Shown here: one piece after another, positions 1-64,000 of the stretch
Numbering within the stretch: the stretch's first letter is position 1
How the letters are laid out: every line of letters starts with the position of its first letter
Assembly: GCA_037481655.1 (NCBI GenBank)
Contig: JBBFLF010000007.1
Location: 62,001 to 126,000 of the forward strand
Reading direction: 5' to 3'
DNA from: Desulfobaccales bacterium
GTDB lineage: Bacteria; Desulfobacterota; Desulfobaccia; Desulfobaccales; 0-14-0-80-60-11
Length of the DNA: 64,000 nt
Position numbers and translations under genes: made by a program
The notes under the pieces: model-generated
Seen by the model: the letters and a program-made list of their open reading frames with translations, nothing else
What the model was told of the DNA's origin: nothing
Database searches by the model: none

Positions 1-1592
<1,592 letters not shown>

Positions 1593-1593
1593 G

Positions 1594-2034
1594 CTAGACG
1601 ACCTCCACCTTGCCGCCGGCGGCCTCGATCTTGGCCTTGGCCTGGGCGCTCACGGCATGCACCCTCACCGTCAGGGGCATGGTGATCTCGCCCTGGCCCA
1701 ACAGCTTGATGCGGCCGCCGGTGCCCTTCACCAGGCCGGCCCGGCGCAGGGCCTCTTCATCCACCACGCTGTCCGGGGCAAAGCGCACCAGGTCCCTCAA
1801 GTTCACCACCTTGTAGTCCTGCCCGAAGATATTGGTGAAGCCCCGTTTGGGCAGGCGCCGGATGAGGGGCATCTGGCCGCCCTCAAAACCGGGCCTGACC
1901 CCGCCGCCGGCCCGGGAGCGCTGGCCTTTGGTGCCCCGGCTGGCGGTCTTGCCGCTGCCGGAGGAGGGCCCCCGCCCCACCCGCTTCTTGGGGCGCTTGG
2001 CACCCGGGGACGGAAACAGTTCATCCAGCTTCAT
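1594..2034 (-). CDS. rplO: 50S ribosomal protein L15 (uL15)
   Basis: uL15 is a late-assembly protein of the large ribosomal subunit. The 146-residue protein starts [14 protein letters not shown] and has the glycine/arginine-rich N-terminal stretch ([25 protein letters not shown]) that threads into 23S rRNA. An in-frame extension 13 residues upstream exists, but the start at MKLDELF matches the family N-terminus. It overlaps the end of rpmD by 14 bases, in the standard spc-operon order rpmD-rplO-secY. Confidence 0.96.
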
Positions 2035-2227
2035 GGCCCAACTCCTCCGCCGGCACCCGGCGCACCTCCACAAGATAGCCCACCTGCCGGACCATGCCTA
2101 AAATGGCGGGGGTCTCCTTGAGCCGCACCGTTTTATTGAGCTTGGTGAGCCCCAGGGCCTTCACCGTCTTGCGGTGCGCCGGCACCCGGCCGATGGGGCT
2201 TTTTTTCAGGGTGATTTCCAGCATCAT
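2021..2227 (-). CDS. rpmD: 50S ribosomal protein L30 (uL30)
   Basis: uL30 is a small protein of the large subunit. The product, about 68 residues starting [13 protein letters not shown], has the family motif GLTKLNKTV. Three ATG codons are clustered (2233, 2227, 2224). The one at 2227 is best spaced from an upstream AAGGAAGG Shine-Dalgarno sequence; 2224 is almost as good. The gene runs a little past the usual 60 residues at its C-terminus ([10 protein letters not shown]) and overlaps the rplO start. Confidence 0.92.
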
Positions 2228-2324
2228 GGTCATTGCCTTCCTTGCGGCCGCCTTCCCGTGAACACCTGAACTGCCTCTGGGCCCGGTGCTCCTTTCCAGA
2301 GCACAGGCCTGGCCCGCTTGCAGC

Positions 2325-2873
2325 TTACGCCAGCAGTTCGGCCAAGGGCTTGTTGCGCCGCTGGGCCACCTCTTCGGGGGCTGCCAGCTGGCGCAAGGCC
2401 TCCATGGTGGCCTTGACGGCATTGTGGGGGTTGTGGGACCCGATGCACTTGGTGAGCACGTTCTTGATACCGGCCACCTCCACCACCGCTCGCACCGGCC
2501 CGCCGGCGATGACCCCGGTGCCTTCCGCCGCGGGCCGCAGCAGCACCCGCCCGGAGCCGTATTCGCCCGTCACCATGTAGGGGATGGTGTTGTTGATGAT
2601 GGGCACCCGGATCATGCTCTTTTTGGCCTGCTCCATGGCCTTGCGGATGGCCTCCGGCACTTCCTGGGCCTTGCCCAGTCCGGCCCCCACCCGGCCCTGG
2701 CCGTCGCCCACCACCACCACGGCACTGAAACGGAACCGCCGGCCGCCCTTCACCACCTTGGCGACCCGGTTGATGCTCACCACCTTGTCGATGAGTTGTG
2801 CTTCGGATACCTCGTTCTCGAACAAACCTGCCTCCCTCGGGCTCGCGGGGGCGCTGCGCCGGGGTGCCGCCAT
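2325..2873 (-). CDS. rpsE: 30S ribosomal protein S5 (uS5)
   Basis: uS5 is a small-subunit protein involved in decoding accuracy and mRNA unwinding. The 182-residue product carries the N-terminal double-stranded RNA-binding-like domain ([19 protein letters not shown] near residues 30-50) and the C-terminal domain ([20 protein letters not shown]). The first 18 residues are a basic, proline-rich extension typical of this family. It sits between rplR and rpmD in the spc order. Confidence 0.96.
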
Positions 2874-2942
2874 GCCGTCCTCCTCCTGTCTCCTTACAGA
2901 ACCGTCAGCCGGCCGGCGCCAGGCCCGCCACCTAAAAGTTCG

Positions 2943-3311
2943 CTAAAAGATGAGCCCGTGTTCCCGGGCGCTGTCGGCCAGGGCTTTGACCCGGCCGTGA
3001 TAGAGAAAACCGTTGCGGTCGAAGATCACCCGCTCCACCCCGGCCAGGCGGGCCTTCTCCGCCAGGAGCTTGCCCACCAGCTTGGCCGCCTCCACTTTCT
3101 TGAGGCCGGCGATTTGGTCCTTGAGTTCCGGGCTCAAGGTGGACGCCGCCGCCAGGGTGTGTCCCCGGGTGTCGTCGATGATCTGGCCGTAGATATGGGA
3201 GGCGCTCCGAAACACGCTCAGCCGGGGGCGTTCCGGAGTGCCGCTGATCTTCTTGCGGATGCGCCGCTTGCGCTTCAGGCGCATCGCCAGTCTGAGATTG
3301 GTCTTGCCCAT
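2943..3311 (-). CDS. rplR: 50S ribosomal protein L18 (uL18)
   Basis: uL18 binds 5S rRNA and helps dock it into the large subunit. The 122-residue protein has the normal length. It begins with a basic tail ([11 protein letters not shown]), then has [13 protein letters not shown] and ends in the conserved [23 protein letters not shown]. The gene lies between rplF and rpsE. Confidence 0.96.
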
Positions 3312-3376
3312 GGTCCGTCCTTATGTCGTCCCGGGATGCCCAAAACACCGGGCCTCCCCGCCTGGTGCCTTCACGC

Positions 3377-3919
3377 TTAGCGGCCGCCGGCCTTGCCCAC
3401 CTTCTTGCGCAGCCGCTCGCCCATCAGCCTGACCCCTTTGCCCTTGTAGGCATCGGGCGGCCGTAAGCTGCGCAAATTGGCACAGGTCTGGCCCAACTGC
3501 TCCTTGTCGAAGCCCTTGAGCTCCACCCGGGTGCCCTTCTCCATGACATTGGCGCTGATGCCCGGGGGCAGAGGGAACTCCACCGGCCGGGAGTAGCCCA
3601 GGCTGAAGCTCAGGGTATCCCCTTTGGCCTCCACCTTGTAGCCGGTGCCCACGATCTCCAGCACCTTGGTGAAGCCCTGGCTCACGCCCACCACCATGTT
3701 GTTGATCAGGGTGCGGGCCAGGCCCCAGGCCGAGCGGCTCAGGCGGCTGTCGTCCACCGGCACCACCCGGGCCTCGGCGTCGCCCACCTCCAGGCGCACC
3801 CGGGGCGGCAGGGGCCGGCTTAAGGTGCCCAGGGCCCCGGTCACCGTGAGGGTGCCGTCCTCCAGCTTGATCTTCACCCCCTGCGGCAGGGGGATGGGTT
3901 TCTTGCCGATGCGCGACAT
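3377..3919 (-). CDS. rplF: 50S ribosomal protein L6 (uL6)
   Basis: uL6 lies near the factor-binding site of the large subunit. The 180-residue product begins MSRIGKKPIPLP and contains the second-repeat signature PDAYKGKGVR near its end, both diagnostic. The start codon is 10 bases after the rpsH stop, so the genes are co-transcribed. Confidence 0.97.
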   Translation of the reverse strand: MSRIGKKPIPLPQGVKIKLEDGTLTVTGALGTLSRPLPPRVRLEVGDAEARVVPVDDSRLSRSAWGLARTLINNMVVGVSQGFTKVLEIVGTGYKVEAKGDTLSFSLGYSRPVEFPLPPGISANVMEKGTRVELKGFDKEQLGQTCANLRSLRPPDAYKGKGVRLMGERLRKKVGKAGGR

Positions 3920-3929
3920 AGCGGTTCCC

Positions 3930-4328
3930 TTACCAGATCTGGCACAAGACTTCGCCGCCCACCTTGAGCTTGCGGGCCTGGCGGTCGGTGAGCACGCCCT
4001 TGTTGGTGGACACCACCGCCACCCCCAAGCCCCCCTGGACCCGGGGGAGCTCCTCCCAGCCCCGGTAGACCCGGCAACCCGGCCGGCTCACCCGCTCGAT
4101 CCCCTGGATGAGGGGCCGATTGTGCTCGTCGTACTTGAGATAGACCCGCAAAATCCCCTGGCGGTTGTCCTTGATCACCTTGTAATTCTTGATGTAGCCC
4201 TCATCCTTGAAGATGCGGGCCAAGGCGATCTTCATGCGGGAGGCGGGGATGTCCACCTTGTCAAAGCCCGCTTTGCCGGCGTTGCGGATGCGGGTCAGCA
4301 TATCGGCGAGGGGGTCGGTCATGCTCAT
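3930..4328 (-). CDS. rpsH: 30S ribosomal protein S8 (uS8)
   Basis: uS8 binds the central domain of 16S rRNA; in E. coli it also autoregulates the spc operon. The 132-residue protein starts MSMTDPLADMLTRIRNA and ends with GVLTDRQARKLKVGGEVLCQIW, the family C-terminus. The ATG at 4328 is chosen because AGGAGG lies eight bases upstream; an ATG two codons later is possible. The frame is open further upstream, but that extension overlaps rpsN and has no homology. Confidence 0.96.
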   Translation of the reverse strand: MSMTDPLADMLTRIRNAGKAGFDKVDIPASRMKIALARIFKDEGYIKNYKVIKDNRQGILRVYLKYDEHNRPLIQGIERVSRPGCRVYRGWEELPRVQGGLGVAVVSTNKGVLTDRQARKLKVGGEVLCQIW

Positions 4329-4341
4329 AAAGTCGTCCTCC

Positions 4342-4527
4342 TCACCAGCTGGACTTGATGACCCCGGGGATTTCCCCCCTGAGGGCCATGGTGCGGAAGC
4401 AGATGCGGCAGATGCCGAACTTCCGCAGGAAAGCCCGGGGCCGCCCGCACAAGGGGCAGCGATGATAGGCCCGGACCGCAAACTTGGGGGGCCGCTTGGC
4501 CTTGGCGATGAGCGATTTCTTGGCCAT
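4342..4527 (-). CDS. rpsN: 30S ribosomal protein S14 type Z (uS14, zinc form)
   Basis: uS14 assembles into the head of the small subunit. This is the short 61-residue zinc-binding form: two CxxC pairs (CPLC near residue 24, CRIC near residue 39) form the zinc ribbon. It starts [16 protein letters not shown]. Enterobacteria have a longer zinc-free S14, so the form seen here fits non-gammaproteobacterial lineages. Confidence 0.96.
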
Positions 4528-4528
4528 C

Positions 4529-5155
4529 CTATCTCCTGAACGGCATGCCCAACAGGGACAACAGCTGTTTGCCTTCCGCGTCGGTGGTCGCGGTGGTGAC
4601 GATGGTGATGTTCATGCCTTTGATCTTGTCAATCTTGTCGTAGTCGATCTCCGGGAAGATGATCTGCTCCCGGATTCCCAGGGTGTAATTCCCCCGGCCG
4701 TCGAAACCCTTGTCGCTCACGCCCCGAAAGTCCCGCACCCGGGGGAGCACCACGTTCATCAGCTTGTCCAGGAAGGCGTACATGCGATCTTTGCGCAGGG
4801 TCACCATGCAGCCGATGGGCATGCCTTCCCGAAGCTTGAAGGCGGCGATGGAGCGCCGGGCCCGGGTGACCACCGGCTTCTGGCCGGTGATGGCGGCCAG
4901 CTCCGCCTGGGCCGACTCCAGGATCTTGATGTTCTGGATGGCCTCCCCCAGCCCCATGTTGATGACGATCTTCTCCAGCTTGGGGACCTGCATGGGGCTT
5001 TTGTAGCGGAACTCCTGCATCATCCGGGGGACCACCACCTCCCGGTAATGGTCCAGGAGCCGGGGCTTGATGCGGAGCGGCCGCTGGCCGGTGGGAGCCT
5101 CCGCCGGTTTTTTGGCCGCTTGGGCCGCGGCCTTTTTGGCGCCTTTGTCAGCCAT
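4529..5155 (-). CDS. rplE: 50S ribosomal protein L5 (uL5) with N-terminal extension
   Basis: uL5 binds 5S rRNA and contacts the P-site tRNA. At 208 residues it is about 28 longer than the usual ~180. The excess is an alanine/lysine/proline-rich head (residues 1-28) before the normal [17 protein letters not shown] start. The longer start is supported by AAGGAG eight bases upstream, inside the 3' end of rplX, with which it overlaps by 8 bases. The core motifs [11 protein letters not shown] and [13 protein letters not shown] are present. Confidence 0.94.
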
Positions 5156-5501
5156 CGATGAGCTCCTTGCACTTCCGGCAGACCCGGGCCTTCTTGCCCT
5201 CCCCCGTCACCGTCAGGCGGAAGCGGGTGGCAGTGGCGCACTTGGGGCAGATGAGCATGACGTTGGAGACGTGCAACGGCGCCTCCTTCTCCACGATGCC
5301 GCCCTGGCCGGTCTGGGGGCTGGGCCGGGTGTGGCGTTTGATGAGGTTCACCTTCTCCACCAGCACCCGGTTCTTTTCCCGGAGCACCTTGAGGATCTTG
5401 CCGGTCTTGCCCTTCTCTTTGCCGGCGATGACCTCCACCAGGTCGTTCTTCTTCAGGCGGATGCGCTGAGGCTCAATGGGCTTCTTCTTCGCCTTGGGCA
5501 T
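5148..5501 (-). CDS. rplX: 50S ribosomal protein L24 (uL24)
   Basis: uL24 starts assembly of the large subunit. The 117-residue product has the KOW motif ([21 protein letters not shown]) and a C-terminal CPKC...CRKC pair likely to bind zinc, common in many bacterial L24 proteins. Its start is 2 bases after the rplN stop and its end overlaps the rplE start. Confidence 0.96.
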
Positions 5502-5503
5502 AC

Positions 5504-5872
5504 CTAGAGCACCTCCGGCGCCAGGGAGATGATCTTCATGAAGCGCCGGGCCCTCAGTTCCCGGGCCACCGGGCCGAAGATACGGGTGCCGATGGGGTCC
5601 CCCGCCTGGTTGATGAGCACCGCCGAGTTGTCGTCAAACTTGATGTAGGAGCCGTCGGGCCGTTTGGTCTCTTTGACGGTGCGCACCACCACGGCCCGCA
5701 TGACGTCGCCCTTCTTCACCTTGGAGTGCGGCAGGGCCTCCTTCACCGACACCACGATGATGTCGCCCACCCGGGCGTAGCGCCTCTTCGTGCCGCCCAG
5801 CACCCGGATGCACATGAGGCGCTTGGCCCCGGAGTTGTCGGCCACCGTCAGTTGGGTCTGAACCTGGATCAT
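5504..5872 (-). CDS. rplN: 50S ribosomal protein L14 (uL14)
   Basis: uL14 is a core protein of the large subunit interface. The 122-residue product has exactly the family length. It starts [17 protein letters not shown] and contains the signature [14 protein letters not shown] and [20 protein letters not shown] at the end. It lies between rpsQ and rplX as in the standard order. Confidence 0.97.
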
Positions 5873-5897
5873 ACCTGACTCCTTAGGAAGGCCGCCA

Positions 5898-6185
5898 CTA
5901 GCGGGCCTTCTCCAGGATCTCCTTCACCCGCCAGCGCTTGTCCCGGGACAGGGGCCTGGTCTCCTCGATGAGCACCTTGTCCCCCACCCGGCAGGCGTTG
6001 TCGGGGTCATGAGCCTTGAATTTCTTGCGTCTCCGGATGATTTTTTTGTACAGGGGGTGGGCTTCCAGCCGCTTGACCTCCACCACCACGGTCTTGTCCA
6101 TCTTGTCGGAGACCACCACGCCCACCCGGGTCTTGCGCACGCCCTGGGGGCGCTTCTGCTCCTCAAGCCGCTCTTCTGCTACCAT
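5898..6185 (-). CDS. rpsQ: 30S ribosomal protein S17 (uS17)
   Basis: uS17 is an early-assembly protein of the small subunit. The 95-residue product has the typical [17 protein letters not shown] and the [28 protein letters not shown] region. A short charged head of about 15 residues ([13 protein letters not shown]) precedes the core. It overlaps the end of rpmC by 7 bases. Confidence 0.95.
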
Positions 6186-6376
6186 GTCCGCCCCGTCTTT
6201 TCCCTCAGCACCGTCTTCACCCGGGCGATGTCTTTCCTGGTCTGACCCAGCCGGGCGGTGTTATCCAGTTGGTTGGCCTGGTGCTGAAACTGGAGGTTGA
6301 AGAGCTCCTCGGAGAGCTCCTTCAGCTTGGCGGCCAGCTCCTCCACCGTCAGCTCTCTCAGATCCGCCGCCTTCAT
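6179..6376 (-). CDS. rpmC: 50S ribosomal protein L29 (uL29)
   Basis: uL29 sits at the polypeptide exit tunnel and helps recruit SRP and trigger factor. The 65-residue protein starts [18 protein letters not shown] and contains [14 protein letters not shown], a family signature. It overlaps rplP by four bases (ATGA), so the two are coupled. Confidence 0.95.
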
Positions 6377-6804
6377 GCCTGCACTCCCTTGCCGGCCGTC
6401 TCCCGGGTGACGAACTTGCAGGGGATGGGGAGCTTGTGGGCCGCCAGGCGCATGGCCTCCTTGGCCACCTCCGGCTCCACCCCGGAAAGCTCAAAGAGGA
6501 TGCGGTCCGGCTTCACCACCGCCACCCAGCCCTCGGGCGAGCCTTTGCCTTTGCCCATGCGGGTTTCCGCCGGCTTCTTGGTGTACGGCTTGTCCGGGAA
6601 GATGCGGATCCAGATCTTGCCGCCCCGCTTGACGTGGCGGGTGATGGCGATCCGGGCCGCCTCGATCTGCTGGGCGGTGATCCAGGCATGCCCCTGAGCC
6701 TGCAGGCCGTAGTCCCCGAAGGCCACAAAGTTCCCCCGGGTGGCCCGCCCCCGGTTGCGGCCTTTCTGTACCTTGCGATGTTTGACTCGTTTCGGACTTA
6801 ACAT
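6373..6804 (-). CDS. rplP: 50S ribosomal protein L16 (uL16)
   Basis: uL16 contacts the A-site tRNA in the large subunit. The 143-residue product starts [19 protein letters not shown] and has the conserved [28 protein letters not shown]-type centre. An upstream in-frame extension of 15 residues lacks homology, and AGGATAC precedes the chosen ATG at 6804. A gap of about 150 bases separates it from rpsC, with no gene seen in it. Confidence 0.96.
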
Positions 6805-6953
6805 GGTTCGTATCCTGACTTCCCGCTCCCCTCGTCCCGGCAGGAGCAAGGCGAGGCATAAGTCTCAGGCCGCCGGTCGTGATTTTGGCTACCCGAGCTT
6901 CCGGGCCAACCCACAGACGCCGGCCCGCTCCTTTGCGGCTCCCGGGCAGGCCC

Positions 6954-7607
6954 TCAGACGCCGGCCCGCTCCTCCGCGCCCAAGATCTCCCCGTGGAAGA
7001 TCCAGGCCTTGACGCCGATGACCCCGTAGGTGGTCATGGCCTCGGCAAAACCATAGTCGATGAAGGCCCGCAGGGTATGCAGGGGCACCCGGCCCTCCCG
7101 GTACCGTTCCTGGCGGGCGATCTCCGCCCCGGCCAGCCGGCCCTTGACCCGCACCTTGATGCCCTTGGCCCCGAACTTCAGGGCCTGGCTCACCGCCTTT
7201 TTCATGGCCCGCCTAAAGGACACCCGGCGCTCCAGCTGCTGGGCAATGTTTTCCGCCACCAGCTGGGCGTTGATCTCGGGCTTGCGCACCTCCTGCACAT
7301 CAATGACTAGGTCCCGGCCCACCAGCTTCTCCAGCCGGCGGCGCAGCTCCTCGATCTTCTTCCCCTTCTGGCCGATGACCATGCCGGGGCGCGAGGTGTG
7401 GATCTTGATGTTCAGCTTGTTGGCCGCCCGTTTGATGTCCACCCCGGCAATACCCGCCCCTTTGAGCTCCGGGTCCTTCTTGATGAAGTCCCGGATCTTT
7501 TTGTCCTCCAGGACCAGGTTGGCAAAGTCCTTGCGGGCAAACCAGATGGAGTCCCAGGTGCGGTAGATCCCCAGGCGAAAGCCGATGGGATGAACTTTCT
7601 GACCCAC
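6954..7607 (-). CDS. rpsC: 30S ribosomal protein S3 (uS3)
   Basis: uS3 lines the mRNA entry channel and has helicase activity with S4 and S5. The 217-residue product starts [13 protein letters not shown]. It has a KH domain around residues 40-110 ([17 protein letters not shown]), then the C-terminal domain with [26 protein letters not shown]. It lies 10 bases after rplV. Confidence 0.97.
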
Positions 7608-7617
7608 TGATGCCTCC

Positions 7618-7971
7618 TTAACGCTTCGGGCCCCGGGCCGGCGCTTCGTCCAGAATTACGGTGAGGTGGCTGGTGCGCTTCAGGATGCGGTTGGCCCGGC
7701 CCATGGCCCGGGTCATGAAGCGCTTCAGCATGGGGCCGCCATCCACCCAGATGCTCTTGATGTACAGGGTATCCACGTCCACCTGGGGCCGCTGCTCGGC
7801 GTTGGCCACCGCCTGCTCCACCACCTTTTTCACCAGCCGGGCCCCCCGCTGGGGCATGAAGGACAGGGCCGCCAGGGCCTCCTCCACCTTCTTGCCGGCG
7901 ATGGGGCGGGTGAGCAGGCGCAGCTTGGTGGGCGACACCCGTAAATACTTGGCGCGGGCTTTGATCTCCAT
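7618..7971 (-). CDS. rplV: 50S ribosomal protein L22 (uL22)
   Basis: uL22 lines the peptide exit tunnel with its long beta-hairpin. The 117-residue product starts [19 protein letters not shown] and contains the loop region around [27 protein letters not shown], with the family length. It starts two bases after the rpsS stop. Confidence 0.96.
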
Positions 7972-7973
7972 GG

Positions 7974-8258
7974 CTATTTCTTACCCACCTTGCTCTTGCG
8001 GTCCCCGGCGTGGCCGCCGAAGTGGCGGGTGGGGGCGAACTCCCCCAGTTTATGCCCCACCATGTTCTCGGTGACGTAGACCGGAATGAACTTCTTGCCG
8101 TTATGCACGGCTAAGGTCAGGCCCACAAACTCCGGAGTGATGGTGCTCCGCCGGGACCAGGTCTTGATGACCCGCCGGTCCTGGGTCTCCCGGGCGTTCA
8201 GCACCTTCCGGAGCAGGCAGTCCTGCACATACGGTCCCTTCTTCAGTGAACGGGCCAC
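7974..8258 (-). CDS. rpsS: 30S ribosomal protein S19 (uS19)
   Basis: uS19 is in the head of the small subunit. The 94-residue product starts [19 protein letters not shown] and contains [40 protein letters not shown], split by normal family spacing. It lies between rplB and rplV. Confidence 0.97.
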
Positions 8259-8269
8259 GACTCTTCCCT

Positions 8270-9091
8270 CTATTTCCGCCGTTTGATGATGTAACGGTCG
8301 CTTTCTTTCGGTTTTCTGGTCTTATACCCCTTGGTGGGCTTGCCCCAGGGGGTGCAGGGGTGCCGGCCCCCGGAGCTCTTGCCTTCGCCGCCCCCTAAGG
8401 GGTGGTCCACCGGGTTCATGGCCACGCCCCGGGTGTGGGGCCGCCGGCCCAGCCAGCGGGAGCGCCCGGCCTTGCCCAGGGAGATGTTTTCGTGCTCCAC
8501 GTTGCTCACCTGCCCCACGGTGGCCTTGCAGGAGATGGGCACCATGCGCACCTCGCCGCTGGGGAGCTTCAGGTGGGCGTAGGTGCCCTCCTTGGCCATG
8601 AGCTGGGCATAGGAGCCGGCGGAGCGGGCCAGCTGCCCCCCTTTGCCGGGTTTGAGCTCCACATTGTGGATGAGGGTCCCCGCCGGGATGTTGGCTAAGG
8701 GCAGGGCGTTTCCCGGCTTGATGTCCGCCTCGGGGCTGGAGACCACCTCATCCCCCACCTTCAGGTCCACCGGCGCCAGGATATAGCGCTTCTCGCCGTC
8801 CCGGTAGTGCAAGAGCGCAATGCGGGCCGAGCGGTTGGGGTCGTATTCGATGGCCGCCACCTTGGCGGGCACCCCCACCTTGTCCCGCTTGAAATCGATG
8901 AGGCGGTAGAGGCGCTTGTGCCCCCCGCCCCGATGCCGGGCGGTGTTGCGGCCGTAGTTGTTGCGGCCGCCCTTTTTCCGAAGTGGCGCCAGCAGGCTCT
9001 TTTCCGGCTCCGTCTTGGTGATCTCGGCAAAGTCCGCCACCGTCTGGAAACGGCGTCCCGCCGAGGTGGGTTTGCGCTGTATCAGGGCCAT
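8270..9091 (-). CDS. rplB: 50S ribosomal protein L2 (uL2)
   Basis: uL2 is one of the most conserved large-subunit proteins and is needed for peptidyl transferase assembly. The 273-residue product has family length and carries the RNA-binding [18 protein letters not shown] region (about residues 42-60) and the C-terminal signature [22 protein letters not shown]. The gene lies between rplW and rpsS. Confidence 0.98.
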
Positions 9092-9208
9092 GATCTGTCT
9101 TCCTTACTGGGCCTTCAGGGACCGCCGGCTCAGGGCCGTCCCCGGCCTGGTCGGGCTTCGGTCCGGCAGGCGGCTTCGTCTCACGCGCCCCTGCCCCCGG
9201 TCCCGCAC

Positions 9209-9499
9209 TTAGATACCTTCAAAACCCTTGAGCTTCTCCCCCGGGGCCAGAGTCACGATGGCCTTCTTCCAGTCGGACTTGTAGCCCTCGGTGCGCCCCA
9301 GGCGCTTTTTCTTGCCCCGCATGCGGATGGTGTTGACCTTGAGCACCTTGACCTTGAAGATCTCTTCCACGGCCTTGCGGATCTCGATCTTGTTGGCGTC
9401 GGGGGCCACCTTCAGGGTGATCTTGTTCCCCGCTTCCTTCATCAGGTGCGTCTTTTCCGTGATGAGCGGACCCAGGATGAGGTGATGGGCTGCCTTCAT
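9209..9499 (-). CDS. rplW: 50S ribosomal protein L23 (uL23)
   Basis: uL23 sits at the tunnel exit and docks trigger factor and SRP. The 96-residue product contains GPLITEKTHLMKEAGNKITLKV and KVNTIRMRGKKKRLGRTEGYKSDWKKAIVTL in family order. It overlaps rplD by four bases (ATGA). Confidence 0.96.
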   Translation of the reverse strand: MKAAHHLILGPLITEKTHLMKEAGNKITLKVAPDANKIEIRKAVEEIFKVKVLKVNTIRMRGKKKRLGRTEGYKSDWKKAIVTLAPGEKLKGFEGI

Positions 9500-10119
9500 G
9501 ACGCCAACCTCGCTTCGATCTGCGCCACCGCGGGGGAGAGCACCACCAGGTGGTCATATTTCAGAATATCATAGACATTGAGCCCGGCGGTGGGCAGCAC
9601 CTGGACCGACGGGAGATTGCGGGCCGACAGCTTCAGGGCCTCGTGCTCCCGGTCGGTGATCACCAGGGCCTTCTCCATCTCAAAGGTCTTCATGAGCTGG
9701 ACGAAGTCCTTGGTCTTGGGCGTGGTGTAGGGGTAGTCCTCCAGGATCACCAGCTGCCCGTTGGCCAGCTTGCTGCTCAGGGCCATCTTCAGGGCCAGGC
9801 GCCGCACCTTCTTGGGGAGCGTGTAGTCATAGCTCCGGGGCTTGGGGCCGAAGACCGTGCCGCCGCCCCGCCACAAGGGGGAGCGGATGGAGCCCGCCCG
9901 GGCCCGGCCGGTGCCTTTCTGACGGTAGGGCTTGCGGCCGCCCCCGGAGACCTCCCCCCGGGTCTTGGTGCAGGCGGTGCCCGCCCGCCGCTTGGCCCGT
10001 TGCCAGGTCACCACCTCATGAAGGATGGGGGGATAGACCTCCACCCCGAAAATGTCGTCATTTAAGGTGAGTTCCCCCACCTTCTCCCGCTTGACGTTGT
10101 ACACATCCACCACCGGCAT
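9496..10119 (-). CDS. rplD: 50S ribosomal protein L4 (uL4)
   Basis: uL4 lines the exit tunnel and in E. coli represses the S10 operon. The 207-residue product has the extended-loop signature (GGGRKPYRQKGTGRARAGSIRSPLWRGGG) near residues 60-90 and family length. It starts four bases after the rplC stop. Whether autoregulation operates here cannot be seen. Confidence 0.97.
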   Translation of the reverse strand: MPVVDVYNVKREKVGELTLNDDIFGVEVYPPILHEVVTWQRAKRRAGTACTKTRGEVSGGGRKPYRQKGTGRARAGSIRSPLWRGGGTVFGPKPRSYDYTLPKKVRRLALKMALSSKLANGQLVILEDYPYTTPKTKDFVQLMKTFEMEKALVITDREHEALKLSARNLPSVQVLPTAGLNVYDILKYDHLVVLSPAVAQIEARLAS

Positions 10120-10123
10120 GGCC

Positions 10124-10750
10124 TCACCCTGCCTTCCGGATAAAGACGATGCCCTGGCGGGGGCCGGGGATGGCGCCCTTCACCACCAGGAGATTGTCCT
10201 CGGGCCGGACGTCGATGACCTCCAGGTTCTTCACCGTCACCCGCTCGTTGCCCATATGGCCCGGGAGCTTTTTCCCCTTGATGACCCGGGAGGGGAAGGC
10301 GCTGGCGCCGATGGAGCCCGGGGCCCGGTGGTTCATGGAGCCGTGGCTCATGGGGCCCCGATGGAAGCCGTGGCGCTTCACCGTGCCCTGGAAGCCCTTG
10401 CCTTTGCTGGTGCCGGTGACCGTGACCCGCTCGCCGATGGCGAACTGCTCCACCGTCACTTCCTGGCCCTCCTCAAAGGCGCCGGCGTCCTCCACCCGCA
10501 CTTCCCGGAGCACCTCAAAGGCGCTCTTGCTGCCGTGCTTCTCCAGGTGGCCCCGCTCCGGCTTGTTCACCTTGGCCAGGCTCTTGCGGGCAAACCCCAG
10601 TTGCACCGCCTCATAGCCGTCCTTGGCGGTCACTTTCTTTTGGACCACAAAGCAGGGGCCCGCCTCGATGACGGTGACCGGCACCGACTGGCCGTCCGCC
10701 TCAAAGATGCGGGTCATGCCGATTTTTCTGCCGATGATGCCGCCTAGCAT
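10124..10750 (-). CDS. rplC: 50S ribosomal protein L3 (uL3)
   Basis: uL3 is an early-assembly protein close to the peptidyl transferase centre. The 208-residue product starts MLGGIIGRKIGMTRIF and has the GTSKGKGFQGTVKRHGFHRGPMSHGS signature around residue 125. The ATG at 10750 was preferred to an upstream in-frame ATG because the family starts at MLGG and a GGAAGAGG sequence lies just before it. Confidence 0.97.
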   Translation of the reverse strand: MLGGIIGRKIGMTRIFEADGQSVPVTVIEAGPCFVVQKKVTAKDGYEAVQLGFARKSLAKVNKPERGHLEKHGSKSAFEVLREVRVEDAGAFEEGQEVTVEQFAIGERVTVTGTSKGKGFQGTVKRHGFHRGPMSHGSMNHRAPGSIGASAFPSRVIKGKKLPGHMGNERVTVKNLEVIDVRPEDNLLVVKGAIPGPRQGIVFIRKAG

Positions 10751-10846
10751 CGCCTCTTCCCTTATCCGTGCACTCAGTCCCGGATTCCTTGGCCCACCGC
10801 CCACTCTCGTGGCGTCGGCCTCCCTCCGGAACGGGCCTTGTCGCCG

Positions 10847-11155
10847 TTAGACCCGGATCTCCACGTCCACCCCCGCGGCCAGGTCCAGCTTGCTGATGGC
10901 GTCCATGGTCTGCTGGGTGGGCTCCAGGATATCCAGGAGGCGTTTGTAGGTGCGGATCTCAAACTGCTCCCGGGATTTCTTGTCGATATGCGGCGAGCGG
11001 AGCACGCAGAACTTGTTGATCTCCGTGGGCAGCGGGATGGGCCCCGCCACCCGGGCCCCAGTGCTCCGGGCGGTCTCCACAATGTCCTGCACCGCCTTAT
11101 CCAGGAGCTTGTGGTCGTAGGACCGCAAGCGGATGCGAATCTTGGGAGCAATCAT
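10847..11155 (-). CDS. rpsJ: 30S ribosomal protein S10 (uS10), NusE
   Basis: uS10 is both a small-subunit protein and the transcription antitermination factor NusE that pairs with NusB and NusG. The 102-residue product contains [15 protein letters not shown] and the signature [29 protein letters not shown]. It begins the S10 cluster directly after tuf copy 1 (8 bases). Confidence 0.97.
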
Positions 11156-11163
11156 GGTCCGTC

Positions 11164-12365
<1,202 letters not shown>

Positions 12366-12381
12366 CTCCAGGTTGTCCGGG

Positions 12382-14460
12382 TCAGGCGTGGGCCTGGCGC
12401 CGTCCCAATATCTCTTCCGCCAGGTTTGCAGAAACCGGCTCGTAATGATCAAACTGCATGGTGAAGGTGGCCCGGCCCTGGGTGGCGCTCCTCAGCACCG
12501 TGGCGTAGCCGAACATGGTGGCCAGGGGCACCATGGCGGAGATCACCTGGGTGTTGCCCCGGCTCTCCATGCCGGTGATGCGGCCCCGGCGGGCGTTGAG
12601 CTCACCCATGACCTCGCCCACGAACTCCTCCGGGGTCACCACCTCCAGGGCCATGATGGGCTCCAGGAGCACCGGCCGGGCTTTCAGCGCCGCCTCCTTG
12701 AAGGCCATGGAGCCGGCGATCTGGAAGGCCCGCTCCGAGGAGTCCACTTCGTGGTAGGAGCCGTCCACCAGGCGCACCACAATATCCACCATGGGATAGC
12801 CCAAAACGCCGGTGGCCGCCGCCTCCCTGACACCCTTTTCCACCGCCGGGATGAACTCCTTGGGGATGACGCCGCCCACGATCTTGTTTTCGAAGACCAC
12901 GTCGCTCCCCGCGGGCAGAGGCTCCACCTCCAGCCAGACATGCCCGTACTGGCCCCGGCCGCCGCTTTGGCGCACGAAGCGGCCTTCGGCCCGGGCAAAC
13001 TCGGTGACCGTTTCCCGGTAGGAGACCTGGGGGCGGCCCACCCGGGCATCCACCTTGAACTCTCGGGTGAGGCGGTCCACGATGATCTCCAGGTGCAGCT
13101 CGCCCATGCCGGAGATCAGGGTCTCGCCGGTGTCCGGGTCGGTCTTCACCCTAAAGGAGGGGTCCTCGGCGGCGATCTTGGCCAAGGCCAGCCCCAATTT
13201 ATCCTGGTCCGCCTTGGTCTTGGGCTCGATGGCGATGTCGATCACCGGCTGGGGGATGTAGAGGGCCTCCAGGGTGATGGGCCGCCGCTCGTCGCACAGG
13301 GTGTCGCCGGTGGTGGTGTTCTTGAGGCCCACCGCGGCCACAATGTCCCCGGCGTAAGCCGCGTCGATCTCCTCCCGCTTGTTGGCGTGCATCTTCAAGA
13401 GCCGGCCGATGCGCTCCTTCACCCCCTTGGTGGCGTTCAGCACCGCACTGCCCGAGGTGAGCACCCCGGAATAGATGCGCAGGAAGGTGAGCTGGCCCAC
13501 ATAGGGGTCGGAGAGGAGCTTGAAGGCCAGGGCCGCCAAGGGCTCATCGTCCCCAGGCAGACGCTCCGCCACCTCGCCTTTGGGATTGAGGCCCTTGACC
13601 GGGGGCTTGTCCAGGGGCGAGGGGAGGTAGTCCACCACCGCATCCAGGAGCGGCTGCACGCCTTTGTTTTTGAAGGCGGAACCCAAAAGCACCGGCACCA
13701 GGTGCAGCTCCACGGTGGCCCGGCGCAACACCTCCTTGATTTTGGCCTCGGAGACCGGCTCATCGGAGAGATACGCCTCCATGAGCTCGTCGTCGTACTC
13801 CGCCAGGGCCTCCAGCAACCGGTTGCGCCATTCCTTGGCCTCGGCGGCCAGGGCGGCGGGAATGTCGCTCACCTCCACCTTGAGTCCCAGGCTGGCCTCA
13901 TCGAAGACGTAGGCCTTCTGGGTGATGAGGTCCACCACCCCTTTGAAGGCCGCCTCCTCGCCCAGGGGAAGCTGCAGGAGCACCGGCTTGGCGTTGAGGC
14001 GCTCCACCATCATCTTCAGGCAGCGGCGGAAATCGGCCCCCACCCGGTCCATCTTGTTGATGAAGGCAAGCCGCGGCACGCCGTAGCGGTCCGCCTGGCG
14101 CCAGACGGTTTCGGATTGGGGCTCCACGCCGGCCACGGCGTCAAAGACCGCCACCACCCCGTCCAGGACGCGCAAGGAGCGCTCCACCTCGATGGTGAAG
14201 TCCACGTGGCCCGGCGTGTCGATGATGTTGATGCGATGGTCCCGCCAGAAGCAGGTGGTGGCGGCGGAGGTGATGGTGATGCCCCGCTCCTGCTCCTGGA
14301 CCATCCAGTCCATGGTGGCCTGGCCGTCGTGCACCTCTCCCAGACGGTGGGTCACTCCGGTGTAAAAGAGGACCCGCTCCGTGGTGGTGGTCTTCCCGGC
14401 GTCGATATGGGCCATGAAACCGATGTTCCTGACCCGGCTAAGTGGGGTGGTTCTGGGCAC
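12382..14460 (-). CDS. fusA: Elongation factor G
   Basis: EF-G is the GTPase that drives translocation and, with RRF, ribosome recycling. The 692-residue product has G1 AHIDAGKTT, the switch region [12 protein letters not shown]3 DTPGHVDF and G4 NKMDR, then domains II-V, at the normal family length. It lies six bases after rpsG and just before tuf, the str-operon order rpsL-rpsG-fusA-tuf. Confidence 0.98.
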
Positions 14461-14466
14461 TTTTCC

Positions 14467-14937
14467 TTACCAGCGATAGTGGGCGAAGGCCTTGTTGGCC
14501 TCGGCCATCTTATGCGTATCTTCCCGTTTTTTGATGGCGCCGCCCTTGTTTTGGGCCGCGTCTAAAAATTCTCCGGCCAGTTTGGCCTCCATGGATTTCT
14601 CCCCCCGGGCCTTGGCGTAGCTGATGAGCCAGCGGATGGCCAGGGAGATGCGCCGGTCCTGACGGACCTCCACCGGCACCTGATAGGTGGCGCCGCCCAC
14701 CCGCCGGGACTTCACCTCGATCAAGGGCTTGACGTTGTCCATGGCTTGGTGGAAGAGCTTCAAGGGGTCTTCCTTGGTGCGCTGGGCCATGATGTCCAGG
14801 GCATTGTAAAAAATGCGCTGGGCCACGGACTTCTTGCCCCGCCGCATGAGGCCGTTGATGAAGCGGCTCACCAGCGGATCATTGTATTTCAGGTCTGGGG
14901 GGATGGGTCGTTTGACCACTCCGCCTTTTCTCGGCAT
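14467..14937 (-). CDS. rpsG: 30S ribosomal protein S7 (uS7)
   Basis: uS7 organises the head of the small subunit and in E. coli represses the str operon. The 156-residue product starts [20 protein letters not shown] and contains [22 protein letters not shown], matching the family length and motifs. It is separated from rpsL by about 90 bases. Confidence 0.97.
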
Positions 14938-15028
14938 CGCCTGACTCCCTGGGGGATGTCTCGGGGGAGTGGGCCTTAAGGGCGATGGCGCCGGGCGCCC
15001 CCCTTCAGGCCCCCCTCCCCCCTTAATA

Positions 15029-15400
15029 TCACTTGGGCCGCTTGGCCCCGTATTTGGACCGGCCCCGGCGGCGGTCCTGGACCCCGGAGGCGTCCAGGGT
15101 GCCCCGGATGACGTGGTAGCGCACCCCGGGCAGGTCCTTGACCCGGCCGCCCCGGATAAGCACCACCGAGTGCTCCTGCAGGTTGTGCCCCACCCCCGGA
15201 ATGTAGGTGGTCACCTCAATGCCGTTGGTGAGGCGCACCCGGGCCACCTTGCGCAAAGCCGAATTGGGCTTTTTGGGCGTGGTGGTATAGACCCGGACAC
15301 ACACCCCCCGCTTCTGGGGGCAGCTCTGCAGGGCCGGGGAGGCCGTGCGGCTCTTGATTTTCTGGCGGCCCTTGCGGACCAGTTGGTTGATGGTCGGCAT
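15029..15400 (-). CDS. rpsL: 30S ribosomal protein S12 (uS12)
   Basis: uS12 controls decoding fidelity and is the target of streptomycin-resistance mutations. The 123-residue product starts [12 protein letters not shown]. It retains lysines in [12 protein letters not shown] and the [11 protein letters not shown] loop, the usual sites of resistance changes, in susceptible form. The start is set at MPTINQ because the seven upstream residues have no homology. A possible promoter and inverted repeat lie just upstream. Confidence 0.97.
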
Positions 15401-15419
15401 CGTCTCTCCTGCTCGCGGC

Positions 15420-15448
15420 ACAAAACCTAGTATGTGTAAAGGTTTTGT
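15420..15448 (-). promoter_or_regulatory. Inverted repeat with possible promoter between rpoC and rpsL
   Basis: A perfect 8-base inverted repeat (ACAAAACC...GGTTTTGT, 13-base spacer) lies 20-48 bases upstream of rpsL. A TTGACA box at 15456-15461 overlaps the rpoC stop. Seventeen bases downstream of it, at 15433-15438, is only a weak -10 (TACACA), inside the repeat. It could be an operator or leader for the str operon. It has no U-tract, so it is not a standard terminator. Confidence 0.45.
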
Positions 15449-15457
15449 AAGACTTTG

Positions 15458-18400
15458 TCAAGCCCCTTCTTCCCGGGGGGTGAGCTCCTCGGCGGCGGCC
15501 ACCGGCGGCAGCGCCTCCGGCGTGGGCAGAGAGGGCTCCTCCTCCGGCAGGGCCGGCGGGCTCTCCTCGCCGGGGATGGCGATGGTCAGCTCCCGATAGA
15601 CCGGCAGGCCGGTGCCCGCGGGGATGAGGCGCCCCATGATGACGTTTTCCTTGAGACCCCTTAAATAATCCACCTTGCCCTGCACCGAGGCGTCGGCCAG
15701 CACCTTGGTGGTCTCCTGGAAGGAGGCGGCGGAGATCCAGCTGTCGGTGGTCAGGGAGGCCTTGGTGATGCCCAACAGCAGGGGCTCCGCAGTGGCGGGG
15801 CGCTTGCCCTCGGCCATCACCTTTTCGTTTTTCTCCTCAAAGACCCACTTCTCCACCTGCTCCCCGATGAGGAAGTCGGTGTCGCCGGGGTCCACCACCT
15901 TCACCCTTCTCAGCATCTGGCGGACGATGACCTCGATGTGCTTGTCGTTGATCTTGACGCCCTGGAGGCGGTAGACCTCCTGCACCTCGTCCACCAGGTA
16001 GCGGGCCAGGTCCTTGAGGCCCCGGATGTTCAGGATGTCATGGGGATTGGCGGAGCCGTCCATCAGGGGGTCGCCGGCCTTGACGTAATCCCCTTCCTGC
16101 ACCGCCACGTGCTTGCCCTTGGGGATGAGATACTCCTTGGGCTTGCCCACCTCGGGGGTGACGATGATCTTGCGCTTGCCCTTGATGTGCTTGCCGAAGG
16201 ACACCACCCCGGAGATCTCGCTGATGATGGCGGTCTCCTTGGGCTTGCGCACCTCGAAGAGCTCCGCCACCCGGGGCAGGCCGCCGGTGATGTCCTTGGT
16301 CTTCATGGTCTCCCGGGGGATCTTGGCGATGACGTCGCCGGGGAAGACCTGATCCCCTTCGTTGACCATGAGGATGGCGCCCACGGGCATGAAGTAGCGG
16401 GCATAGGCCGGGGAGCCGGGGATGCGGGCGGTCTCGCCGGTTTCATCCTTCACCGAGATGCGGGGCCTCAAGTCCGGGTCCTTGCTCTCGATGATGAGGC
16501 GGGAGACCTTGCCGGTCACCGGGTCCACCCGTTCCTGCAGGGCCTCCAGGATGTCCCCGAACTTGATGGTGCCGCCCACCTCGGTGAGGATGGGGTTGGT
16601 GAAGGGATCCCACTCCGCCAGCTCCTGGCCGGGCTGCACTGCCTGGTTCTCCCGCACCTTGATGATGGCGCCGTAGGTGAGGGGGAAGCGCTCCCGCTCG
16701 ATGCCCTTGTCGCTGACGATGACCAGCTCGCCCTGGCGGGAGAGGTTCACCAGCTCGCCGTGGCGGTTCTCCACGTAGCGCACGTGGTCGAAGCGCACCC
16801 GGCCCGGCACCCGGGCCACGTGGCGGCTCTGCTCCGCCCGGCGGGAGGCGGTGCCGCCGATGTGGAAGGTGCGCATGGTGAGCTGGGTGCCCGGCTCGCC
16901 GATGGACTGGGCCGCCAGGATGCCGATGGCCTCACCGATGTTCACCTGGGTGCCGTGGGCCAGGTCCCGGCCGTAGCACTTGGCGCACACCCCCCAGCGG
17001 GTCTGGCAGGTGAGCACACTTCTGATCTCCACCTTCTCGATGCCGGCGTCCTCGATGCGCTGGGCCGCGTCCTCGTCGATCTCCTCGTTGGCCTTGACGA
17101 TGATCTCGCCGGTGTGGGGATCCACGATGTCATCCAGGGCGGTGCGCCCCAGGATGCGGTCCTTCACCCGCTCGATGATCTCGCCGCCCTCCACCAGGGG
17201 CGTGACATAGATGCCGTCGATGGTGCCGCAGTCCAGCTCGCTGATCACCGCGTCCTGGGCCACGTCCACCAGCCGCCGGGTGAGATAACCGGAGTTGGCG
17301 GTCTTCAGCGCCGTGTCCGCCAGACCCTTGCGGGCGCCGTGGGTGGAGATGAAGTACTGCAGGACCGACAGGCCCTCCCGGAAGTTGGCGGTGATGGGGG
17401 TCTCGATGATCTCGCCGGAGGGCTTGGCCATCAGGCCCCGCATGCCCGCCAGCTGGCGCATCTGGTCCTTGCTGCCCCGGGCGCCGGAGTCCGCCATCAT
17501 GAAGATGGGGTTGAAGCTCACCACCTCTTCCTGGTGGAGGATGGTCTGGCCGGGATTGTCAGGGTCGGGCTCCTCCACGTTGATGATCTCCCGGCTCATC
17601 TCCTCCATCATCCGGGCCGCCACCTCGTCGGTGGCCTTGGCCCAGATGTCCACCACCTTGTTGTATTTTTCGCCCTCGGTAATGATACCTTCCTGGTACT
17701 GCTCCTCCACCTGGTGCACTTCGCTCATGGCCCGGTTGAGGATCTCCGCCTTCTGGGCCGGGATCACCATGTCTTTGATGGAAATGGAGATCCCCGCCTT
17801 GGTGGCGTACTGGTAGCCCAGGTTTTTCAGGCGGTCCGCCAACAGCACCGTCTGCTTGATGCCGCACTTGCGGTAGGCGTGGGCGATGAGCTTGCGCACC
17901 TCCCGCTTGGTCATGACGGTGTTCACCATCTCAAAGGGGAGGCCCTTGGGGAGGATCTCGTAGAGCAGCACCCGGCCCACGGTGGTCTCGTAGATCTTGC
18001 CGCCCAGGCGCACCGGGATACGGGCCTGGAGATGCACCTCGCCCTGGTCGTAGGCCACCCGGACCTCCTCCGGCGAGGCGAAGGGCAGGGGCTTCTTGCC
18101 GTTTTTGGCCACCCGCTCCCCTTTGGCAAAGGGGCGCTCCCGGGTGAGGTAGTAGAGCCCCAGGACGATGTCCTGGGTGGGCACGATGATGGGATCGCCG
18201 TTGGCGGGCGAGAGGATGTTGTTGGTGGACATCATCAGGGCCCGGGCCTCGATCTGGCTCTCGATGGACAGCGGCACATGCACCGCCATCTGGTCGCCGT
18301 CGAAGTCGGCATTGAAAGCGGTGCACACCAACGGATGCAGCTGGATGGCCTTGCCCTCGATGAGGATGGGCTCAAAGGCCTGGATGCCCAGGCGGTGCAG

Positions 18401-19720
18401 GGTGGGGGCCCGGTTCAAGAGCACCGCGTGCTCTTTCACCACTTCGTCCAGGATGTCCCAGACCTCCGGGGTCTCCTTGTCCACCAGCTTCTTGGCCGCC
18501 TTGATGGTGGTGGCGTGGCCCTTGGCCACCAGCTTGTGGAAGATGAAGGGCTTGAAGAGCTCCAGGGCCATTTGCTTGGGGAGCCCGCACTGGTGCAGCT
18601 TCAGCTCCGGCCCGATGACGATGACCGAGCGGCCGGAGTAGTCCACCCGCTTGCCCAGGAGGTTCTGGCGGAAGCGCCCCTGTTTGCCCTTGAGCATGTC
18701 GGAGAGGGACTTCAAGGGGCGCTTGTTGGGCCCGGTGATGGTACGGCCCCGGCGGCCATTCTCAAAGAGGACGTCCACCGCCTCCTGGAGCATGCGCTTT
18801 TCGTTGCGGATGATGATATCCGGGGCGTTGAGCTCCAGGAGCCTTTTTAAGCGGTTGTTGCGGTTGATGACCCGCCGGTAGAGGTCATTCAGGTCGCTGG
18901 TGGCGAAGCGGCCGCCGTCCAGGTGCACCAAAGGCCGCAGATCCGGCGGCAGTACCGGGATGACCTCCAGGACCATCCACTCGGGGCGCTGTCCGGATTC
19001 CCTCAAGGCGTCGATGATCTTCAGGCGCTTGCCCAGCTTCTTGCGCTTGGCGTCGGAGCTGGTCTTGGCCATCTCCGCCCGCACTTCCTGGCTCAGGGCG
19101 TCCAGGTCCAGGGCCTTGAGGAGGTCCCGGATGGCCTCGGCGCCCATGCCCGCCTGGAAGCGGTCCCCGAACTCCTCCTTGAGCTGGCGGTAGCGCTCCT
19201 CGGTGAGGAGCTGGCACTTGGCCAGTTGGGGGACATCCCCGGGGTCCACCACCACATAGGCTTCAAAGTAGAGGATCTTCTCCAGGTCCTTGAGGGTGAG
19301 GTCCAGGAGGTTACCGATCTTGCTGGGGAGGCTTTTCAGAAACCAGATGTGCACCACCGGGCTGGCCAGATCGATGTGGCCCATGCGCTCCCGCCGCACC
19401 TTGGACTGGATCACCTCCACGCCGCATTTCTCGCAGGTGATGCCCCGGTGCTTCATGCGCTTGTATTTGCCGCAGTTGCACTCGTAGTCCTTGGCCGGGC
19501 CGAAGATTTTGGCGCAGAAGAGCCCGTCCCGTTCCGGCTTGAAGGTGCGGTAGTTGATGGTCTCCGGCTTCTTCACCTCGCCGTGGGACCAAGAGCGGAT
19601 CATCTCCGGGGAGGCCAATGACAGGCGCACCGCCTCAATGGAGAGGGGATCCTCCGGCGGGGCGAAGTAGCTGTTCAGGTCTCCCAGTTTCACGTCGCGG
19701 GGCTTGTCCTGCATACTCAT
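15458..19720 (-). CDS. rpoC: DNA-directed RNA polymerase subunit beta'
   Basis: This is the catalytic beta' subunit of RNA polymerase. The 1420-residue product shows the N-terminal zinc site (CNCGKYKR...CEKCGVEV, about residues 70-90), the catalytic [12 protein letters not shown] motif that holds the Mg ion, and the second zinc site [16 protein letters not shown]. It ends in a glutamate/proline-rich tail. The first ATG overlaps the rpoB stop (ATGA); the second ATG at 19714 is better spaced from AAGGA, so the product may be two residues shorter. Confidence 0.98.
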
Positions 19721-22700
19721 TCCTTGGAGGGCTTCTCCTTCTTCAAGAGCTCCACGTTGAGGGCCAGGCTCTTGAGCTCCCGGACCAGGACGTTGAAGGA
19801 TTCGGGCAGGCCCGCCTCCAGATCGTATTCGCCCTTGAAGATCTTTTCATACATGCGGGTGCGGCCGGCCACGTCGTCGCTCTTCACCGTGAGGAATTCC
19901 TGCAGGGTGTAGGCGGCGCCGTAGGCCTCCAGAGCCCAGACCTCCATCTCCCCCAGCCGCTGGCCACCGAACTGGGCCTTGCCGCCCAGGGGCTGCTGAG
20001 TGACCAGGGAGTAGGGCCCGATGGAGCGGGCGTGGATCTTGTCCGCCACCAGGTGATGCAGTTTCATCATGTACATGATGCCCACGGTGACGTCCCGGTC
20101 GAATTCCTCCCCGGTGCGGCCGTCCCGCAGGCGCGCCTGGCCGCCGATGGGCAGGCCCGCCTCCGCCAGGCAGGCCCGCACCTCCTCCTCGCTGGCGCCG
20201 TCGAACACCGGCGTGGCCATGAAGATGCCCTGGCGGTAGTGGCGGTTCCAGATCTCCCGGAGCTCCTCGTAGTCCGCGGCGTCGATCTCCGCGGCCACTT
20301 CCGGGTCGTTGAGGATGCGCTTCATACGGGCCTTCACCGCCTCGGGGGAGTAGTAGCGGTCCAGCATCTCCCCGATCTGCTTGCCCAGCTCATAGGACGC
20401 CCAGCCCAGGTGGGTCTCCATCACCTGGCCCACGTTCATGCGGGAGGGCACCCCCAGGGGGTTCAGGACGATATCCACCGGCGTGCCGTCGGCGAAGTAG
20501 GGCATGTCCTCTTCCGGCATGATGCGGGAGACCACGCCTTTGTTGCCGTGGCGGCCGGCCATCTTGTCCCCCACCGAGAGCTTGCGCTTCATGGCGATGA
20601 AGACCTTCACCTTCTTGATCACCCCGGGAGGGAGCTCATCCACTTTGCGCAGCCGGGAGAGCTTGGCCTCAAAGACCATGTTCACCAGGTGGAGCTGCTC
20701 CTGGTAGCGGTCCAAAAGGTCGTCCACCTGGTCCTCCAGGCCCGCCTCCTGGAAGGAGACGTGGCGCCAGAACTCCAGGGGCTGCTTCTTCACCAGCTCC
20801 GGGGGCACCGCGGCGCCTTTTTCCAGCAGCGTGGTGCCTTTGACCTCGTCCTCGATGCTCTCCGCCACCTTCTTGCCCACCACCAGCTCCGACAGCTTCT
20901 GGCGGTAGCTCTGGGTGATGATGGCGATCTCGTCGGCCTGGTCCTTCTGGAGCTTGGCCACCGCCTCGTCTTCGATGGAGCGGCTGCGGTCGTCCTTTTC
21001 CACGCCCTTGCGGGAGAAGACCCGGGCGTCAATGACCACGCCCTCGATCCCCGGCGGGACCCTCAGCGAGGTGTCCTTGACGTCGCCGGCCTTCTCGCCG
21101 AAGATGGCCCTGAGGAGCTTTTCTTCCGGGGTGAGCTGGGTCTCGCCCTTGGGGGTGATCTTGCCCACCAGGATGTCCCCGGGCCTGACCTCGGCGCCGA
21201 TGCGGATGATGCCGGATTCGTCCAGGTTTTTCAGGGCGTCTTCGCCCACGTTGGGGATGTCCCGGGTGATGTCCTCTTTCCCCAGCTTGGTGTCCCGGGC
21301 CATCACCTCGAATTCCTCGATGTGGATGCTGGTGAAGACATCCTCCTTCACCAGGCGCTCGCTCACCAGGATGGAGTCCTCAAAGTTGTAGCCGCCCCAG
21401 GGCATGAAGGCCACCATGACGTTCTTGCCCAGGGCCAGTTCCCCCAGCTGGGTGGCGGGGCCGTCGGCGATGATCTGGCCGGCCTCCACCACGTCCCCCC
21501 GGCGCACGATGGGCCGCTGGTTGTAGCAGGTGTTCTGGTTGGTGCGCTGGAATTTGGTGAGCTTGTAGATGTCCACCGGCGATTCGCCGCTGCCGTTGCC
21601 GTCCGCGGCCCGGATGACGATGCGGGTGGCGTCCACGTCCTCCACCACCCCGGCCCGCTTGGCCACGATGGTGACCCCGGAATCCCGGGCCACCACCCCT
21701 TCCATGCCGGTGCCGATGATGGGGGCGGAGGCGGTGAGGAGCGGCACCGCCTGGCGCTGCATGTTGGAGCCCATGAGCGCCCGGTTGGCGTCGTCGTGCT
21801 CCAGGAAAGGGATGAGGGAGGCGGCCACGCTCACCAACTGGCTGGGGGAGACGTCCATGTAGTCCACCTCGCTGGGCGGCACCATGACGTACTGGCCGCT
21901 GATGCGGGCCTCCACCCGCTCGTCCAGGAAGCGGCCCTCGGCGTCCAGCCGGGCGTTGGCCTGGGCGATGACCTTGCCCTCCTCGTCCAGGGCGGAGAGG
22001 TAGCGCACCTCCCGGGTCACCCGGGTCTCCACCTTGTCCCCCACCTTGACCTTCTCCACCACCCGGTACGGCGTCTCGATGAAGCCGAACTCATTCACCC
22101 GGGCATAGGTGGACAAAGAGACGATGAGCCCGATGTTGGGACCTTCCGGCGTCTCAATGGGGCAGATGCGGCCGTAATGGGTGGGATGCACGTCCCGGAC
22201 CTCGAAACCGGCCCGCTCCCGGGTGAGCCCACCCGGCCCCAGGGCGCTCAGCCGCCGCTTGTGGGTGATCTCGGAGAGCGGGTTGGTCTGGTCCATGAAT
22301 TGGGAAAGCTGGCTCGTCCCGAAAAACTCCTTGATCACCGCCTGCACCGGCTTGGCGTTGATGAGGTCGTGGGGCATCAGGGTGTCCAGGTCCTGGATGG
22401 CCATGCGCTCCTTGACGGCCCGCTCCATCCTCACCAGCCCCACCCGGAACTGGTTTTCCAGGAGCTCGCCCACGGCCCTGACCCGGCGGTTCCCCAGGTG
22501 GTCGATGTCATCCACCGGCCCTTCCCGGTCCTTCTGGAGGATGAGCTCCTTGACCGCCCGCAGAATATCCTCGGGCACCAGGGTGGTCTGCTCCAGGGGC
22601 AAGTACTCCCCGGGCTTCCGCAGCTTCAGGTCCAGCTTCAGCCGACCCACGGGGGAGAGATCGTAATACTCCGGATTGAAAAAGAGGTTGTGGAAGAAGG

Positions 22701-23868
22701 TGGTGGCCACCTCTTCGTTGGGGCGGTTACTGGGCCTGAGGCGCCGGTAGATCTCTAAGATGGCCTCCCGCATGCCCTCGGTCTTGTCCGCCAGGAGGGT
22801 GTTCCGGAGGCTGGGGCTGACGGTGATGTTGTCAATGTAAAGGAGGTCCAGCTCCCTCACGCCCCGCTCCTTGAGGAGCTCCAGCTTGTCGGCGGTCAGG
22901 TCCTCGTTGCACTTCACCAGGACCTCGCCGGTCTCCGGGTCCAGGATGTCGTGGGCCGCCACCTTGCCCAGGAGATATTCCGGGCTTTCCGGCAGATATT
23001 CCACCCCTGCCTTTTTCAGTTTGGCCAGGGAGGTCTGGGTCACCCGGCGCATCCGCCGGATGAGGACCTCCCCGGTCTTGGGGTCCACGATGTCGGTGGG
23101 CGCACTCTTGTCCAGGAGCATCTCCGGGATGAGCTTGCGCTTCACCGTGTCGCCGTCGAAAAAGACCTTCTCGGTGTCGTAGAAGTAGTTCAGGAGAAAC
23201 TCGGTGGAATAACCCAGGGCCTTGAGGAGAATGGTGACCGGGAACTTGCGCCGCCGGTCGATGCGCACATACAGAATATCCTTGGGGTCGAACTCGAAGT
23301 CGATCCAGGAGCCCCGCAAGGGGATGAGCCGGGCGGAGTAGATGATCTTGCCGGAGGAGTGGATCTTGGCCCGGTCATGGTCGATGAACAGGCCCGGCGA
23401 GCGGTGCAGCTGGCTCACCACCACCCTTTCGGTGCCGTTGATGATGAAGGTGCCGTGCTCGGTCATCAACGGCAGGGTGCCGAAATAGATTTCCTGCTCC
23501 TTGATGTCCCGGATGGGGGCCGGCTTGGTTTCGCCCGGCTCATAGACCACCAGGCGCACCCGGATCTTCATGGGGACTTCATAGGTCATGCCCCGCTGCA
23601 GACATTCGTCGATGTCGTACTTGGGGTCCCCCAGGGTATAGTCCACAAACTCCAGGGAGCAGGCGCCGCTGAAGTCCTTGATGGGGAAGACGCTCTTGAA
23701 CACCCCCTGGAGCCCGTAATTCTGCCGGAGCTCCGGGGGGGTGTCCTTTTGCAGGAAACGGGCATAGGACTCCCGCTGCATCTCGATGAGATTGGAGATG
23801 TCCACCACCCGCTCGATTTTGCCGAAACTCTTGCGGTAGAGCTTCAGGGGCGATAAGGCTTTGGCCAT
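19717..23868 (-). CDS. rpoB: DNA-directed RNA polymerase subunit beta
   Basis: This is the beta subunit of RNA polymerase, which forms the active-site cleft with beta'. The 1383-residue product has the rifampicin region in wild-type form ([21 protein letters not shown] and [13 protein letters not shown], roughly residue 530), and the C-terminal clamp stretch [24 protein letters not shown]. It ends 'EKPSKE' before the overlapping rpoC start. Confidence 0.98.
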
Positions 23869-23898
23869 GGGTACTCCTTATGTGGCTGGCCCGGGCGA

Positions 23899-24285
23899 CT
23901 ACTTGATCTCGACGGTGGCTCCCTGCGCTTCCAGTTTCTTCTTGATCTCCTCGGCCTCCGCCTTGGAGATGCCTTCCTTGATGACATAGGGGGCGCTTTC
24001 CACCGCCTCTTTGGCCTCCTTGAGGCCCAGGTTGGTGATGGCCCGGACTTCCTTGATCACCTGGATCTTGTTGGCGCCGGCGGCGGTGAGGACCACATCG
24101 AACTCGGTCTTTTCCTCCACCGGGGCGGCGGCTGCGGCGGCCGCGGGCTGGGCTACGGCGGCCATGGCCACCGGAGCGGCGGCGGTGACGCCGAACTTCT
24201 CTTCCAGCTCCTTGATGAGCTGGGAGAGCTCCAGGACCGTCATGTTGGCCAGGGCATCAATGATTTCGCTGCGGGAAATGGACAT
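23899..24285 (-). CDS. rplL: 50S ribosomal protein L7/L12 (bL12)
   Basis: bL12 forms the flexible stalk that recruits and activates translation GTPases. The 128-residue product has an N-terminal dimerisation part (residues 1-35), an alanine-rich hinge (about 36-60) and the C-terminal factor-binding domain ([21 protein letters not shown]). The ATG at 24285 is chosen for the AAGGAGG just upstream; a longer in-frame reading lacks homology. Confidence 0.97.
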
Positions 24286-24388
24286 CGTCTCCTCCTTCAA
24301 TGCACGGGGCTGCCCACAGCAGCCACGGGGGTGCGGATACATTGACGACCGGGGCAGCCCCGGCCGGAATTCTCGCTCTTCGGCAAGG

Positions 24389-24952
24389 CTAGCCCTCGAC
24401 AGATTCGCCGCCGGCCTCGCCGCCTTCTTTCTTCTCCTTGAGGGCCGTGAGCACGTTCATCAGGTTGCGGATGACCCCGGCCAGGACATTCACCAGGCCC
24501 TGGGGGACGCTCTGCAGGGTCCCCAAAAGCTGGGCCAAAAGCACCTCGCGGCCCGGCAGCTTGGAGAGGGCCTCCACCTCGGCGGCGCTCAAGACCTGCC
24601 CTTCCAGGACGCCCACCTTGATCTTGAAGAACTGGGGCTTGTCCTGGGCGAATTTCACCAGGAGCTTGGCCAGATTCACCGGGTCCCCGAAACCCAGGGC
24701 CACGGCGTTGGGGCCGGTGATGCGGTCGCTGATCGGGGCCAGCACCGTGTCCGCGGTGGCCGCCCGCCGGAGCAGGGTGTTTTTGGCCACCTTGAGCTCG
24801 CCCTCCGCCTCCCGCACCTGGCGCCGGAGACGCGTGAGATCCTCCACCTTGAGGCCGGAAAAATCGGCCAACACCGTCATGCGGGCCCGGGCGGCCTTTT
24901 CATGCAGCTCCTCGACCAGCTTGGCCTTCTTTTCGATCTGGGGTTTCAGCAC
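24389..24952 (-). CDS. rplJ: 50S ribosomal protein L10 (uL10)
   Basis: uL10 anchors the L7/L12 stalk to the ribosome. The 187-residue product contains the N-terminal RNA-binding domain ([30 protein letters not shown]) and a C-terminal helix that holds L12 dimers, ending in an acidic tail. A gap of about 100 bases separates it from rplL. Confidence 0.96.
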
Positions 24953-24965
24953 GTTTGGGCCTCCT

Positions 24966-25679
24966 TTAGGACAACAGCCGCACCAGGTTCTTCACATCCG
25001 CGGTGTCCACCGGCACCCCGGGCCCCATGGTGGTGGACAGGTGGATGCTCTTCAGATAGGTGCCCTTGCTGGTGGCGGGCTTGAGGCGGATGAGGGTGTC
25101 CATGAAAGCCGCCAGGTTCTGCAAGAGCTTATCGGGCCCGAAGGAGACCTTGCCCATGGGGGCGTGCACCACCCCGGCCCGGTCCACCCGGAACTCCACC
25201 TTGCCGCCCTTGAGCTCCTTGACGGCCTTGGCCACGTCAAAGGTGACGGTGCCCACCTTGGCGTTGGGCATCAGCCCCCGGGGGCCCAGGATCTTGCCGA
25301 TCTTGCCCACTGCGCCCATAAGGTCGGGGGTGGCCACCGCCTTGTCGAACTCCATCCAGCCGCCCTGGATCTTGGCGATGAGGTCCTCGGCGCCCACGTA
25401 GTCGGCGCCGGCGTCCTTGGCTTCCTGCTCTTTCTCGCCCTTGGCGAAGACCAGGACCCTGACGGTTTTGCCCAGCCCGTGGGGGAGCACCACTGCGCCC
25501 CGCACCATCTGGTCGGCGTGCCGGGGATTGACCCCCAGGACCACCGCGGCCTCCAGGGTTTCGTCGAATTTGGCGCTGGCGGTCTGAAGCGCCAGGTTGA
25601 CAGCCTCCGGGAAGGTGTAGCGCCGGCCGGGTTCAATCTTGGCCGCCACCTCCCGATAGCGTTTGCCATGTTTGGGCAT
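24966..25679 (-). CDS. rplA: 50S ribosomal protein L1 (uL1)
   Basis: uL1 forms the mobile L1 stalk that moves deacylated tRNA out of the E site. The 237-residue product starts [17 protein letters not shown]. It has the signature [23 protein letters not shown] near residue 130 and the [16 protein letters not shown] region. The start at 25679 was chosen over a 19-residue longer frame that overlaps rplK. Confidence 0.97.
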
Positions 25680-25689
25680 GATGCGCTCC

Positions 25690-26118
25690 TCACCCTTCCA
25701 CGATGTCGATGCCCATGCTCCGGGCGGTGCCCGCAATGGTGCGCATGGCCATGTCCAGGTCCGTGGTGTTCAGATCCGGCAGCTTCTGCTTGGCGATCTC
25801 CTGAAGCTGCGTGCGGGTGATGCTCCCCACCTTGGCCCGGTTGGGCTCCTTGGAGCCCGAGGCCACCTGGGCCGCCTGCTTCAGGAGCACGCTGGCCGGG
25901 GGTGTCTTGGTGACAAAGGTGAAGGAGCGGTCGCTGTACACCGTGATGAGCACCGGGATGATGGTGCCTTCCTGTCCGGCGGTGCGGGCGTTGTAGCTCT
26001 TGACGAACTCCATGATGTTGACCCCGTGCTGGCCCAGGGCCGGGCCCACGGGGGGCGACGGGCTGGCCTGGCCCGCCGGGAGCTGCAATTTGATCTGCGC
26101 CACCACTTTTTTGGCCAT
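25690..26118 (-). CDS. rplK: 50S ribosomal protein L11 (uL11)
   Basis: uL11 binds the GTPase-associated region of 23S rRNA and is needed for RelA activation in stringent response. The 142-residue product starts [19 protein letters not shown] and contains [19 protein letters not shown] and the C-terminal [12 protein letters not shown]. It is followed by rplA (10 bases) but separated from nusG by an AT-rich insert with a small gene. Confidence 0.97.
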
Positions 26119-26173
26119 TTATGGGCTCCTTGATTTAAGCTTACAAATTTTGATTCTCTAATTCTAAAAATCT

Positions 26174-26458
26174 TTAAGGCCTAGGAAGTTTATAACGGAT
26201 GACCAAATTCATTCTTAAACCACTGTCACCCTCTGGCAGTTGCAATATTTCATCGCCATGGCGACAATTCAAATTGCTATACATTACCCCACAACACACA
26301 ACGATTCTGCTATCTTTTCCCATCACTCCGCCTGAATCTTTGTGCAAATCTCCCGATCTAACGTCTAAGAAAGGCTCGTTCAGGGATATGGCTTCTTTAA
26401 ACTGCCTAAGTAATTCTTTCTTAAAATCAGAGGCATTGGGAGGCATAAAACCCCACAA
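26174..26458 (-). CDS. Small uncharacterised protein inserted between nusG and rplK
   Basis: A 94-residue frame of unknown function. It starts at a TTG with an AGAGGG Shine-Dalgarno sequence; an ATG four codons later at 26446 is an alternative. No membrane segment is seen. Notable short motifs are SGDLHK (about residue 35), RIVVCCGVMY (53-62), GDEIL and the C-terminal IRYKLPRP. I have a vague recollection that a small protein type with an SGDLHR...PVCC..M...IRY.LPR pattern is widespread in bacteria, but I cannot name a family. The gene and its flanks (26120-26490) are clearly AT-rich and use AGA, ATA and TTA codons, unlike all neighbours, which suggests horizontal acquisition. It is co-directional with nusG and rplK and about 30 bases after nusG. 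Confidence 0.7.
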   Translation of the reverse strand: MWGFMPPNASDFKKELLRQFKEAISLNEPFLDVRSGDLHKDSGGVMGKDSRIVVCCGVMYSNLNCRHGDEILQLPEGDSGLRMNLVIRYKLPRP

Positions 26459-26488
26459 TGAGTCCCTCTTTCCAGAGTGAGTTCTTCT

Positions 26489-27019
26489 TTATATCTTCTC
26501 CAGCTGGGTGAACTCCAGCTCCACGGGGGTGGGGCGCCCGAAGACGCTGATCATCACCTTCACCCGGCCCCGGTCCGCCTTGACCTCGTCCACCACCCCG
26601 GTGAAATTGGTGAAGGGTCCTTCGGTGACCTGCACCTTGTCCCCGGGCTCAAACTGGATCTTGGGCTTGGGCTTGGCGATGCCCTCCTGGATCTGGGCCA
26701 GGATCTTTTCCGCCTCCTCCTCGGGGATGGCCACCGGCTCGGTCTTGGAGCCCACAAAGCCCGTCACTTTGGGGGTGTCCTTCACCAGGTGCCAGGTGTC
26801 GTCGGTGAGCTCCATGCGCACCAGGACGTAGCCGGGATAGAACTTGCGGGAGGTCACCCGGCGCTGGCCCTTCACCATCTCCTCCACCATCTCGGTGGGC
26901 ACCACCACCTCGGTAATGAGGTGGCTCAGGCCATGGGCTTTGGCCCGCTCCAGGATGGCGGTCTTCACCTTCTGCTCAAAGCCCGAATAGGTGTGGATGA
27001 TGTACCACTTCTGGCTCAC
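26489..27019 (-). CDS. nusG: Transcription termination/antitermination protein NusG
   Basis: NusG binds RNA polymerase and couples it to Rho or to the ribosome (S10). The 176-residue product has the NGN domain (KWYIIHTYSGFEQKVK at the start, PGYVLVRMELTDDTWH near 75) and the C-terminal KOW motif (PGDKVQVTEGPFTNFTGVVDEV). It follows secE closely, as in most bacteria, but its normal neighbour rplK is displaced by the AT-rich insert. Confidence 0.97.
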   Translation of the reverse strand: MSQKWYIIHTYSGFEQKVKTAILERAKAHGLSHLITEVVVPTEMVEEMVKGQRRVTSRKFYPGYVLVRMELTDDTWHLVKDTPKVTGFVGSKTEPVAIPEEEAEKILAQIQEGIAKPKPKIQFEPGDKVQVTEGPFTNFTGVVDEVKADRGRVKVMISVFGRPTPVELEFTQLEKI

Positions 27020-27045
27020 GTGCCGATAACCTCACATCCCCGGCG

Positions 27046-27339
27046 TCAGCGGATAAAAGTCCTGACCAGGCGGGCCAGCCCGAAGTCCACCAGCCCCAGG
27101 AAGGTGGAGATGACCACCACCAGAAAGAGCACGATGGCGGTGGTGCCCAGGGTCTCCCGGCGCTCCGGCCAGGTCACTTTCCTGAGCTCCTGCAGGGCCT
27201 CCCGCAAAAACTGGCGGGCGTTCTGGTACCACTCCCCCACCGCCGGCAGCTTGGCCCGCCAGGAGACCCGGGGCTTGGCCGGGCGGATCTTCACCACCTG
27301 GGCCCCGCCCTCTTTGCCTTTCACCTTGTTTTTCTTCAT
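27046..27339 (-). CDS. secE: Preprotein translocase subunit SecE
   Basis: SecE clamps the SecY channel in the inner membrane. The 97-residue product has a basic cytoplasmic head, the amphipathic helix with LRKVTWPERRET (about residues 52-63) and a single C-terminal membrane span (TAIVLFLVVVISTFLGLVDF). This is the one-span form seen in most bacteria. It lies between tRNA-Trp and nusG. Confidence 0.95.
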   Translation of the reverse strand: MKKNKVKGKEGGAQVVKIRPAKPRVSWRAKLPAVGEWYQNARQFLREALQELRKVTWPERRETLGTTAIVLFLVVVISTFLGLVDFGLARLVRTFIR

Positions 27340-27538
27340 AAAATGCCTGCCTCAGCGGCTCACCGGGTCCACGACACGGCGGGGCCGCCTCTTCGGCCCG
27401 CCGAAAAGGGGTCGCGCCGCCCACCCCGTGCCCCGGCACGAGGCGTCGCCCTCGGTTGCGGTTCTCCTGGGAAAGCTTCCCGGCAAGCGGTCCTGTCCCG
27501 GTGGGTATCCCGTGTGGTTGGGCCCGATACCAGAGGTG

Positions 27539-27615
27539 TGGCAGGCCAGGAGGGATTCGAACCCCCATCCCCCGGTTTTGGAGACCGGTGCTCTAGCCGT
27601 TCGAGCTACTGGCCT
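27539..27615 (-). tRNA. trnW: tRNA-Trp (CCA)
   Basis: A cloverleaf can be folded: acceptor stem AGGCCAG/CTGGCCT, anticodon loop CTCCAAA giving anticodon CCA, T-arm with GGTTCGAATCC and encoded 3' CCA. It sits between rpmG and secE, the same place as in many bacterial tuf-secE-nusG clusters. Confidence 0.95.
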
Positions 27616-27626
27616 GTATGCCGCTG

Positions 27627-27776
27627 CTATTTGGTCTCCCGGTGCTCGGTATGGGTCCGACAGAACGGGCAATATTTTCTGAAGGACAAGCGGTCCGGCG
27701 TGCGCCGTTTGTTCTTGGTGGTCGTGTAATTCCGGCGTTTGCAGGTCCCGCAGGCCAAGGTCACAATCTCCCTCAT
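27627..27776 (-). CDS. rpmG: 50S ribosomal protein L33 (bL33), zinc form
   Basis: bL33 is a small protein near the ribosomal E site. The 49-residue product ([17 protein letters not shown]...) has two CxxC pairs, C9/C12 and C36/C39, the zinc-binding form. It contains the typical [22 protein letters not shown] stretch split across family positions. It lies between tuf copy 2 and tRNA-Trp, its standard place. Confidence 0.93.
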
Positions 27777-27794
27777 GGCGGTTCTAACCCTGCC

Positions 27795-28996
<1,202 letters not shown>

Positions 28997-29080
28997 TCCG
29001 AAAACGTAGTCCCCTGCACGCGCCGGACGCCCCGGCTTAAACTCCCCGGCGCCTTGCCGGGCCGGGGGGAATTTCAAAGC

Positions 29081-29157
29081 TGGAGCCCACGACCGGGATC
29101 GAACCGGTGAACCTCTTCCTTACCAAGGAAGTGCTCTACCTACTGAGCTACGTGGGC
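29081..29157 (-). tRNA. trnT: tRNA-Thr (GGT)
   Basis: Acceptor stem GCCCACG/CGTGGGC, anticodon stem CTTCC/GGAAG with loop TTGGTAA (anticodon GGT), T-arm ACCGG-TTCGATC-CCGGT and encoded CCA. It is the last tRNA before tuf copy 2. Confidence 0.95.
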
Positions 29158-29159
29158 CC

Positions 29160-29236
29160 TGGAGCGGGAAACGGGACTCGAACCCGCAACCCTCAGCTTG
29201 GAAGGCTGATGCTCTGGCCAATTGAGCTATTCCCGC
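29160..29236 (-). tRNA. trnG: tRNA-Gly (TCC)
   Basis: Acceptor stem GCGGGAA/TTCCCGC, anticodon stem TCAGC/GCTGA with loop CTTCCAA (anticodon TCC), encoded CCA. It is only two bases from the next tRNA-Thr, so both come from one precursor. Confidence 0.95.
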
Positions 29237-29248
29237 GGCACAGACAGG

Positions 29249-29333
29249 TGGTGGAGAGGGGAGGATTCGAACCTCCGAAGGCTGAGCCAACGGGTTTACA
29301 GCCCGTCCCCTTTGGCCACTCGGGAACCTCTCC
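29249..29333 (-). tRNA. trnY: tRNA-Tyr (GTA)
   Basis: An 85-base tRNA with the long variable arm of tyrosine tRNAs. Acceptor stem GGAGAGG/CCTCTCC, anticodon loop CTGTAAA (anticodon GTA), T-arm with GGTTCGAATCC, encoded CCA. Confidence 0.95.
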
Positions 29334-29369
29334 GCAAAAACACGCTGACGATGCCCGTTGTGCCTCAAT

Positions 29370-29444
29370 TGGAGCTGGCGATGGGAGTCGAACCCGCAAC
29401 CTGCTGATTACAAATCAGCTGCTCTACCGTTGAGCTACGCCAGC
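29370..29444 (-). tRNA. trnT: tRNA-Thr (TGT)
   Basis: Acceptor stem GCTGGCG/CGCCAGC, anticodon stem GCTGA/TCAGC with loop TTTGTAA (anticodon TGT), encoded CCA. It is the first gene of the tRNA-tuf-rpl-rpo cluster. The order Thr-Tyr-Gly-Thr-tuf is the same as thrU-tyrU-glyT-thrT-tufB of E. coli. Confidence 0.95.
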
Positions 29445-29492
29445 AGCTGCCTCTCCGGACCATGGCCGGAAAGGTCCAATTTTAACTTTTTA

Positions 29493-29521
29493 AAAATATG
29501 TCAGCTCTTGTTGTTTGTCAA
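29493..29521 (-). promoter_or_regulatory. Sigma70-type promoter for the tRNA-tuf cluster
   Basis: TTGACA at 29516-29521 and TATTTT at 29493-29498 with a 17-base spacer in an AT-rich stretch. The predicted transcription start is about 40 bases upstream of the first tRNA. The -35 is perfect and the -10 matches four of six. Confidence 0.75.
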
Positions 29522-29764
29522 CGGTTTTTTTTCGGGGTCACCTGCCCTGGGGGGGGTCAGCCGCGCCTATACGGCAGTGACTTGCGGAGTCCCTCCCCTC
29601 TGGGGCTTCCAGGCGGGCAAAAAGAGGGGCCCGGAACCCTCTCCCGTGCCCCATATAATTTACCAAAAATTCAGGTTCCCACAACCCCATCCGGAAAATT
29701 CCGCCCCTGTCTCATGAGGCCCCGCCCCACCTTTCCCCGGAGAACTGCCGCCCCCGCCCCAATG

Positions 29765-29773
29765 TGATAGAAT
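29765..29773 (+). promoter_or_regulatory. Possible extended -10 promoter for selA
   Basis: TG-A-TAGAAT (extended -10 form, five of six in the hexamer) lies about 77 bases before the selA start. No good -35 is visible, as is usual for extended -10 promoters. Confidence 0.35.
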
Positions 29774-29849
29774 GGCGGAGGGCTTCCGGTTCCCGGAGCC
29801 CCCGGCAAAAACCGGCCCGCACCAGTCACCCTTACTTCAGGAGCTCAGG

Positions 29850-31307
29850 ATGGACCCGCGCCAGGCCCGGCTGCTTAGACAGCTTCCCCAAGTGGATGAA
29901 TTCCTTCGACTTCCGGCCCTGAAGGAGGCGGTGGCGGCCCTGCCCCGACCCCGGGCCGTGGAGGTGGTGCGCCGGGTGCTGGCGGCCCGCCGCCAGGAGA
30001 TTCTCTCTCGGCCCCCGGAAACGCTGCCGCCCGAGCTGGATCAGGCCGCCCTGCACCAGGAGGTGGCCCAGGCCCTCTTGGCCGCCGCCCGGCCTGCCCT
30101 CAGGCGGGTGATCAACGCCACCGGGGTCATCATCCACACCAACCTGGGGCGTTCCTGTCTGGCGGAAGCAGCCCTGGAGCAGATCCTGCTCGTGGGCCGT
30201 CATTACTCCACCCTGGAATACGACCTCGCCGCCGGCCGCCGGGGCTCCCGCCAGGCGCACCTGGAGGGCCTCCTGTGTGAACTCACCCGGGCCGAGGCCT
30301 CCCTGGTGGTGAACAACAACGCCGCCGCGGTCTTTCTGTGCTTAAGCGCCTTGGCCAAGGACCGGGAGGTCATCATCTCCCGGGGACAGCTGGTGGAAAT
30401 CGGCGGCTCCTTCCGCATGCCCGACGTCATGGCCATGAGCGGCGCCCGGCTGGTGGAGGTGGGCACCACCAACAAGACCTATCTCACCGACTACGAGCGA
30501 GCCATCACCTCCCAGACGGCCATGCTCCTCAAGGTCCATCCCAGCAATTTCCGCATCCGGGGCTTCACCCGGGAGGTGCCCTTATCGGAGCTCACCACCC
30601 TGGGGCGCCGCTACGGCCTGTGGGTCATGAAAGATCTGGGGAGCGGCTGCCTGGTGAATCTGGCCCGTTTCGGCCTGGAGCCGGAGCCCACGGTGCAGGA
30701 GGCGGTGGCCGCGGGGGCTGATCTGGTGACCATCAGCGGCGACAAGCTCCTGGGCGGCCCCCAGGCCGGCATTATCCTGGGCCGCCGGGAGGCGGTGCAG
30801 CAGCTCCGCAGCCACCCCTTGCTCCGGGCCCTGCGGCCCGACAAACTCACCCTGGCGGGGCTGGAAGCCACCCTGCGCCTCTACTTTGACGAGGCCAGGG
30901 CCTTCCGGGAGATTCCCACCCTGGCCCTGATCGCCCGGCCGCTTGCGGAGCTGATGGCCCAGGCCCGGCGGCTCAGGCGGGCGCTGCAACGCCGCCTGGG
31001 GGAGCGGCTTAAGGTGCAGTTGGTGCAGACCAGCGCCCGGGTGGGCGGCGGCTCCTTGCCGGAGGAGGCCCTGCCCAGCGTGGCCCTGGCCCTCACTTCC
31101 CCGCACCTACCTCCGCAGGAGCTGGAGGCCCGCCTGCGCCTGACCGACCCCCCCGTGGTGGCCCGCCTGGAGCGGGACCGGCTCCTCTTGGACATGCGCA
31201 CCGTGCGGCCCGCGGACCTGCCCCTTATGCTCCACGCCCTGGAGCAGGCGGTGGCCGCCCCGGAATCCCCGGGACCGGCTGCGGGAAAGGCCGAGGAGTC
31301 ACGGTAG
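29850..31307 (+). CDS. selA: L-seryl-tRNA(Sec) selenium transferase
   Basis: SelA is a PLP enzyme that converts Ser-tRNA(Sec) into Sec-tRNA(Sec) using selenophosphate, in the cytoplasm. The 485-residue product contains the SelA signature INATGVIIHTNLGRS near residue 90 and the PLP lysine at about residue 299 in SGDKLLGGPQAG. The start at 29850 is preferred because AGGAGCTCAGG lies just before it and the family begins with a short N-terminal domain like this. The frame is open 26 residues further upstream. The gene makes sense with the UGA-containing fdhA in this window. selB does not follow here. Confidence 0.95.
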   Translation: MDPRQARLLRQLPQVDEFLRLPALKEAVAALPRPRAVEVVRRVLAARRQEILSRPPETLPPELDQAALHQEVAQALLAAARPALRRVINATGVIIHTNLGRSCLAEAALEQILLVGRHYSTLEYDLAAGRRGSRQAHLEGLLCELTRAEASLVVNNNAAAVFLCLSALAKDREVIISRGQLVEIGGSFRMPDVMAMSGARLVEVGTTNKTYLTDYERAITSQTAMLLKVHPSNFRIRGFTREVPLSELTTLGRRYGLWVMKDLGSGCLVNLARFGLEPEPTVQEAVAAGADLVTISGDKLLGGPQAGIILGRREAVQQLRSHPLLRALRPDKLTLAGLEATLRLYFDEARAFREIPTLALIARPLAELMAQARRLRRALQRRLGERLKVQLVQTSARVGGGSLPEEALPSVALALTSPHLPPQELEARLRLTDPPVVARLERDRLLLDMRTVRPADLPLMLHALEQAVAAPESPGPAAGKAEESR

Positions 31308-31641
31308 CTCTGCCGCCCACCGGCGCTGGACTGCCTCTCTGTCCCACCCTTGGCCACCCCCCTCAAAGGACGCGGGCGCTCCCCCCACCTCTTTGGGGAT
31401 GCAGCCCGCTTGCGCATGAAAATGAAAAAGGGCTTCTGGGGCGGTCTTACAGGAGACCGTCGGACGGCTCCACCTTCCCACCAGATGCATGGAGAGGCGG
31501 ACGAAAGGCCGCCTGGGGCGGCATCGTGCCGGATGCCCCCGCCGCCTCCCTGCGGCATGCGGATCCTGGACGGTCAACCGGGCCCGAGGGAAAATATGGA
31601 CTGGGTGCTGCCGCCCGCCGGTTGACGTGTGGCTGATGGGT
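31308..31641. other. Intergenic region between selA and HU gene
   Basis: About 330 bases between convergent genes. An imperfect hairpin can form from GTCAACCG near 31573 and CGGTTGAC ending near 31628, about 15 bases beyond the HU stop, which could serve as a terminator for either gene although it lacks a T-tract. No tRNA (in particular no selC) or gene was recognised. Confidence 0.45.
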
Positions 31642-31914
31642 TTATTTCACCAAATCTTTCAGCTGCTTGCCGGGCTTGAATTTCACTACCTTGCTGGCCG
31701 GAATCTTCAAAGGCTCGCCGGTCTGGGGATTGCGTCCCTCCCGGGCCTTGCGTTCCGCCACCACAAAGGTGCCGAACCCGGCCAACGCCAGGCGCCCTTG
31801 GGTCTTCAAGGTCTCGGACATGACTTTGAGGAGGGCGTTGACCGCTTTTTCCGCATCCACCTTCTTAACCTGGGCTTCCCCCGCCACCTGCGCAATCAAC
31901 TCTGATTTCGTCAT
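31642..31914 (-). CDS. HU-family DNA-binding protein
   Basis: HU proteins are small dimeric, nonspecific DNA-binding proteins that bend DNA and compact the nucleoid. The 90-residue product starts MTKSELIAQVAGEAQVKK. It contains the core GFGTFVVAERKAREGRNPQTGEP, with the proline arm tip NPQTG, and ends FKPGKQLKDLVK. The ATG at 31914 has AAGGGGG upstream; a longer in-frame reading is unrelated. A second, diverged family member lies at 62661-62939. Confidence 0.95.
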   Translation of the reverse strand: MTKSELIAQVAGEAQVKKVDAEKAVNALLKVMSETLKTQGRLALAGFGTFVVAERKAREGRNPQTGEPLKIPASKVVKFKPGKQLKDLVK

Positions 31915-32051
31915 ATATTCCCCCTTTTCGTCTCTGAGCTCCTCCCGGAAGTGGAAGGCCGTCACCGGTTGAACCTGTTCCCCGAATGGAATCCCGTGAA
32001 GACCGTGTGTGAGCCAGTCTGGTGAGGGCATCACCTCCCTTTCCCATTGAT

Positions 32052-32077
32052 CCGGAGGCCGGCAGCAGTGCCTCCGG
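32052..32077 (-). promoter_or_regulatory. Hairpin in HU mRNA leader
   Basis: A perfect 8-base-pair stem (CCGGAGGC/GCCTCCGG) with a 10-base loop lies about 140 bases before the HU start codon and downstream of its predicted promoter. No T-run follows it, so its role (mRNA stability or regulation) is open. Confidence 0.4.
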
Positions 32078-32100
32078 AGCGTCCGGCGGATGATTGTCCC

Positions 32101-32130
32101 TTGATAGCATAATTTTCCGAGGGGTGACAA
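32101..32130 (-). promoter_or_regulatory. Probable promoter of the HU gene
   Basis: TTGTCA (32125-32130), an 18-base spacer ending in TGC, then TATCAA (32101-32106): a -35 with five of six matches and an extended -10. The predicted leader is about 180 bases. Confidence 0.5.
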
Positions 32131-32250
32131 TAAAAAAGTTCGGGTTTTTCAGGCAGAATGCGGATTTCTGCCCCCAAGCCTCGGCCTCTCCGGGAAATAT
32201 GTGATTTTGTGCCGGAAGATTCTGCACCTTGGCCCTTAAACCAAGGGAGT

Positions 32251-33351
32251 TTAGCGCTTGGCTCCCTTGAGAAAGACTCCTGCCAGGAGCGCAAAGGCCA
32301 GGTGCGGCAGCCAGGTGGCAAAAAGCGGCGGCAGGCGCCCGGCCTGGGCCAGGGAGGTCCCCAGACCGGCCGCCAGCCAATAGAGGAACATCAGGCTCAG
32401 CCCCAGGGCGATCAGTACGGGAAGGTACCAGGACTCGTAACGCAACGCCAAGCCCAGCCCCAGGAGGGCCAGAATCAGGGGCGCCAGCCCCAGGGAGAGG
32501 CGGCTGTGGAACTCCGCCCGATACGGAGTGGAACGGTAGCCGTCCCGCTCCAGCCGGGCGATATACCGGGAGAGCTCGCTCTGGTCCATCTCCCCCACCT
32601 TTTTCTCCAGGGCGCCGAAATCCTCCGGTTTTTCGGTGAGCTTGAAAGCGCGCAGGGTGAAGGTCTCCATGGTTCCCAGACCGGTCCCCTCGAGTTTCTG
32701 ATCGGTGCCGTCCTGGAATTGCCACGTCCCGTTTTCCCAGACGGCCCGTTTGGCGGTGACCACCCGGGTGAGGCGGAACTGGGGGTCAAAGAAATAAACG
32801 GTCACCCCCTCCAACGTGCGCTCGGCTTTGTGGAAGACGAGGATGTTGTAAATGGCGCCGTCGCCCTTGTACCAGAGACGTTCCAGCCTTAGGAGACTGC
32901 GGGCCGGGTTCTTTTGGACCTGGCCCTCCCAGAATTCATTGAAATGGGTCTGGCTCCAGGGCACCAGGTAAAGGATCAGCGACGTCTGCAGCACCGCCGC
33001 CAGGACCGCCAGCAGCAGCACCGGCCGGGTGAGGGCCAGGATGTCCAGTCCGGCCGTCCGCATGGCCAGGGTTTCCAGGGAGCGGGCCATCAGGCCGAAA
33101 GTGAGCAGGGTGGCCACCAGCACCGCCGGGGACAAGACCTGTTCCAGGGCGAAGGGGAATTTCAACAGCGCATAGAGGCCGAAGTCCCACAGCCCCAGGC
33201 CGGCCCGCACCAGACGGTCGATCTTCTCAAAGAAATCCACCACCAAAAAGACGGAGACAAAGGCGCTCAGGCACAGGGAGAGCACCTTGGCATACTCCCG
33301 GGCCAGGTAGGCCTCCAGCAGGCGGGGCCGACAGGCTGGCAGACGCGGCAT
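32251..33351 (-). CDS. lptG: LPS export permease, LptF/LptG family
   Basis: LptF/LptG are the inner-membrane permeases of the Lpt ABC transporter that extracts lipopolysaccharide and hands it to LptC/LptA. The 366-residue product starts MPRLPACRPRLLEAYLAREYAKVL. It has three N-terminal membrane segments, a periplasmic beta-jellyroll region (about residues 125-260) and three C-terminal segments (ILALLGLGLALRYE... onward). Whether it is LptG or LptF is uncertain, as the partner gene is not adjacent. The Shine-Dalgarno sequence is weak, so the start is moderately sure. It implies an outer membrane with LPS. Confidence 0.85.
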   Translation of the reverse strand: MPRLPACRPRLLEAYLAREYAKVLSLCLSAFVSVFLVVDFFEKIDRLVRAGLGLWDFGLYALLKFPFALEQVLSPAVLVATLLTFGLMARSLETLAMRTAGLDILALTRPVLLLAVLAAVLQTSLILYLVPWSQTHFNEFWEGQVQKNPARSLLRLERLWYKGDGAIYNILVFHKAERTLEGVTVYFFDPQFRLTRVVTAKRAVWENGTWQFQDGTDQKLEGTGLGTMETFTLRAFKLTEKPEDFGALEKKVGEMDQSELSRYIARLERDGYRSTPYRAEFHSRLSLGLAPLILALLGLGLALRYESWYLPVLIALGLSLMFLYWLAAGLGTSLAQAGRLPPLFATWLPHLAFALLAGVFLKGAKR

Positions 33352-33409
33352 GATTCTGGCATATATCAGAAAAACGGGCTGAGGGTAAGTGCATCGGCCC
33401 CCGGAAACC

Positions 33410-34276
33410 ATGCGGGTGGGATTTCACCTCTCCATCGCCGGCTCTTATTGCCGGGCCGTGGCCGAAGCTCAGGCACTGGGCTGTCAGGCCCTGCAGATCT
33501 TCGCCCATAATCCCCGGAGCTGGCGCTGGCGGGACCCCCCACCCGAGGAGGTGGCGGCCTTCCGGCGGGCCCGGCGTCAGGCCGCACTGTGGCCCCTGGT
33601 GGTGCACCTCGCCTATCTCCCCAACCTGGCTGCCCCCGACCCCGGATTGTACGGCCGTTCCCGAGAGCGGCTGATTATGGAGCTTCGCCTGGCCCGGGAG
33701 CTGGAGGCCGACTACCTCGTCTGTCATCCGGGCCATGGCCCGTCTCACCCGGCTACTTTCCGGCGGGTGGCGGACTGTCTGGCCGCGGCGGTGCGGCAGG
33801 TGCCGCCCCCGCCCCTGGTGCTCCTGGAGAATACCGCCGGCCAGGGGCAGGAGATCGGCTCTCGCATTGCCGAGCTGAAGCTCTTGCAGGAGCTAAGCGG
33901 CGTGCCGCTGGGGCTCTGCCTGGACACCGCCCATGCCCTGGGCGCCGGGTATGAGGTGGGGGAGGCTGCCGGGGTGGAGTGCCTCCTGGCCGAGGTGGCC
34001 CAGGGACCGGGGCTGGCCGCCCTCAGGATCGTTCATCTCAATGATTCCAAAGCCCCGGCGGGCTCCCGCCGGGATCGCCATCAGCACCTGGGCCGGGGCT
34101 GCATCGGGTTTGAGGGACTTAGCTATCTGCTGCGGCATCCGGCCCTGGCCGCAGAGGCGGTGATCATGGAGACCCCCCGGCGCCAGCCCGTGGATGAGTG
34201 GCTGAATCTCCTGACCGCCCGGTATCTGGTGCCCCAAACGGCGCTTCTGCCCCCGGCGCCGGAGGCAGGCAGGTAG
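33410..34276 (+). CDS. nfo: Endonuclease IV (AP endonuclease)
   Basis: Endonuclease IV cleaves DNA 5' to abasic sites in base-excision repair and uses three metal ions. The 288-residue product begins MRVGFHLSIAGSY. It shows the metal-ligand motifs in order: VVHLAYLPNLA, a VCHPGHG, LENTAGQG, CLDTAHALGAGY, VHLNDSKAPAGSRRDRHQHLGRG. The family length is about 280. It is divergent from lptG with a 58-base spacer. Confidence 0.95.
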   Translation: MRVGFHLSIAGSYCRAVAEAQALGCQALQIFAHNPRSWRWRDPPPEEVAAFRRARRQAALWPLVVHLAYLPNLAAPDPGLYGRSRERLIMELRLARELEADYLVCHPGHGPSHPATFRRVADCLAAAVRQVPPPPLVLLENTAGQGQEIGSRIAELKLLQELSGVPLGLCLDTAHALGAGYEVGEAAGVECLLAEVAQGPGLAALRIVHLNDSKAPAGSRRDRHQHLGRGCIGFEGLSYLLRHPALAAEAVIMETPRRQPVDEWLNLLTARYLVPQTALLPPAPEAGR

Positions 34277-34439
34277 CAACATCACCAGCGCAGCCCCCTT
34301 TTTATCTCTCCCCTAACGGCGGGAGTCCCCAGCTCCCCTGGCCGAGGTCGGAATCCTAAGGGCGGGAAGAGGCAGGCTGCAAAGTGTGGCGGTCTCTGGA
34401 AAACCTTCACCCATGGCCGCATCGGCTGGCAGAAGCGGG

Positions 34440-34451
34440 GTAAACGTTTAC
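34440..34451. promoter_or_regulatory. Perfect 12-base palindrome (possible operator)
   Basis: GTAAACGTTTAC stands alone in the 272-base convergent gap between nfo and motB. Its AAACGTTT core is like operators of LacI/PurR-type regulators, but no regulator gene is near and it is not upstream of a gene start. It may be chance. Confidence 0.2.
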
Positions 34452-34548
34452 GGCCCCCCGCCTTAATCCCGATGGCATCGCCTCAGGCCCGCTCCGTTTT
34501 TTTCCGGCCTCCATCTCTAAAGGCCGAGTCACTTTGGCGCTTTGCCCC

Positions 34549-35493
34549 TCACCAGCCCAGGCGGGTGCCGGGCTGGACGGTCTTCAGGGTCTCCTTGAGT
34601 TCCTGAGAGAGGCGGCCATCGGCCTCAGGCGGCTGGGAGCCCCCGGCCCGGGGTGGGGGCGTCGCACTCGGCGGAGGCACCTCCAGACGGAGTTCCGCGT
34701 CGGCCGGGTTCTGGAGCATGACGATGATGCTAACCCGGCGGTTCTGGTAATCCAAGGGATCCTCGGGCCGCCTAAGCTGCCGGTCGGCAAAACCCCGCAC
34801 CGCCAAGAGCTGGGAGGGTTTGAGGCCCGCCCCCTCCATCAGCCGCCGCACCGCATGGGCCCGGTCGGTGGACAGCTCCCAGTTGGTGTAGGAAGAGGTG
34901 CCGTAGGGCCGGCTGTCGGTATGGCCTTCGATGGTGATGCGGTTGGGGAGCCGCCCCAGCTCCTGGGCCAGATAGGCAAACATCTTCTGGGCTTCGGGCT
35001 TGAGGTTGGTGCTGCCGATGTCAAAGAAGGTGGGGCTCTCCCGCTCCAAGAGTTCGATGCGCAGCCCCTCCCGGGTGATCTCCAGGGCCACCTGCTCCTT
35101 GAGCTGGCTCAGCTCCGGCAGTTGGGCGATGACTTCCTGGATACGCTTCTTGACCTCCTCCAGGGTGTTGCGGTCCTGGCTGACCTCCGGTTTCACCGGC
35201 GCGGGGGTCTGCAGGTCCTGGCTGTGCCCCGGGGTGGGCATGTCCCCGCCCAGGTCGCTCTTCTCCATCAGGCCCACAGCGCCGGGCAGCACTCCGGGGT
35301 TTTTGAAATATTGGGCCACCGCCAGGCGGATGGACTGGCTCTGGCTCATGATCCAGAGCACGATGAACAGGGCCATCATGGCGGTGACGAAATCGGCGTA
35401 GGCCACCTTCCAGGCGCCGCCGTGATGGCCGCCGCCCACTTTCTTTTTTTTGACGATCCTGGGTTCGGTGGATTCCGGGGGCGGTGTGCTCAT
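34549..35493 (-). CDS. motB: Flagellar motor stator protein MotB
   Basis: MotB pairs with MotA to form the proton-driven stator and anchors it to peptidoglycan. The 314-residue product has one N-terminal membrane span with the proton-carrying aspartate in AYADFVTAMMALF (about residue 35). The OmpA-like domain follows (TIEGHTDSRPYG...NWELSTDRAHAVRRLM, about residues 175-270), with a proline-rich tail. The start at 35493 gives the typical short charged head. motA is 390 bases upstream on the same strand. Confidence 0.93.
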   Translation of the reverse strand: MSTPPPESTEPRIVKKKKVGGGHHGGAWKVAYADFVTAMMALFIVLWIMSQSQSIRLAVAQYFKNPGVLPGAVGLMEKSDLGGDMPTPGHSQDLQTPAPVKPEVSQDRNTLEEVKKRIQEVIAQLPELSQLKEQVALEITREGLRIELLERESPTFFDIGSTNLKPEAQKMFAYLAQELGRLPNRITIEGHTDSRPYGTSSYTNWELSTDRAHAVRRLMEGAGLKPSQLLAVRGFADRQLRRPEDPLDYQNRRVSIIVMLQNPADAELRLEVPPPSATPPPRAGGSQPPEADGRLSQELKETLKTVQPGTRLGW

Positions 35494-35885
35494 GCTCTCC
35501 GGCGCCCCAAGGCGCCCTCCCTTTTTTGGCGGGAGCTTTCCGAGGTTCCCGCCGTTTCCTTTACCTTGCTTTTGTCTGCCGCTGTCTTCATCAACCGGCT
35601 CTGCATGGCTGCGGCAGCGGCACATCTTTATACAGGTGACCTGGTGCCTCCGAGCCGGACTCAGCTCCACCTTTCCCGGTGCCGGCTTGTGGGGGAGAGG
35701 GAATGGCCAGCCGCCCCATCCCAGCCCTCACGAGTCGGCCTGGGGGGCGTGCCGCTGAGGTCCCAAGCCATCCCGCTCCCCGCCACTGTGTCCCACAGCG
35801 GGCGGTCTCCTGGCCGCAGGAGACGTTGAAAAGGCCCAGCTGCACACTTCACCTGCCCCTGTCCCTCTGCCGCGCCCTTGAGCCC
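35494..35885 (-). other. Intergenic region between motA and motB
   Basis: About 390 bases, unusually long for a motA-motB pair, which usually overlap or abut. A perfect hairpin (GTCTCCTG/CAGGAGAC, 35805-35824) lies about 60 bases after the motA stop, and a second stem (GGCGGGA/TCCCGCC, 35527-35553) lies near motB. The frames that cross the region have no recognisable homology, so no gene is called. Confidence 0.5.
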
Positions 35886-36752
35886 TCAGGCCGCCTTCAC
35901 CTTGATGGCCCGGCAGGCCTCCTCCACCTCGGCGTAGCTGGGGCGGACATCGCTGGTGAGGACCCGCCGGGCGAATTCCACCGCCACAATGGGGGGCATG
36001 CCTTTGGCATAAGCCACCACCCCGGCCTTGATGGCCTTGAGGGCCAGATCCTGCATCTCGGCCTGGTGCTCGATCTGGGCCGCCAAGGGTTGCAGGAAGC
36101 CGTAGCACATGAGCACCCCCACGAAGGTGCCCACCAGGGCGGCGGCCACTTTTTTCCCCACCTCGGCGGCGGGCCCGCCGATGGAGCCCATGGTAATAAC
36201 GATGCCCAAGACCGCCGCCACGATGCCCATGCCCGGCAGGGAATCGGCAATGCGCCCCAGGGTATGGGCCGGCCGTTTGCCTTCCGTCTCCTGGGTCTCC
36301 AGGTCGGCGTCCAGGAGCAGCTCCAGCTCCAGGGGCGGCACCCCGCCCACCACCAGGAGCTTCAGGGAGTCGGTGAGATATTCCAGGGCGTGATGATTGT
36401 GGAGGATCGCCGGATAGCGGCTGAAGATCTCGCTTTCCTCCGGCTTTTCCACATGCTCCTCCAGGGTGAGGAGGCCCTTCACCCGGGCGGTCTGGAAGAT
36501 CTCGTACAAGCCCTGCAAAAGTTCAATGAAGGTCTCCCGGCTGGGACCCCCGGACTTGAGGGAGCCCAGGAGGTAATGCACAATCTTGGTCAGGGTGGCC
36601 TTGGGGGTGGAAATGAGGAGGGCGCCCAGGGCGGTGCCGCCGATGATGACGAATTCTGCCCATTGCAGGAGGACGAGGACATTGCCCCCCTCGAGGATGA
36701 ACCCCCCCACCACCGAGACCACCACCACCGCCATGCCGATGAGCACCAGCAT
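35886..36752 (-). CDS. motA: Flagellar motor stator protein MotA
   Basis: MotA is the membrane ring of the stator that converts ion flow to rotation. The 288-residue product has four membrane segments, two near the N-terminus (LVLIGMAVVVVSVVGGFIL, FVIIGGTALGALLI) and two in the C-terminal half. The PGMGIVAAVLGIVITMGSIGG segment carries the conserved proline of segment III. A long cytoplasmic loop separates the pairs. No other flagellar genes are in the window. Confidence 0.95.
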   Translation of the reverse strand: MLVLIGMAVVVVSVVGGFILEGGNVLVLLQWAEFVIIGGTALGALLISTPKATLTKIVHYLLGSLKSGGPSRETFIELLQGLYEIFQTARVKGLLTLEEHVEKPEESEIFSRYPAILHNHHALEYLTDSLKLLVVGGVPPLELELLLDADLETQETEGKRPAHTLGRIADSLPGMGIVAAVLGIVITMGSIGGPAAEVGKKVAAALVGTFVGVLMCYGFLQPLAAQIEHQAEMQDLALKAIKAGVVAYAKGMPPIVAVEFARRVLTSDVRPSYAEVEEACRAIKVKAA

Positions 36753-36832
36753 CGTCAGGCCGCCCCTTTCCTGCCTGTGTATCGGCCGGGAAGGGCCGGT
36801 TCTTTAACGGGCTGAGGGGCCTTGGAGTCCCC

Positions 36833-36861
36833 TTGTCAAACGACAGGGGCGTCCTTATAAT
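36833..36861 (+). promoter_or_regulatory. Sigma70-type promoter for the FmdB-like gene
   Basis: TTGTCA at 36833-36838, 17-base spacer, perfect TATAAT at 36856-36861. The predicted transcript starts about 70 bases before the FmdB-like ORF. Confidence 0.75.
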
Positions 36862-36938
36862 TACTGATGCACCCGACTCTGGCCTGAGATCCCGGGCCGC
36901 GGGGGGCCTTCCCCCGGCGCCTGAGAAAGGAGGAGTGT

Positions 36939-37100
36939 ATGCCCACCTATGAGTTCCAGTGTTTGCAGTGCAAAGAAGAGTTCACACGCGTTATGAGCAT
37001 ATCCGAATTTGAGAAAGGCGGGGTGGTCTGCCCCAAATGCGGCGGCGAGACCAAGCAGCTCATGTCCCAGTTCATCCCCAAGACGTCCCGCAAAAGCTGA
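36939..37100 (+). CDS. FmdB-family zinc ribbon protein
   Basis: A 53-residue protein (MPTYEFQCLQC...) with two CxxC knuckles, CLQC at residues 8-11 and CPKC at 31-34, as in the FmdB regulatory/zinc-ribbon family whose function is not firmly known. A very strong AAGGAGGA Shine-Dalgarno sequence lies eight bases before the ATG. A good promoter is upstream and a hairpin terminator lies 20 bases downstream, so it is a one-gene transcript. Confidence 0.9.
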   Translation: MPTYEFQCLQCKEEFTRVMSISEFEKGGVVCPKCGGETKQLMSQFIPKTSRKS

Positions 37101-37120
37101 GCGGCCCCTTTTCCGAAGGT

Positions 37121-37144
37121 GGGCGGCGACAAGGCCGCCCTTTT
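37121..37144 (+). terminator. Intrinsic terminator of FmdB-like gene
   Basis: GGGCGGC, six-base loop, GCCGCCC, then TTTT, 20 bases after the stop codon. Confidence 0.75.
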
Positions 37145-37238
37145 CGCTCTCCCCAGCCGTCGCCCTGCCCATTTCCCGATAGTCGCCCTCTTGGCCGCTG
37201 AAGGCCAGACGCTTTGCTTTCGGGATTGACCTGGGGTT

Positions 37239-39605
37239 TTAACGGCCGGTTTCCTGACTGACCTGCACCCCTGCTGGCGTAAGCCGCAGGGTCACCGCTC
37301 CCTGGTGGGTGTGGCAGGAGGCTGCGGGTGAAGATCGGGGGCCGGATTGGTCTCCTCTGCCGCCATAGAGCACCCAACGGCGGGCTTTCGGGGCGGCCGG
37401 CGCGTCCGGCGGGGGCAGCCGGGGAGCGACGACGGCGTCCCACCCCGCGGCCGCCGCAGCCGGGAGCTCCAGGTGGTCCATGGCCACCGGGGGGAGGAGC
37501 ACCACCCGGCGGCTATACGCCTTGAGCTCCAGGGCTGCGGCCTCCCTGAGGGGGAGGTAGCGCAGTTTCAGAGGACCCCAGGTCTCGGGAGGGACCTCCT
37601 GCCCCAGCCGGCGCACCCTCTTTTTCTCGTCCCCCAGGAGATTAACTAAGGCCACCCCGGCCGGGGAGGGCTCCCGGGGCCAGGCCATGGTCCAGGTGGG
37701 CGCCGGGAACCGGCCGGCCACCTCCAGCAGCTCGGCCGCGTTGGCCGGGGTCAGGGTGAGGACCGCCACCTCGGTAAGGCGGCGGATGTGGCGGTAGTGG
37801 AGGTAGCGGGGCACCACGTCCACCAGGGTTTCCCCCCGGCCGGGGTAAGGCGGCCAGCCGGCCGAGACCAGCAGACGGCGGCCATCAGGAACTTCCACAG
37901 TGGCCGCCAGCCCCCCGGGGTGGTCCAGCACGGTGACCGTCACTCCCTCGGAGGGGGCCCGGGGAACAGCAACCGTGAGGAAGAGGACGAGGGCCGCCAA
38001 CGCCGCCCCGCCGTATGCCAGGCGCCCGCCCCCGGGCAGGGCCAGACAGGCGATTCCTCCATAAGCCACGGCCAGCTGGAAGAACGTCGGCGTGGGACAG
38101 AGGACCGCCGCCCCCGGAATCCGGGAGGCAGAGTCAATAATTTGCCAGCCCAGCCACAGGGGCCACTGGCCCAGGTCGAGAAGTACCCGGGCCGCAAAGG
38201 TGAGGCCCAGCATCTGGGACAAGGCGGCCAGCTCCCCCAGGGGCAAACCCACCCCCAACACCAGGGGGATGGCCGCCAGATTCACCAGAAAGCCCAAAAG
38301 GGGGAGGATATTGAAAAACCAGGCCACCAACGGCGCAGTGGCCAAAGACGCCGCCAAGGAGGCCAGGAAAGCCTCGGGGAGCCAGCGCTTCAGGCGCGGC
38401 CACCAGGTTCTCAGGCCGTGTTCCGGCGGGACCCGAGGCAGCCAGACGGACCAGCGGGGCAGCAGGGCCAGCAGGCCCGCTACCGCAATGAAAGACAGGG
38501 CAAAGGAAGGGGAAAAGAGGCGCAAGGGGTTGAAGGCCAGGATCACCAGGGCCGCCAGGGCCAGGGCGCTCACCACCTCCCGGGCCCGGCCCAAGAGCAC
38601 CGCCGCCAGATAGGCCAGGACCATCACCTCTGCCCGCTGGGTGGCCGGTGAGCCCCCCGCCAGCCAGGCATAGCCCACCACCGGCACCGCTGCCGCCACC
38701 GTCGCGGCCTTGATGGCATTGAGACGCAGAAGCAACCAGGGGACGCGCCTGAGCAACCAAAAGACCAGGGCATAGGTGATCGCCGCGGCCATTCCCAGAT
38801 GGAGCCCGGAGATGGCCACCAGATGGGCGGTGCCGGTGCGGCTTAAGGCCTCCCGCATCTCCCGGGTGATCTCCCCCTGCTCCCCCAGGAGCAGCGCCCG
38901 GTAAAGGGCCCGGATTTCCACCGGGTAAGGGACCAGAAGGGACCGGAGGCCTCCCCGGAGCCGTTCCTTCAGCGGCATCTCCGGGGTGGCCAGCCAGACC
39001 AGATCCCCGGGATCCCTGAGACTGACGGTGCGGAAGATGCCCTCCCGGGCCAGATTCCGGGGGCGATCCGCGGCCCCGGGGTTATTGAGCCGGCGAGGAG
39101 CTGACAACTTCCCCCGAAGCACCGCTTCCCTTCCCAGGGGCGGCGCCTCGCCCGGAGGAGCGTGGACCAGCACCGGCCCGGTGGCCGGCTGCCAGCCCTG
39201 GGGGGAAAGCCAGGCCTCGGCCTGGAGGATTAACTGCAGTCCCGCCGGCCCTGCCCGGGGGGGCTGGGCCAGGCGACCCCGCAGGGTCAGCTCCTCATGG
39301 AGCGGCAGGCGGGTGACATGCTCCGGAGGGAAAACCGGCTGCAGGCCCTGCTCGTGGAAGGCGGCCCCCGTCAGAAAAAACCAGACCAGGGGCAGGAGGA
39401 GCAGGCGCCGATCCGTCCACCAGCCCCATAAGAGCCCCAGACCCAGGCCCGCCAAGACAGGCACGGCCCAGGCCCGGGGCAATGCCACCCCCCAGGAGGC
39501 CGCCCCGATCCCCGTCATAAAGGCGAGGACCACCGGCACCAGGGGGCGGAGGACCGCCGGCCTGGCTGGGACCCTGCCGGGCGGGGAAGGTGCAGGCATC
39601 CTCAT
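37239..39605 (-). CDS. comEC: ComEC/Rec2-type DNA uptake channel with degenerate MBL domain
   Basis: ComEC is the inner-membrane channel for single-stranded DNA during natural transformation. The 788-residue product has the N-terminal membrane segments (20-85), an OB-like region (100-200) and the competence domain (about 220-520) with the RTGTAHLVAISGLHLGMAA signature. The C-terminal region 550-788 lies where family members have a metallo-beta-lactamase domain, but FLDVGQGD-like and SHxDxDH motifs are absent. TVLDHPGG (558-565) and LTPANAAEL (618-626) stand in their place, so metal-dependent nuclease activity is unlikely. A second ATG at 39599 is an alternative start. No other competence genes are nearby. 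Confidence 0.88.
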   Translation of the reverse strand: MRMPAPSPPGRVPARPAVLRPLVPVVLAFMTGIGAASWGVALPRAWAVPVLAGLGLGLLWGWWTDRRLLLLPLVWFFLTGAAFHEQGLQPVFPPEHVTRLPLHEELTLRGRLAQPPRAGPAGLQLILQAEAWLSPQGWQPATGPVLVHAPPGEAPPLGREAVLRGKLSAPRRLNNPGAADRPRNLAREGIFRTVSLRDPGDLVWLATPEMPLKERLRGGLRSLLVPYPVEIRALYRALLLGEQGEITREMREALSRTGTAHLVAISGLHLGMAAAITYALVFWLLRRVPWLLLRLNAIKAATVAAAVPVVGYAWLAGGSPATQRAEVMVLAYLAAVLLGRAREVVSALALAALVILAFNPLRLFSPSFALSFIAVAGLLALLPRWSVWLPRVPPEHGLRTWWPRLKRWLPEAFLASLAASLATAPLVAWFFNILPLLGFLVNLAAIPLVLGVGLPLGELAALSQMLGLTFAARVLLDLGQWPLWLGWQIIDSASRIPGAAVLCPTPTFFQLAVAYGGIACLALPGGGRLAYGGAALAALVLFLTVAVPRAPSEGVTVTVLDHPGGLAATVEVPDGRRLLVSAGWPPYPGRGETLVDVVPRYLHYRHIRRLTEVAVLTLTPANAAELLEVAGRFPAPTWTMAWPREPSPAGVALVNLLGDEKKRVRRLGQEVPPETWGPLKLRYLPLREAAALELKAYSRRVVLLPPVAMDHLELPAAAAAGWDAVVAPRLPPPDAPAAPKARRWVLYGGRGDQSGPRSSPAASCHTHQGAVTLRLTPAGVQVSQETGR

Positions 39606-39780
39606 GGCATATTGATGTCACGATGACTCTTGTCCCCGGGAGCCCCGGGGAAAGGGCAGCACCTCCGGCGGGCAGCCGGTGCTATCCACGGCTCCCGGCC
39701 TTCCCAGGTCCGACGTCGGCTAAGCCCACTTTATTATGCCATGGCGGCAGGCCGCAACCCTGCGACCAGGACTTTTTCCA

Positions 39781-39809
39781 TTGACAAAGGGGATAAGTTT
39801 TACCAGAAT
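39781..39809 (+). promoter_or_regulatory. Possible promoter at the transglycosylase start
   Basis: TTGACA (39781-39786), 17-base spacer, CAGAAT (39804-39809, four of six). It overlaps the assigned start codon at 39808. If it is the real promoter, translation must start further downstream (39817 or 39853). Confidence 0.35.
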
Positions 39810-40653
39810 GCTGGGTATGTGGAGAAGTGGGTCATTCGCCGTCATTGTGGGGATGCTGGTGCTGCTCCAGGCGGCAGGCGGGGCCGCGGACACCCCGGTG
39901 GCCTCCCGGGAGGGCTCATTGGTGCTGGCGGGCAAGGAGGACTCAGGCCTTACCTCCCGGGACCGCCTCTCGGTGCTCCTGAGCAAGGAGGTGGAGGTCT
40001 ATATCTTCAAGCACAAGACCCGGGTCTGGCCCCAGGCTGTCTTCCGACCCGGGGGTTATTCCCGGCCGGTGACCCCGCCGCCGCATCTGGAGACCCTGAT
40101 TCAGAAGTATTCCCGCCAGTACGGGGTGGACCCGGCCTTGGTGCGGGCGGTGATCCGCCACGAGTCGGGCTTCAACCCCCAGGCGGTGTCCCCCAAGGGG
40201 GCCCAGGGTCTCATGCAGCTCATGCCTGGCACCGCGGACCTCATGGGGGTGAGAAACCCCTTCGACCCGGAGCAGAACATCATGGGCGGCGTGGGCTATT
40301 TACGCTACTGCCTGGACCGCTTCGGGCACAATGTGCCGCTGGCGGTGGCGGCCTACAACGCCGGCCCCGAACGGGTGGCCAAAACCGGCGCCATCCCCCC
40401 CATCCCTGAGACCCAGACCTTCGTCCACAATGTGGTGGGCACCTACCAGGGCCTGAGTCAAAGCGGCGGCACCCTCTCCGCTCCTCCTGCCGCGCCCTCG
40501 GGCAAGGGCGCCAAAATGCTTAACGCCAAGGGCGCCCCCATCAAGGTGGCCGCCACCCCCAGTCTTTCCGGCTCCGAGGAGGAGGCCAAACCCCGGCGAC
40601 CCAAACCCAAGATTATCGAGGTGCGCTTTCCCGCCAAAAAGAGCCGCAATTAA
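39808..40653 (+). CDS. Lytic transglycosylase (SLT domain), exported
   Basis: Lytic transglycosylases cleave peptidoglycan glycan strands in the periplasm, forming 1,6-anhydro ends. After a signal peptide (MLGMWRSGSFAVIVGMLVLLQ..., cleavage likely after GGAA) comes a short linker. The SLT domain (about residues 90-210) has the catalytic glutamate in RHESGFNPQAVSPKGAQGLMQL and the family motifs AVAAYNAGP and TQTFVHNVVG. The tail is basic and proline-rich. The start is uncertain: a TTG at 39781 has an AGGA nine bases upstream, and ATG 39817 is also possible. A strong terminator follows. Confidence 0.88.
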   Translation: MLGMWRSGSFAVIVGMLVLLQAAGGAADTPVASREGSLVLAGKEDSGLTSRDRLSVLLSKEVEVYIFKHKTRVWPQAVFRPGGYSRPVTPPPHLETLIQKYSRQYGVDPALVRAVIRHESGFNPQAVSPKGAQGLMQLMPGTADLMGVRNPFDPEQNIMGGVGYLRYCLDRFGHNVPLAVAAYNAGPERVAKTGAIPPIPETQTFVHNVVGTYQGLSQSGGTLSAPPAAPSGKGAKMLNAKGAPIKVAATPSLSGSEEEAKPRRPKPKIIEVRFPAKKSRN

Positions 40654-40752
40654 GGCGGGATGGGCCGGTTGAGGCTCCAGACCGAAGGGGACACATCGTT
40701 TTTCGACTTCGGAGTGGCGCCCGGAACTGCTCTGAGGCCGGGGTTCTGAGAT

Positions 40753-40780
40753 AACGAGGCTAAGGCCTCGTTTTTTTTTT
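40753..40780 (+). terminator. Intrinsic terminator of the transglycosylase gene
   Basis: AACGAGGC, TAAG loop, GCCTCGTT merging into a run of ten T: a textbook Rho-independent terminator 100 bases after the stop. Confidence 0.9.
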
Positions 40781-40812
40781 GCGGGAATGAGAGGGAAGAG
40801 GTCCGTAGAAAA

Positions 40813-40837
40813 GGGCAGGGGTCGCAACCCCCTGCCC
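40813..40837 (-). terminator. G/C hairpin after the glycosyltransferase gene
   Basis: GGGCAGGGG / CCCCTGCCC with a short loop, 23 bases downstream of the minus-strand stop at 40860. It belongs to the recurring family of G/C hairpins noted in the findings. Confidence 0.5.
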
Positions 40838-40859
40838 CCTTCCCCGTCCACTGCCTTTC

Positions 40860-41549
40860 TCAATCAAAGAACCGGAAGCGGATGATGTGGAAGATGGCGG
40901 CGATGCCATCCCGCCAAGTGATCTTTTTCCCTTCGGTGTAATCCCGCCCGTGATAGCTGATGGGCACCTCGTAGATGCGCACCTTCTTTTTGGCGATCTT
41001 GGCGGTGAGCTCCGGCTCCACCCCGAAGCGGTTGGATTTGATCTGGATGTCCTTGATCACCCAGGACTTGAAGACCTTGTAGCCCACCTCCATGTCCGTG
41101 AGGTTGAGGTTGGTGAACATGTTGGAGAGGGTGGTCACCGCCTTGTTCCCCATGTAGTGCCAGAAAAACAGCACCCGGTGCGGCTGGGCCCCGATGAGGC
41201 GGCTGCCGTAGACCACGTCCGCCAGGTCCTTGATGATGGGGTCCAACAGGGCGGGGTAGTCCTTGGGGTCATACTCCAGGTCGGCGTCCTGAATGATGAC
41301 CACATCCCCGGTGACCTGGGCAAAGCCGGTGCGCAAAGCCGCGCCCTTGCCCATATTGCGCTCATGGAAGAAGAGGCGGACGTTGTCGTATTGCTCCGCC
41401 AGGCGTTGCAAAATCTCCCGGGAGCGGTCCTGGGAGCAGTCGTCCACCGCGATGATCTCCTTATCGTAGGGCGTGGCCTGCACCCGACGGAAAATCTCCT
41501 CCAGGGTCTTCTCTTCGTTATATACCGGCATGACAATGCTCAGTTTCAT
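40860..41549 (-). CDS. Glycosyltransferase family 2 (dolichol-P-mannose-synthase-like)
   Basis: A cytoplasmic-face GT2 enzyme that probably transfers a sugar from a nucleotide sugar to a polyprenyl phosphate. The 229-residue product starts MKLSIVMPVYNEEKTLEEIF. It has EIIAVDDCSQDRS and the metal-binding IIQDADLEYDP (DxD-like), then a DMEVGYKVFK region. There is no C-terminal membrane segment, unlike DPM synthases with anchors. The start at 41549 has AAGGAG eight bases upstream. A TTGACA box lies at 41777-41782 in the 267-base gap before it, but no good -10 was found. Confidence 0.88.
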   Translation of the reverse strand: MKLSIVMPVYNEEKTLEEIFRRVQATPYDKEIIAVDDCSQDRSREILQRLAEQYDNVRLFFHERNMGKGAALRTGFAQVTGDVVIIQDADLEYDPKDYPALLDPIIKDLADVVYGSRLIGAQPHRVLFFWHYMGNKAVTTLSNMFTNLNLTDMEVGYKVFKSWVIKDIQIKSNRFGVEPELTAKIAKKKVRIYEVPISYHGRDYTEGKKITWRDGIAAIFHIIRFRFFD

Positions 41550-41816
41550 GAGCTCTGCTCCTTGCTGACAGCATGATGGGGGGCCAGGGGCCTTCTTCCT
41601 CCCGGTTTTCCCCTGTTTAGGCCAAGGCCTGCCCCAGTCCCGGGAGAGGGATAATGCATTTCCCATGCCATGGGTTAATCCCTCAGGCAGCGGGCTACCG
41701 GCCGTTCGATCGGCGCGGCGGTCCCCCCCGAAAATCATAATCTGAGAAATATATCACATCCCCTAAAGCAAAAGGCTGTCAATTTGAGAGAGGGGATAAG
41801 ATGCCAAGGTGGTGTT

Positions 41817-42794
41817 TCAGCCCCCGATGCTCCGCATGGCCCTCAGGCCAACCGGGGGCGCCGACTCACCTTGAGGCGGCCGCCGGGACTTCAGGCGGAC
41901 GGCCTCTTGGAGCAGGTGCGCCAGATCCGCGTCGGTGGCCCCCCGGCGCAGGGGCTCCTTGACATCCAGCTCCTGGGCGGCAAAGAGGCAGGGTTTGAGT
42001 TTGCCCGCAGCGGTGAGGCGCAGGCGGTTGCAGGTGGGACAGTGGTGGCTGCTCACCGGGCTGATGAAACCCAGGCGCCCCCGGAAACCCGCCGGCTGGT
42101 AAAGCTCCGCCGGCCCGGCGGTGGGGTCAGCGGCCACCGGCTTTAGCGGTCCCAGCTCGGCCAGACGGGTCTTGACTTCCGCCATGGGCAGGAAATGCGC
42201 CTGCCAGCGCTCCGGCGCCGCCAGGGGCATGAACTCGATGAAGCGCACCTCCAGGGGGTCATCCTTGGCCAGACGGACAATCTCCAGCAGCTCCTGGTCA
42301 TTGATGCCTTTGAGCACCACACAGTTGACCTTCAAGGGCTGAAAACCCAGGCTGAGAGCCCGCTTAAGCCCTGACAGCACCCGAGGCAAATGATCACCCC
42401 CGGTCAGGGCGGCATACCGGCCCGCATCCAGGGTGTCGAGACTGAGATTGAGGTGGCGCACCCCCGCGGCAAAGATCTCCCCCGCCAATTCCGGCAAAAG
42501 CACCCCGTTGGTGGTGAGGCAGACCTTGGCCACCCCCGGCACTTGGGTAAGACGCCGGAGGAACTCCACCACCTCTTGGCGCACCAGGGGCTCCCCGCCG
42601 GTGACCCGGATCTTTTTCAGGCCCACCCCAGCGGCCACCCGCGCCAGACGCAGGAACTCCTCGTAGCTCAGGATCTCCCGGCTGGGGAGTTTCTCAAACT
42701 CCGCCGCCGGCAAGCAATAGACGCAGCGCAGATTGCAGCGGTCGGTGATGGACAGCCGGAGATAGTTGACGGGCGGCGGCTGGTGCGTCGGCAT
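41817..42794 (-). CDS. moaA: GTP 3',8-cyclase MoaA
   Basis: MoaA is the radical SAM enzyme that, with MoaC, makes cyclic pyranopterin monophosphate, the first step of molybdenum cofactor synthesis. The 325-residue product has the N-terminal CxxxCxxC cluster in DRCNLRCVYC and the C-terminal cluster motif CPTCNRLRLTAAGKLKPCL. It ends in the double glycine (SIGG) needed in the active site. The start was taken at MPTHQPPPVNYLRL; further upstream overlaps nlpC. The cofactor is needed by the formate dehydrogenase at the right end. Confidence 0.95.
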   Translation of the reverse strand: MPTHQPPPVNYLRLSITDRCNLRCVYCLPAAEFEKLPSREILSYEEFLRLARVAAGVGLKKIRVTGGEPLVRQEVVEFLRRLTQVPGVAKVCLTTNGVLLPELAGEIFAAGVRHLNLSLDTLDAGRYAALTGGDHLPRVLSGLKRALSLGFQPLKVNCVVLKGINDQELLEIVRLAKDDPLEVRFIEFMPLAAPERWQAHFLPMAEVKTRLAELGPLKPVAADPTAGPAELYQPAGFRGRLGFISPVSSHHCPTCNRLRLTAAGKLKPCLFAAQELDVKEPLRRGATDADLAHLLQEAVRLKSRRPPQGESAPPVGLRAMRSIGG

Positions 42795-42843
42795 TGTGAG
42801 GATCGGCCCGAGGTTTCTGGCGGCCGCGGCGGGGGGCCCCCGA

Positions 42844-43404
42844 TCAGGGCGGCCCGGGCAGGTAGCGTCTTGCCCCGGCAAAGGAGACCCGCCAGACCTC
42901 CGCCTCCAGAGGAGCAAGACTCACCCCCCGGGGAGCGGCGTGGACAAAGCGGCCGTTCCCCACATAAATACCATTATGACAGACCTCCTGCAATCGGCCG
43001 GGGTCCGTCATGCCGGCGGTGAACCACTCACTTTTCTTCACCTGGCAGAAGCGATTGAAAAAGAGCACGTCCCCGAAGCGCAACTCCCCTAACCCCACCG
43101 GCCGGCCCACCGTGAACTGCTCCGCCACCGTGCGAGGCAGCATGATTCCCACCTGACGGAAAGCCCCCTGCACCAGCCCGGAGCAGTCCACCCCGCTGGG
43201 ATCGGTGCCGCCACTTTTATAAGGCGCCCCCACATAACCCCGGATGGCCCGGTCCAAAGCGGCCTCCTGGGCAGTGCGCCACTCCACCGGAGGCGGCCCC
43301 GGCGGCAAAGTCCGCACCGGCGCCGCACAACCGGTAAAAAACACCGCCACCGCCATCACCACCAGCCAGCCCTGACCTCTCCCCCCTGGCCAGTCGCCAC
43401 GCAT
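42844..43404 (-). CDS. NlpC/P60-family lipoprotein
   Basis: NlpC/P60 proteins are cysteine endopeptidases that cut peptidoglycan cross-link stems, here probably anchored in the outer membrane. The 186-residue product has a signal peptide ending in the lipobox FFTGC (cysteine near residue 26). The peptidase domain follows, with catalytic cysteine in DPSGVDCSGLVQGAF and histidine in HNGIYVGNGRFVHAA. It follows metG after a hairpin-rich gap and precedes moaA by 49 bases. Confidence 0.9.
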   Translation of the reverse strand: MRGDWPGGRGQGWLVVMAVAVFFTGCAAPVRTLPPGPPPVEWRTAQEAALDRAIRGYVGAPYKSGGTDPSGVDCSGLVQGAFRQVGIMLPRTVAEQFTVGRPVGLGELRFGDVLFFNRFCQVKKSEWFTAGMTDPGRLQEVCHNGIYVGNGRFVHAAPRGVSLAPLEAEVWRVSFAGARRYLPGPP

Positions 43405-43427
43405 CGCCTTCCCCCAGATGTGGCGAT

Positions 43428-43470
43428 GAGGGGAGGGCCGGGGGAGCGGTGGCTCCCCCGCCCTCCCCTC
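43428..43470 (-). repeat. Long G/C hairpin upstream of nlpC
   Basis: A 19-20 base-pair stem (GAGGGGAGGGC... / ...GCCCTCCCCTC with one bulged base), directly followed by a second stem at about 43473-43510 and a third at 43513-43560. Together they fill the metG-nlpC gap. Confidence 0.75.
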
Positions 43471-43512
43471 AAACTCCCCACCCCACCCCCTTTAAGGGGT
43501 TGGGGGAGTGGG

Positions 43513-43560
43513 CTGGGGAGAGGGGGCAGGGGTCCACGACCCCTGGCCCCCTCTCCCCAG
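43513..43560 (-). terminator. Long G/C hairpin after metG
   Basis: CTGGGGAGAGGGGGC.. pairs with its complement over 22 base pairs with one bulge and a three-base loop, 16 bases after the metG stop. It likely ends metG transcription, although no U-tract follows. Confidence 0.6.
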
Positions 43561-43575
43561 AAACAACTTCTTGGA

Positions 43576-45117
43576 TCACCCCTCCTTAGCCCCTTCGAGG
43601 CGGGGGAAGAGGGGGGTGCCTTTGGTCATTTTGGTTCCCGGAGGCAGGCCGCCCCAGGTGAGTGTCCGGGTCAGGGGCGGTTGGAAGAGCTCCTCCCCCA
43701 GCCCCAGTTGTTCGCTCATCTTCCGGCTGCTGGTGGGCATCACCGGGTTTAACAGCGCCGCCAGCCAGCGCAGGCCCTCCAGCAGGTGGTAGAGCACCGT
43801 GTCCAGGCGGCGTTCTGCTGCCGGGTCTTTGGCCAGCTCCCAGGGGGCGGTGTCCACGATGTAGTGGTTGAGGTGGCTCACCAGCTCCCACGCCCGGGCC
43901 AGGGCCTTGGGGAATTCCAGTTCGGGAAAGAGGCGCAGGAAATCCGCCGCCGCGTCTGTGGCTGCCTGGGCCACCTCCCGGTCCCGGGCCGTGGACTCGC
44001 CCGGGGTCGGCACCACCCCCTGGCGGTATCTGAAGGACATCCCCAGGCTGCGGGCGAAGAGGTTCCCCAGATCGTTGGCCAGGTCCGCATTGATGCGCTG
44101 GATGAGGAGGTCCTCGCTGAAGGTGGCGTCCAGCCCGAAGACCATCTCCCGCAGGAAAAAGTAGCGCACCTGGTCGTTGCCGTAGAGGGAAATGAGGGTG
44201 AGGGGCTCCACCACATTGCCCAGGCTTTTGGACATCTTGCCGGTGGCCATCTGCCAGTAGCCGTGCACGTTCAGGTGCCGGAAAGGCGCAATCCCTGCGG
44301 CCTTAAGCATGGTGGGCCAGTAGACCGCGTGGGGCTTGAGGATGTCCTTGGCGATGAGGTGCTGGGCCGCCGGCCAGAAGGTGGCAAAGGCTTCCCCTCC
44401 GGGATAGTCCAGGCCGCTGACGTAATTGAGGAGGGCGTCAAACCAGACGTAAGCCACAAAGCGCTCATCGAAGGGCAGGGGAATGCCCCAGGGCAGCCGC
44501 CGGGCGGGCCGGGAGATGCACAGGTCCTCCAAAGGCTCCCGAAGAAACCCCAGCACCTCGTTTTTGTAGCGCTCCGGTCGGATCCAGTCCGGGTGGTCCT
44601 CGATATGGCGCACCAGCCACTCCTGGTAGCGGCTCATGCGGAAAAAGTAATTCTCTTCCTTGAGGTAGGTGGGCTCGGTCTGGTGGTCCGGGCAGCGGCC
44701 GTCCACCAGTTCCCGCTCCAGGTAGAAGCGCTCGCAGCCGAAGCAATAGAGGCCGCCGTAGTCGCCGAAGTAGATGTCGCCGGTGTCGTGCAGCCGGGCC
44801 AGCACCTCCTGGACCACCCGGATGTGGGCCGCCTCGGTGGTGCGGATGAAGCGGTCGTAGGAGATGCCCATCTCATCCCAGCAGCGCCGGAAACTGCCGC
44901 TGATCCGGTCCACGAAGTCCTTGACGGGCAGGCCGGCTTTCCTGGCCGCCTCCATCACCTTGTCGCCGTGTTCGTCGGTGCCGGTCTGGAAGCGCACCTC
45001 CTCCCCCAGGGCCCGGTGGAAGCGGGCCAGGGCGTCGGCCACCACGGTGGTGTAGGCATGCCCCAGGTGGGGCTCGGCATTGACATAATAAATGGGGGTG
45101 GTGATGTAAAAAGCCAT
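43576..45117 (-). CDS. metG: Methionine-tRNA ligase
   Basis: MetRS charges tRNA-Met. The 513-residue product has the HIGH-type signature PHLGHAYTT (about residues 16-24), the zinc-binding CFGCERFYLE...GRCPDH and the KMSKS loop (ATGKMSKSLGN). It is the short form, ending after the anticodon-binding domain and lacking the C-terminal EMAP-like tRNA-binding domain of E. coli MetG. It lies between the TPR gene and nlpC on the same strand. Confidence 0.96.
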   Translation of the reverse strand: MAFYITTPIYYVNAEPHLGHAYTTVVADALARFHRALGEEVRFQTGTDEHGDKVMEAARKAGLPVKDFVDRISGSFRRCWDEMGISYDRFIRTTEAAHIRVVQEVLARLHDTGDIYFGDYGGLYCFGCERFYLERELVDGRCPDHQTEPTYLKEENYFFRMSRYQEWLVRHIEDHPDWIRPERYKNEVLGFLREPLEDLCISRPARRLPWGIPLPFDERFVAYVWFDALLNYVSGLDYPGGEAFATFWPAAQHLIAKDILKPHAVYWPTMLKAAGIAPFRHLNVHGYWQMATGKMSKSLGNVVEPLTLISLYGNDQVRYFFLREMVFGLDATFSEDLLIQRINADLANDLGNLFARSLGMSFRYRQGVVPTPGESTARDREVAQAATDAAADFLRLFPELEFPKALARAWELVSHLNHYIVDTAPWELAKDPAAERRLDTVLYHLLEGLRWLAALLNPVMPTSSRKMSEQLGLGEELFQPPLTRTLTWGGLPPGTKMTKGTPLFPRLEGAKEG

Positions 45118-45263
45118 GGTTGTATCACGAAACCTTGTGCGCTTGCGGGATTGCCGGCCGGAGCCGGGCGGTCTTTTGCCTTCAAAGAGGGACTCGGCCC
45201 GGGCAGGCTCGGGTCTGGGCCAACAAGTCGGCTAAGCTGCCCTCTCTGACCCCGTGCTCCCCT

Positions 45264-46028
45264 TTACTTCTGCCCCTCTTGTCCTTCCAGGCCCTTGAGG
45301 ATGGCCAGGGTGCGCTCCATCAGGCCCCGGTCCTTTTCCGGGTCGGCGGCCTCCAGGAACTGGCGGTAAGCCCGCCGGGCCTCGGTCAGGCGCCCCAGCT
45401 TCTCCAGGGCCTGGCCTTTGTTGTAATAGGCCCGGGCGAAGTGAGGATTGAGGGCCAGGGTGCGGTCGAAATCGGCCAGGGCCGCTTCAGGTCGCCCGGC
45501 CATCAGGTGGGCCAAGCCCCGGTTGTGAAGCACCTCCGGCGCCTGGGGCCTGAGCTTCAAGGCGGCGTCGTAATCCGCCAGGGCCTCCTCGGGCCGCTGC
45601 AGGTCCAGATAGGCGTTGCCCCGGTTGTAGTAGATCTGCCAGTCGTCAGGCAGGTGTTCCAGGGCGGCGGTGAGATCCTGGGCGGCCTGCTCCGCCCGGC
45701 CCATGAGGGAATGGATGAGGGCTCGGTTGTACAGGGCCTCCCCCAGCTCCGGCGCCAGGGCCAGGGCCTGATCAAAGTCGGCCAGGGCCTCCTTGAGCTT
45801 CCCCAGGCGGCGGTAGGCCACCCCTCGGTTCAGGTAGGCCGTGGCGGAGCGGGCATCCTTGGCCAGCACGGCGCTGAAGAGCTCCACTGCCTTGGCCGTA
45901 TCGCCTGCTTGCAGGGCAGTGAGGCCCTGCTGAAAGAGCTGTTCGGGCGTGCCCGTGGGTTGGGCCGCCGCCGGCAGGGTCAGGCACACCCACACCAGCC
46001 CCAGTAGCATGATTTTCCGTAAATGCAT
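45264..46028 (-). CDS. Exported TPR-repeat protein
   Basis: A 254-residue protein with a signal peptide (MHLRKIMLLGLVWVCLTLPAAA) followed by about six tetratricopeptide repeats, e.g. ATAYLNRGVAYRRLGKLKEAL and EVLHNRGLAHLMAGRPEAAL. TPR domains serve as protein-interaction scaffolds; the partner is unknown, and the protein is likely periplasmic. The ATG at 46028 is chosen for the AAGGGGG upstream; a TTG one codon earlier is possible. Confidence 0.88.
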   Translation of the reverse strand: MHLRKIMLLGLVWVCLTLPAAAQPTGTPEQLFQQGLTALQAGDTAKAVELFSAVLAKDARSATAYLNRGVAYRRLGKLKEALADFDQALALAPELGEALYNRALIHSLMGRAEQAAQDLTAALEHLPDDWQIYYNRGNAYLDLQRPEEALADYDAALKLRPQAPEVLHNRGLAHLMAGRPEAALADFDRTLALNPHFARAYYNKGQALEKLGRLTEARRAYRQFLEAADPEKDRGLMERTLAILKGLEGQEGQK

Positions 46029-46089
46029 CAATCCCCCTTGTTAATTCCCGATGCCGCTTGCCCCTCCCCCAGGCGGAGGTGAAACGGTC

Positions 46090-46689
46090 TCATTCCCCCG
46101 GCGGGAAATGCTCCCGCACCAGGCGGTCCACCTCGGCCAGCCAGGCCCGGCGCTCTTCCGGGGTGCTGGTGATCACCACGGAAAAGGTGCGGCGCTGGAA
46201 GATCTGCACCCCGCAGAGGGCAAAGATGCAGATGCGCCACAGGGTCTCCAGGGGGTCCCGGAAGACCTGGGCCTCCCGCTGGGCCGGGGTGTTGGAGGTG
46301 TTGAAGACCAGGGCGGTGTGGGCCTTCAGCAGGCCCAGGGGCACCCCCTCGCCGCCCTCGCCGGGGGCAAACTTGTAGGCCACCCCGGGCCGAAAGACCC
46401 GGTCCACCCAGCCTTTGAGGATGGCCGGCGGCTGGCCCCACCAGTTGGGGTGGACGATGATGATGCCGTGGGCCTCGGCCAGCTCCCGGCAGTGGTCCTT
46501 GACCTCCGGCGGCACCGGCCCGTCCTCGGCGATCTCCGCTGCGGGCAGGATGGGATCGAACCCCTCGGCATAGAGGTCGTGAAACCAGACGGTGTGGCCG
46601 CAATCCTTCAGGGTGGCCACCACCTGGGCGGCGATGGCATGGTTGAAGCTGGCCGGGTTGGGGTGGGCCAGGATGACCAGGATATTCAT
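46090..46689 (-). CDS. NAD(P)H oxidoreductase, flavodoxin-like fold
   Basis: A 199-residue protein of the NAD(P)H:quinone oxidoreductase/KefF-MdaB-like family, which binds FMN or FAD and reduces quinones. It has the N-terminal ILVILAHPNPASFNHAIA flavin-binding loop, then IIIVHPNWWGQPPAILKGWVDRVF and the YKFAPGEGG stretch of the family. The start at 46689 lies just after a GGAAGCAGC Shine-Dalgarno-like sequence. The substrate is unknown. Confidence 0.85.
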   Translation of the reverse strand: MNILVILAHPNPASFNHAIAAQVVATLKDCGHTVWFHDLYAEGFDPILPAAEIAEDGPVPPEVKDHCRELAEAHGIIIVHPNWWGQPPAILKGWVDRVFRPGVAYKFAPGEGGEGVPLGLLKAHTALVFNTSNTPAQREAQVFRDPLETLWRICIFALCGVQIFQRRTFSVVITSTPEERRAWLAEVDRLVREHFPPGE

Positions 46690-46839
46690 GGCTGCTTCCT
46701 TCAGAAAATCGGGAGAGTGCGTCCACAGTCGCCTGGGCCACGGCCCCGGCGTCATTCCCCCTGGGACCGGATTTCTCTCGGCCCCGGGATATGCCCGCTC
46801 AGGTTTGCCGGGTTCGCTTCCGCCCCCTGATTCCCCTGT

Positions 46840-47271
46840 TCAAGAGTCCCCGCCCCGGATCTTGGCCTGGCGGCGGAAGTCCTCATGGCTCCCCACCGCC
46901 GCCAGCCCCGGGCAGGCTTCCTTGGCCGCCTCGAATTCCTCGGCGTGGCCCAGAAGCGCCGGCAGATACGGCCACTGCCGGCAGATGCGGGGCTTCACCG
47001 GGTGCACCCGGCAAAGGCCCCCCGCCAGAAAGATGCAGGCGCCCCCCGGGCTGGCCACCTGCCAGCCCAGGGGCGTGTCCACCAGATAATCCCGCTTCAG
47101 GACGGCCACTTCCAGCCCCAGGTAGGCGGCCAGAGCCTCCATCTCCGCCGGGGTGACGAGAATCCCCCCCACCCCCCGGCAGCACTCGCCGCATTGGCGG
47201 CAGACGAAGCCATCCGGCTCCGGCGCCTCTCCCCCGGAAAGCGTGGGGACCTGCTCTGTGGCGATGCCCAT
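46840..47271 (-). CDS. YkgJ-family cysteine cluster protein
   Basis: A 143-residue protein with the CxxCxxCC motif (CRQCGECC, about residues 24-31) plus CIFLAGGLCRVHPVKPRICRQWP, the pattern of the YkgJ/Fe-Zn cluster family (proposed metal binding). The function is not known. It starts 10 bases after the pfkA stop, so it may be co-transcribed with pfkA. Confidence 0.85.
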   Translation of the reverse strand: MGIATEQVPTLSGGEAPEPDGFVCRQCGECCRGVGGILVTPAEMEALAAYLGLEVAVLKRDYLVDTPLGWQVASPGGACIFLAGGLCRVHPVKPRICRQWPYLPALLGHAEEFEAAKEACPGLAAVGSHEDFRRQAKIRGGDS

Positions 47272-47281
47272 GACTGCCGCC

Positions 47282-48679
47282 TCACCCAGCTTCCACCGTC
47301 GGGCAGTTCTTCAAAGGCGGCTGGCCGGTGGACTCCAGCACACTGCGCCACAGAGGGGAATCCAGGTCCACCTCCTTGGATTTGCCCACCGCCGCCTTGA
47401 TGGGCACATGCACGTAGTGGCCGTGCCAGCGGGACACCAGCATGGCGGTCTTGCCGGCCATGCCGGCGTGCACCGCGTTCTGCCCCAAAAAGCCGCAGAA
47501 GATGCGGTCATTGTAGTTGGCCGGCATGCTCCGGATCATGTAGCTGGGGTCGATGTATTTCAGGTTGATGTCTATCTTTTTGGCGGCGAAGTATTCCTTG
47601 ATGCGGTCCACCAGATAGACCCCGATGTCCCCGGGCTTGATGTTGCCGGAGGGATCCCGGGGGAGGTCCTCTTTTTTGAAGAACTTCTGCCCGGCGCCTT
47701 CCGCCACCACGATGACTGCGTGGTTTCTGGCCTTGAGGCGCTCCTCCAGGCTGGCCAGGAGTCCTTGGGGGCCGTCCAGGTCAAAGTCCAGCTCCGGGAT
47801 GAGGACGTAGTTGACCTCCCGCAGGGCCAAGGTGGCGTTGGCCGCCACAAAGCCGGAGTAGCGGCCCATGAGCTTCACCAGGCCGATGCCGTTGGGCGCG
47901 CCCAGGGCCTCGGTGTGGGCCGCCCGGATGGCCTGGGAGGCCATCTCCACCGCGGTGTCAAAGCCGAAGGAGCGGGACACCAGGGGGATGTCGTTGTCAA
48001 TGGTCTTGGGGATGACGATGACGGAGATCTTCAGCTCCCGGCGGGCGATCTCCTGGACGATGAGGTCCGCAGCCCTAAGCGTCCCGTCGCCGCCGATGAG
48101 AAAGAGGATGTTGATGCTCAGCCGGTCCAGGGCGTCCACGATTTCGCCGATATCCTGGGGCCCCCGGGAGGAGGAGAGAATAGTGCCGCCGAAGGAGTGG
48201 ATATTGGCCACCTCATCCGGCGTGAGGTCCAGCATGTCGTGGCCGTATTTGGGGATGAAGCCCTGGAAGCCGTAGCGGATGCCGTAGATGTGCCGCACCC
48301 GGTAGAGGTGGTGCAATTGCAGCACGATGGCCCGGATGACGTCATTGATGCCCGGGCACAGGCCCCCGCAGGTGGCGATGGCGCAGCGGGTCTTGGAGGG
48401 GTCGAAGTAAATCTTGGCCCGGGGGCCCGCCACCTCGAAGGTCAGGGGCTCCTCCCCCGGCCGGAGCTGGGCCAGATACTCCAGGGTGTCATAGACCAGG
48501 ACCCGCTCCGAATCGGAGACGAAGCTCTCCTCCATCAGCCGCCCCTCTCGGGTGAAGAGGGGGATGGTCTTGATGGGGGAGTCGATCTTGGCTTCTCCCA
48601 GGGTGGGGATGCAGGTATCCACAAAATCGAACACCCGGGGGCGCTCGTCTTTCACCGTGACAATCTCACAGCTTCTCAT
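47282..48679 (-). CDS. 6-phosphofructokinase (plant/long-type family)
   Basis: Phosphofructokinase makes fructose 1,6-bisphosphate in glycolysis. The 465-residue product is longer than the E. coli enzyme (320) because of an N-terminal extension of about 90 residues. It has the catalytic PKTIDNDIP and GGDGTLRAADLI motifs. A glycine after GGD (not aspartate) is associated with ATP use, while the lysine in PKTIDND is seen in PPi enzymes and in the long/plant ATP-PFK group. The phosphoryl donor is therefore not certain from sequence. Confidence 0.87.
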   Translation of the reverse strand: MRSCEIVTVKDERPRVFDFVDTCIPTLGEAKIDSPIKTIPLFTREGRLMEESFVSDSERVLVYDTLEYLAQLRPGEEPLTFEVAGPRAKIYFDPSKTRCAIATCGGLCPGINDVIRAIVLQLHHLYRVRHIYGIRYGFQGFIPKYGHDMLDLTPDEVANIHSFGGTILSSSRGPQDIGEIVDALDRLSINILFLIGGDGTLRAADLIVQEIARRELKISVIVIPKTIDNDIPLVSRSFGFDTAVEMASQAIRAAHTEALGAPNGIGLVKLMGRYSGFVAANATLALREVNYVLIPELDFDLDGPQGLLASLEERLKARNHAVIVVAEGAGQKFFKKEDLPRDPSGNIKPGDIGVYLVDRIKEYFAAKKIDINLKYIDPSYMIRSMPANYNDRIFCGFLGQNAVHAGMAGKTAMLVSRWHGHYVHVPIKAAVGKSKEVDLDSPLWRSVLESTGQPPLKNCPTVEAG

Positions 48680-48722
48680 GAATGTGGGGTCCTCCCCTCT
48701 GCAGGCGTCATCTTCCCTAACG

Positions 48723-48743
48723 GCAGAAAAAGGCCTTTTCTGC
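48723..48743 (-). terminator. Hairpin between gpsA and pfkA
   Basis: GCAGAAAA / TTTTCTGC stem around AGGCC, 18 bases after the gpsA stop. Its own arm supplies T residues but no clean T-run follows; it may be a weak terminator. Confidence 0.4.
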
Positions 48744-48760
48744 AGCCCTGACGCCCCTCC

Positions 48761-49775
48761 TTACCAGGATTCGGTCATGGCCTCCAGTTCGTCCTTGAGC
48801 TCCCGGGCCATAAGGCGGCGGATGGCCTCCTTCAGAGACAGACCGGTGTAGAGGATCTGATAGACCGCCTCCACGATGGGCATCTCCACCCCCAGGCGCT
48901 GGGCCAGGAGATAGACCGCCTGGGAGGTCTTCACCCCTTCGGCCACCATCTGCATGCTGGCCAGAATGTCCGCCAGGGCCTCCCCCCGGCCCAGGCGGTA
49001 GCCCACCTGGTAGTTGCGGCTGAGACGGCCGGTGCAGGTGAGGACTAGGTCCCCCAGGCCGCCCAGGCCCACCAGGGTCATGGGGTTGGCGCCCAGGCGC
49101 ACCCCCAGGCGGGTGATCTCCGCCAGGCCCCGGGTGATGAGGGCCGCCCGGGGGTTGTCCCCCAGCCCGAAGCCCGCCAGCATGCCGGTGCCGATGGCAA
49201 AGACGTTTTTCAGGGCCCCCCCCAGCTCCAGCCCGGTAACGTCGTAGCTGGTATAAACCCGGAAATAGGGGGTGGAAAAGAGGCGCTGCAGGAAGCGGGC
49301 CACCTCCGGCCGGCGAGAGGCCACAGTCACCGCGGTGGGCTGCTTCGCCGCCACCTCCCGGGCAAAGCTGGGGCCGGAGAGCACCGCATAAGGGACCTCG
49401 GCCCCCAGCTCCTCCCGCACCACCCCCTCCATGGTGAGCTGGCTGTCAATCTCCAGGCCCTTGGTGCCGCTCACCAGCACGACCTGGGGAGGCAGATGGG
49501 GAGCAAGCCGGCGCAGGGTTTCCCGGTAGACATGGGAGGGCACCGCCATCAGCACCACCTGGGCCCCGGCCAGGGCCTCGGCAAATTCCGACGTGGGCTG
49601 GAGGCGCCGGGAGAGGGCCACCCCGGGAAGGAAGGTGCGGTTTTCCCCTTCCAGGATCTCCGCCAGCACTTCCGGTTCCCGCACCCAAAGGCGCACCTCG
49701 TGGCCCTTGTCGGCCAGGAGCTGGGCCAGGGCGGTGCCCCAGGAGCCGGCGCCGATGACCGCCACGGGCACCGGC

Positions 49776-49804
<29 letters not shown>
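48761..49804 (-). CDS. gpsA: Glycerol-3-phosphate dehydrogenase [NAD(P)+]
   Basis: GpsA reduces dihydroxyacetone phosphate to sn-glycerol 3-phosphate for phospholipid synthesis. The 347-residue product has the Rossmann motif [18 protein letters not shown] (residues 14-31), LVSGTKGLE and the catalytic region [16 protein letters not shown] and [14 protein letters not shown]. The ATG overlaps the gyrA end by 29 bases. No other start gives a complete Rossmann fold. Confidence 0.95.
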
Positions 49805-52217
<2,413 letters not shown>

Positions 52218-52552
52218 GCTGAAAAAATCCAACTGCTTCAGATTGGCAGACCTTTATCAGACTTAAAAATATCAAACGCCATCAGGAGCCGAAGTTGAGA
52301 CCAGCCAAGTAACGACTCGAAGACAATTCTCCGGTTACCGGATGGCCGGATAATCGACCGCAGAGGGCCGGCCTTGACCTGGTCGTGTTCAGGACCGGAC
52401 GGTAACGGTTACATTTCCCTCTCGTTTTTGCATGACGAGATGGTGAGGCTCCCGTCCTTGTCTCCAGCTTCCGGGGCAAAGGGCCAGGGAGCAGTGGCCC
52501 CCTGCCCCCTCTCCCTCACCCTCTCCCCCAACCCCTATCTTCTGCCCTCAGT
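52218..52552. other. Intergenic region upstream of gyrA
   Basis: About 330 bases between the solute-binding gene and gyrA. A 13-base palindrome (TCCGGT-T-ACCGGA, 52330-52342) lies about 110 bases before gyrA. A G/C hairpin lies at 52473-52508 after the solute-binding gene. No gene is seen. Confidence 0.5.
52473..52508 (-). terminator. G/C hairpin after solute-binding gene
   Basis: GGGGCA-aa-GGGCCA / TGGCCC-cc-TGCCCC with an eight-base loop, 45 bases downstream of the minus-strand stop at 52553. Member of the hairpin family listed in the findings. Confidence 0.55.
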
Positions 52553-53689
52553 TCAAGGCTGCATGGTGGTCTGATAGGCGAATTTGCCCTTTTCCACCTT
52601 GATGATCACCACGTCTTTGATGGGGTTGTGGTCCGGACCCATGGTGATGGTGCCGGTGATGCCGGGGAAGTCCCGGGTGGCGGCCAGGGCCTGGGCCACC
52701 GGGGCGCCGTCCGTGGTGCCCGCCTTCTCCAGGGCCTGGGCCAGAAGCACATAGCACTCGCCCCCCAGGGCGGCAAAGGCGTCCAGGTCCTTCTTGTAGG
52801 TCTCTTCGTAGGCCTTCAGGAACCGCTGCCCCAGCTCGGTGCGGATGCCCTGGCGATGGAAGTGGGCGGTGAAGGCCATGCCCTCCACCGCCGGGCCGCC
52901 GATGCTGAGGAGCTCCGGCACCTGGGCGCCGTCCCCGGTGAGGATGGGGAGGCTCATGCCCAGGCTTTGCATCTGCTTGGCCAACAGGGCATTTTCGGCG
53001 TAGTAGTTGGGGGCGTAGAGCAGATCCGGCTGCTTGGCCTTGAAGCCCGAAAGCTGGGCGGTGAAGTCCTGATCGCCCGTCTGGATGAAGCTTTGGGCCA
53101 CGATCTCGCCGCCCAAGCGCTTGAATTCCTGGGAAAAATAATTCCCCAGGCCCACGCAGTAATCCTGGGCCTGGTCGATGAGGAGGGCCGCCCGGCGGGC
53201 CTTCAGGTGCTCAAAGGCATAGCGGGCCGCCACCTTGCCCTGCAAGTCGTCCACAAAGCAGGCCCGGAAGGCGAACTGGCGCCCTTGGGTCACCAGGGGG
53301 TTGGTGGCCGTGGGGGTTATGTTGGGGATGCGGGCCCGCTCGGCGATGGGCACTCCCGCCAAGGTGTCGCTGCTGATGACCTCGCCGATGATGGCGTGCA
53401 CTTTGTCCTTTTCGATGAGGCGGGACACCGCGTTGGCCGCCTCGATGCGGTCGCTTTTGGTGTCGGTGAGGATGAGCTTCACTTCCCGGTTGAGGATACG
53501 GGGCTGAAGCTTGTGGGCGATTTGCACGCCTTCCCAGACCATCTGGCCCATGGCCGCGGCGGCGCCGGTCATGGGAAGGTAAAGCCCGATCCTGACGGGC
53601 TCCGGGGAGGCACCCTGAGCCGCCGCAGACGCAGCCCCGGCCAGCCAGGCCAGCCCCACCATCGCCGCAAGCAAACGCATAAGGAGCAT
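52553..53689 (-). CDS. ABC transporter substrate-binding protein, branched-chain amino acid type
   Basis: A periplasmic LivK-like type I binding protein. The 378-residue product has a signal peptide ([25 protein letters not shown]). The mature fold follows, with [16 protein letters not shown] near the start, then [20 protein letters not shown] and [10 protein letters not shown], typical of the family ligand pocket. No LivHMGF permease or ATPase genes are adjacent, so the ligand and the transporter are unknown; it could also act as a sensor. Confidence 0.9.
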
Positions 53690-53733
53690 ATCTGCCCTGA
53701 AATCCGAGGGTTTTTTCTCTCCCTAAACTTATT

Positions 53734-53739
53734 TATAAT
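53734..53739 (+). promoter_or_regulatory. -10 box of adenosine-specific kinase promoter
   Basis: A perfect TATAAT lies about 56 bases before the start codon in an AT-rich gap between divergent genes. The -35 is weak (TTTTTT). The reverse strand here also reads TATTATA, so the divergent gene may share the site. Confidence 0.45.
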
Positions 53740-53794
53740 ACCACAAAAAATTCTTCCGGAAAATAACCCGGACGGGTTCAGGAGAGGAGAAGGT

Positions 53795-54277
53795 ATGGAA
53801 CTGGTGGTGGAAAAACTGCTCCTCCCCGAAGGCTCCAATTTGATTCTGGGGCAGAGCCATTTCATCAAGACGGTGGAAGACCTTTACGAGATCATGGTGA
53901 GCTCGGTGCCGGGGGCCAAATTCGGGCTGGCCTTTTGTGAGGCCTCCGGGGAGTGCCTCATCCGCACCGAGGGCAACGACCCGGAGCTCATCGCCGCGGC
54001 CACGGAAAACGCCCGTCGGCTGGCCGCCGGCCACACCTTTGTGCTGCTGCTGCGGGACGCCTTCCCCATCAATGTGCTGAACGCCATCAAGCTGTGCCCC
54101 GAGGTCTGCCGCCTCTTCTGCGCCACCGCCAATCCCCTGGAGGTGGTGCTGGCCCAGACCGAGCAGGGCCGGGGGATTTTGGGGGTGGTGGACGGCTTCT
54201 CCCCCAAGGGGGTGGAGGCGGAACACGGCCGGGCCTGGCGCCACGACCTGCTCCGGAAGCTGGGGTATAAGAAGTGA
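53795..54277 (+). CDS. Adenosine-specific kinase family protein (DUF355)
   Basis: A 160-residue protein of the family described as adenosine-specific kinases from structural work; the physiological role in bacteria is unclear. It contains [26 protein letters not shown] and [35 protein letters not shown] and [17 protein letters not shown], covering the whole family length. The ATG follows AGGAGAGGAGAAGG, a strong ribosome binding site. Confidence 0.88.
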
Positions 54278-54401
54278 GGCCGCCGGGCTGGGAGGCACCA
54301 ACCCCATCCAGGAGGTCAACTGGGGAGTGTGCCGGGAGGGTGGGGGAGCCACCGCTTTTCCGGTCCTCCCCGCAAAATGACGTGCGCTCCGGCGTCGGCT
54401 C

Positions 54402-55349
54402 ATGAAGGCGGCCATCCTGGCGGCGGGTCTGGGCACCCGACTGCTGCCCCTGACCCGCGTCCTCCCCAAGGCCCTGGTGCCGGTGTGTCACCGGCCGCTT
54501 CTGGGGATCATCCTGGACCAGCTGGCGGAGGCCGGCTGTGTGCAGGTGGCGGTGAACACCCACCACCTGGGGGAGGAGATCCTGCATTTCCTGGGGCGCG
54601 GGGGGCCCTGGGGCTTGCAGGTGCAGGTGAGCCATGAGCCGGAGATCCTGGGGACCGGCGGGGGTCTCCGCCACCTGGCCCGCCTCCTGGGCGGCGGCCC
54701 GCTGCTGGCCATCAATGCCGACATCCTCACGGACCTGGACTTTGCGGCCCTCTTCGCCCGCCGGGACCTTGAGGCCGCGGCCACTCTGGTGGTCCACGAC
54801 CGGCCGCCCTACAACAATGTCTGGCTCAATGGGGAAAGCCGGGTCTGCGGGGTGGGGGAACGGCCGGCTGCGGCGGTGGGGCCGCCGGTGGCCTACACCG
54901 GCATCCAGGTGGTGGGGCCTCAGATGCTGGACTGGCTCCCCGGGGAGGGCCCCCTGGACCTGGTGGCGGCCTGGCGGCAGGCCCTGGCGGCCGGGGTGCG
55001 GCTGGCGGCGCTTAAGGTGTCGGGCCATTTCTGGCAGGATGTGGGCAGCCGGGAGAGTTATCTCATGGCCCACCGGCGACTGTTATCCGGGGAATCTCCG
55101 GCGCTTGCCCGGCTCCTCGGCCCTTTGGCCGACCCTTTGATCCCCCCGGATGCCCAGGTGGCCCCCGGGGTCCGTTTCGGGCCGGGGGTGGTGCTGGGGC
55201 ACCGGGTGCGGGTGGCGGAAGAGGCCTGGCTGGAAAACACCGTGGTGCTGGACGATGCCCGCCTGGCTGCCGGGGTGAGTCTTAGTGGCTGCGTGGTGGC
55301 CCCGGGAGTGCGGGTGACCGCCTCGGCCCGGGACGAGATTATCGTTTAA
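54402..55349 (+). CDS. Sugar-1-phosphate nucleotidyltransferase
   Basis: Enzymes of this group attach a nucleoside diphosphate to a sugar 1-phosphate. The 315-residue product has the NTP-binding motif AAGLGTRLLPLTRVLPKALVPVCHRP (about residues 7-32, shown in pieces), a GTGGGLRHL and the metal-binding NADILTDLD. A short left-handed beta-helix-like tail follows (VAPGVRFGPGVVLG...). It resembles MurNAc-1-P uridylyltransferases and GDP-mannose pyrophosphorylases, and the substrate cannot be decided. It could supply sugars to the glycosyltransferases downstream. Confidence 0.87.
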   Translation: MKAAILAAGLGTRLLPLTRVLPKALVPVCHRPLLGIILDQLAEAGCVQVAVNTHHLGEEILHFLGRGGPWGLQVQVSHEPEILGTGGGLRHLARLLGGGPLLAINADILTDLDFAALFARRDLEAAATLVVHDRPPYNNVWLNGESRVCGVGERPAAAVGPPVAYTGIQVVGPQMLDWLPGEGPLDLVAAWRQALAAGVRLAALKVSGHFWQDVGSRESYLMAHRRLLSGESPALARLLGPLADPLIPPDAQVAPGVRFGPGVVLGHRVRVAEEAWLENTVVLDDARLAAGVSLSGCVVAPGVRVTASARDEIIV

Positions 55350-55428
55350 ACAGGTAGTTCTTGAACCCCGGAAACGGTCGGGGGAGAAAAATGCAAGGGG
55401 TGGGGGGAGAGGGTGAGATGGTGAGGGC

Positions 55429-55454
55429 AGGGGGCCGCTGCTCTTTGGCCCCCT
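55429..55454 (+). terminator. G/C hairpin after the nucleotidyltransferase gene
   Basis: AGGGGGCC, ten-base loop, GGCCCCCT, about 80 bases after the stop, with possible outer pairing of GGGAGAGGG and CCCTCTCCC and a short AAAAA afterwards. Hairpin-family member. Confidence 0.5.
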
Positions 55455-55511
55455 CTCCCTAAAAAGAAACCTATTCGGCCATCACCTTACAAGAACCCTC
55501 TGCCAATTCAG

Positions 55512-56012
55512 ATGCCCGCTTCTATCCGTTTCCCTTGGCTGCTTCGCCTCTTTCTCCTGGCCTGGGCCCTCCAGGGCGTGTTAGTTCTGTGGGAGCTGAG
55601 GCCGGAGATCCTGGACACGGGGCGCCGCCTTCTTATGGGCCCCCGGGGCGCGGCGGTGCGCCTGGAGGACCCCTTTTATCGCTGGGTGGAGGGGCTGGCC
55701 CGGGTCATTCCCCCGGAGGCCACCTATCTCTTCCTGGACCGCTATGAGCGGGGGAAGGAGATCGAGGCCCGTTACCATCTCTTCCCCCGGCGCCATGTCC
55801 TGGCAGCCCCCAACCTCCCGCCCACCTATCTCTTCTACCTGCTGCGCCACTTTGGGGCCAAGTTTCTGGTGGCCCACACCGCCCCGGAGCCCCTGAGCCC
55901 GGAGGTGGCCCGGGCCGTGCGCACCCCGACGTTCGCTCCTCTCCCCCCCGCCGGCCAGGGCCAGGTCTTCCGGGTGGAGGGCCACCGCCTGCAGGGGGAT
56001 TTCTATGATTGA
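55512..56012 (+). CDS. Hypothetical membrane-anchored protein next to GT-C enzyme
   Basis: A 166-residue protein with one N-terminal membrane segment (WLLRLFLLAWALQGVLVLW, residues 9-27) and a soluble part. There are no motifs I recognise; segments such as FLDRYERGKEIEARYHLFPRR hint at a periplasmic domain. It overlaps the next gene by 8 bases, so both are translated from the same message and probably act together. The Shine-Dalgarno sequence is weak, so the start is less certain. Confidence 0.7.
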   Translation: MPASIRFPWLLRLFLLAWALQGVLVLWELRPEILDTGRRLLMGPRGAAVRLEDPFYRWVEGLARVIPPEATYLFLDRYERGKEIEARYHLFPRRHVLAAPNLPPTYLFYLLRHFGAKFLVAHTAPEPLSPEVARAVRTPTFAPLPPAGQGQVFRVEGHRLQGDFYD

Positions 56013-57384
56013 GGCATTGCTATTGCCCCTGCGCTGGCTGACGGCCCTGGGGCTGTGCCATTTCATCGGCTATGCCCTCCTCCGCCTCCTCATCCCCCGC
56101 CCTGGGGGTCTTTCCGGGCCGGAGACCCTGGCCCTGAGCTTCGGGGTGGGTTCCCTGGCCATCACCGGGTGGATGCTGGCTTTGAGCGCCCTGGGCGTGC
56201 CCTTTCGGGTGGAGGCGATTCACCTGCCCCTGGCCGGACTAGCCGCCGGCATCCTCCTGGCCACCCGCTTCCGGGGGCGGCCCGCCGCCCTCCCCCACTT
56301 TTCCCCCGCCTCCTCCCCTCCTTGGGCCGGCTGGGACATTTTCTGCCTCACCGGCCTGGGTCTGGTGCTCCTTTACGCCGCCCTCCGGGCCACCCTCTTT
56401 CCCATGTGGGCCTGGGACAGCATCGCCACCTGGGGCTTCAAGGCCAAAGTCTTTTACCTCCGGCAGGGGGTGGACCTCCAAGGCCTCACGGCCCACCCTT
56501 ATTACCCCAACCATGTGCCCCTGATCCTCACCTTCTTCTACCTTACCTTAGGCGGGGTGAAGGATCATCTCGCCCAGGGGCTCTTTCCCTGGTGGGGGGC
56601 CATGACCCTGGCCCTGCTCTATGCCCTGCTCCGCCGCCTTGAGCTCTCCCGAGGCCAGGCTCTAGGGGTGACCCTGTTTTTCGCCACCAGCGGCGTCACC
56701 TTCATCACCCACCTGTTCATTGCTTACGCCGATCTGCCCCTCACCTTCTATGCCCTGGGCGCCGCCGGGCTTCTTTACCTGAAGCTCCGTGACCTGGCGC
56801 CCTCCGGAAGCCTCCCCCTTATTGCCCTGATGTGCGCCGGGCTGAGCTGGACCAAATTCGAAGGCGCGCCCCTGGCCGCCACCTTTATCCTGGCCGCGGC
56901 CTTGACCCTCCTGTGGCTGCGGCCGCCATCCCTCCTCCGCCGCCTGGCCACCCTGGCCTGGCCCGCAGGCGGCATCCTTTTGGGCACCCTCCCCTGGCGG
57001 CTCTACATGCGGGCCCACCACATCGAGGTGGGAAGCGACCATATCTTAAGCTTCTTCCCCCACCAGTTCGTCTGGGCCATGCCGGCCCTGGGAAAAATCC
57101 TCGCCCTGCCTTTCGCCTTCGGAGTCCTGTGGTGGGCCACCCTGGCCGCCGCCATTTTGCTGGGCCGCCGCCTGGTCACCTCCCCGCCCCTGTTCCTGAC
57201 CCTCACCCTGGCCGGCAACCTCCTGGCCATCCTCCTGGGCTACGCCCTGGCCCCCACCTCCACCGAAGAATTCCCCTTCTACGTCCGGGCTACCCTGGAC
57301 CGCCTGCTCCTGCACCTCGCCCCCCTGGCCGCCCTGCTGGTGGGGGAGGGGGTGAAGGAGGCGGGGGGAGGGCCAGGGACCTGA
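56005..57384 (+). CDS. Membrane glycosyltransferase (GT-C/PMT-like)
   Basis: A 459-residue very hydrophobic protein with about ten membrane segments. The region WAWDSIATWGFKAKVFYLRQG and a following HPYYPNHVPL fits the loop of GT-C enzymes, which transfer sugars from polyprenyl phosphates to lipids or proteins on the outer face of the inner membrane. The family is inferred from topology and short motifs. It is the last gene of its cluster and is followed by a strong terminator. Confidence 0.7.
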   Translation: MIEALLLPLRWLTALGLCHFIGYALLRLLIPRPGGLSGPETLALSFGVGSLAITGWMLALSALGVPFRVEAIHLPLAGLAAGILLATRFRGRPAALPHFSPASSPPWAGWDIFCLTGLGLVLLYAALRATLFPMWAWDSIATWGFKAKVFYLRQGVDLQGLTAHPYYPNHVPLILTFFYLTLGGVKDHLAQGLFPWWGAMTLALLYALLRRLELSRGQALGVTLFFATSGVTFITHLFIAYADLPLTFYALGAAGLLYLKLRDLAPSGSLPLIALMCAGLSWTKFEGAPLAATFILAAALTLLWLRPPSLLRRLATLAWPAGGILLGTLPWRLYMRAHHIEVGSDHILSFFPHQFVWAMPALGKILALPFAFGVLWWATLAAAILLGRRLVTSPPLFLTLTLAGNLLAILLGYALAPTSTEEFPFYVRATLDRLLLHLAPLAALLVGEGVKEAGGGPGT

Positions 57385-57429
57385 GGTCCCTGCCCTCCCC
57401 CCGGGCCCCCCTCCCCACCCGCAGACGAC

Positions 57430-57458
57430 AACGGGGCGGGCCTGTGGCCCGCCCCGTT
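57430..57458 (+). terminator. Strong terminator after GT-C gene
   Basis: AACGGGGCGGGCC, TGT loop, GGCCCGCCCCGTT, then GTTATTCT, 46 bases after the stop codon. Confidence 0.75.
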
Positions 57459-57489
57459 GTTATTCTCACAAGGGATTGGGGGTGGGGGC

Positions 57490-57534
57490 CCGGGGGAGGG
57501 GGAAAGGGCCTCGGCCCTTTGCCCCCTCCCCCGG
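57490..57534 (-). terminator. Long G/C hairpin after the formate dehydrogenase operon
   Basis: CCGGGGGAGGGGG-AAAGGGCC pairs over 21 base pairs (one bulge) with GGCCCTTT-G-CCCCCTCCCCCGG and a two-base loop. It lies six bases past the fdhB stop and 30 bases beyond the GT-C terminator, so it can serve both converging transcripts. Confidence 0.65.
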
Positions 57535-57539
57535 TCACC

Positions 57540-59387
57540 TTACCTAAGTTTGCACACCCCGGTGGGGCAGATTTTTTTGGTGACGTGGTCTTCGAATTCC
57601 TGGCGGAAGTTTTTGTAGGCGCTTAAGAACGGCGCCGGGGCGGTCTGGCCCAAGGGGCAGAAGGAGGCGTCGATCATGGCGGCGCCCAGGCGTTCCAGGA
57701 GGGCCAGGTCGTCCAGGGTGCCCTGCCCCTGGCAGATGCGGTTGATGGTCTTCAGGATCACGGGCGTGCCTTCCCGGCAGGGGGTGCACTGGCCGCAGGA
57801 TTCGTGGGCGAAGAACTTGGCCACGGCCCTCACGAAGTCCACCACGCAGGTGTTCTGGTCCATGACCAGCATGGTGCCGGAGCCCAAAGCACCCCCCACT
57901 TGGGCCATGGAGCCGAAGTCGAGAGGTGTGTCCAGGGCCGCGGCGGTGACGATGCCGGCGGAGGCGCCTCCGGTCTGGCAGAACTTGAAGGTGCTCCCCG
58001 GGCGCATGCCGCCGCCGTAAGTGTCGATGAGCTCCCTCAAGGTGATGCCCGCCGGCACCTCCACGATCTGCGGCGTTTTGACGTGGCCGATGATCTGGTA
58101 GATCTTGGTGCCGGTGGTGTCCGGGGTGCCCAGGCTCTTGTACCAGGCGCCGCCCTTTTCAATGATGGCCGGCACGCTGGCCAGAGTTTCCACATTGTTG
58201 ACGATGGTGGGTTTGCCCCACAGGCCCGCCACGCCCGGAAAAGGCGGCTTCATGCGGGGGTAGCCCCGTTTGCCTTCGATGGATTCGATAAGGGCGGTCT
58301 CCTCGCCGCAGATGTAGCAGCCAAAACCCGAGCGCACCTCGATATCGAAGGAGAAGTCGGTGCCGAAGAGGTTTTTCCCCAGGAAGCCCTTGGCCCGGGC
58401 CTGCTCGATGGCCTTGTTGAGGCGGTGTTTGGAGAGGTAGTATTCGCCCCGGACGTAGATGTAGCCCTGGGAGGCGCCCACAGCGTAGCCGGCGATGGCC
58501 ATGCCCTCCAGGACCTTCTGGGGGTCCCCCTCCATGATGTAGCGGTCCTTGATGGTGCCCGGCTCCCCTTCGTCGGCGTTGCAGATGATGTATTTGGGGG
58601 TGACGGTGAGAGGCCGGGTAAAGGACCATTTGAGCCCGGCGGGGAAGCCGGCGCCGCCCCGGCCGCGAATGCCGGCTGTCTTTACCTCCTCCACCACCTG
58701 CTCCGGGGTCATGGTGGTCACCGCCTTTTTCAGGGCCTGCCAGCCGCCGGCGGCCACATAATCGTCGATGTTTTCCGGATCGATCTTCCCCACGTTCTTG
58801 AGGAGGATGAGGTCCGTGGGGGGCTGCTTGTAGCTGGTGACCTCGTTGGTGGTGCACTTGAGGGTGGTGTAGTCCGGGGCTTTCCCGGCCCGGTAGTCGG
58901 CGATGATCTGCCGGAAGCGCTCCCGGGTGAGGTGGCCGTGCACCACTTCGTTGATCTGCATGGCCGGGGCCACCTCGCACACCCCCAGGCAAGCGCTGGT
59001 CTCCAGGGTAAAGAGGCCGTCCGAGGTGGTCTCATTGAGGCCGATGCCCAGCTCCTCTTTGGCCATCTCCAGGAGATTTTCGGCCCCCAGCACATGGCAG
59101 GGCGGGGATTCGCAGAAGCGGATGACGTACTTCCCCTTGGGCCGCCAGGTGTACATGGAGTAGAAGCTCATCACCCCGAAGATGTGGGCCGCCGGGATGT
59201 TGAGGCCTTCGGCGATGCGGTCCTGAGCTTCGGGGGGGAGCCAGCCGATGGCCTCCTGCACCTCCTGGAGGACGGGCATGAGGTTGCCGGGGACGTCCTT
59301 ATATTTGGCGATGATGGCGTCGATCTTCTCTAACTGGGCCGGGCTGAGCTGGGCCGGAGTGGATGCCGCGCAGCTGCACGTGATCAT
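57540..59387 (-). CDS. fdhB: Formate dehydrogenase-associated NuoE-NuoF fusion (NAD(P)H-binding flavoprotein subunit)
   Basis: This subunit passes electrons between the formate dehydrogenase and NAD(P)+. The 615-residue protein fuses two Complex I-like parts. Residues 1-165 are NuoE-like, with the [2Fe-2S] ligands C92, C97, C133 and C137. Residues 170-615 are NuoF-like, with the FMN/NADH site GRGGAGFPAGLKWSF, CGEETALIESIEG and the [4Fe-4S] ligands C531, C534, C537 (SCGQCTPC) and C577. The gene starts 16 bases after fdhA with GGGAGG upstream. The arrangement resembles NAD-dependent or bifurcating formate dehydrogenases; the extra C-terminal ferredoxin domain of some HydB-type NuoF proteins is absent. 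Confidence 0.93.
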   Translation of the reverse strand: MITCSCAASTPAQLSPAQLEKIDAIIAKYKDVPGNLMPVLQEVQEAIGWLPPEAQDRIAEGLNIPAAHIFGVMSFYSMYTWRPKGKYVIRFCESPPCHVLGAENLLEMAKEELGIGLNETTSDGLFTLETSACLGVCEVAPAMQINEVVHGHLTRERFRQIIADYRAGKAPDYTTLKCTTNEVTSYKQPPTDLILLKNVGKIDPENIDDYVAAGGWQALKKAVTTMTPEQVVEEVKTAGIRGRGGAGFPAGLKWSFTRPLTVTPKYIICNADEGEPGTIKDRYIMEGDPQKVLEGMAIAGYAVGASQGYIYVRGEYYLSKHRLNKAIEQARAKGFLGKNLFGTDFSFDIEVRSGFGCYICGEETALIESIEGKRGYPRMKPPFPGVAGLWGKPTIVNNVETLASVPAIIEKGGAWYKSLGTPDTTGTKIYQIIGHVKTPQIVEVPAGITLRELIDTYGGGMRPGSTFKFCQTGGASAGIVTAAALDTPLDFGSMAQVGGALGSGTMLVMDQNTCVVDFVRAVAKFFAHESCGQCTPCREGTPVILKTINRICQGQGTLDDLALLERLGAAMIDASFCPLGQTAPAPFLSAYKNFRQEFEDHVTKKICPTGVCKLR

Positions 59388-59403
59388 AGCTTAAGGCCTC
59401 CCT

Positions 59404-62094
59404 TTACGCTTTCTCGACCTGCACGGCGCAGACCTTGTATTCCGGGATGCGGCAGACCGGGTCCAGGGCGGCGTTGGTGAGCTTGTTGGCCGCCGCCTCG
59501 GCGAAGTGGAAGGGCAAAAATACCGTGCCGGCCACCGCCTTGGGGGAGATCTGGGCCCGGGCGATGATCTCGCCCCGCCGGGAGCGCACCCGCACCCGGT
59601 CGCCGTCGCTGATACCCAAACGCTGGGCGTCCGCCGCGGCCATCTCCACCCGGCACTCCGGCGCCTTTTCCGTGAGCCCCGGGGCCCGGCGGCTCATGGT
59701 GCCGGTGTGATACTGATAGAGCACCCGGCCGGTGGTGAGATAGAGGGGGTAGTCCGCGTCCGGCATCTCCGCCGGGTCTTTGTGCTCCACCGGGAAGAAC
59801 ATGCCCAGCCCCCGGGCGAAGCGGTCCTTATGCAGAAAGACGGTGCCGGGGTGCTCTTCCGTGGGGCAGGGCCACTGGATGCCCCCCGCCTCCAGCCGCT
59901 TATAGGTGATGCCGGCGTAGGACGGGGTGACTTTCCGGATCTCCTCGAAGATCTCCTCCGGGGAGGCATAATTCATGGGATATCCCAGGCGATTGCTGAG
60001 CTCGCAGATGATCTGCCAGTCGGGCTTGCACCCGGGAAGCGGCGGGATGCACTGGCGCACCCGGGCCACCCGGCGCTCGGTGTTGGCGAAGGTGCCGTCC
60101 TTTTCGGCAAAGGAGGCCGCGGGCAGGACCACGTGGGCCAATTTGCCGGTCTCGGTGAGGAAGATGTCCTGCACCACCAGCAGCTCCAGCTTCTGCATGG
60201 CCTTGATGGCGTGGTCGGCGTCGGCATCCGACAGGGCCGGGTTTTCGCCGATGATGTAGAGGGCCTTCATCTCCCCGGCATTGATGGCCGGGAGCATGTC
60301 GGTCATGGTCTTGCCCACCCAGGCGGGAAGCCCGCTCACGCCCCAGGCCGCCTCCATCTTTTTGCGGGCCGCCTCGTCGGTCACCGGCTGGTAGCCGGAA
60401 AAGACATTGGGCAGACCCCCCATGTCGCAGGCGCCCTGGACGTTGTTCTGGCCCCGTAAGGGGTTGACGCCGCCGCCCCAGACCCCCACGTTGCCGCAGA
60501 GCATGGCCAGGTTGGCCAGGGCCTTGACGTTGTCGGTGCCCACGGTGTGCTGGGTGATGCCCATGCAATAGACGATGGAGGCCACCTTGGCCTGGGCGTA
60601 CATCCGGGCCGCGGCCTCGATGTCCGCCGCCGGGATGCCGGTGATCTGGGCGGCCCGCTCCGGGGTGTAGGCCGCCACCGTCTGCTTCAGGGCCTCGAAA
60701 TTCTCGGTGCGCTCGGCCACATAGGCGGCGTCATAGAGATTGTCCCGGATGATGACGTGCATCATGCCGTTGAGGAGGGCGATGTCCGTCCCGGGGTATT
60801 GGCGCAAGTAAAGCTTGGCGAACTTCACCAGGTCCTGGCGCCTCGGGTCCACCACGATGAGATGGGCGCCCTTGAAGCGCACCGCCCGTTTGATGCGGGC
60901 GGCAATGACCGGGTGGTTTTCATTGGTGTTGGAGCCGATGACCAGAATGCACTTCGCGTCCTCCAACTCGCCGATGGAGTTGGTCATGGCGCCGGAACCG
61001 AAAGCTGCGGCCAGACCGGCCACAGTGGCGCTGTGTCAGAGACGGGCGCAGTGGTCCACGTGGTTGGTGCCGATCACCGCCCGCATGAATTTCTGCATCA
61101 GGTAGTTCTCTTCATTGGTGATGCGGGCGGAGCACCAGCCGCCGATCTGCTCGGGACCGTGTTTCTCCTTGATCTCCTTGAGCTTGGCGGCCACGAAATC
61201 CAGGGCCTCATCCCAGCTCACCGGGGTCAGCTCGCCGTTTTTGCGCAGGAGCGGCGTGGTGAGGCGCTCGGGGTGGTGCACAAAGTGCCAGCCGAAGCGG
61301 CCTTTGACGCACAGCCGGCCGTTATTGGGCTCCAGGTCGGCGCCGGTCACCTTGACGATGCGGTCGTCCTTGACATGCACCTCCAACTGGCAGCCCACGC
61401 CGCAGTATGGGCAGGTGGTGAGGACTTTGGTCCGTTCCCAGGCCCGGCCCTGGCCGAGGGCGTTTTTGTCCAGGAGCGCCCCCACCGGACAGGACTGGAC
61501 GCACTCGCCGCAGAAGACGCAGTCGGACTCGATGTAGGTCTTGTCCGCCTTGGCGACGATCTTGTTGTGGGAGCCCCGGTAGCCGATGGCGATGGCGTCG
61601 TTCACCTGGCGCTCAGTGCAGCCCCGCACACAGCGGCCGCACATGATGCACTTGGAGAAATCCCGGACGATCATGCTGTTGTTGTCTTCGAAGTAGTAGG
61701 GATGGTCCGGGGGGGTGGCGAAGGCGGGGTATGGCACCTGGTAGCGGTAGGCCAGGGCCTGGAGCTCGCATTCGCCGTTGGCCTCGCAGATGAGGCAGTT
61801 GTGGTTGCCGCTGGCCAGGGCCAGCTCCAGCACCATGCGCCGGGCGGCGGCCACCCGGGGGCTCTCCGTCTGGATCACCTGATTGGCCGCGGCCTGGGTG
61901 GCGCAGGCGGGGAGCAGGGTGCGGGCCCCTTCCACCTCCACCACACAGACGCGACAGGAACCGGTGGGCAGAGTGTCTTTCATCCAACAGAGGGTGGGGA
62001 TATAGACCCCGGCCCCTCGGGCCACCTCAAGAATGGTCTGACCGGGCTCAAAGGCCACGGTCCGGCCATTGAGGGTCAAAGTGGGTTCGGCCAT
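59404..62094 (-). CDS. fdhA: Formate dehydrogenase catalytic subunit, selenocysteine at in-frame UGA
   Basis: The molybdenum/tungsten-bis-pterin enzyme that oxidises formate or reduces CO2. With UGA at 61036-61038 read as Sec353 the product has 896 residues. From the N-terminus: a [2Fe-2S] site (C36, C47, C50, C64), a His-Cys3 cluster (H98, C100, C103, C109), two [4Fe-4S] clusters (C149-C159 and C192-C202), a further one (C228, C231, C235, C262), and the catalytic site HCARL-Sec-HSATVAGL. The rest of the molybdopterin domain continues to ...VCRIPEYKVCAVQVEKA. A plain reading splits the gene in two at the UGA; a SECIS-like hairpin directly after it shows it is one gene. It is followed by the NuoE-NuoF gene. 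Confidence 0.95.
61007..61038 (-). promoter_or_regulatory. UGA selenocysteine codon with bacterial SECIS hairpin in fdhA
   Basis: The UGA codon (61038-61036) is followed after 18 bases by GGTCT (61017-61013), which forms the loop of a six-base-pair stem GTGGCC/GGCCGC (61023-61018 with 61012-61007). The 18-base distance and the GGUCU loop are as I remember them for E. coli fdhF, where SelB binds. This supports Sec insertion here. Confidence 0.88.
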
Positions 62095-62156
62095 GCGCGT
62101 GCTTCCTCCCTCGTGGGTAAGCGCTCGCCGTGGCTGGGCCGGGCCACAGCATGTTC

Positions 62157-62186
62157 ATCTTAGCACAAGGTCGGGAAGGGGGACAA
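62157..62186 (-). promoter_or_regulatory. Probable promoter of fdhA-fdhB
   Basis: TTGTCC (62181-62186), 18-base spacer ending in TGC, then TAAGAT (62157-62162). The extended -10 and the -35 match four of six each. It gives a leader of about 55 bases before fdhA, whose start has GGGAGGAAG upstream. The layout is the same as the HU promoter at 32101-32130. Confidence 0.5.
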
Positions 62187-62387
62187 AGGAAAAAAAGATG
62201 TCTCCGGCGAGAATCGTCGGAAAATGGGACAGGTCAAAGGCAGCCCCGGGAGTGTGCCTGTATCAGCGGCGGGTAAGGGATCTCGGCAAGGGGCGGAGGA
62301 AGAGGAATATTATGAAGGAGGGAACCCGGAGTAAGGGGAGGCCAGGCGTCTTCCCCGCCTCCCCTCCCCCCGCGGCAAAACCGACCT

Positions 62388-62653
62388 GGCCGTGCACCCT
62401 CCATCGCCCCCGCCACCGCCGAGGGCTCAGGCCCGGGGGTGTGGGATTAGCTGCCGCCACGACACAGCCGGCCCGGCTTACCGCTGCTTCCTTCCGGACC
62501 TGACGGGGTTCACCGGCGTCTGTTGCGTGGGGTCCAATCCGCCCGCCGGGCCGCGGCCAAAGGCGGCGCTGCGAGGCTCTGGGAGGGGATTCAACCCCGC
62601 ATCAAGCGGCTTTCGGGTTACAGGGCACCGCTAGCTCCCCGTCTAGCACGGCC
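62388..62653 (-). ncRNA. ffs: Long bacterial SRP RNA with Alu domain
   Basis: This RNA is the core of the signal recognition particle, with Ffh, for co-translational membrane targeting. The S-domain tip has the invariant GTCAGGTCCGGAAGGAAGCAG (about 62473-62495). The 5' part (62653-62580) carries the Alu-domain sequence GGGGAGCTAGCGGTGCCCTGTA as in the Bacillus subtilis scRNA. The ends pair as GGCCGTGC/GCACGGCC. The length is about 266 bases, like the 271-base Bacillus RNA and unlike the 114-base E. coli 4.5S RNA. The exact ends are estimated from the closing stem. Confidence 0.92.
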
Positions 62654-62660
62654 AGGAATC

Positions 62661-62939
62661 TTATGACCGATCCACCAGTTCGCTCAGTTCCTTGCCCACC
62701 TTGAAAAAGGGGAGCTTTTTGCCCCCCACCTCGATGACGTCGCCGGTTTTGGGGTTCCGGCCCTTGTAGCCATTATAATACTTCACCTTGAAGCTGCCGA
62801 AGCCCCGGATCTCGATGCGTTCGTTGCGCACCAGGGCTTCCGCCATATTCTCAAAGATGGCGTTGACCACCAGCTCCGCTTTTTTCAGGGTGAGGTTCTC
62901 AGCCTTGGCCAGGGCCTCGATGAGTTGCGACTTGTTCAT
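62661..62939 (-). CDS. HU/IHF-family DNA-binding protein (beside SRP RNA)
   Basis: A 92-residue histone-like protein starting MNKSQLIEALAKAENLTLKKAELVV. It has the core RIEIRGFGSFKVKYYNGYKGRNPKTGDVIEVGG and ends GKELSELVDRS. The arm tip NPKTG and the strand around VEVGGKKLPFFK look more IHF-beta-like than the other HU-type gene at 31642. The stop codon is seven bases before the 5' end of the SRP RNA on the same strand. A promoter lies at 63013-63041. Confidence 0.93.
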   Translation of the reverse strand: MNKSQLIEALAKAENLTLKKAELVVNAIFENMAEALVRNERIEIRGFGSFKVKYYNGYKGRNPKTGDVIEVGGKKLPFFKVGKELSELVDRS

Positions 62940-63012
62940 GCAGCACCACTCCTTGGGAGAGAGGTTGAGAGGCCCGCACCGCGCCCGGCAGGCCGGGGGC
63001 TAATTGATTTAC

Positions 63013-63041
63013 ATAATAAAAAAAATAAGTTGGGCCGTAAA
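63013..63041 (-). promoter_or_regulatory. Probable promoter of HU/IHF gene and SRP RNA
   Basis: TTTACG (63036-63041), 17-base spacer, TATTAT (63013-63018) in a strongly AT-rich stretch. The leader to the HU/IHF ATG is about 70 bases. The SRP RNA may be transcribed from here, or from a weak -10-like TAAGAT (62658-62663) overlapping the HU stop. Confidence 0.55.
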
Positions 63042-63131
63042 GAAAAAAATGTCCCGCCTCTGATCCCCTCCTCCCGGCCCCTTTCCGGGAAGGACCTTTA
63101 CAGGCCCCCGGCCGGGTGATAGGCTTTTGCC

Positions 63132-63800
63132 ATGCGCGAACCCCATCCGTCGCCGATTCCCCTGGCATTGCCGGCGGAGCCCCCGGCCGCAGGAGAGGTC
63201 GGCTATTTTCCCCTGCTTCAGGGCGCCAATCCGGCATTTCTGCCGGCCCGGGCCGTGTTCCTCTTCCATCCCGGCATGCTCTTCGGCTCCCGGGAGCGCT
63301 GGTGGGGCAACCCCGCTCCCCGGCCCACCCCCCACGAGGGCCTGGACCTGTGGCTGTGGGAGGATGACGCGGCTCAGGCTTACACCCTCCCGGTGACCTT
63401 CCGGGTGCCTGCCCCCTTTCCCGGCGTGGTGGCCCGGCTGCTGCCGGATTTTCTGGGCCTGACCGTGTGCCTGCGCCATGCGGTGGCGCAGGGCGAGACC
63501 TGCCTGTACAGCCTCCTGGGCCACCTCCGGCCCCGGGACGACCTGCGGGAGGGCAGTCGGGTGGCCGCCGGGGATATCCTGGGTACTCTGGCCGCCCCCC
63601 AGAAGCCCACCCGGGTGCCGCCCCACCTGCACCTCACCCTGGTCTTTCTGCCCCCAGCCCAGGAAGGCGAGCTTTTAGATTGGGGCGTGTTGGGCCGCCA
63701 CCCGGCGGTGCGGCTGGTGGACCCCCTGCCTTGGCTCCGCCTGCCCCATCGCCTCATCAGGGAGCTGCCCCTGCCCCCGGAAAGCCGAGGTATGCCATGA
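63132..63800 (+). CDS. M23-like peptidase domain protein
   Basis: A 222-residue protein with the zinc-peptidase motifs of LytM/M23 enzymes: HEGLDLW (HxxxD, about residues 68-74), a LLGHL with the third histidine near residue 130, and HLHLTLV (HxH, about 166). M23 enzymes cut peptidoglycan cross-links, but no signal peptide is seen and sequence similarity is only motif-based. The ATG overlaps nothing upstream; its stop overlaps the MFS start by four bases (ATGA), so the two are translationally coupled. Confidence 0.72.
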   Translation: MREPHPSPIPLALPAEPPAAGEVGYFPLLQGANPAFLPARAVFLFHPGMLFGSRERWWGNPAPRPTPHEGLDLWLWEDDAAQAYTLPVTFRVPAPFPGVVARLLPDFLGLTVCLRHAVAQGETCLYSLLGHLRPRDDLREGSRVAAGDILGTLAAPQKPTRVPPHLHLTLVFLPPAQEGELLDWGVLGRHPAVRLVDPLPWLRLPHRLIRELPLPPESRGMP

Positions 63801-64000
63801 GTCCTCCATCTCCTCAACGGGCCGCCTGGAATTTCATCATCCTGGTGGGGGTGGTGAGCCTGTTCAGCGACCTCACCTATGAAGGCGCCCGCAGCGTCAC
63901 CGGCCCTTTCCTGGGCCTGCTGGGGGCCAGCGCGGTGGTGGTGGCGGTGGTGGCCGGGCTGGGAGAGTTTCTCGGCTATGCCCTGCGGCTGGTTTCAGGA
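63797..64000 (+). CDS. MFS transporter, N-terminal part (runs off window)
   Basis: About 68 residues are visible, beginning MSPPSPQRAAWNFIILVGVVSLF, then SDLTYEGARSVTGPFLGLLGASAVVVAVVAGLGEFLGYALRL. The two hydrophobic segments and the SDLTYEGARS loop suggest a major facilitator superfamily efflux-type protein. It starts inside the stop of the M23-like gene. The substrate cannot be told. Confidence 0.75.
   Translation, partial: MSPPSPQRAAWNFIILVGVVSLFSDLTYEGARSVTGPFLGLLGASAVVVAVVAGLGEFLGYALRLVSG

Follow-up and report, generated by a model that had tools for sequence, protein, structure and literature searches.

Introduction

The SRP RNA is an essential housekeeping RNA that helps to deliver proteins to the membrane. 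IHF-beta is a DNA-bending protein, and in gammaproteobacteria its gene, ihfB (himD), follows rpsA. Binding to structured RNA has precedent among proteins of the HU family. The HBsu-scRNA particle of Bacillus subtilis brings a protein of the HU/IHF family together with a long SRP RNA; to our knowledge, the HBsu gene is not genomically linked to its SRP RNA. HBsu is an HU protein, and its binding to the Alu domain of this RNA has been reported (Nakamura 1999, as cited in PMC8230904), a statement repeated in passages of the reviews PMC8230904 and PMC4359368. According to a passage of PMC8137916, the B. subtilis Alu domain docks in the factor site of the ribosome, and elongation is thereby blocked; the work on Alu arrest cited there (Beckert 2015) carries a title that calls it RNA-mediated.

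Here we analysed a locus in a 64,000-nt stretch of DNA (the window) from a genome of the class Desulfobaccia, phylum Desulfobacterota. On its minus strand, an ihfB-like gene is directly followed by a large SRP RNA. We found no description of such an ihfB-SRP RNA pair in the open-access literature, an absence that is weak evidence of novelty.

Results and Discussion

Boundaries of the SRP RNA

An earlier interpretation of this DNA (the sequence-only reading) had noted an HU/IHF-family gene and an SRP RNA adjacent on the same strand, and matches to PF00216 and RF01854 confirmed both (Table 1). The Rfam covariance model Bacteria_large_SRP (RF01854, gathering score 60 bits) aligned over its full length (1-256) to positions 62390-62651 of the minus strand with 127.8 bits and an E-value of 1.2e-19, and this alignment together with the fold places the Alu and S domains within one RNA. 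The RNA resembles other members of RF01854, including the B. subtilis scRNA type, in its full-length match with both domains and in being single-copy (source genome 2.87 Mb, 100% complete). It differs from them in following ihfB immediately, in apparently lacking a promoter of its own and, in the window's branch, in a closing helix 5 bp longer than that of the Rfam model (CCTGG/CCGTGC ... GCACGG/CCAGG in the window).

In relatives the closing helix always extends outward, as CCTTGG/YCGTGC ... GCACGR/CCAAGG and variants. Across 41 RNAs of relatives, 97% of the outer six pairs were formed, two positions showing TA/CG exchanges, whereas slid controls reached at most 64% and permuted controls a maximum of 93%. 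These covarying outer pairs indicate that the RNA helix in the window starts only 4 nt after the TAA of ihfB. The 272-nt RNA so delimited folds with an 11-bp closing helix (z -2.79). The spacing of seven bases first proposed (RNA edge at 62653) was close, lying between the 9 nt left by the Rfam-modelled edge and the 4 nt left by the full helix.

Table 1. Features of the ihfB-SRP RNA locus, with coordinates as positions in the whole 64,000-nt window
Feature	Position	Strand	Basis
ihfB-like gene, 92 aa, HU/IHF family (IHF-beta type)	62661-62939	-	ORF, PF00216, NCBIfam, PDB
Large SRP RNA including full closing helix	62385-62656	-	RF01854, co-varying extension, fold
Apical S-domain core of SRP RNA, GUGAACCCCGUCAGGUCCGGAAGGAAGCAGCGGUAAGC	62476-62513	-	Rfam alignment
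Outer closing helix, 5' strand, CCTGG, 4 nt past ihfB stop codon	62652-62656	-	Sequence, covariation
Outer closing helix, 3' strand, CCAGG	62385-62389	-	Sequence, covariation
Promoter-like site upstream of ihfB, TTTACG-17-TATTAT, presumed driver of ihfB-SRP unit	63013-63041	-	Consensus scan; equivalent in most relatives
Promoter-like site within ihfB, TCGGCA-17-TATAAT, probably a chance codon match	62772-62800	-	Consensus scan

Two other features of the window were noted. A divergent gene on the plus strand (63132-63800) weakly matches peptidase family M23, its 26.1 bits falling just short of the cut-off. On the minus strand, a formate dehydrogenase-alpha-like protein (59404-62094) appears as two same-frame ORFs, 61036-62094 and 59404-61023; the TGA between them (61036-61038), in the context ARL-TGA-HSATVAGL, resembles a selenocysteine codon.

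The linked protein is IHF-beta-like

The ihfB-like ORF matched PF00216 with an E-value of 2.3e-29, in keeping with its earlier assignment to the HU/IHF family, but the label HU did not hold. Its best NCBIfam model was IHF-beta (PRK00199, 104 bits, against 65.5 for IHF-alpha and 57 for HU-beta), and its closest natural PDB chain was IHF-beta (1ihf_B). Because the curated equivalog cut-offs were narrowly missed (104 versus 115 bits for PRK00199 and 97.9 versus 119.95 for TIGR00988, still the best models), we describe the protein as IHF-beta-like. Motifs for DNA contact, among them RIEIRGFGSF and GRNPKTGD, are preserved, in line with an ordinary IHF-beta. What sets it apart from described ihfB genes, besides the score, is that it precedes an SRP RNA.

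The source genome has two further HU/IHF genes. One, the partner gene for IHF-beta, is IHF-alpha-like (C3:30926-31195; best model PRK00285, 96.5 bits, below the cut-off). The other, at 31648-31914 on the minus strand of the window and away from the SRP RNA, is of the HU type and close to Gram-positive HU structures; judged by these similarities, it corresponds better to HBsu than the linked protein does. With the linked gene nearest to IHF-beta and an HU-like gene elsewhere, the protein beside the RNA is not the HBsu counterpart.

Conservation of the pair and replacement of its neighbours

A large SRP RNA was found in 26 of the 29 genomes of the class Desulfobaccia, and all 26 have an ihfB-like gene, 80-100% identical, closely spaced and directly upstream on the same strand. 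In one class genome (G011, 94% complete) the two genes are missing together, as would result from a single assembly gap. Among 80 homologues, 29 were linked to a large and 7 to a small SRP RNA, and about 30 large-SRP genomes of the phylum outside the class also have the pair.

We then sampled 297 Desulfobacterota genomes, counting as true large RNAs those above 115 bits. This gave 47 large-SRP genomes: 12 in the class, all linked, and 35 outside it, of which 15 were linked (families f7, f13, f31, f47 and f65) and 20 had no HU/IHF gene beside the RNA. None of 60 other SRP regions across families was linked, some of these having short upstream flanks. Most of the genomes are metagenome assemblies and the counts mix independent and related lineages; loci recorded twice (e.g., L015 = L205 and L046 = L211) were reduced so that each distinct genome counted once. 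The neighbourhood comparison thus bears out the adjacency throughout the SRP-bearing genomes of the class, while in part of the phylum relatives with the long RNA do without it. IHF-beta itself is present in relatives whether linked or unlinked. In one unlinked locus (L111), the large SRP RNA seems, by eye, to lie close behind a tRNA gene (T-arm-like sequence, CCA end), another possible shared transcript.

The pair might be adjacent merely by descent, with no functional reason. The IHF-beta tree, although poorly resolved with 92 aa, fits one or few origins of the linkage followed by clustered inheritance (the same tree requires the RNA to have switched several times between its large and small forms), and part of the phylum shares a longer gene order with rpsA, cmk, hisC and yfiH. 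However, three different neighbour contexts were found. In f7, f31 and f47, rpsA-cmk-hisC is divergent from ihfB-SRP-yfiH(-pyrG), an arrangement unlike that of gammaproteobacteria, where ihfB follows rpsA. In f13, a mannose-1-phosphate guanylyltransferase-like gene (named by eye) is divergent from ihfB-SRP-zinc ribbon-HD domain. In Desulfobaccia, f2 keeps pyrG downstream, whereas eight relatives in the window's family (f1) have no shared flanking gene within 3 kb and yet retain the pair intact. Only the ihfB-SRP pair is constant while the flanks differ, which argues against passive synteny, and we consider that explanation unlikely.

Linkage with and without the Alu domain

The sequence-only reading went further and took the protein to be a dedicated Alu-binding subunit of the SRP, like HBsu, with the linkage reflecting that role. 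Beyond the HBsu precedent, it could draw on the distribution of the linkage, which occurs in 27 of the 47 large-SRP genomes and in none of the 60 other SRP regions, though this pattern follows clades. However, in 12 distinct genomes from at least three lineages, including the Desulfarculus type, ihfB is followed by a small SRP RNA (RF00169) without the Alu domain. The large and small forms occur within each of the families f13, f31 and f47 in the same gene context (loci L126, L141, L142 and L144 versus L206, L207 and L208; L120 and L143 versus L209 and L210), implying, from the sequences compared, repeated loss of the Alu domain.

The clearest case is a pair of sister species, L045 with the large RNA (4001-4640) and L046 with the small one (4001-4450). 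Their S domains are nearly identical and both Alu strands are absent in L046, a clean loss of the Alu domain, and their IHF-beta proteins differ at 4 of 92 residues (96% identity). At the sequence level, IHF-beta is therefore not visibly changed upon Alu loss. A search for IHF-beta residues that track the presence of the Alu domain gave no convincing position; once differences between lineages are set aside, no residue clearly tells linked proteins from unlinked ones, or those beside a large RNA from those beside a small one.

Retention of the pair with a small RNA, together with the L045/L046 loss, means that the linkage does not need the Alu domain. Further against the proposed subunit stand the IHF-beta type of the linked protein, its occurrence in relatives regardless of linkage, the unlinked large-SRP genomes outside the class, which in part of the phylum count against the sequence-only reading by its own standard, and the RNA-mediated arrest named in the title of the B. 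subtilis work. Here too the contrast with the HBsu-scRNA particle is clear: HBsu is an HU, whereas the linked protein is an IHF-beta whose linkage is independent of the Alu domain. These comparisons thus lend no support to the view that the linkage exists because the protein is a dedicated Alu-binding subunit, and we regard this explanation as very improbable. The Alu-loss data remove the linkage as evidence for Alu binding; binding of IHF-beta to the Alu domain is not itself thereby disproved.

Transcription signals and a probable dicistronic ihfB-SRP RNA unit

Promoter-like sites were scored against the consensus, with the RNA start assumed at the helix. Most relatives have such a site upstream of ihfB, with a mean z of 2.23 and 29 of 52 scoring above z 2. 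Directly before the RNA, the 32 tight pairs, with gaps of about 4-30 nt, were at shuffle level (mean z 0.01; three above z 2), in contrast to a mean z of 1.21 for the 29 large RNAs in loose pairs or without linkage (p 0.006, Mann-Whitney). The promoter-like site within ihfB was rejected as a candidate, since neither the congeners L005 and L006 nor most relatives have its TATAAT. Synonymous variation was not reduced at the 3' end of the gene, and this lack of constraint gives no sign of a hidden promoter there. In tight pairs, a promoter signal precedes ihfB but not the RNA, so the latter is probably processed out of the 3' end of the ihfB mRNA.

We therefore favour, as the probable though by no means certain explanation, a dicistronic ihfB-SRP RNA unit, in which the RNA derives from the 3' end of a joint transcript and the pair is retained mainly through promoter dependence. 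The unit would have arisen once or a few times in one branch of Desulfobacterota and persisted through the replacement of the genes on either side. Transcription of tight pairs, the one in the window included, would most likely begin upstream of ihfB and read through it, and the mature SRP RNA would be freed from the 3' end of the transcript by trimming at the long closing helix. Rather than Alu binding by IHF-beta, the simplest reason to keep the linkage would be that the essential SRP RNA relies on the ihfB promoter; that both products are abundant and tied to growth may be a further one. The proposed origin at an mRNA 3' end is the same as that of 3'-UTR-derived small RNAs, which arise from mRNA processing; here the product of the presumed processing would be an essential housekeeping RNA.

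The family f13 departs from this pattern. Its gaps are 98-241 nt, and L015, L018 and L142 have intervening hairpin-plus-T-run terminators, called as consensus matches, so that ihfB and the SRP RNA are probably separate transcripts there though adjacent. The co-transcription proposed in the sequence-only reading is accordingly likely for the tight pairs and doubtful for f13. Adjacency kept in spite of terminators also means that promoter dependence cannot explain every case, and this is the chief gap in that explanation.

That the linkage outlasts Alu loss, replacement of neighbours and intervening terminators suggests that the pair may be held together by more than a common promoter. Alone or as part of IHF, IHF-beta might bind a region of the SRP RNA other than the Alu domain, or the RNA might act in cis on the ihfB mRNA (stability, autoregulation); either would keep the pair whatever the Alu state, and the RNA-binding precedent in the HU family lends this some plausibility. 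The lack of any residue that splits the proteins by linkage or RNA form, and DNA-contact motifs as expected of an ordinary IHF-beta, weigh against such a link, which we hold to be rather unlikely. The same low likelihood applies to the bolder combination in which IHF-beta is a partner of the SRP RNA, binding outside Alu or regulated in cis, while the RNA is the processed 3' end of its mRNA, an arrangement that would link the architecture of the chromosome with the targeting of membrane proteins.

Implications

Several independent losses of the Alu domain among close relatives with the same neighbours offer natural experiments on the unclear role of this domain in bacteria, and L045 and L046 are such an experiment on Alu function between sister species. 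If the dicistronic unit is indeed expressed as a joint transcript, it would be an unusual route of SRP RNA production, in which the level of SRP RNA is tied to that of IHF. Across a broad bacterial branch, an essential RNA for delivery to the membrane would then be made from the tail of the mRNA of a nucleoid protein.
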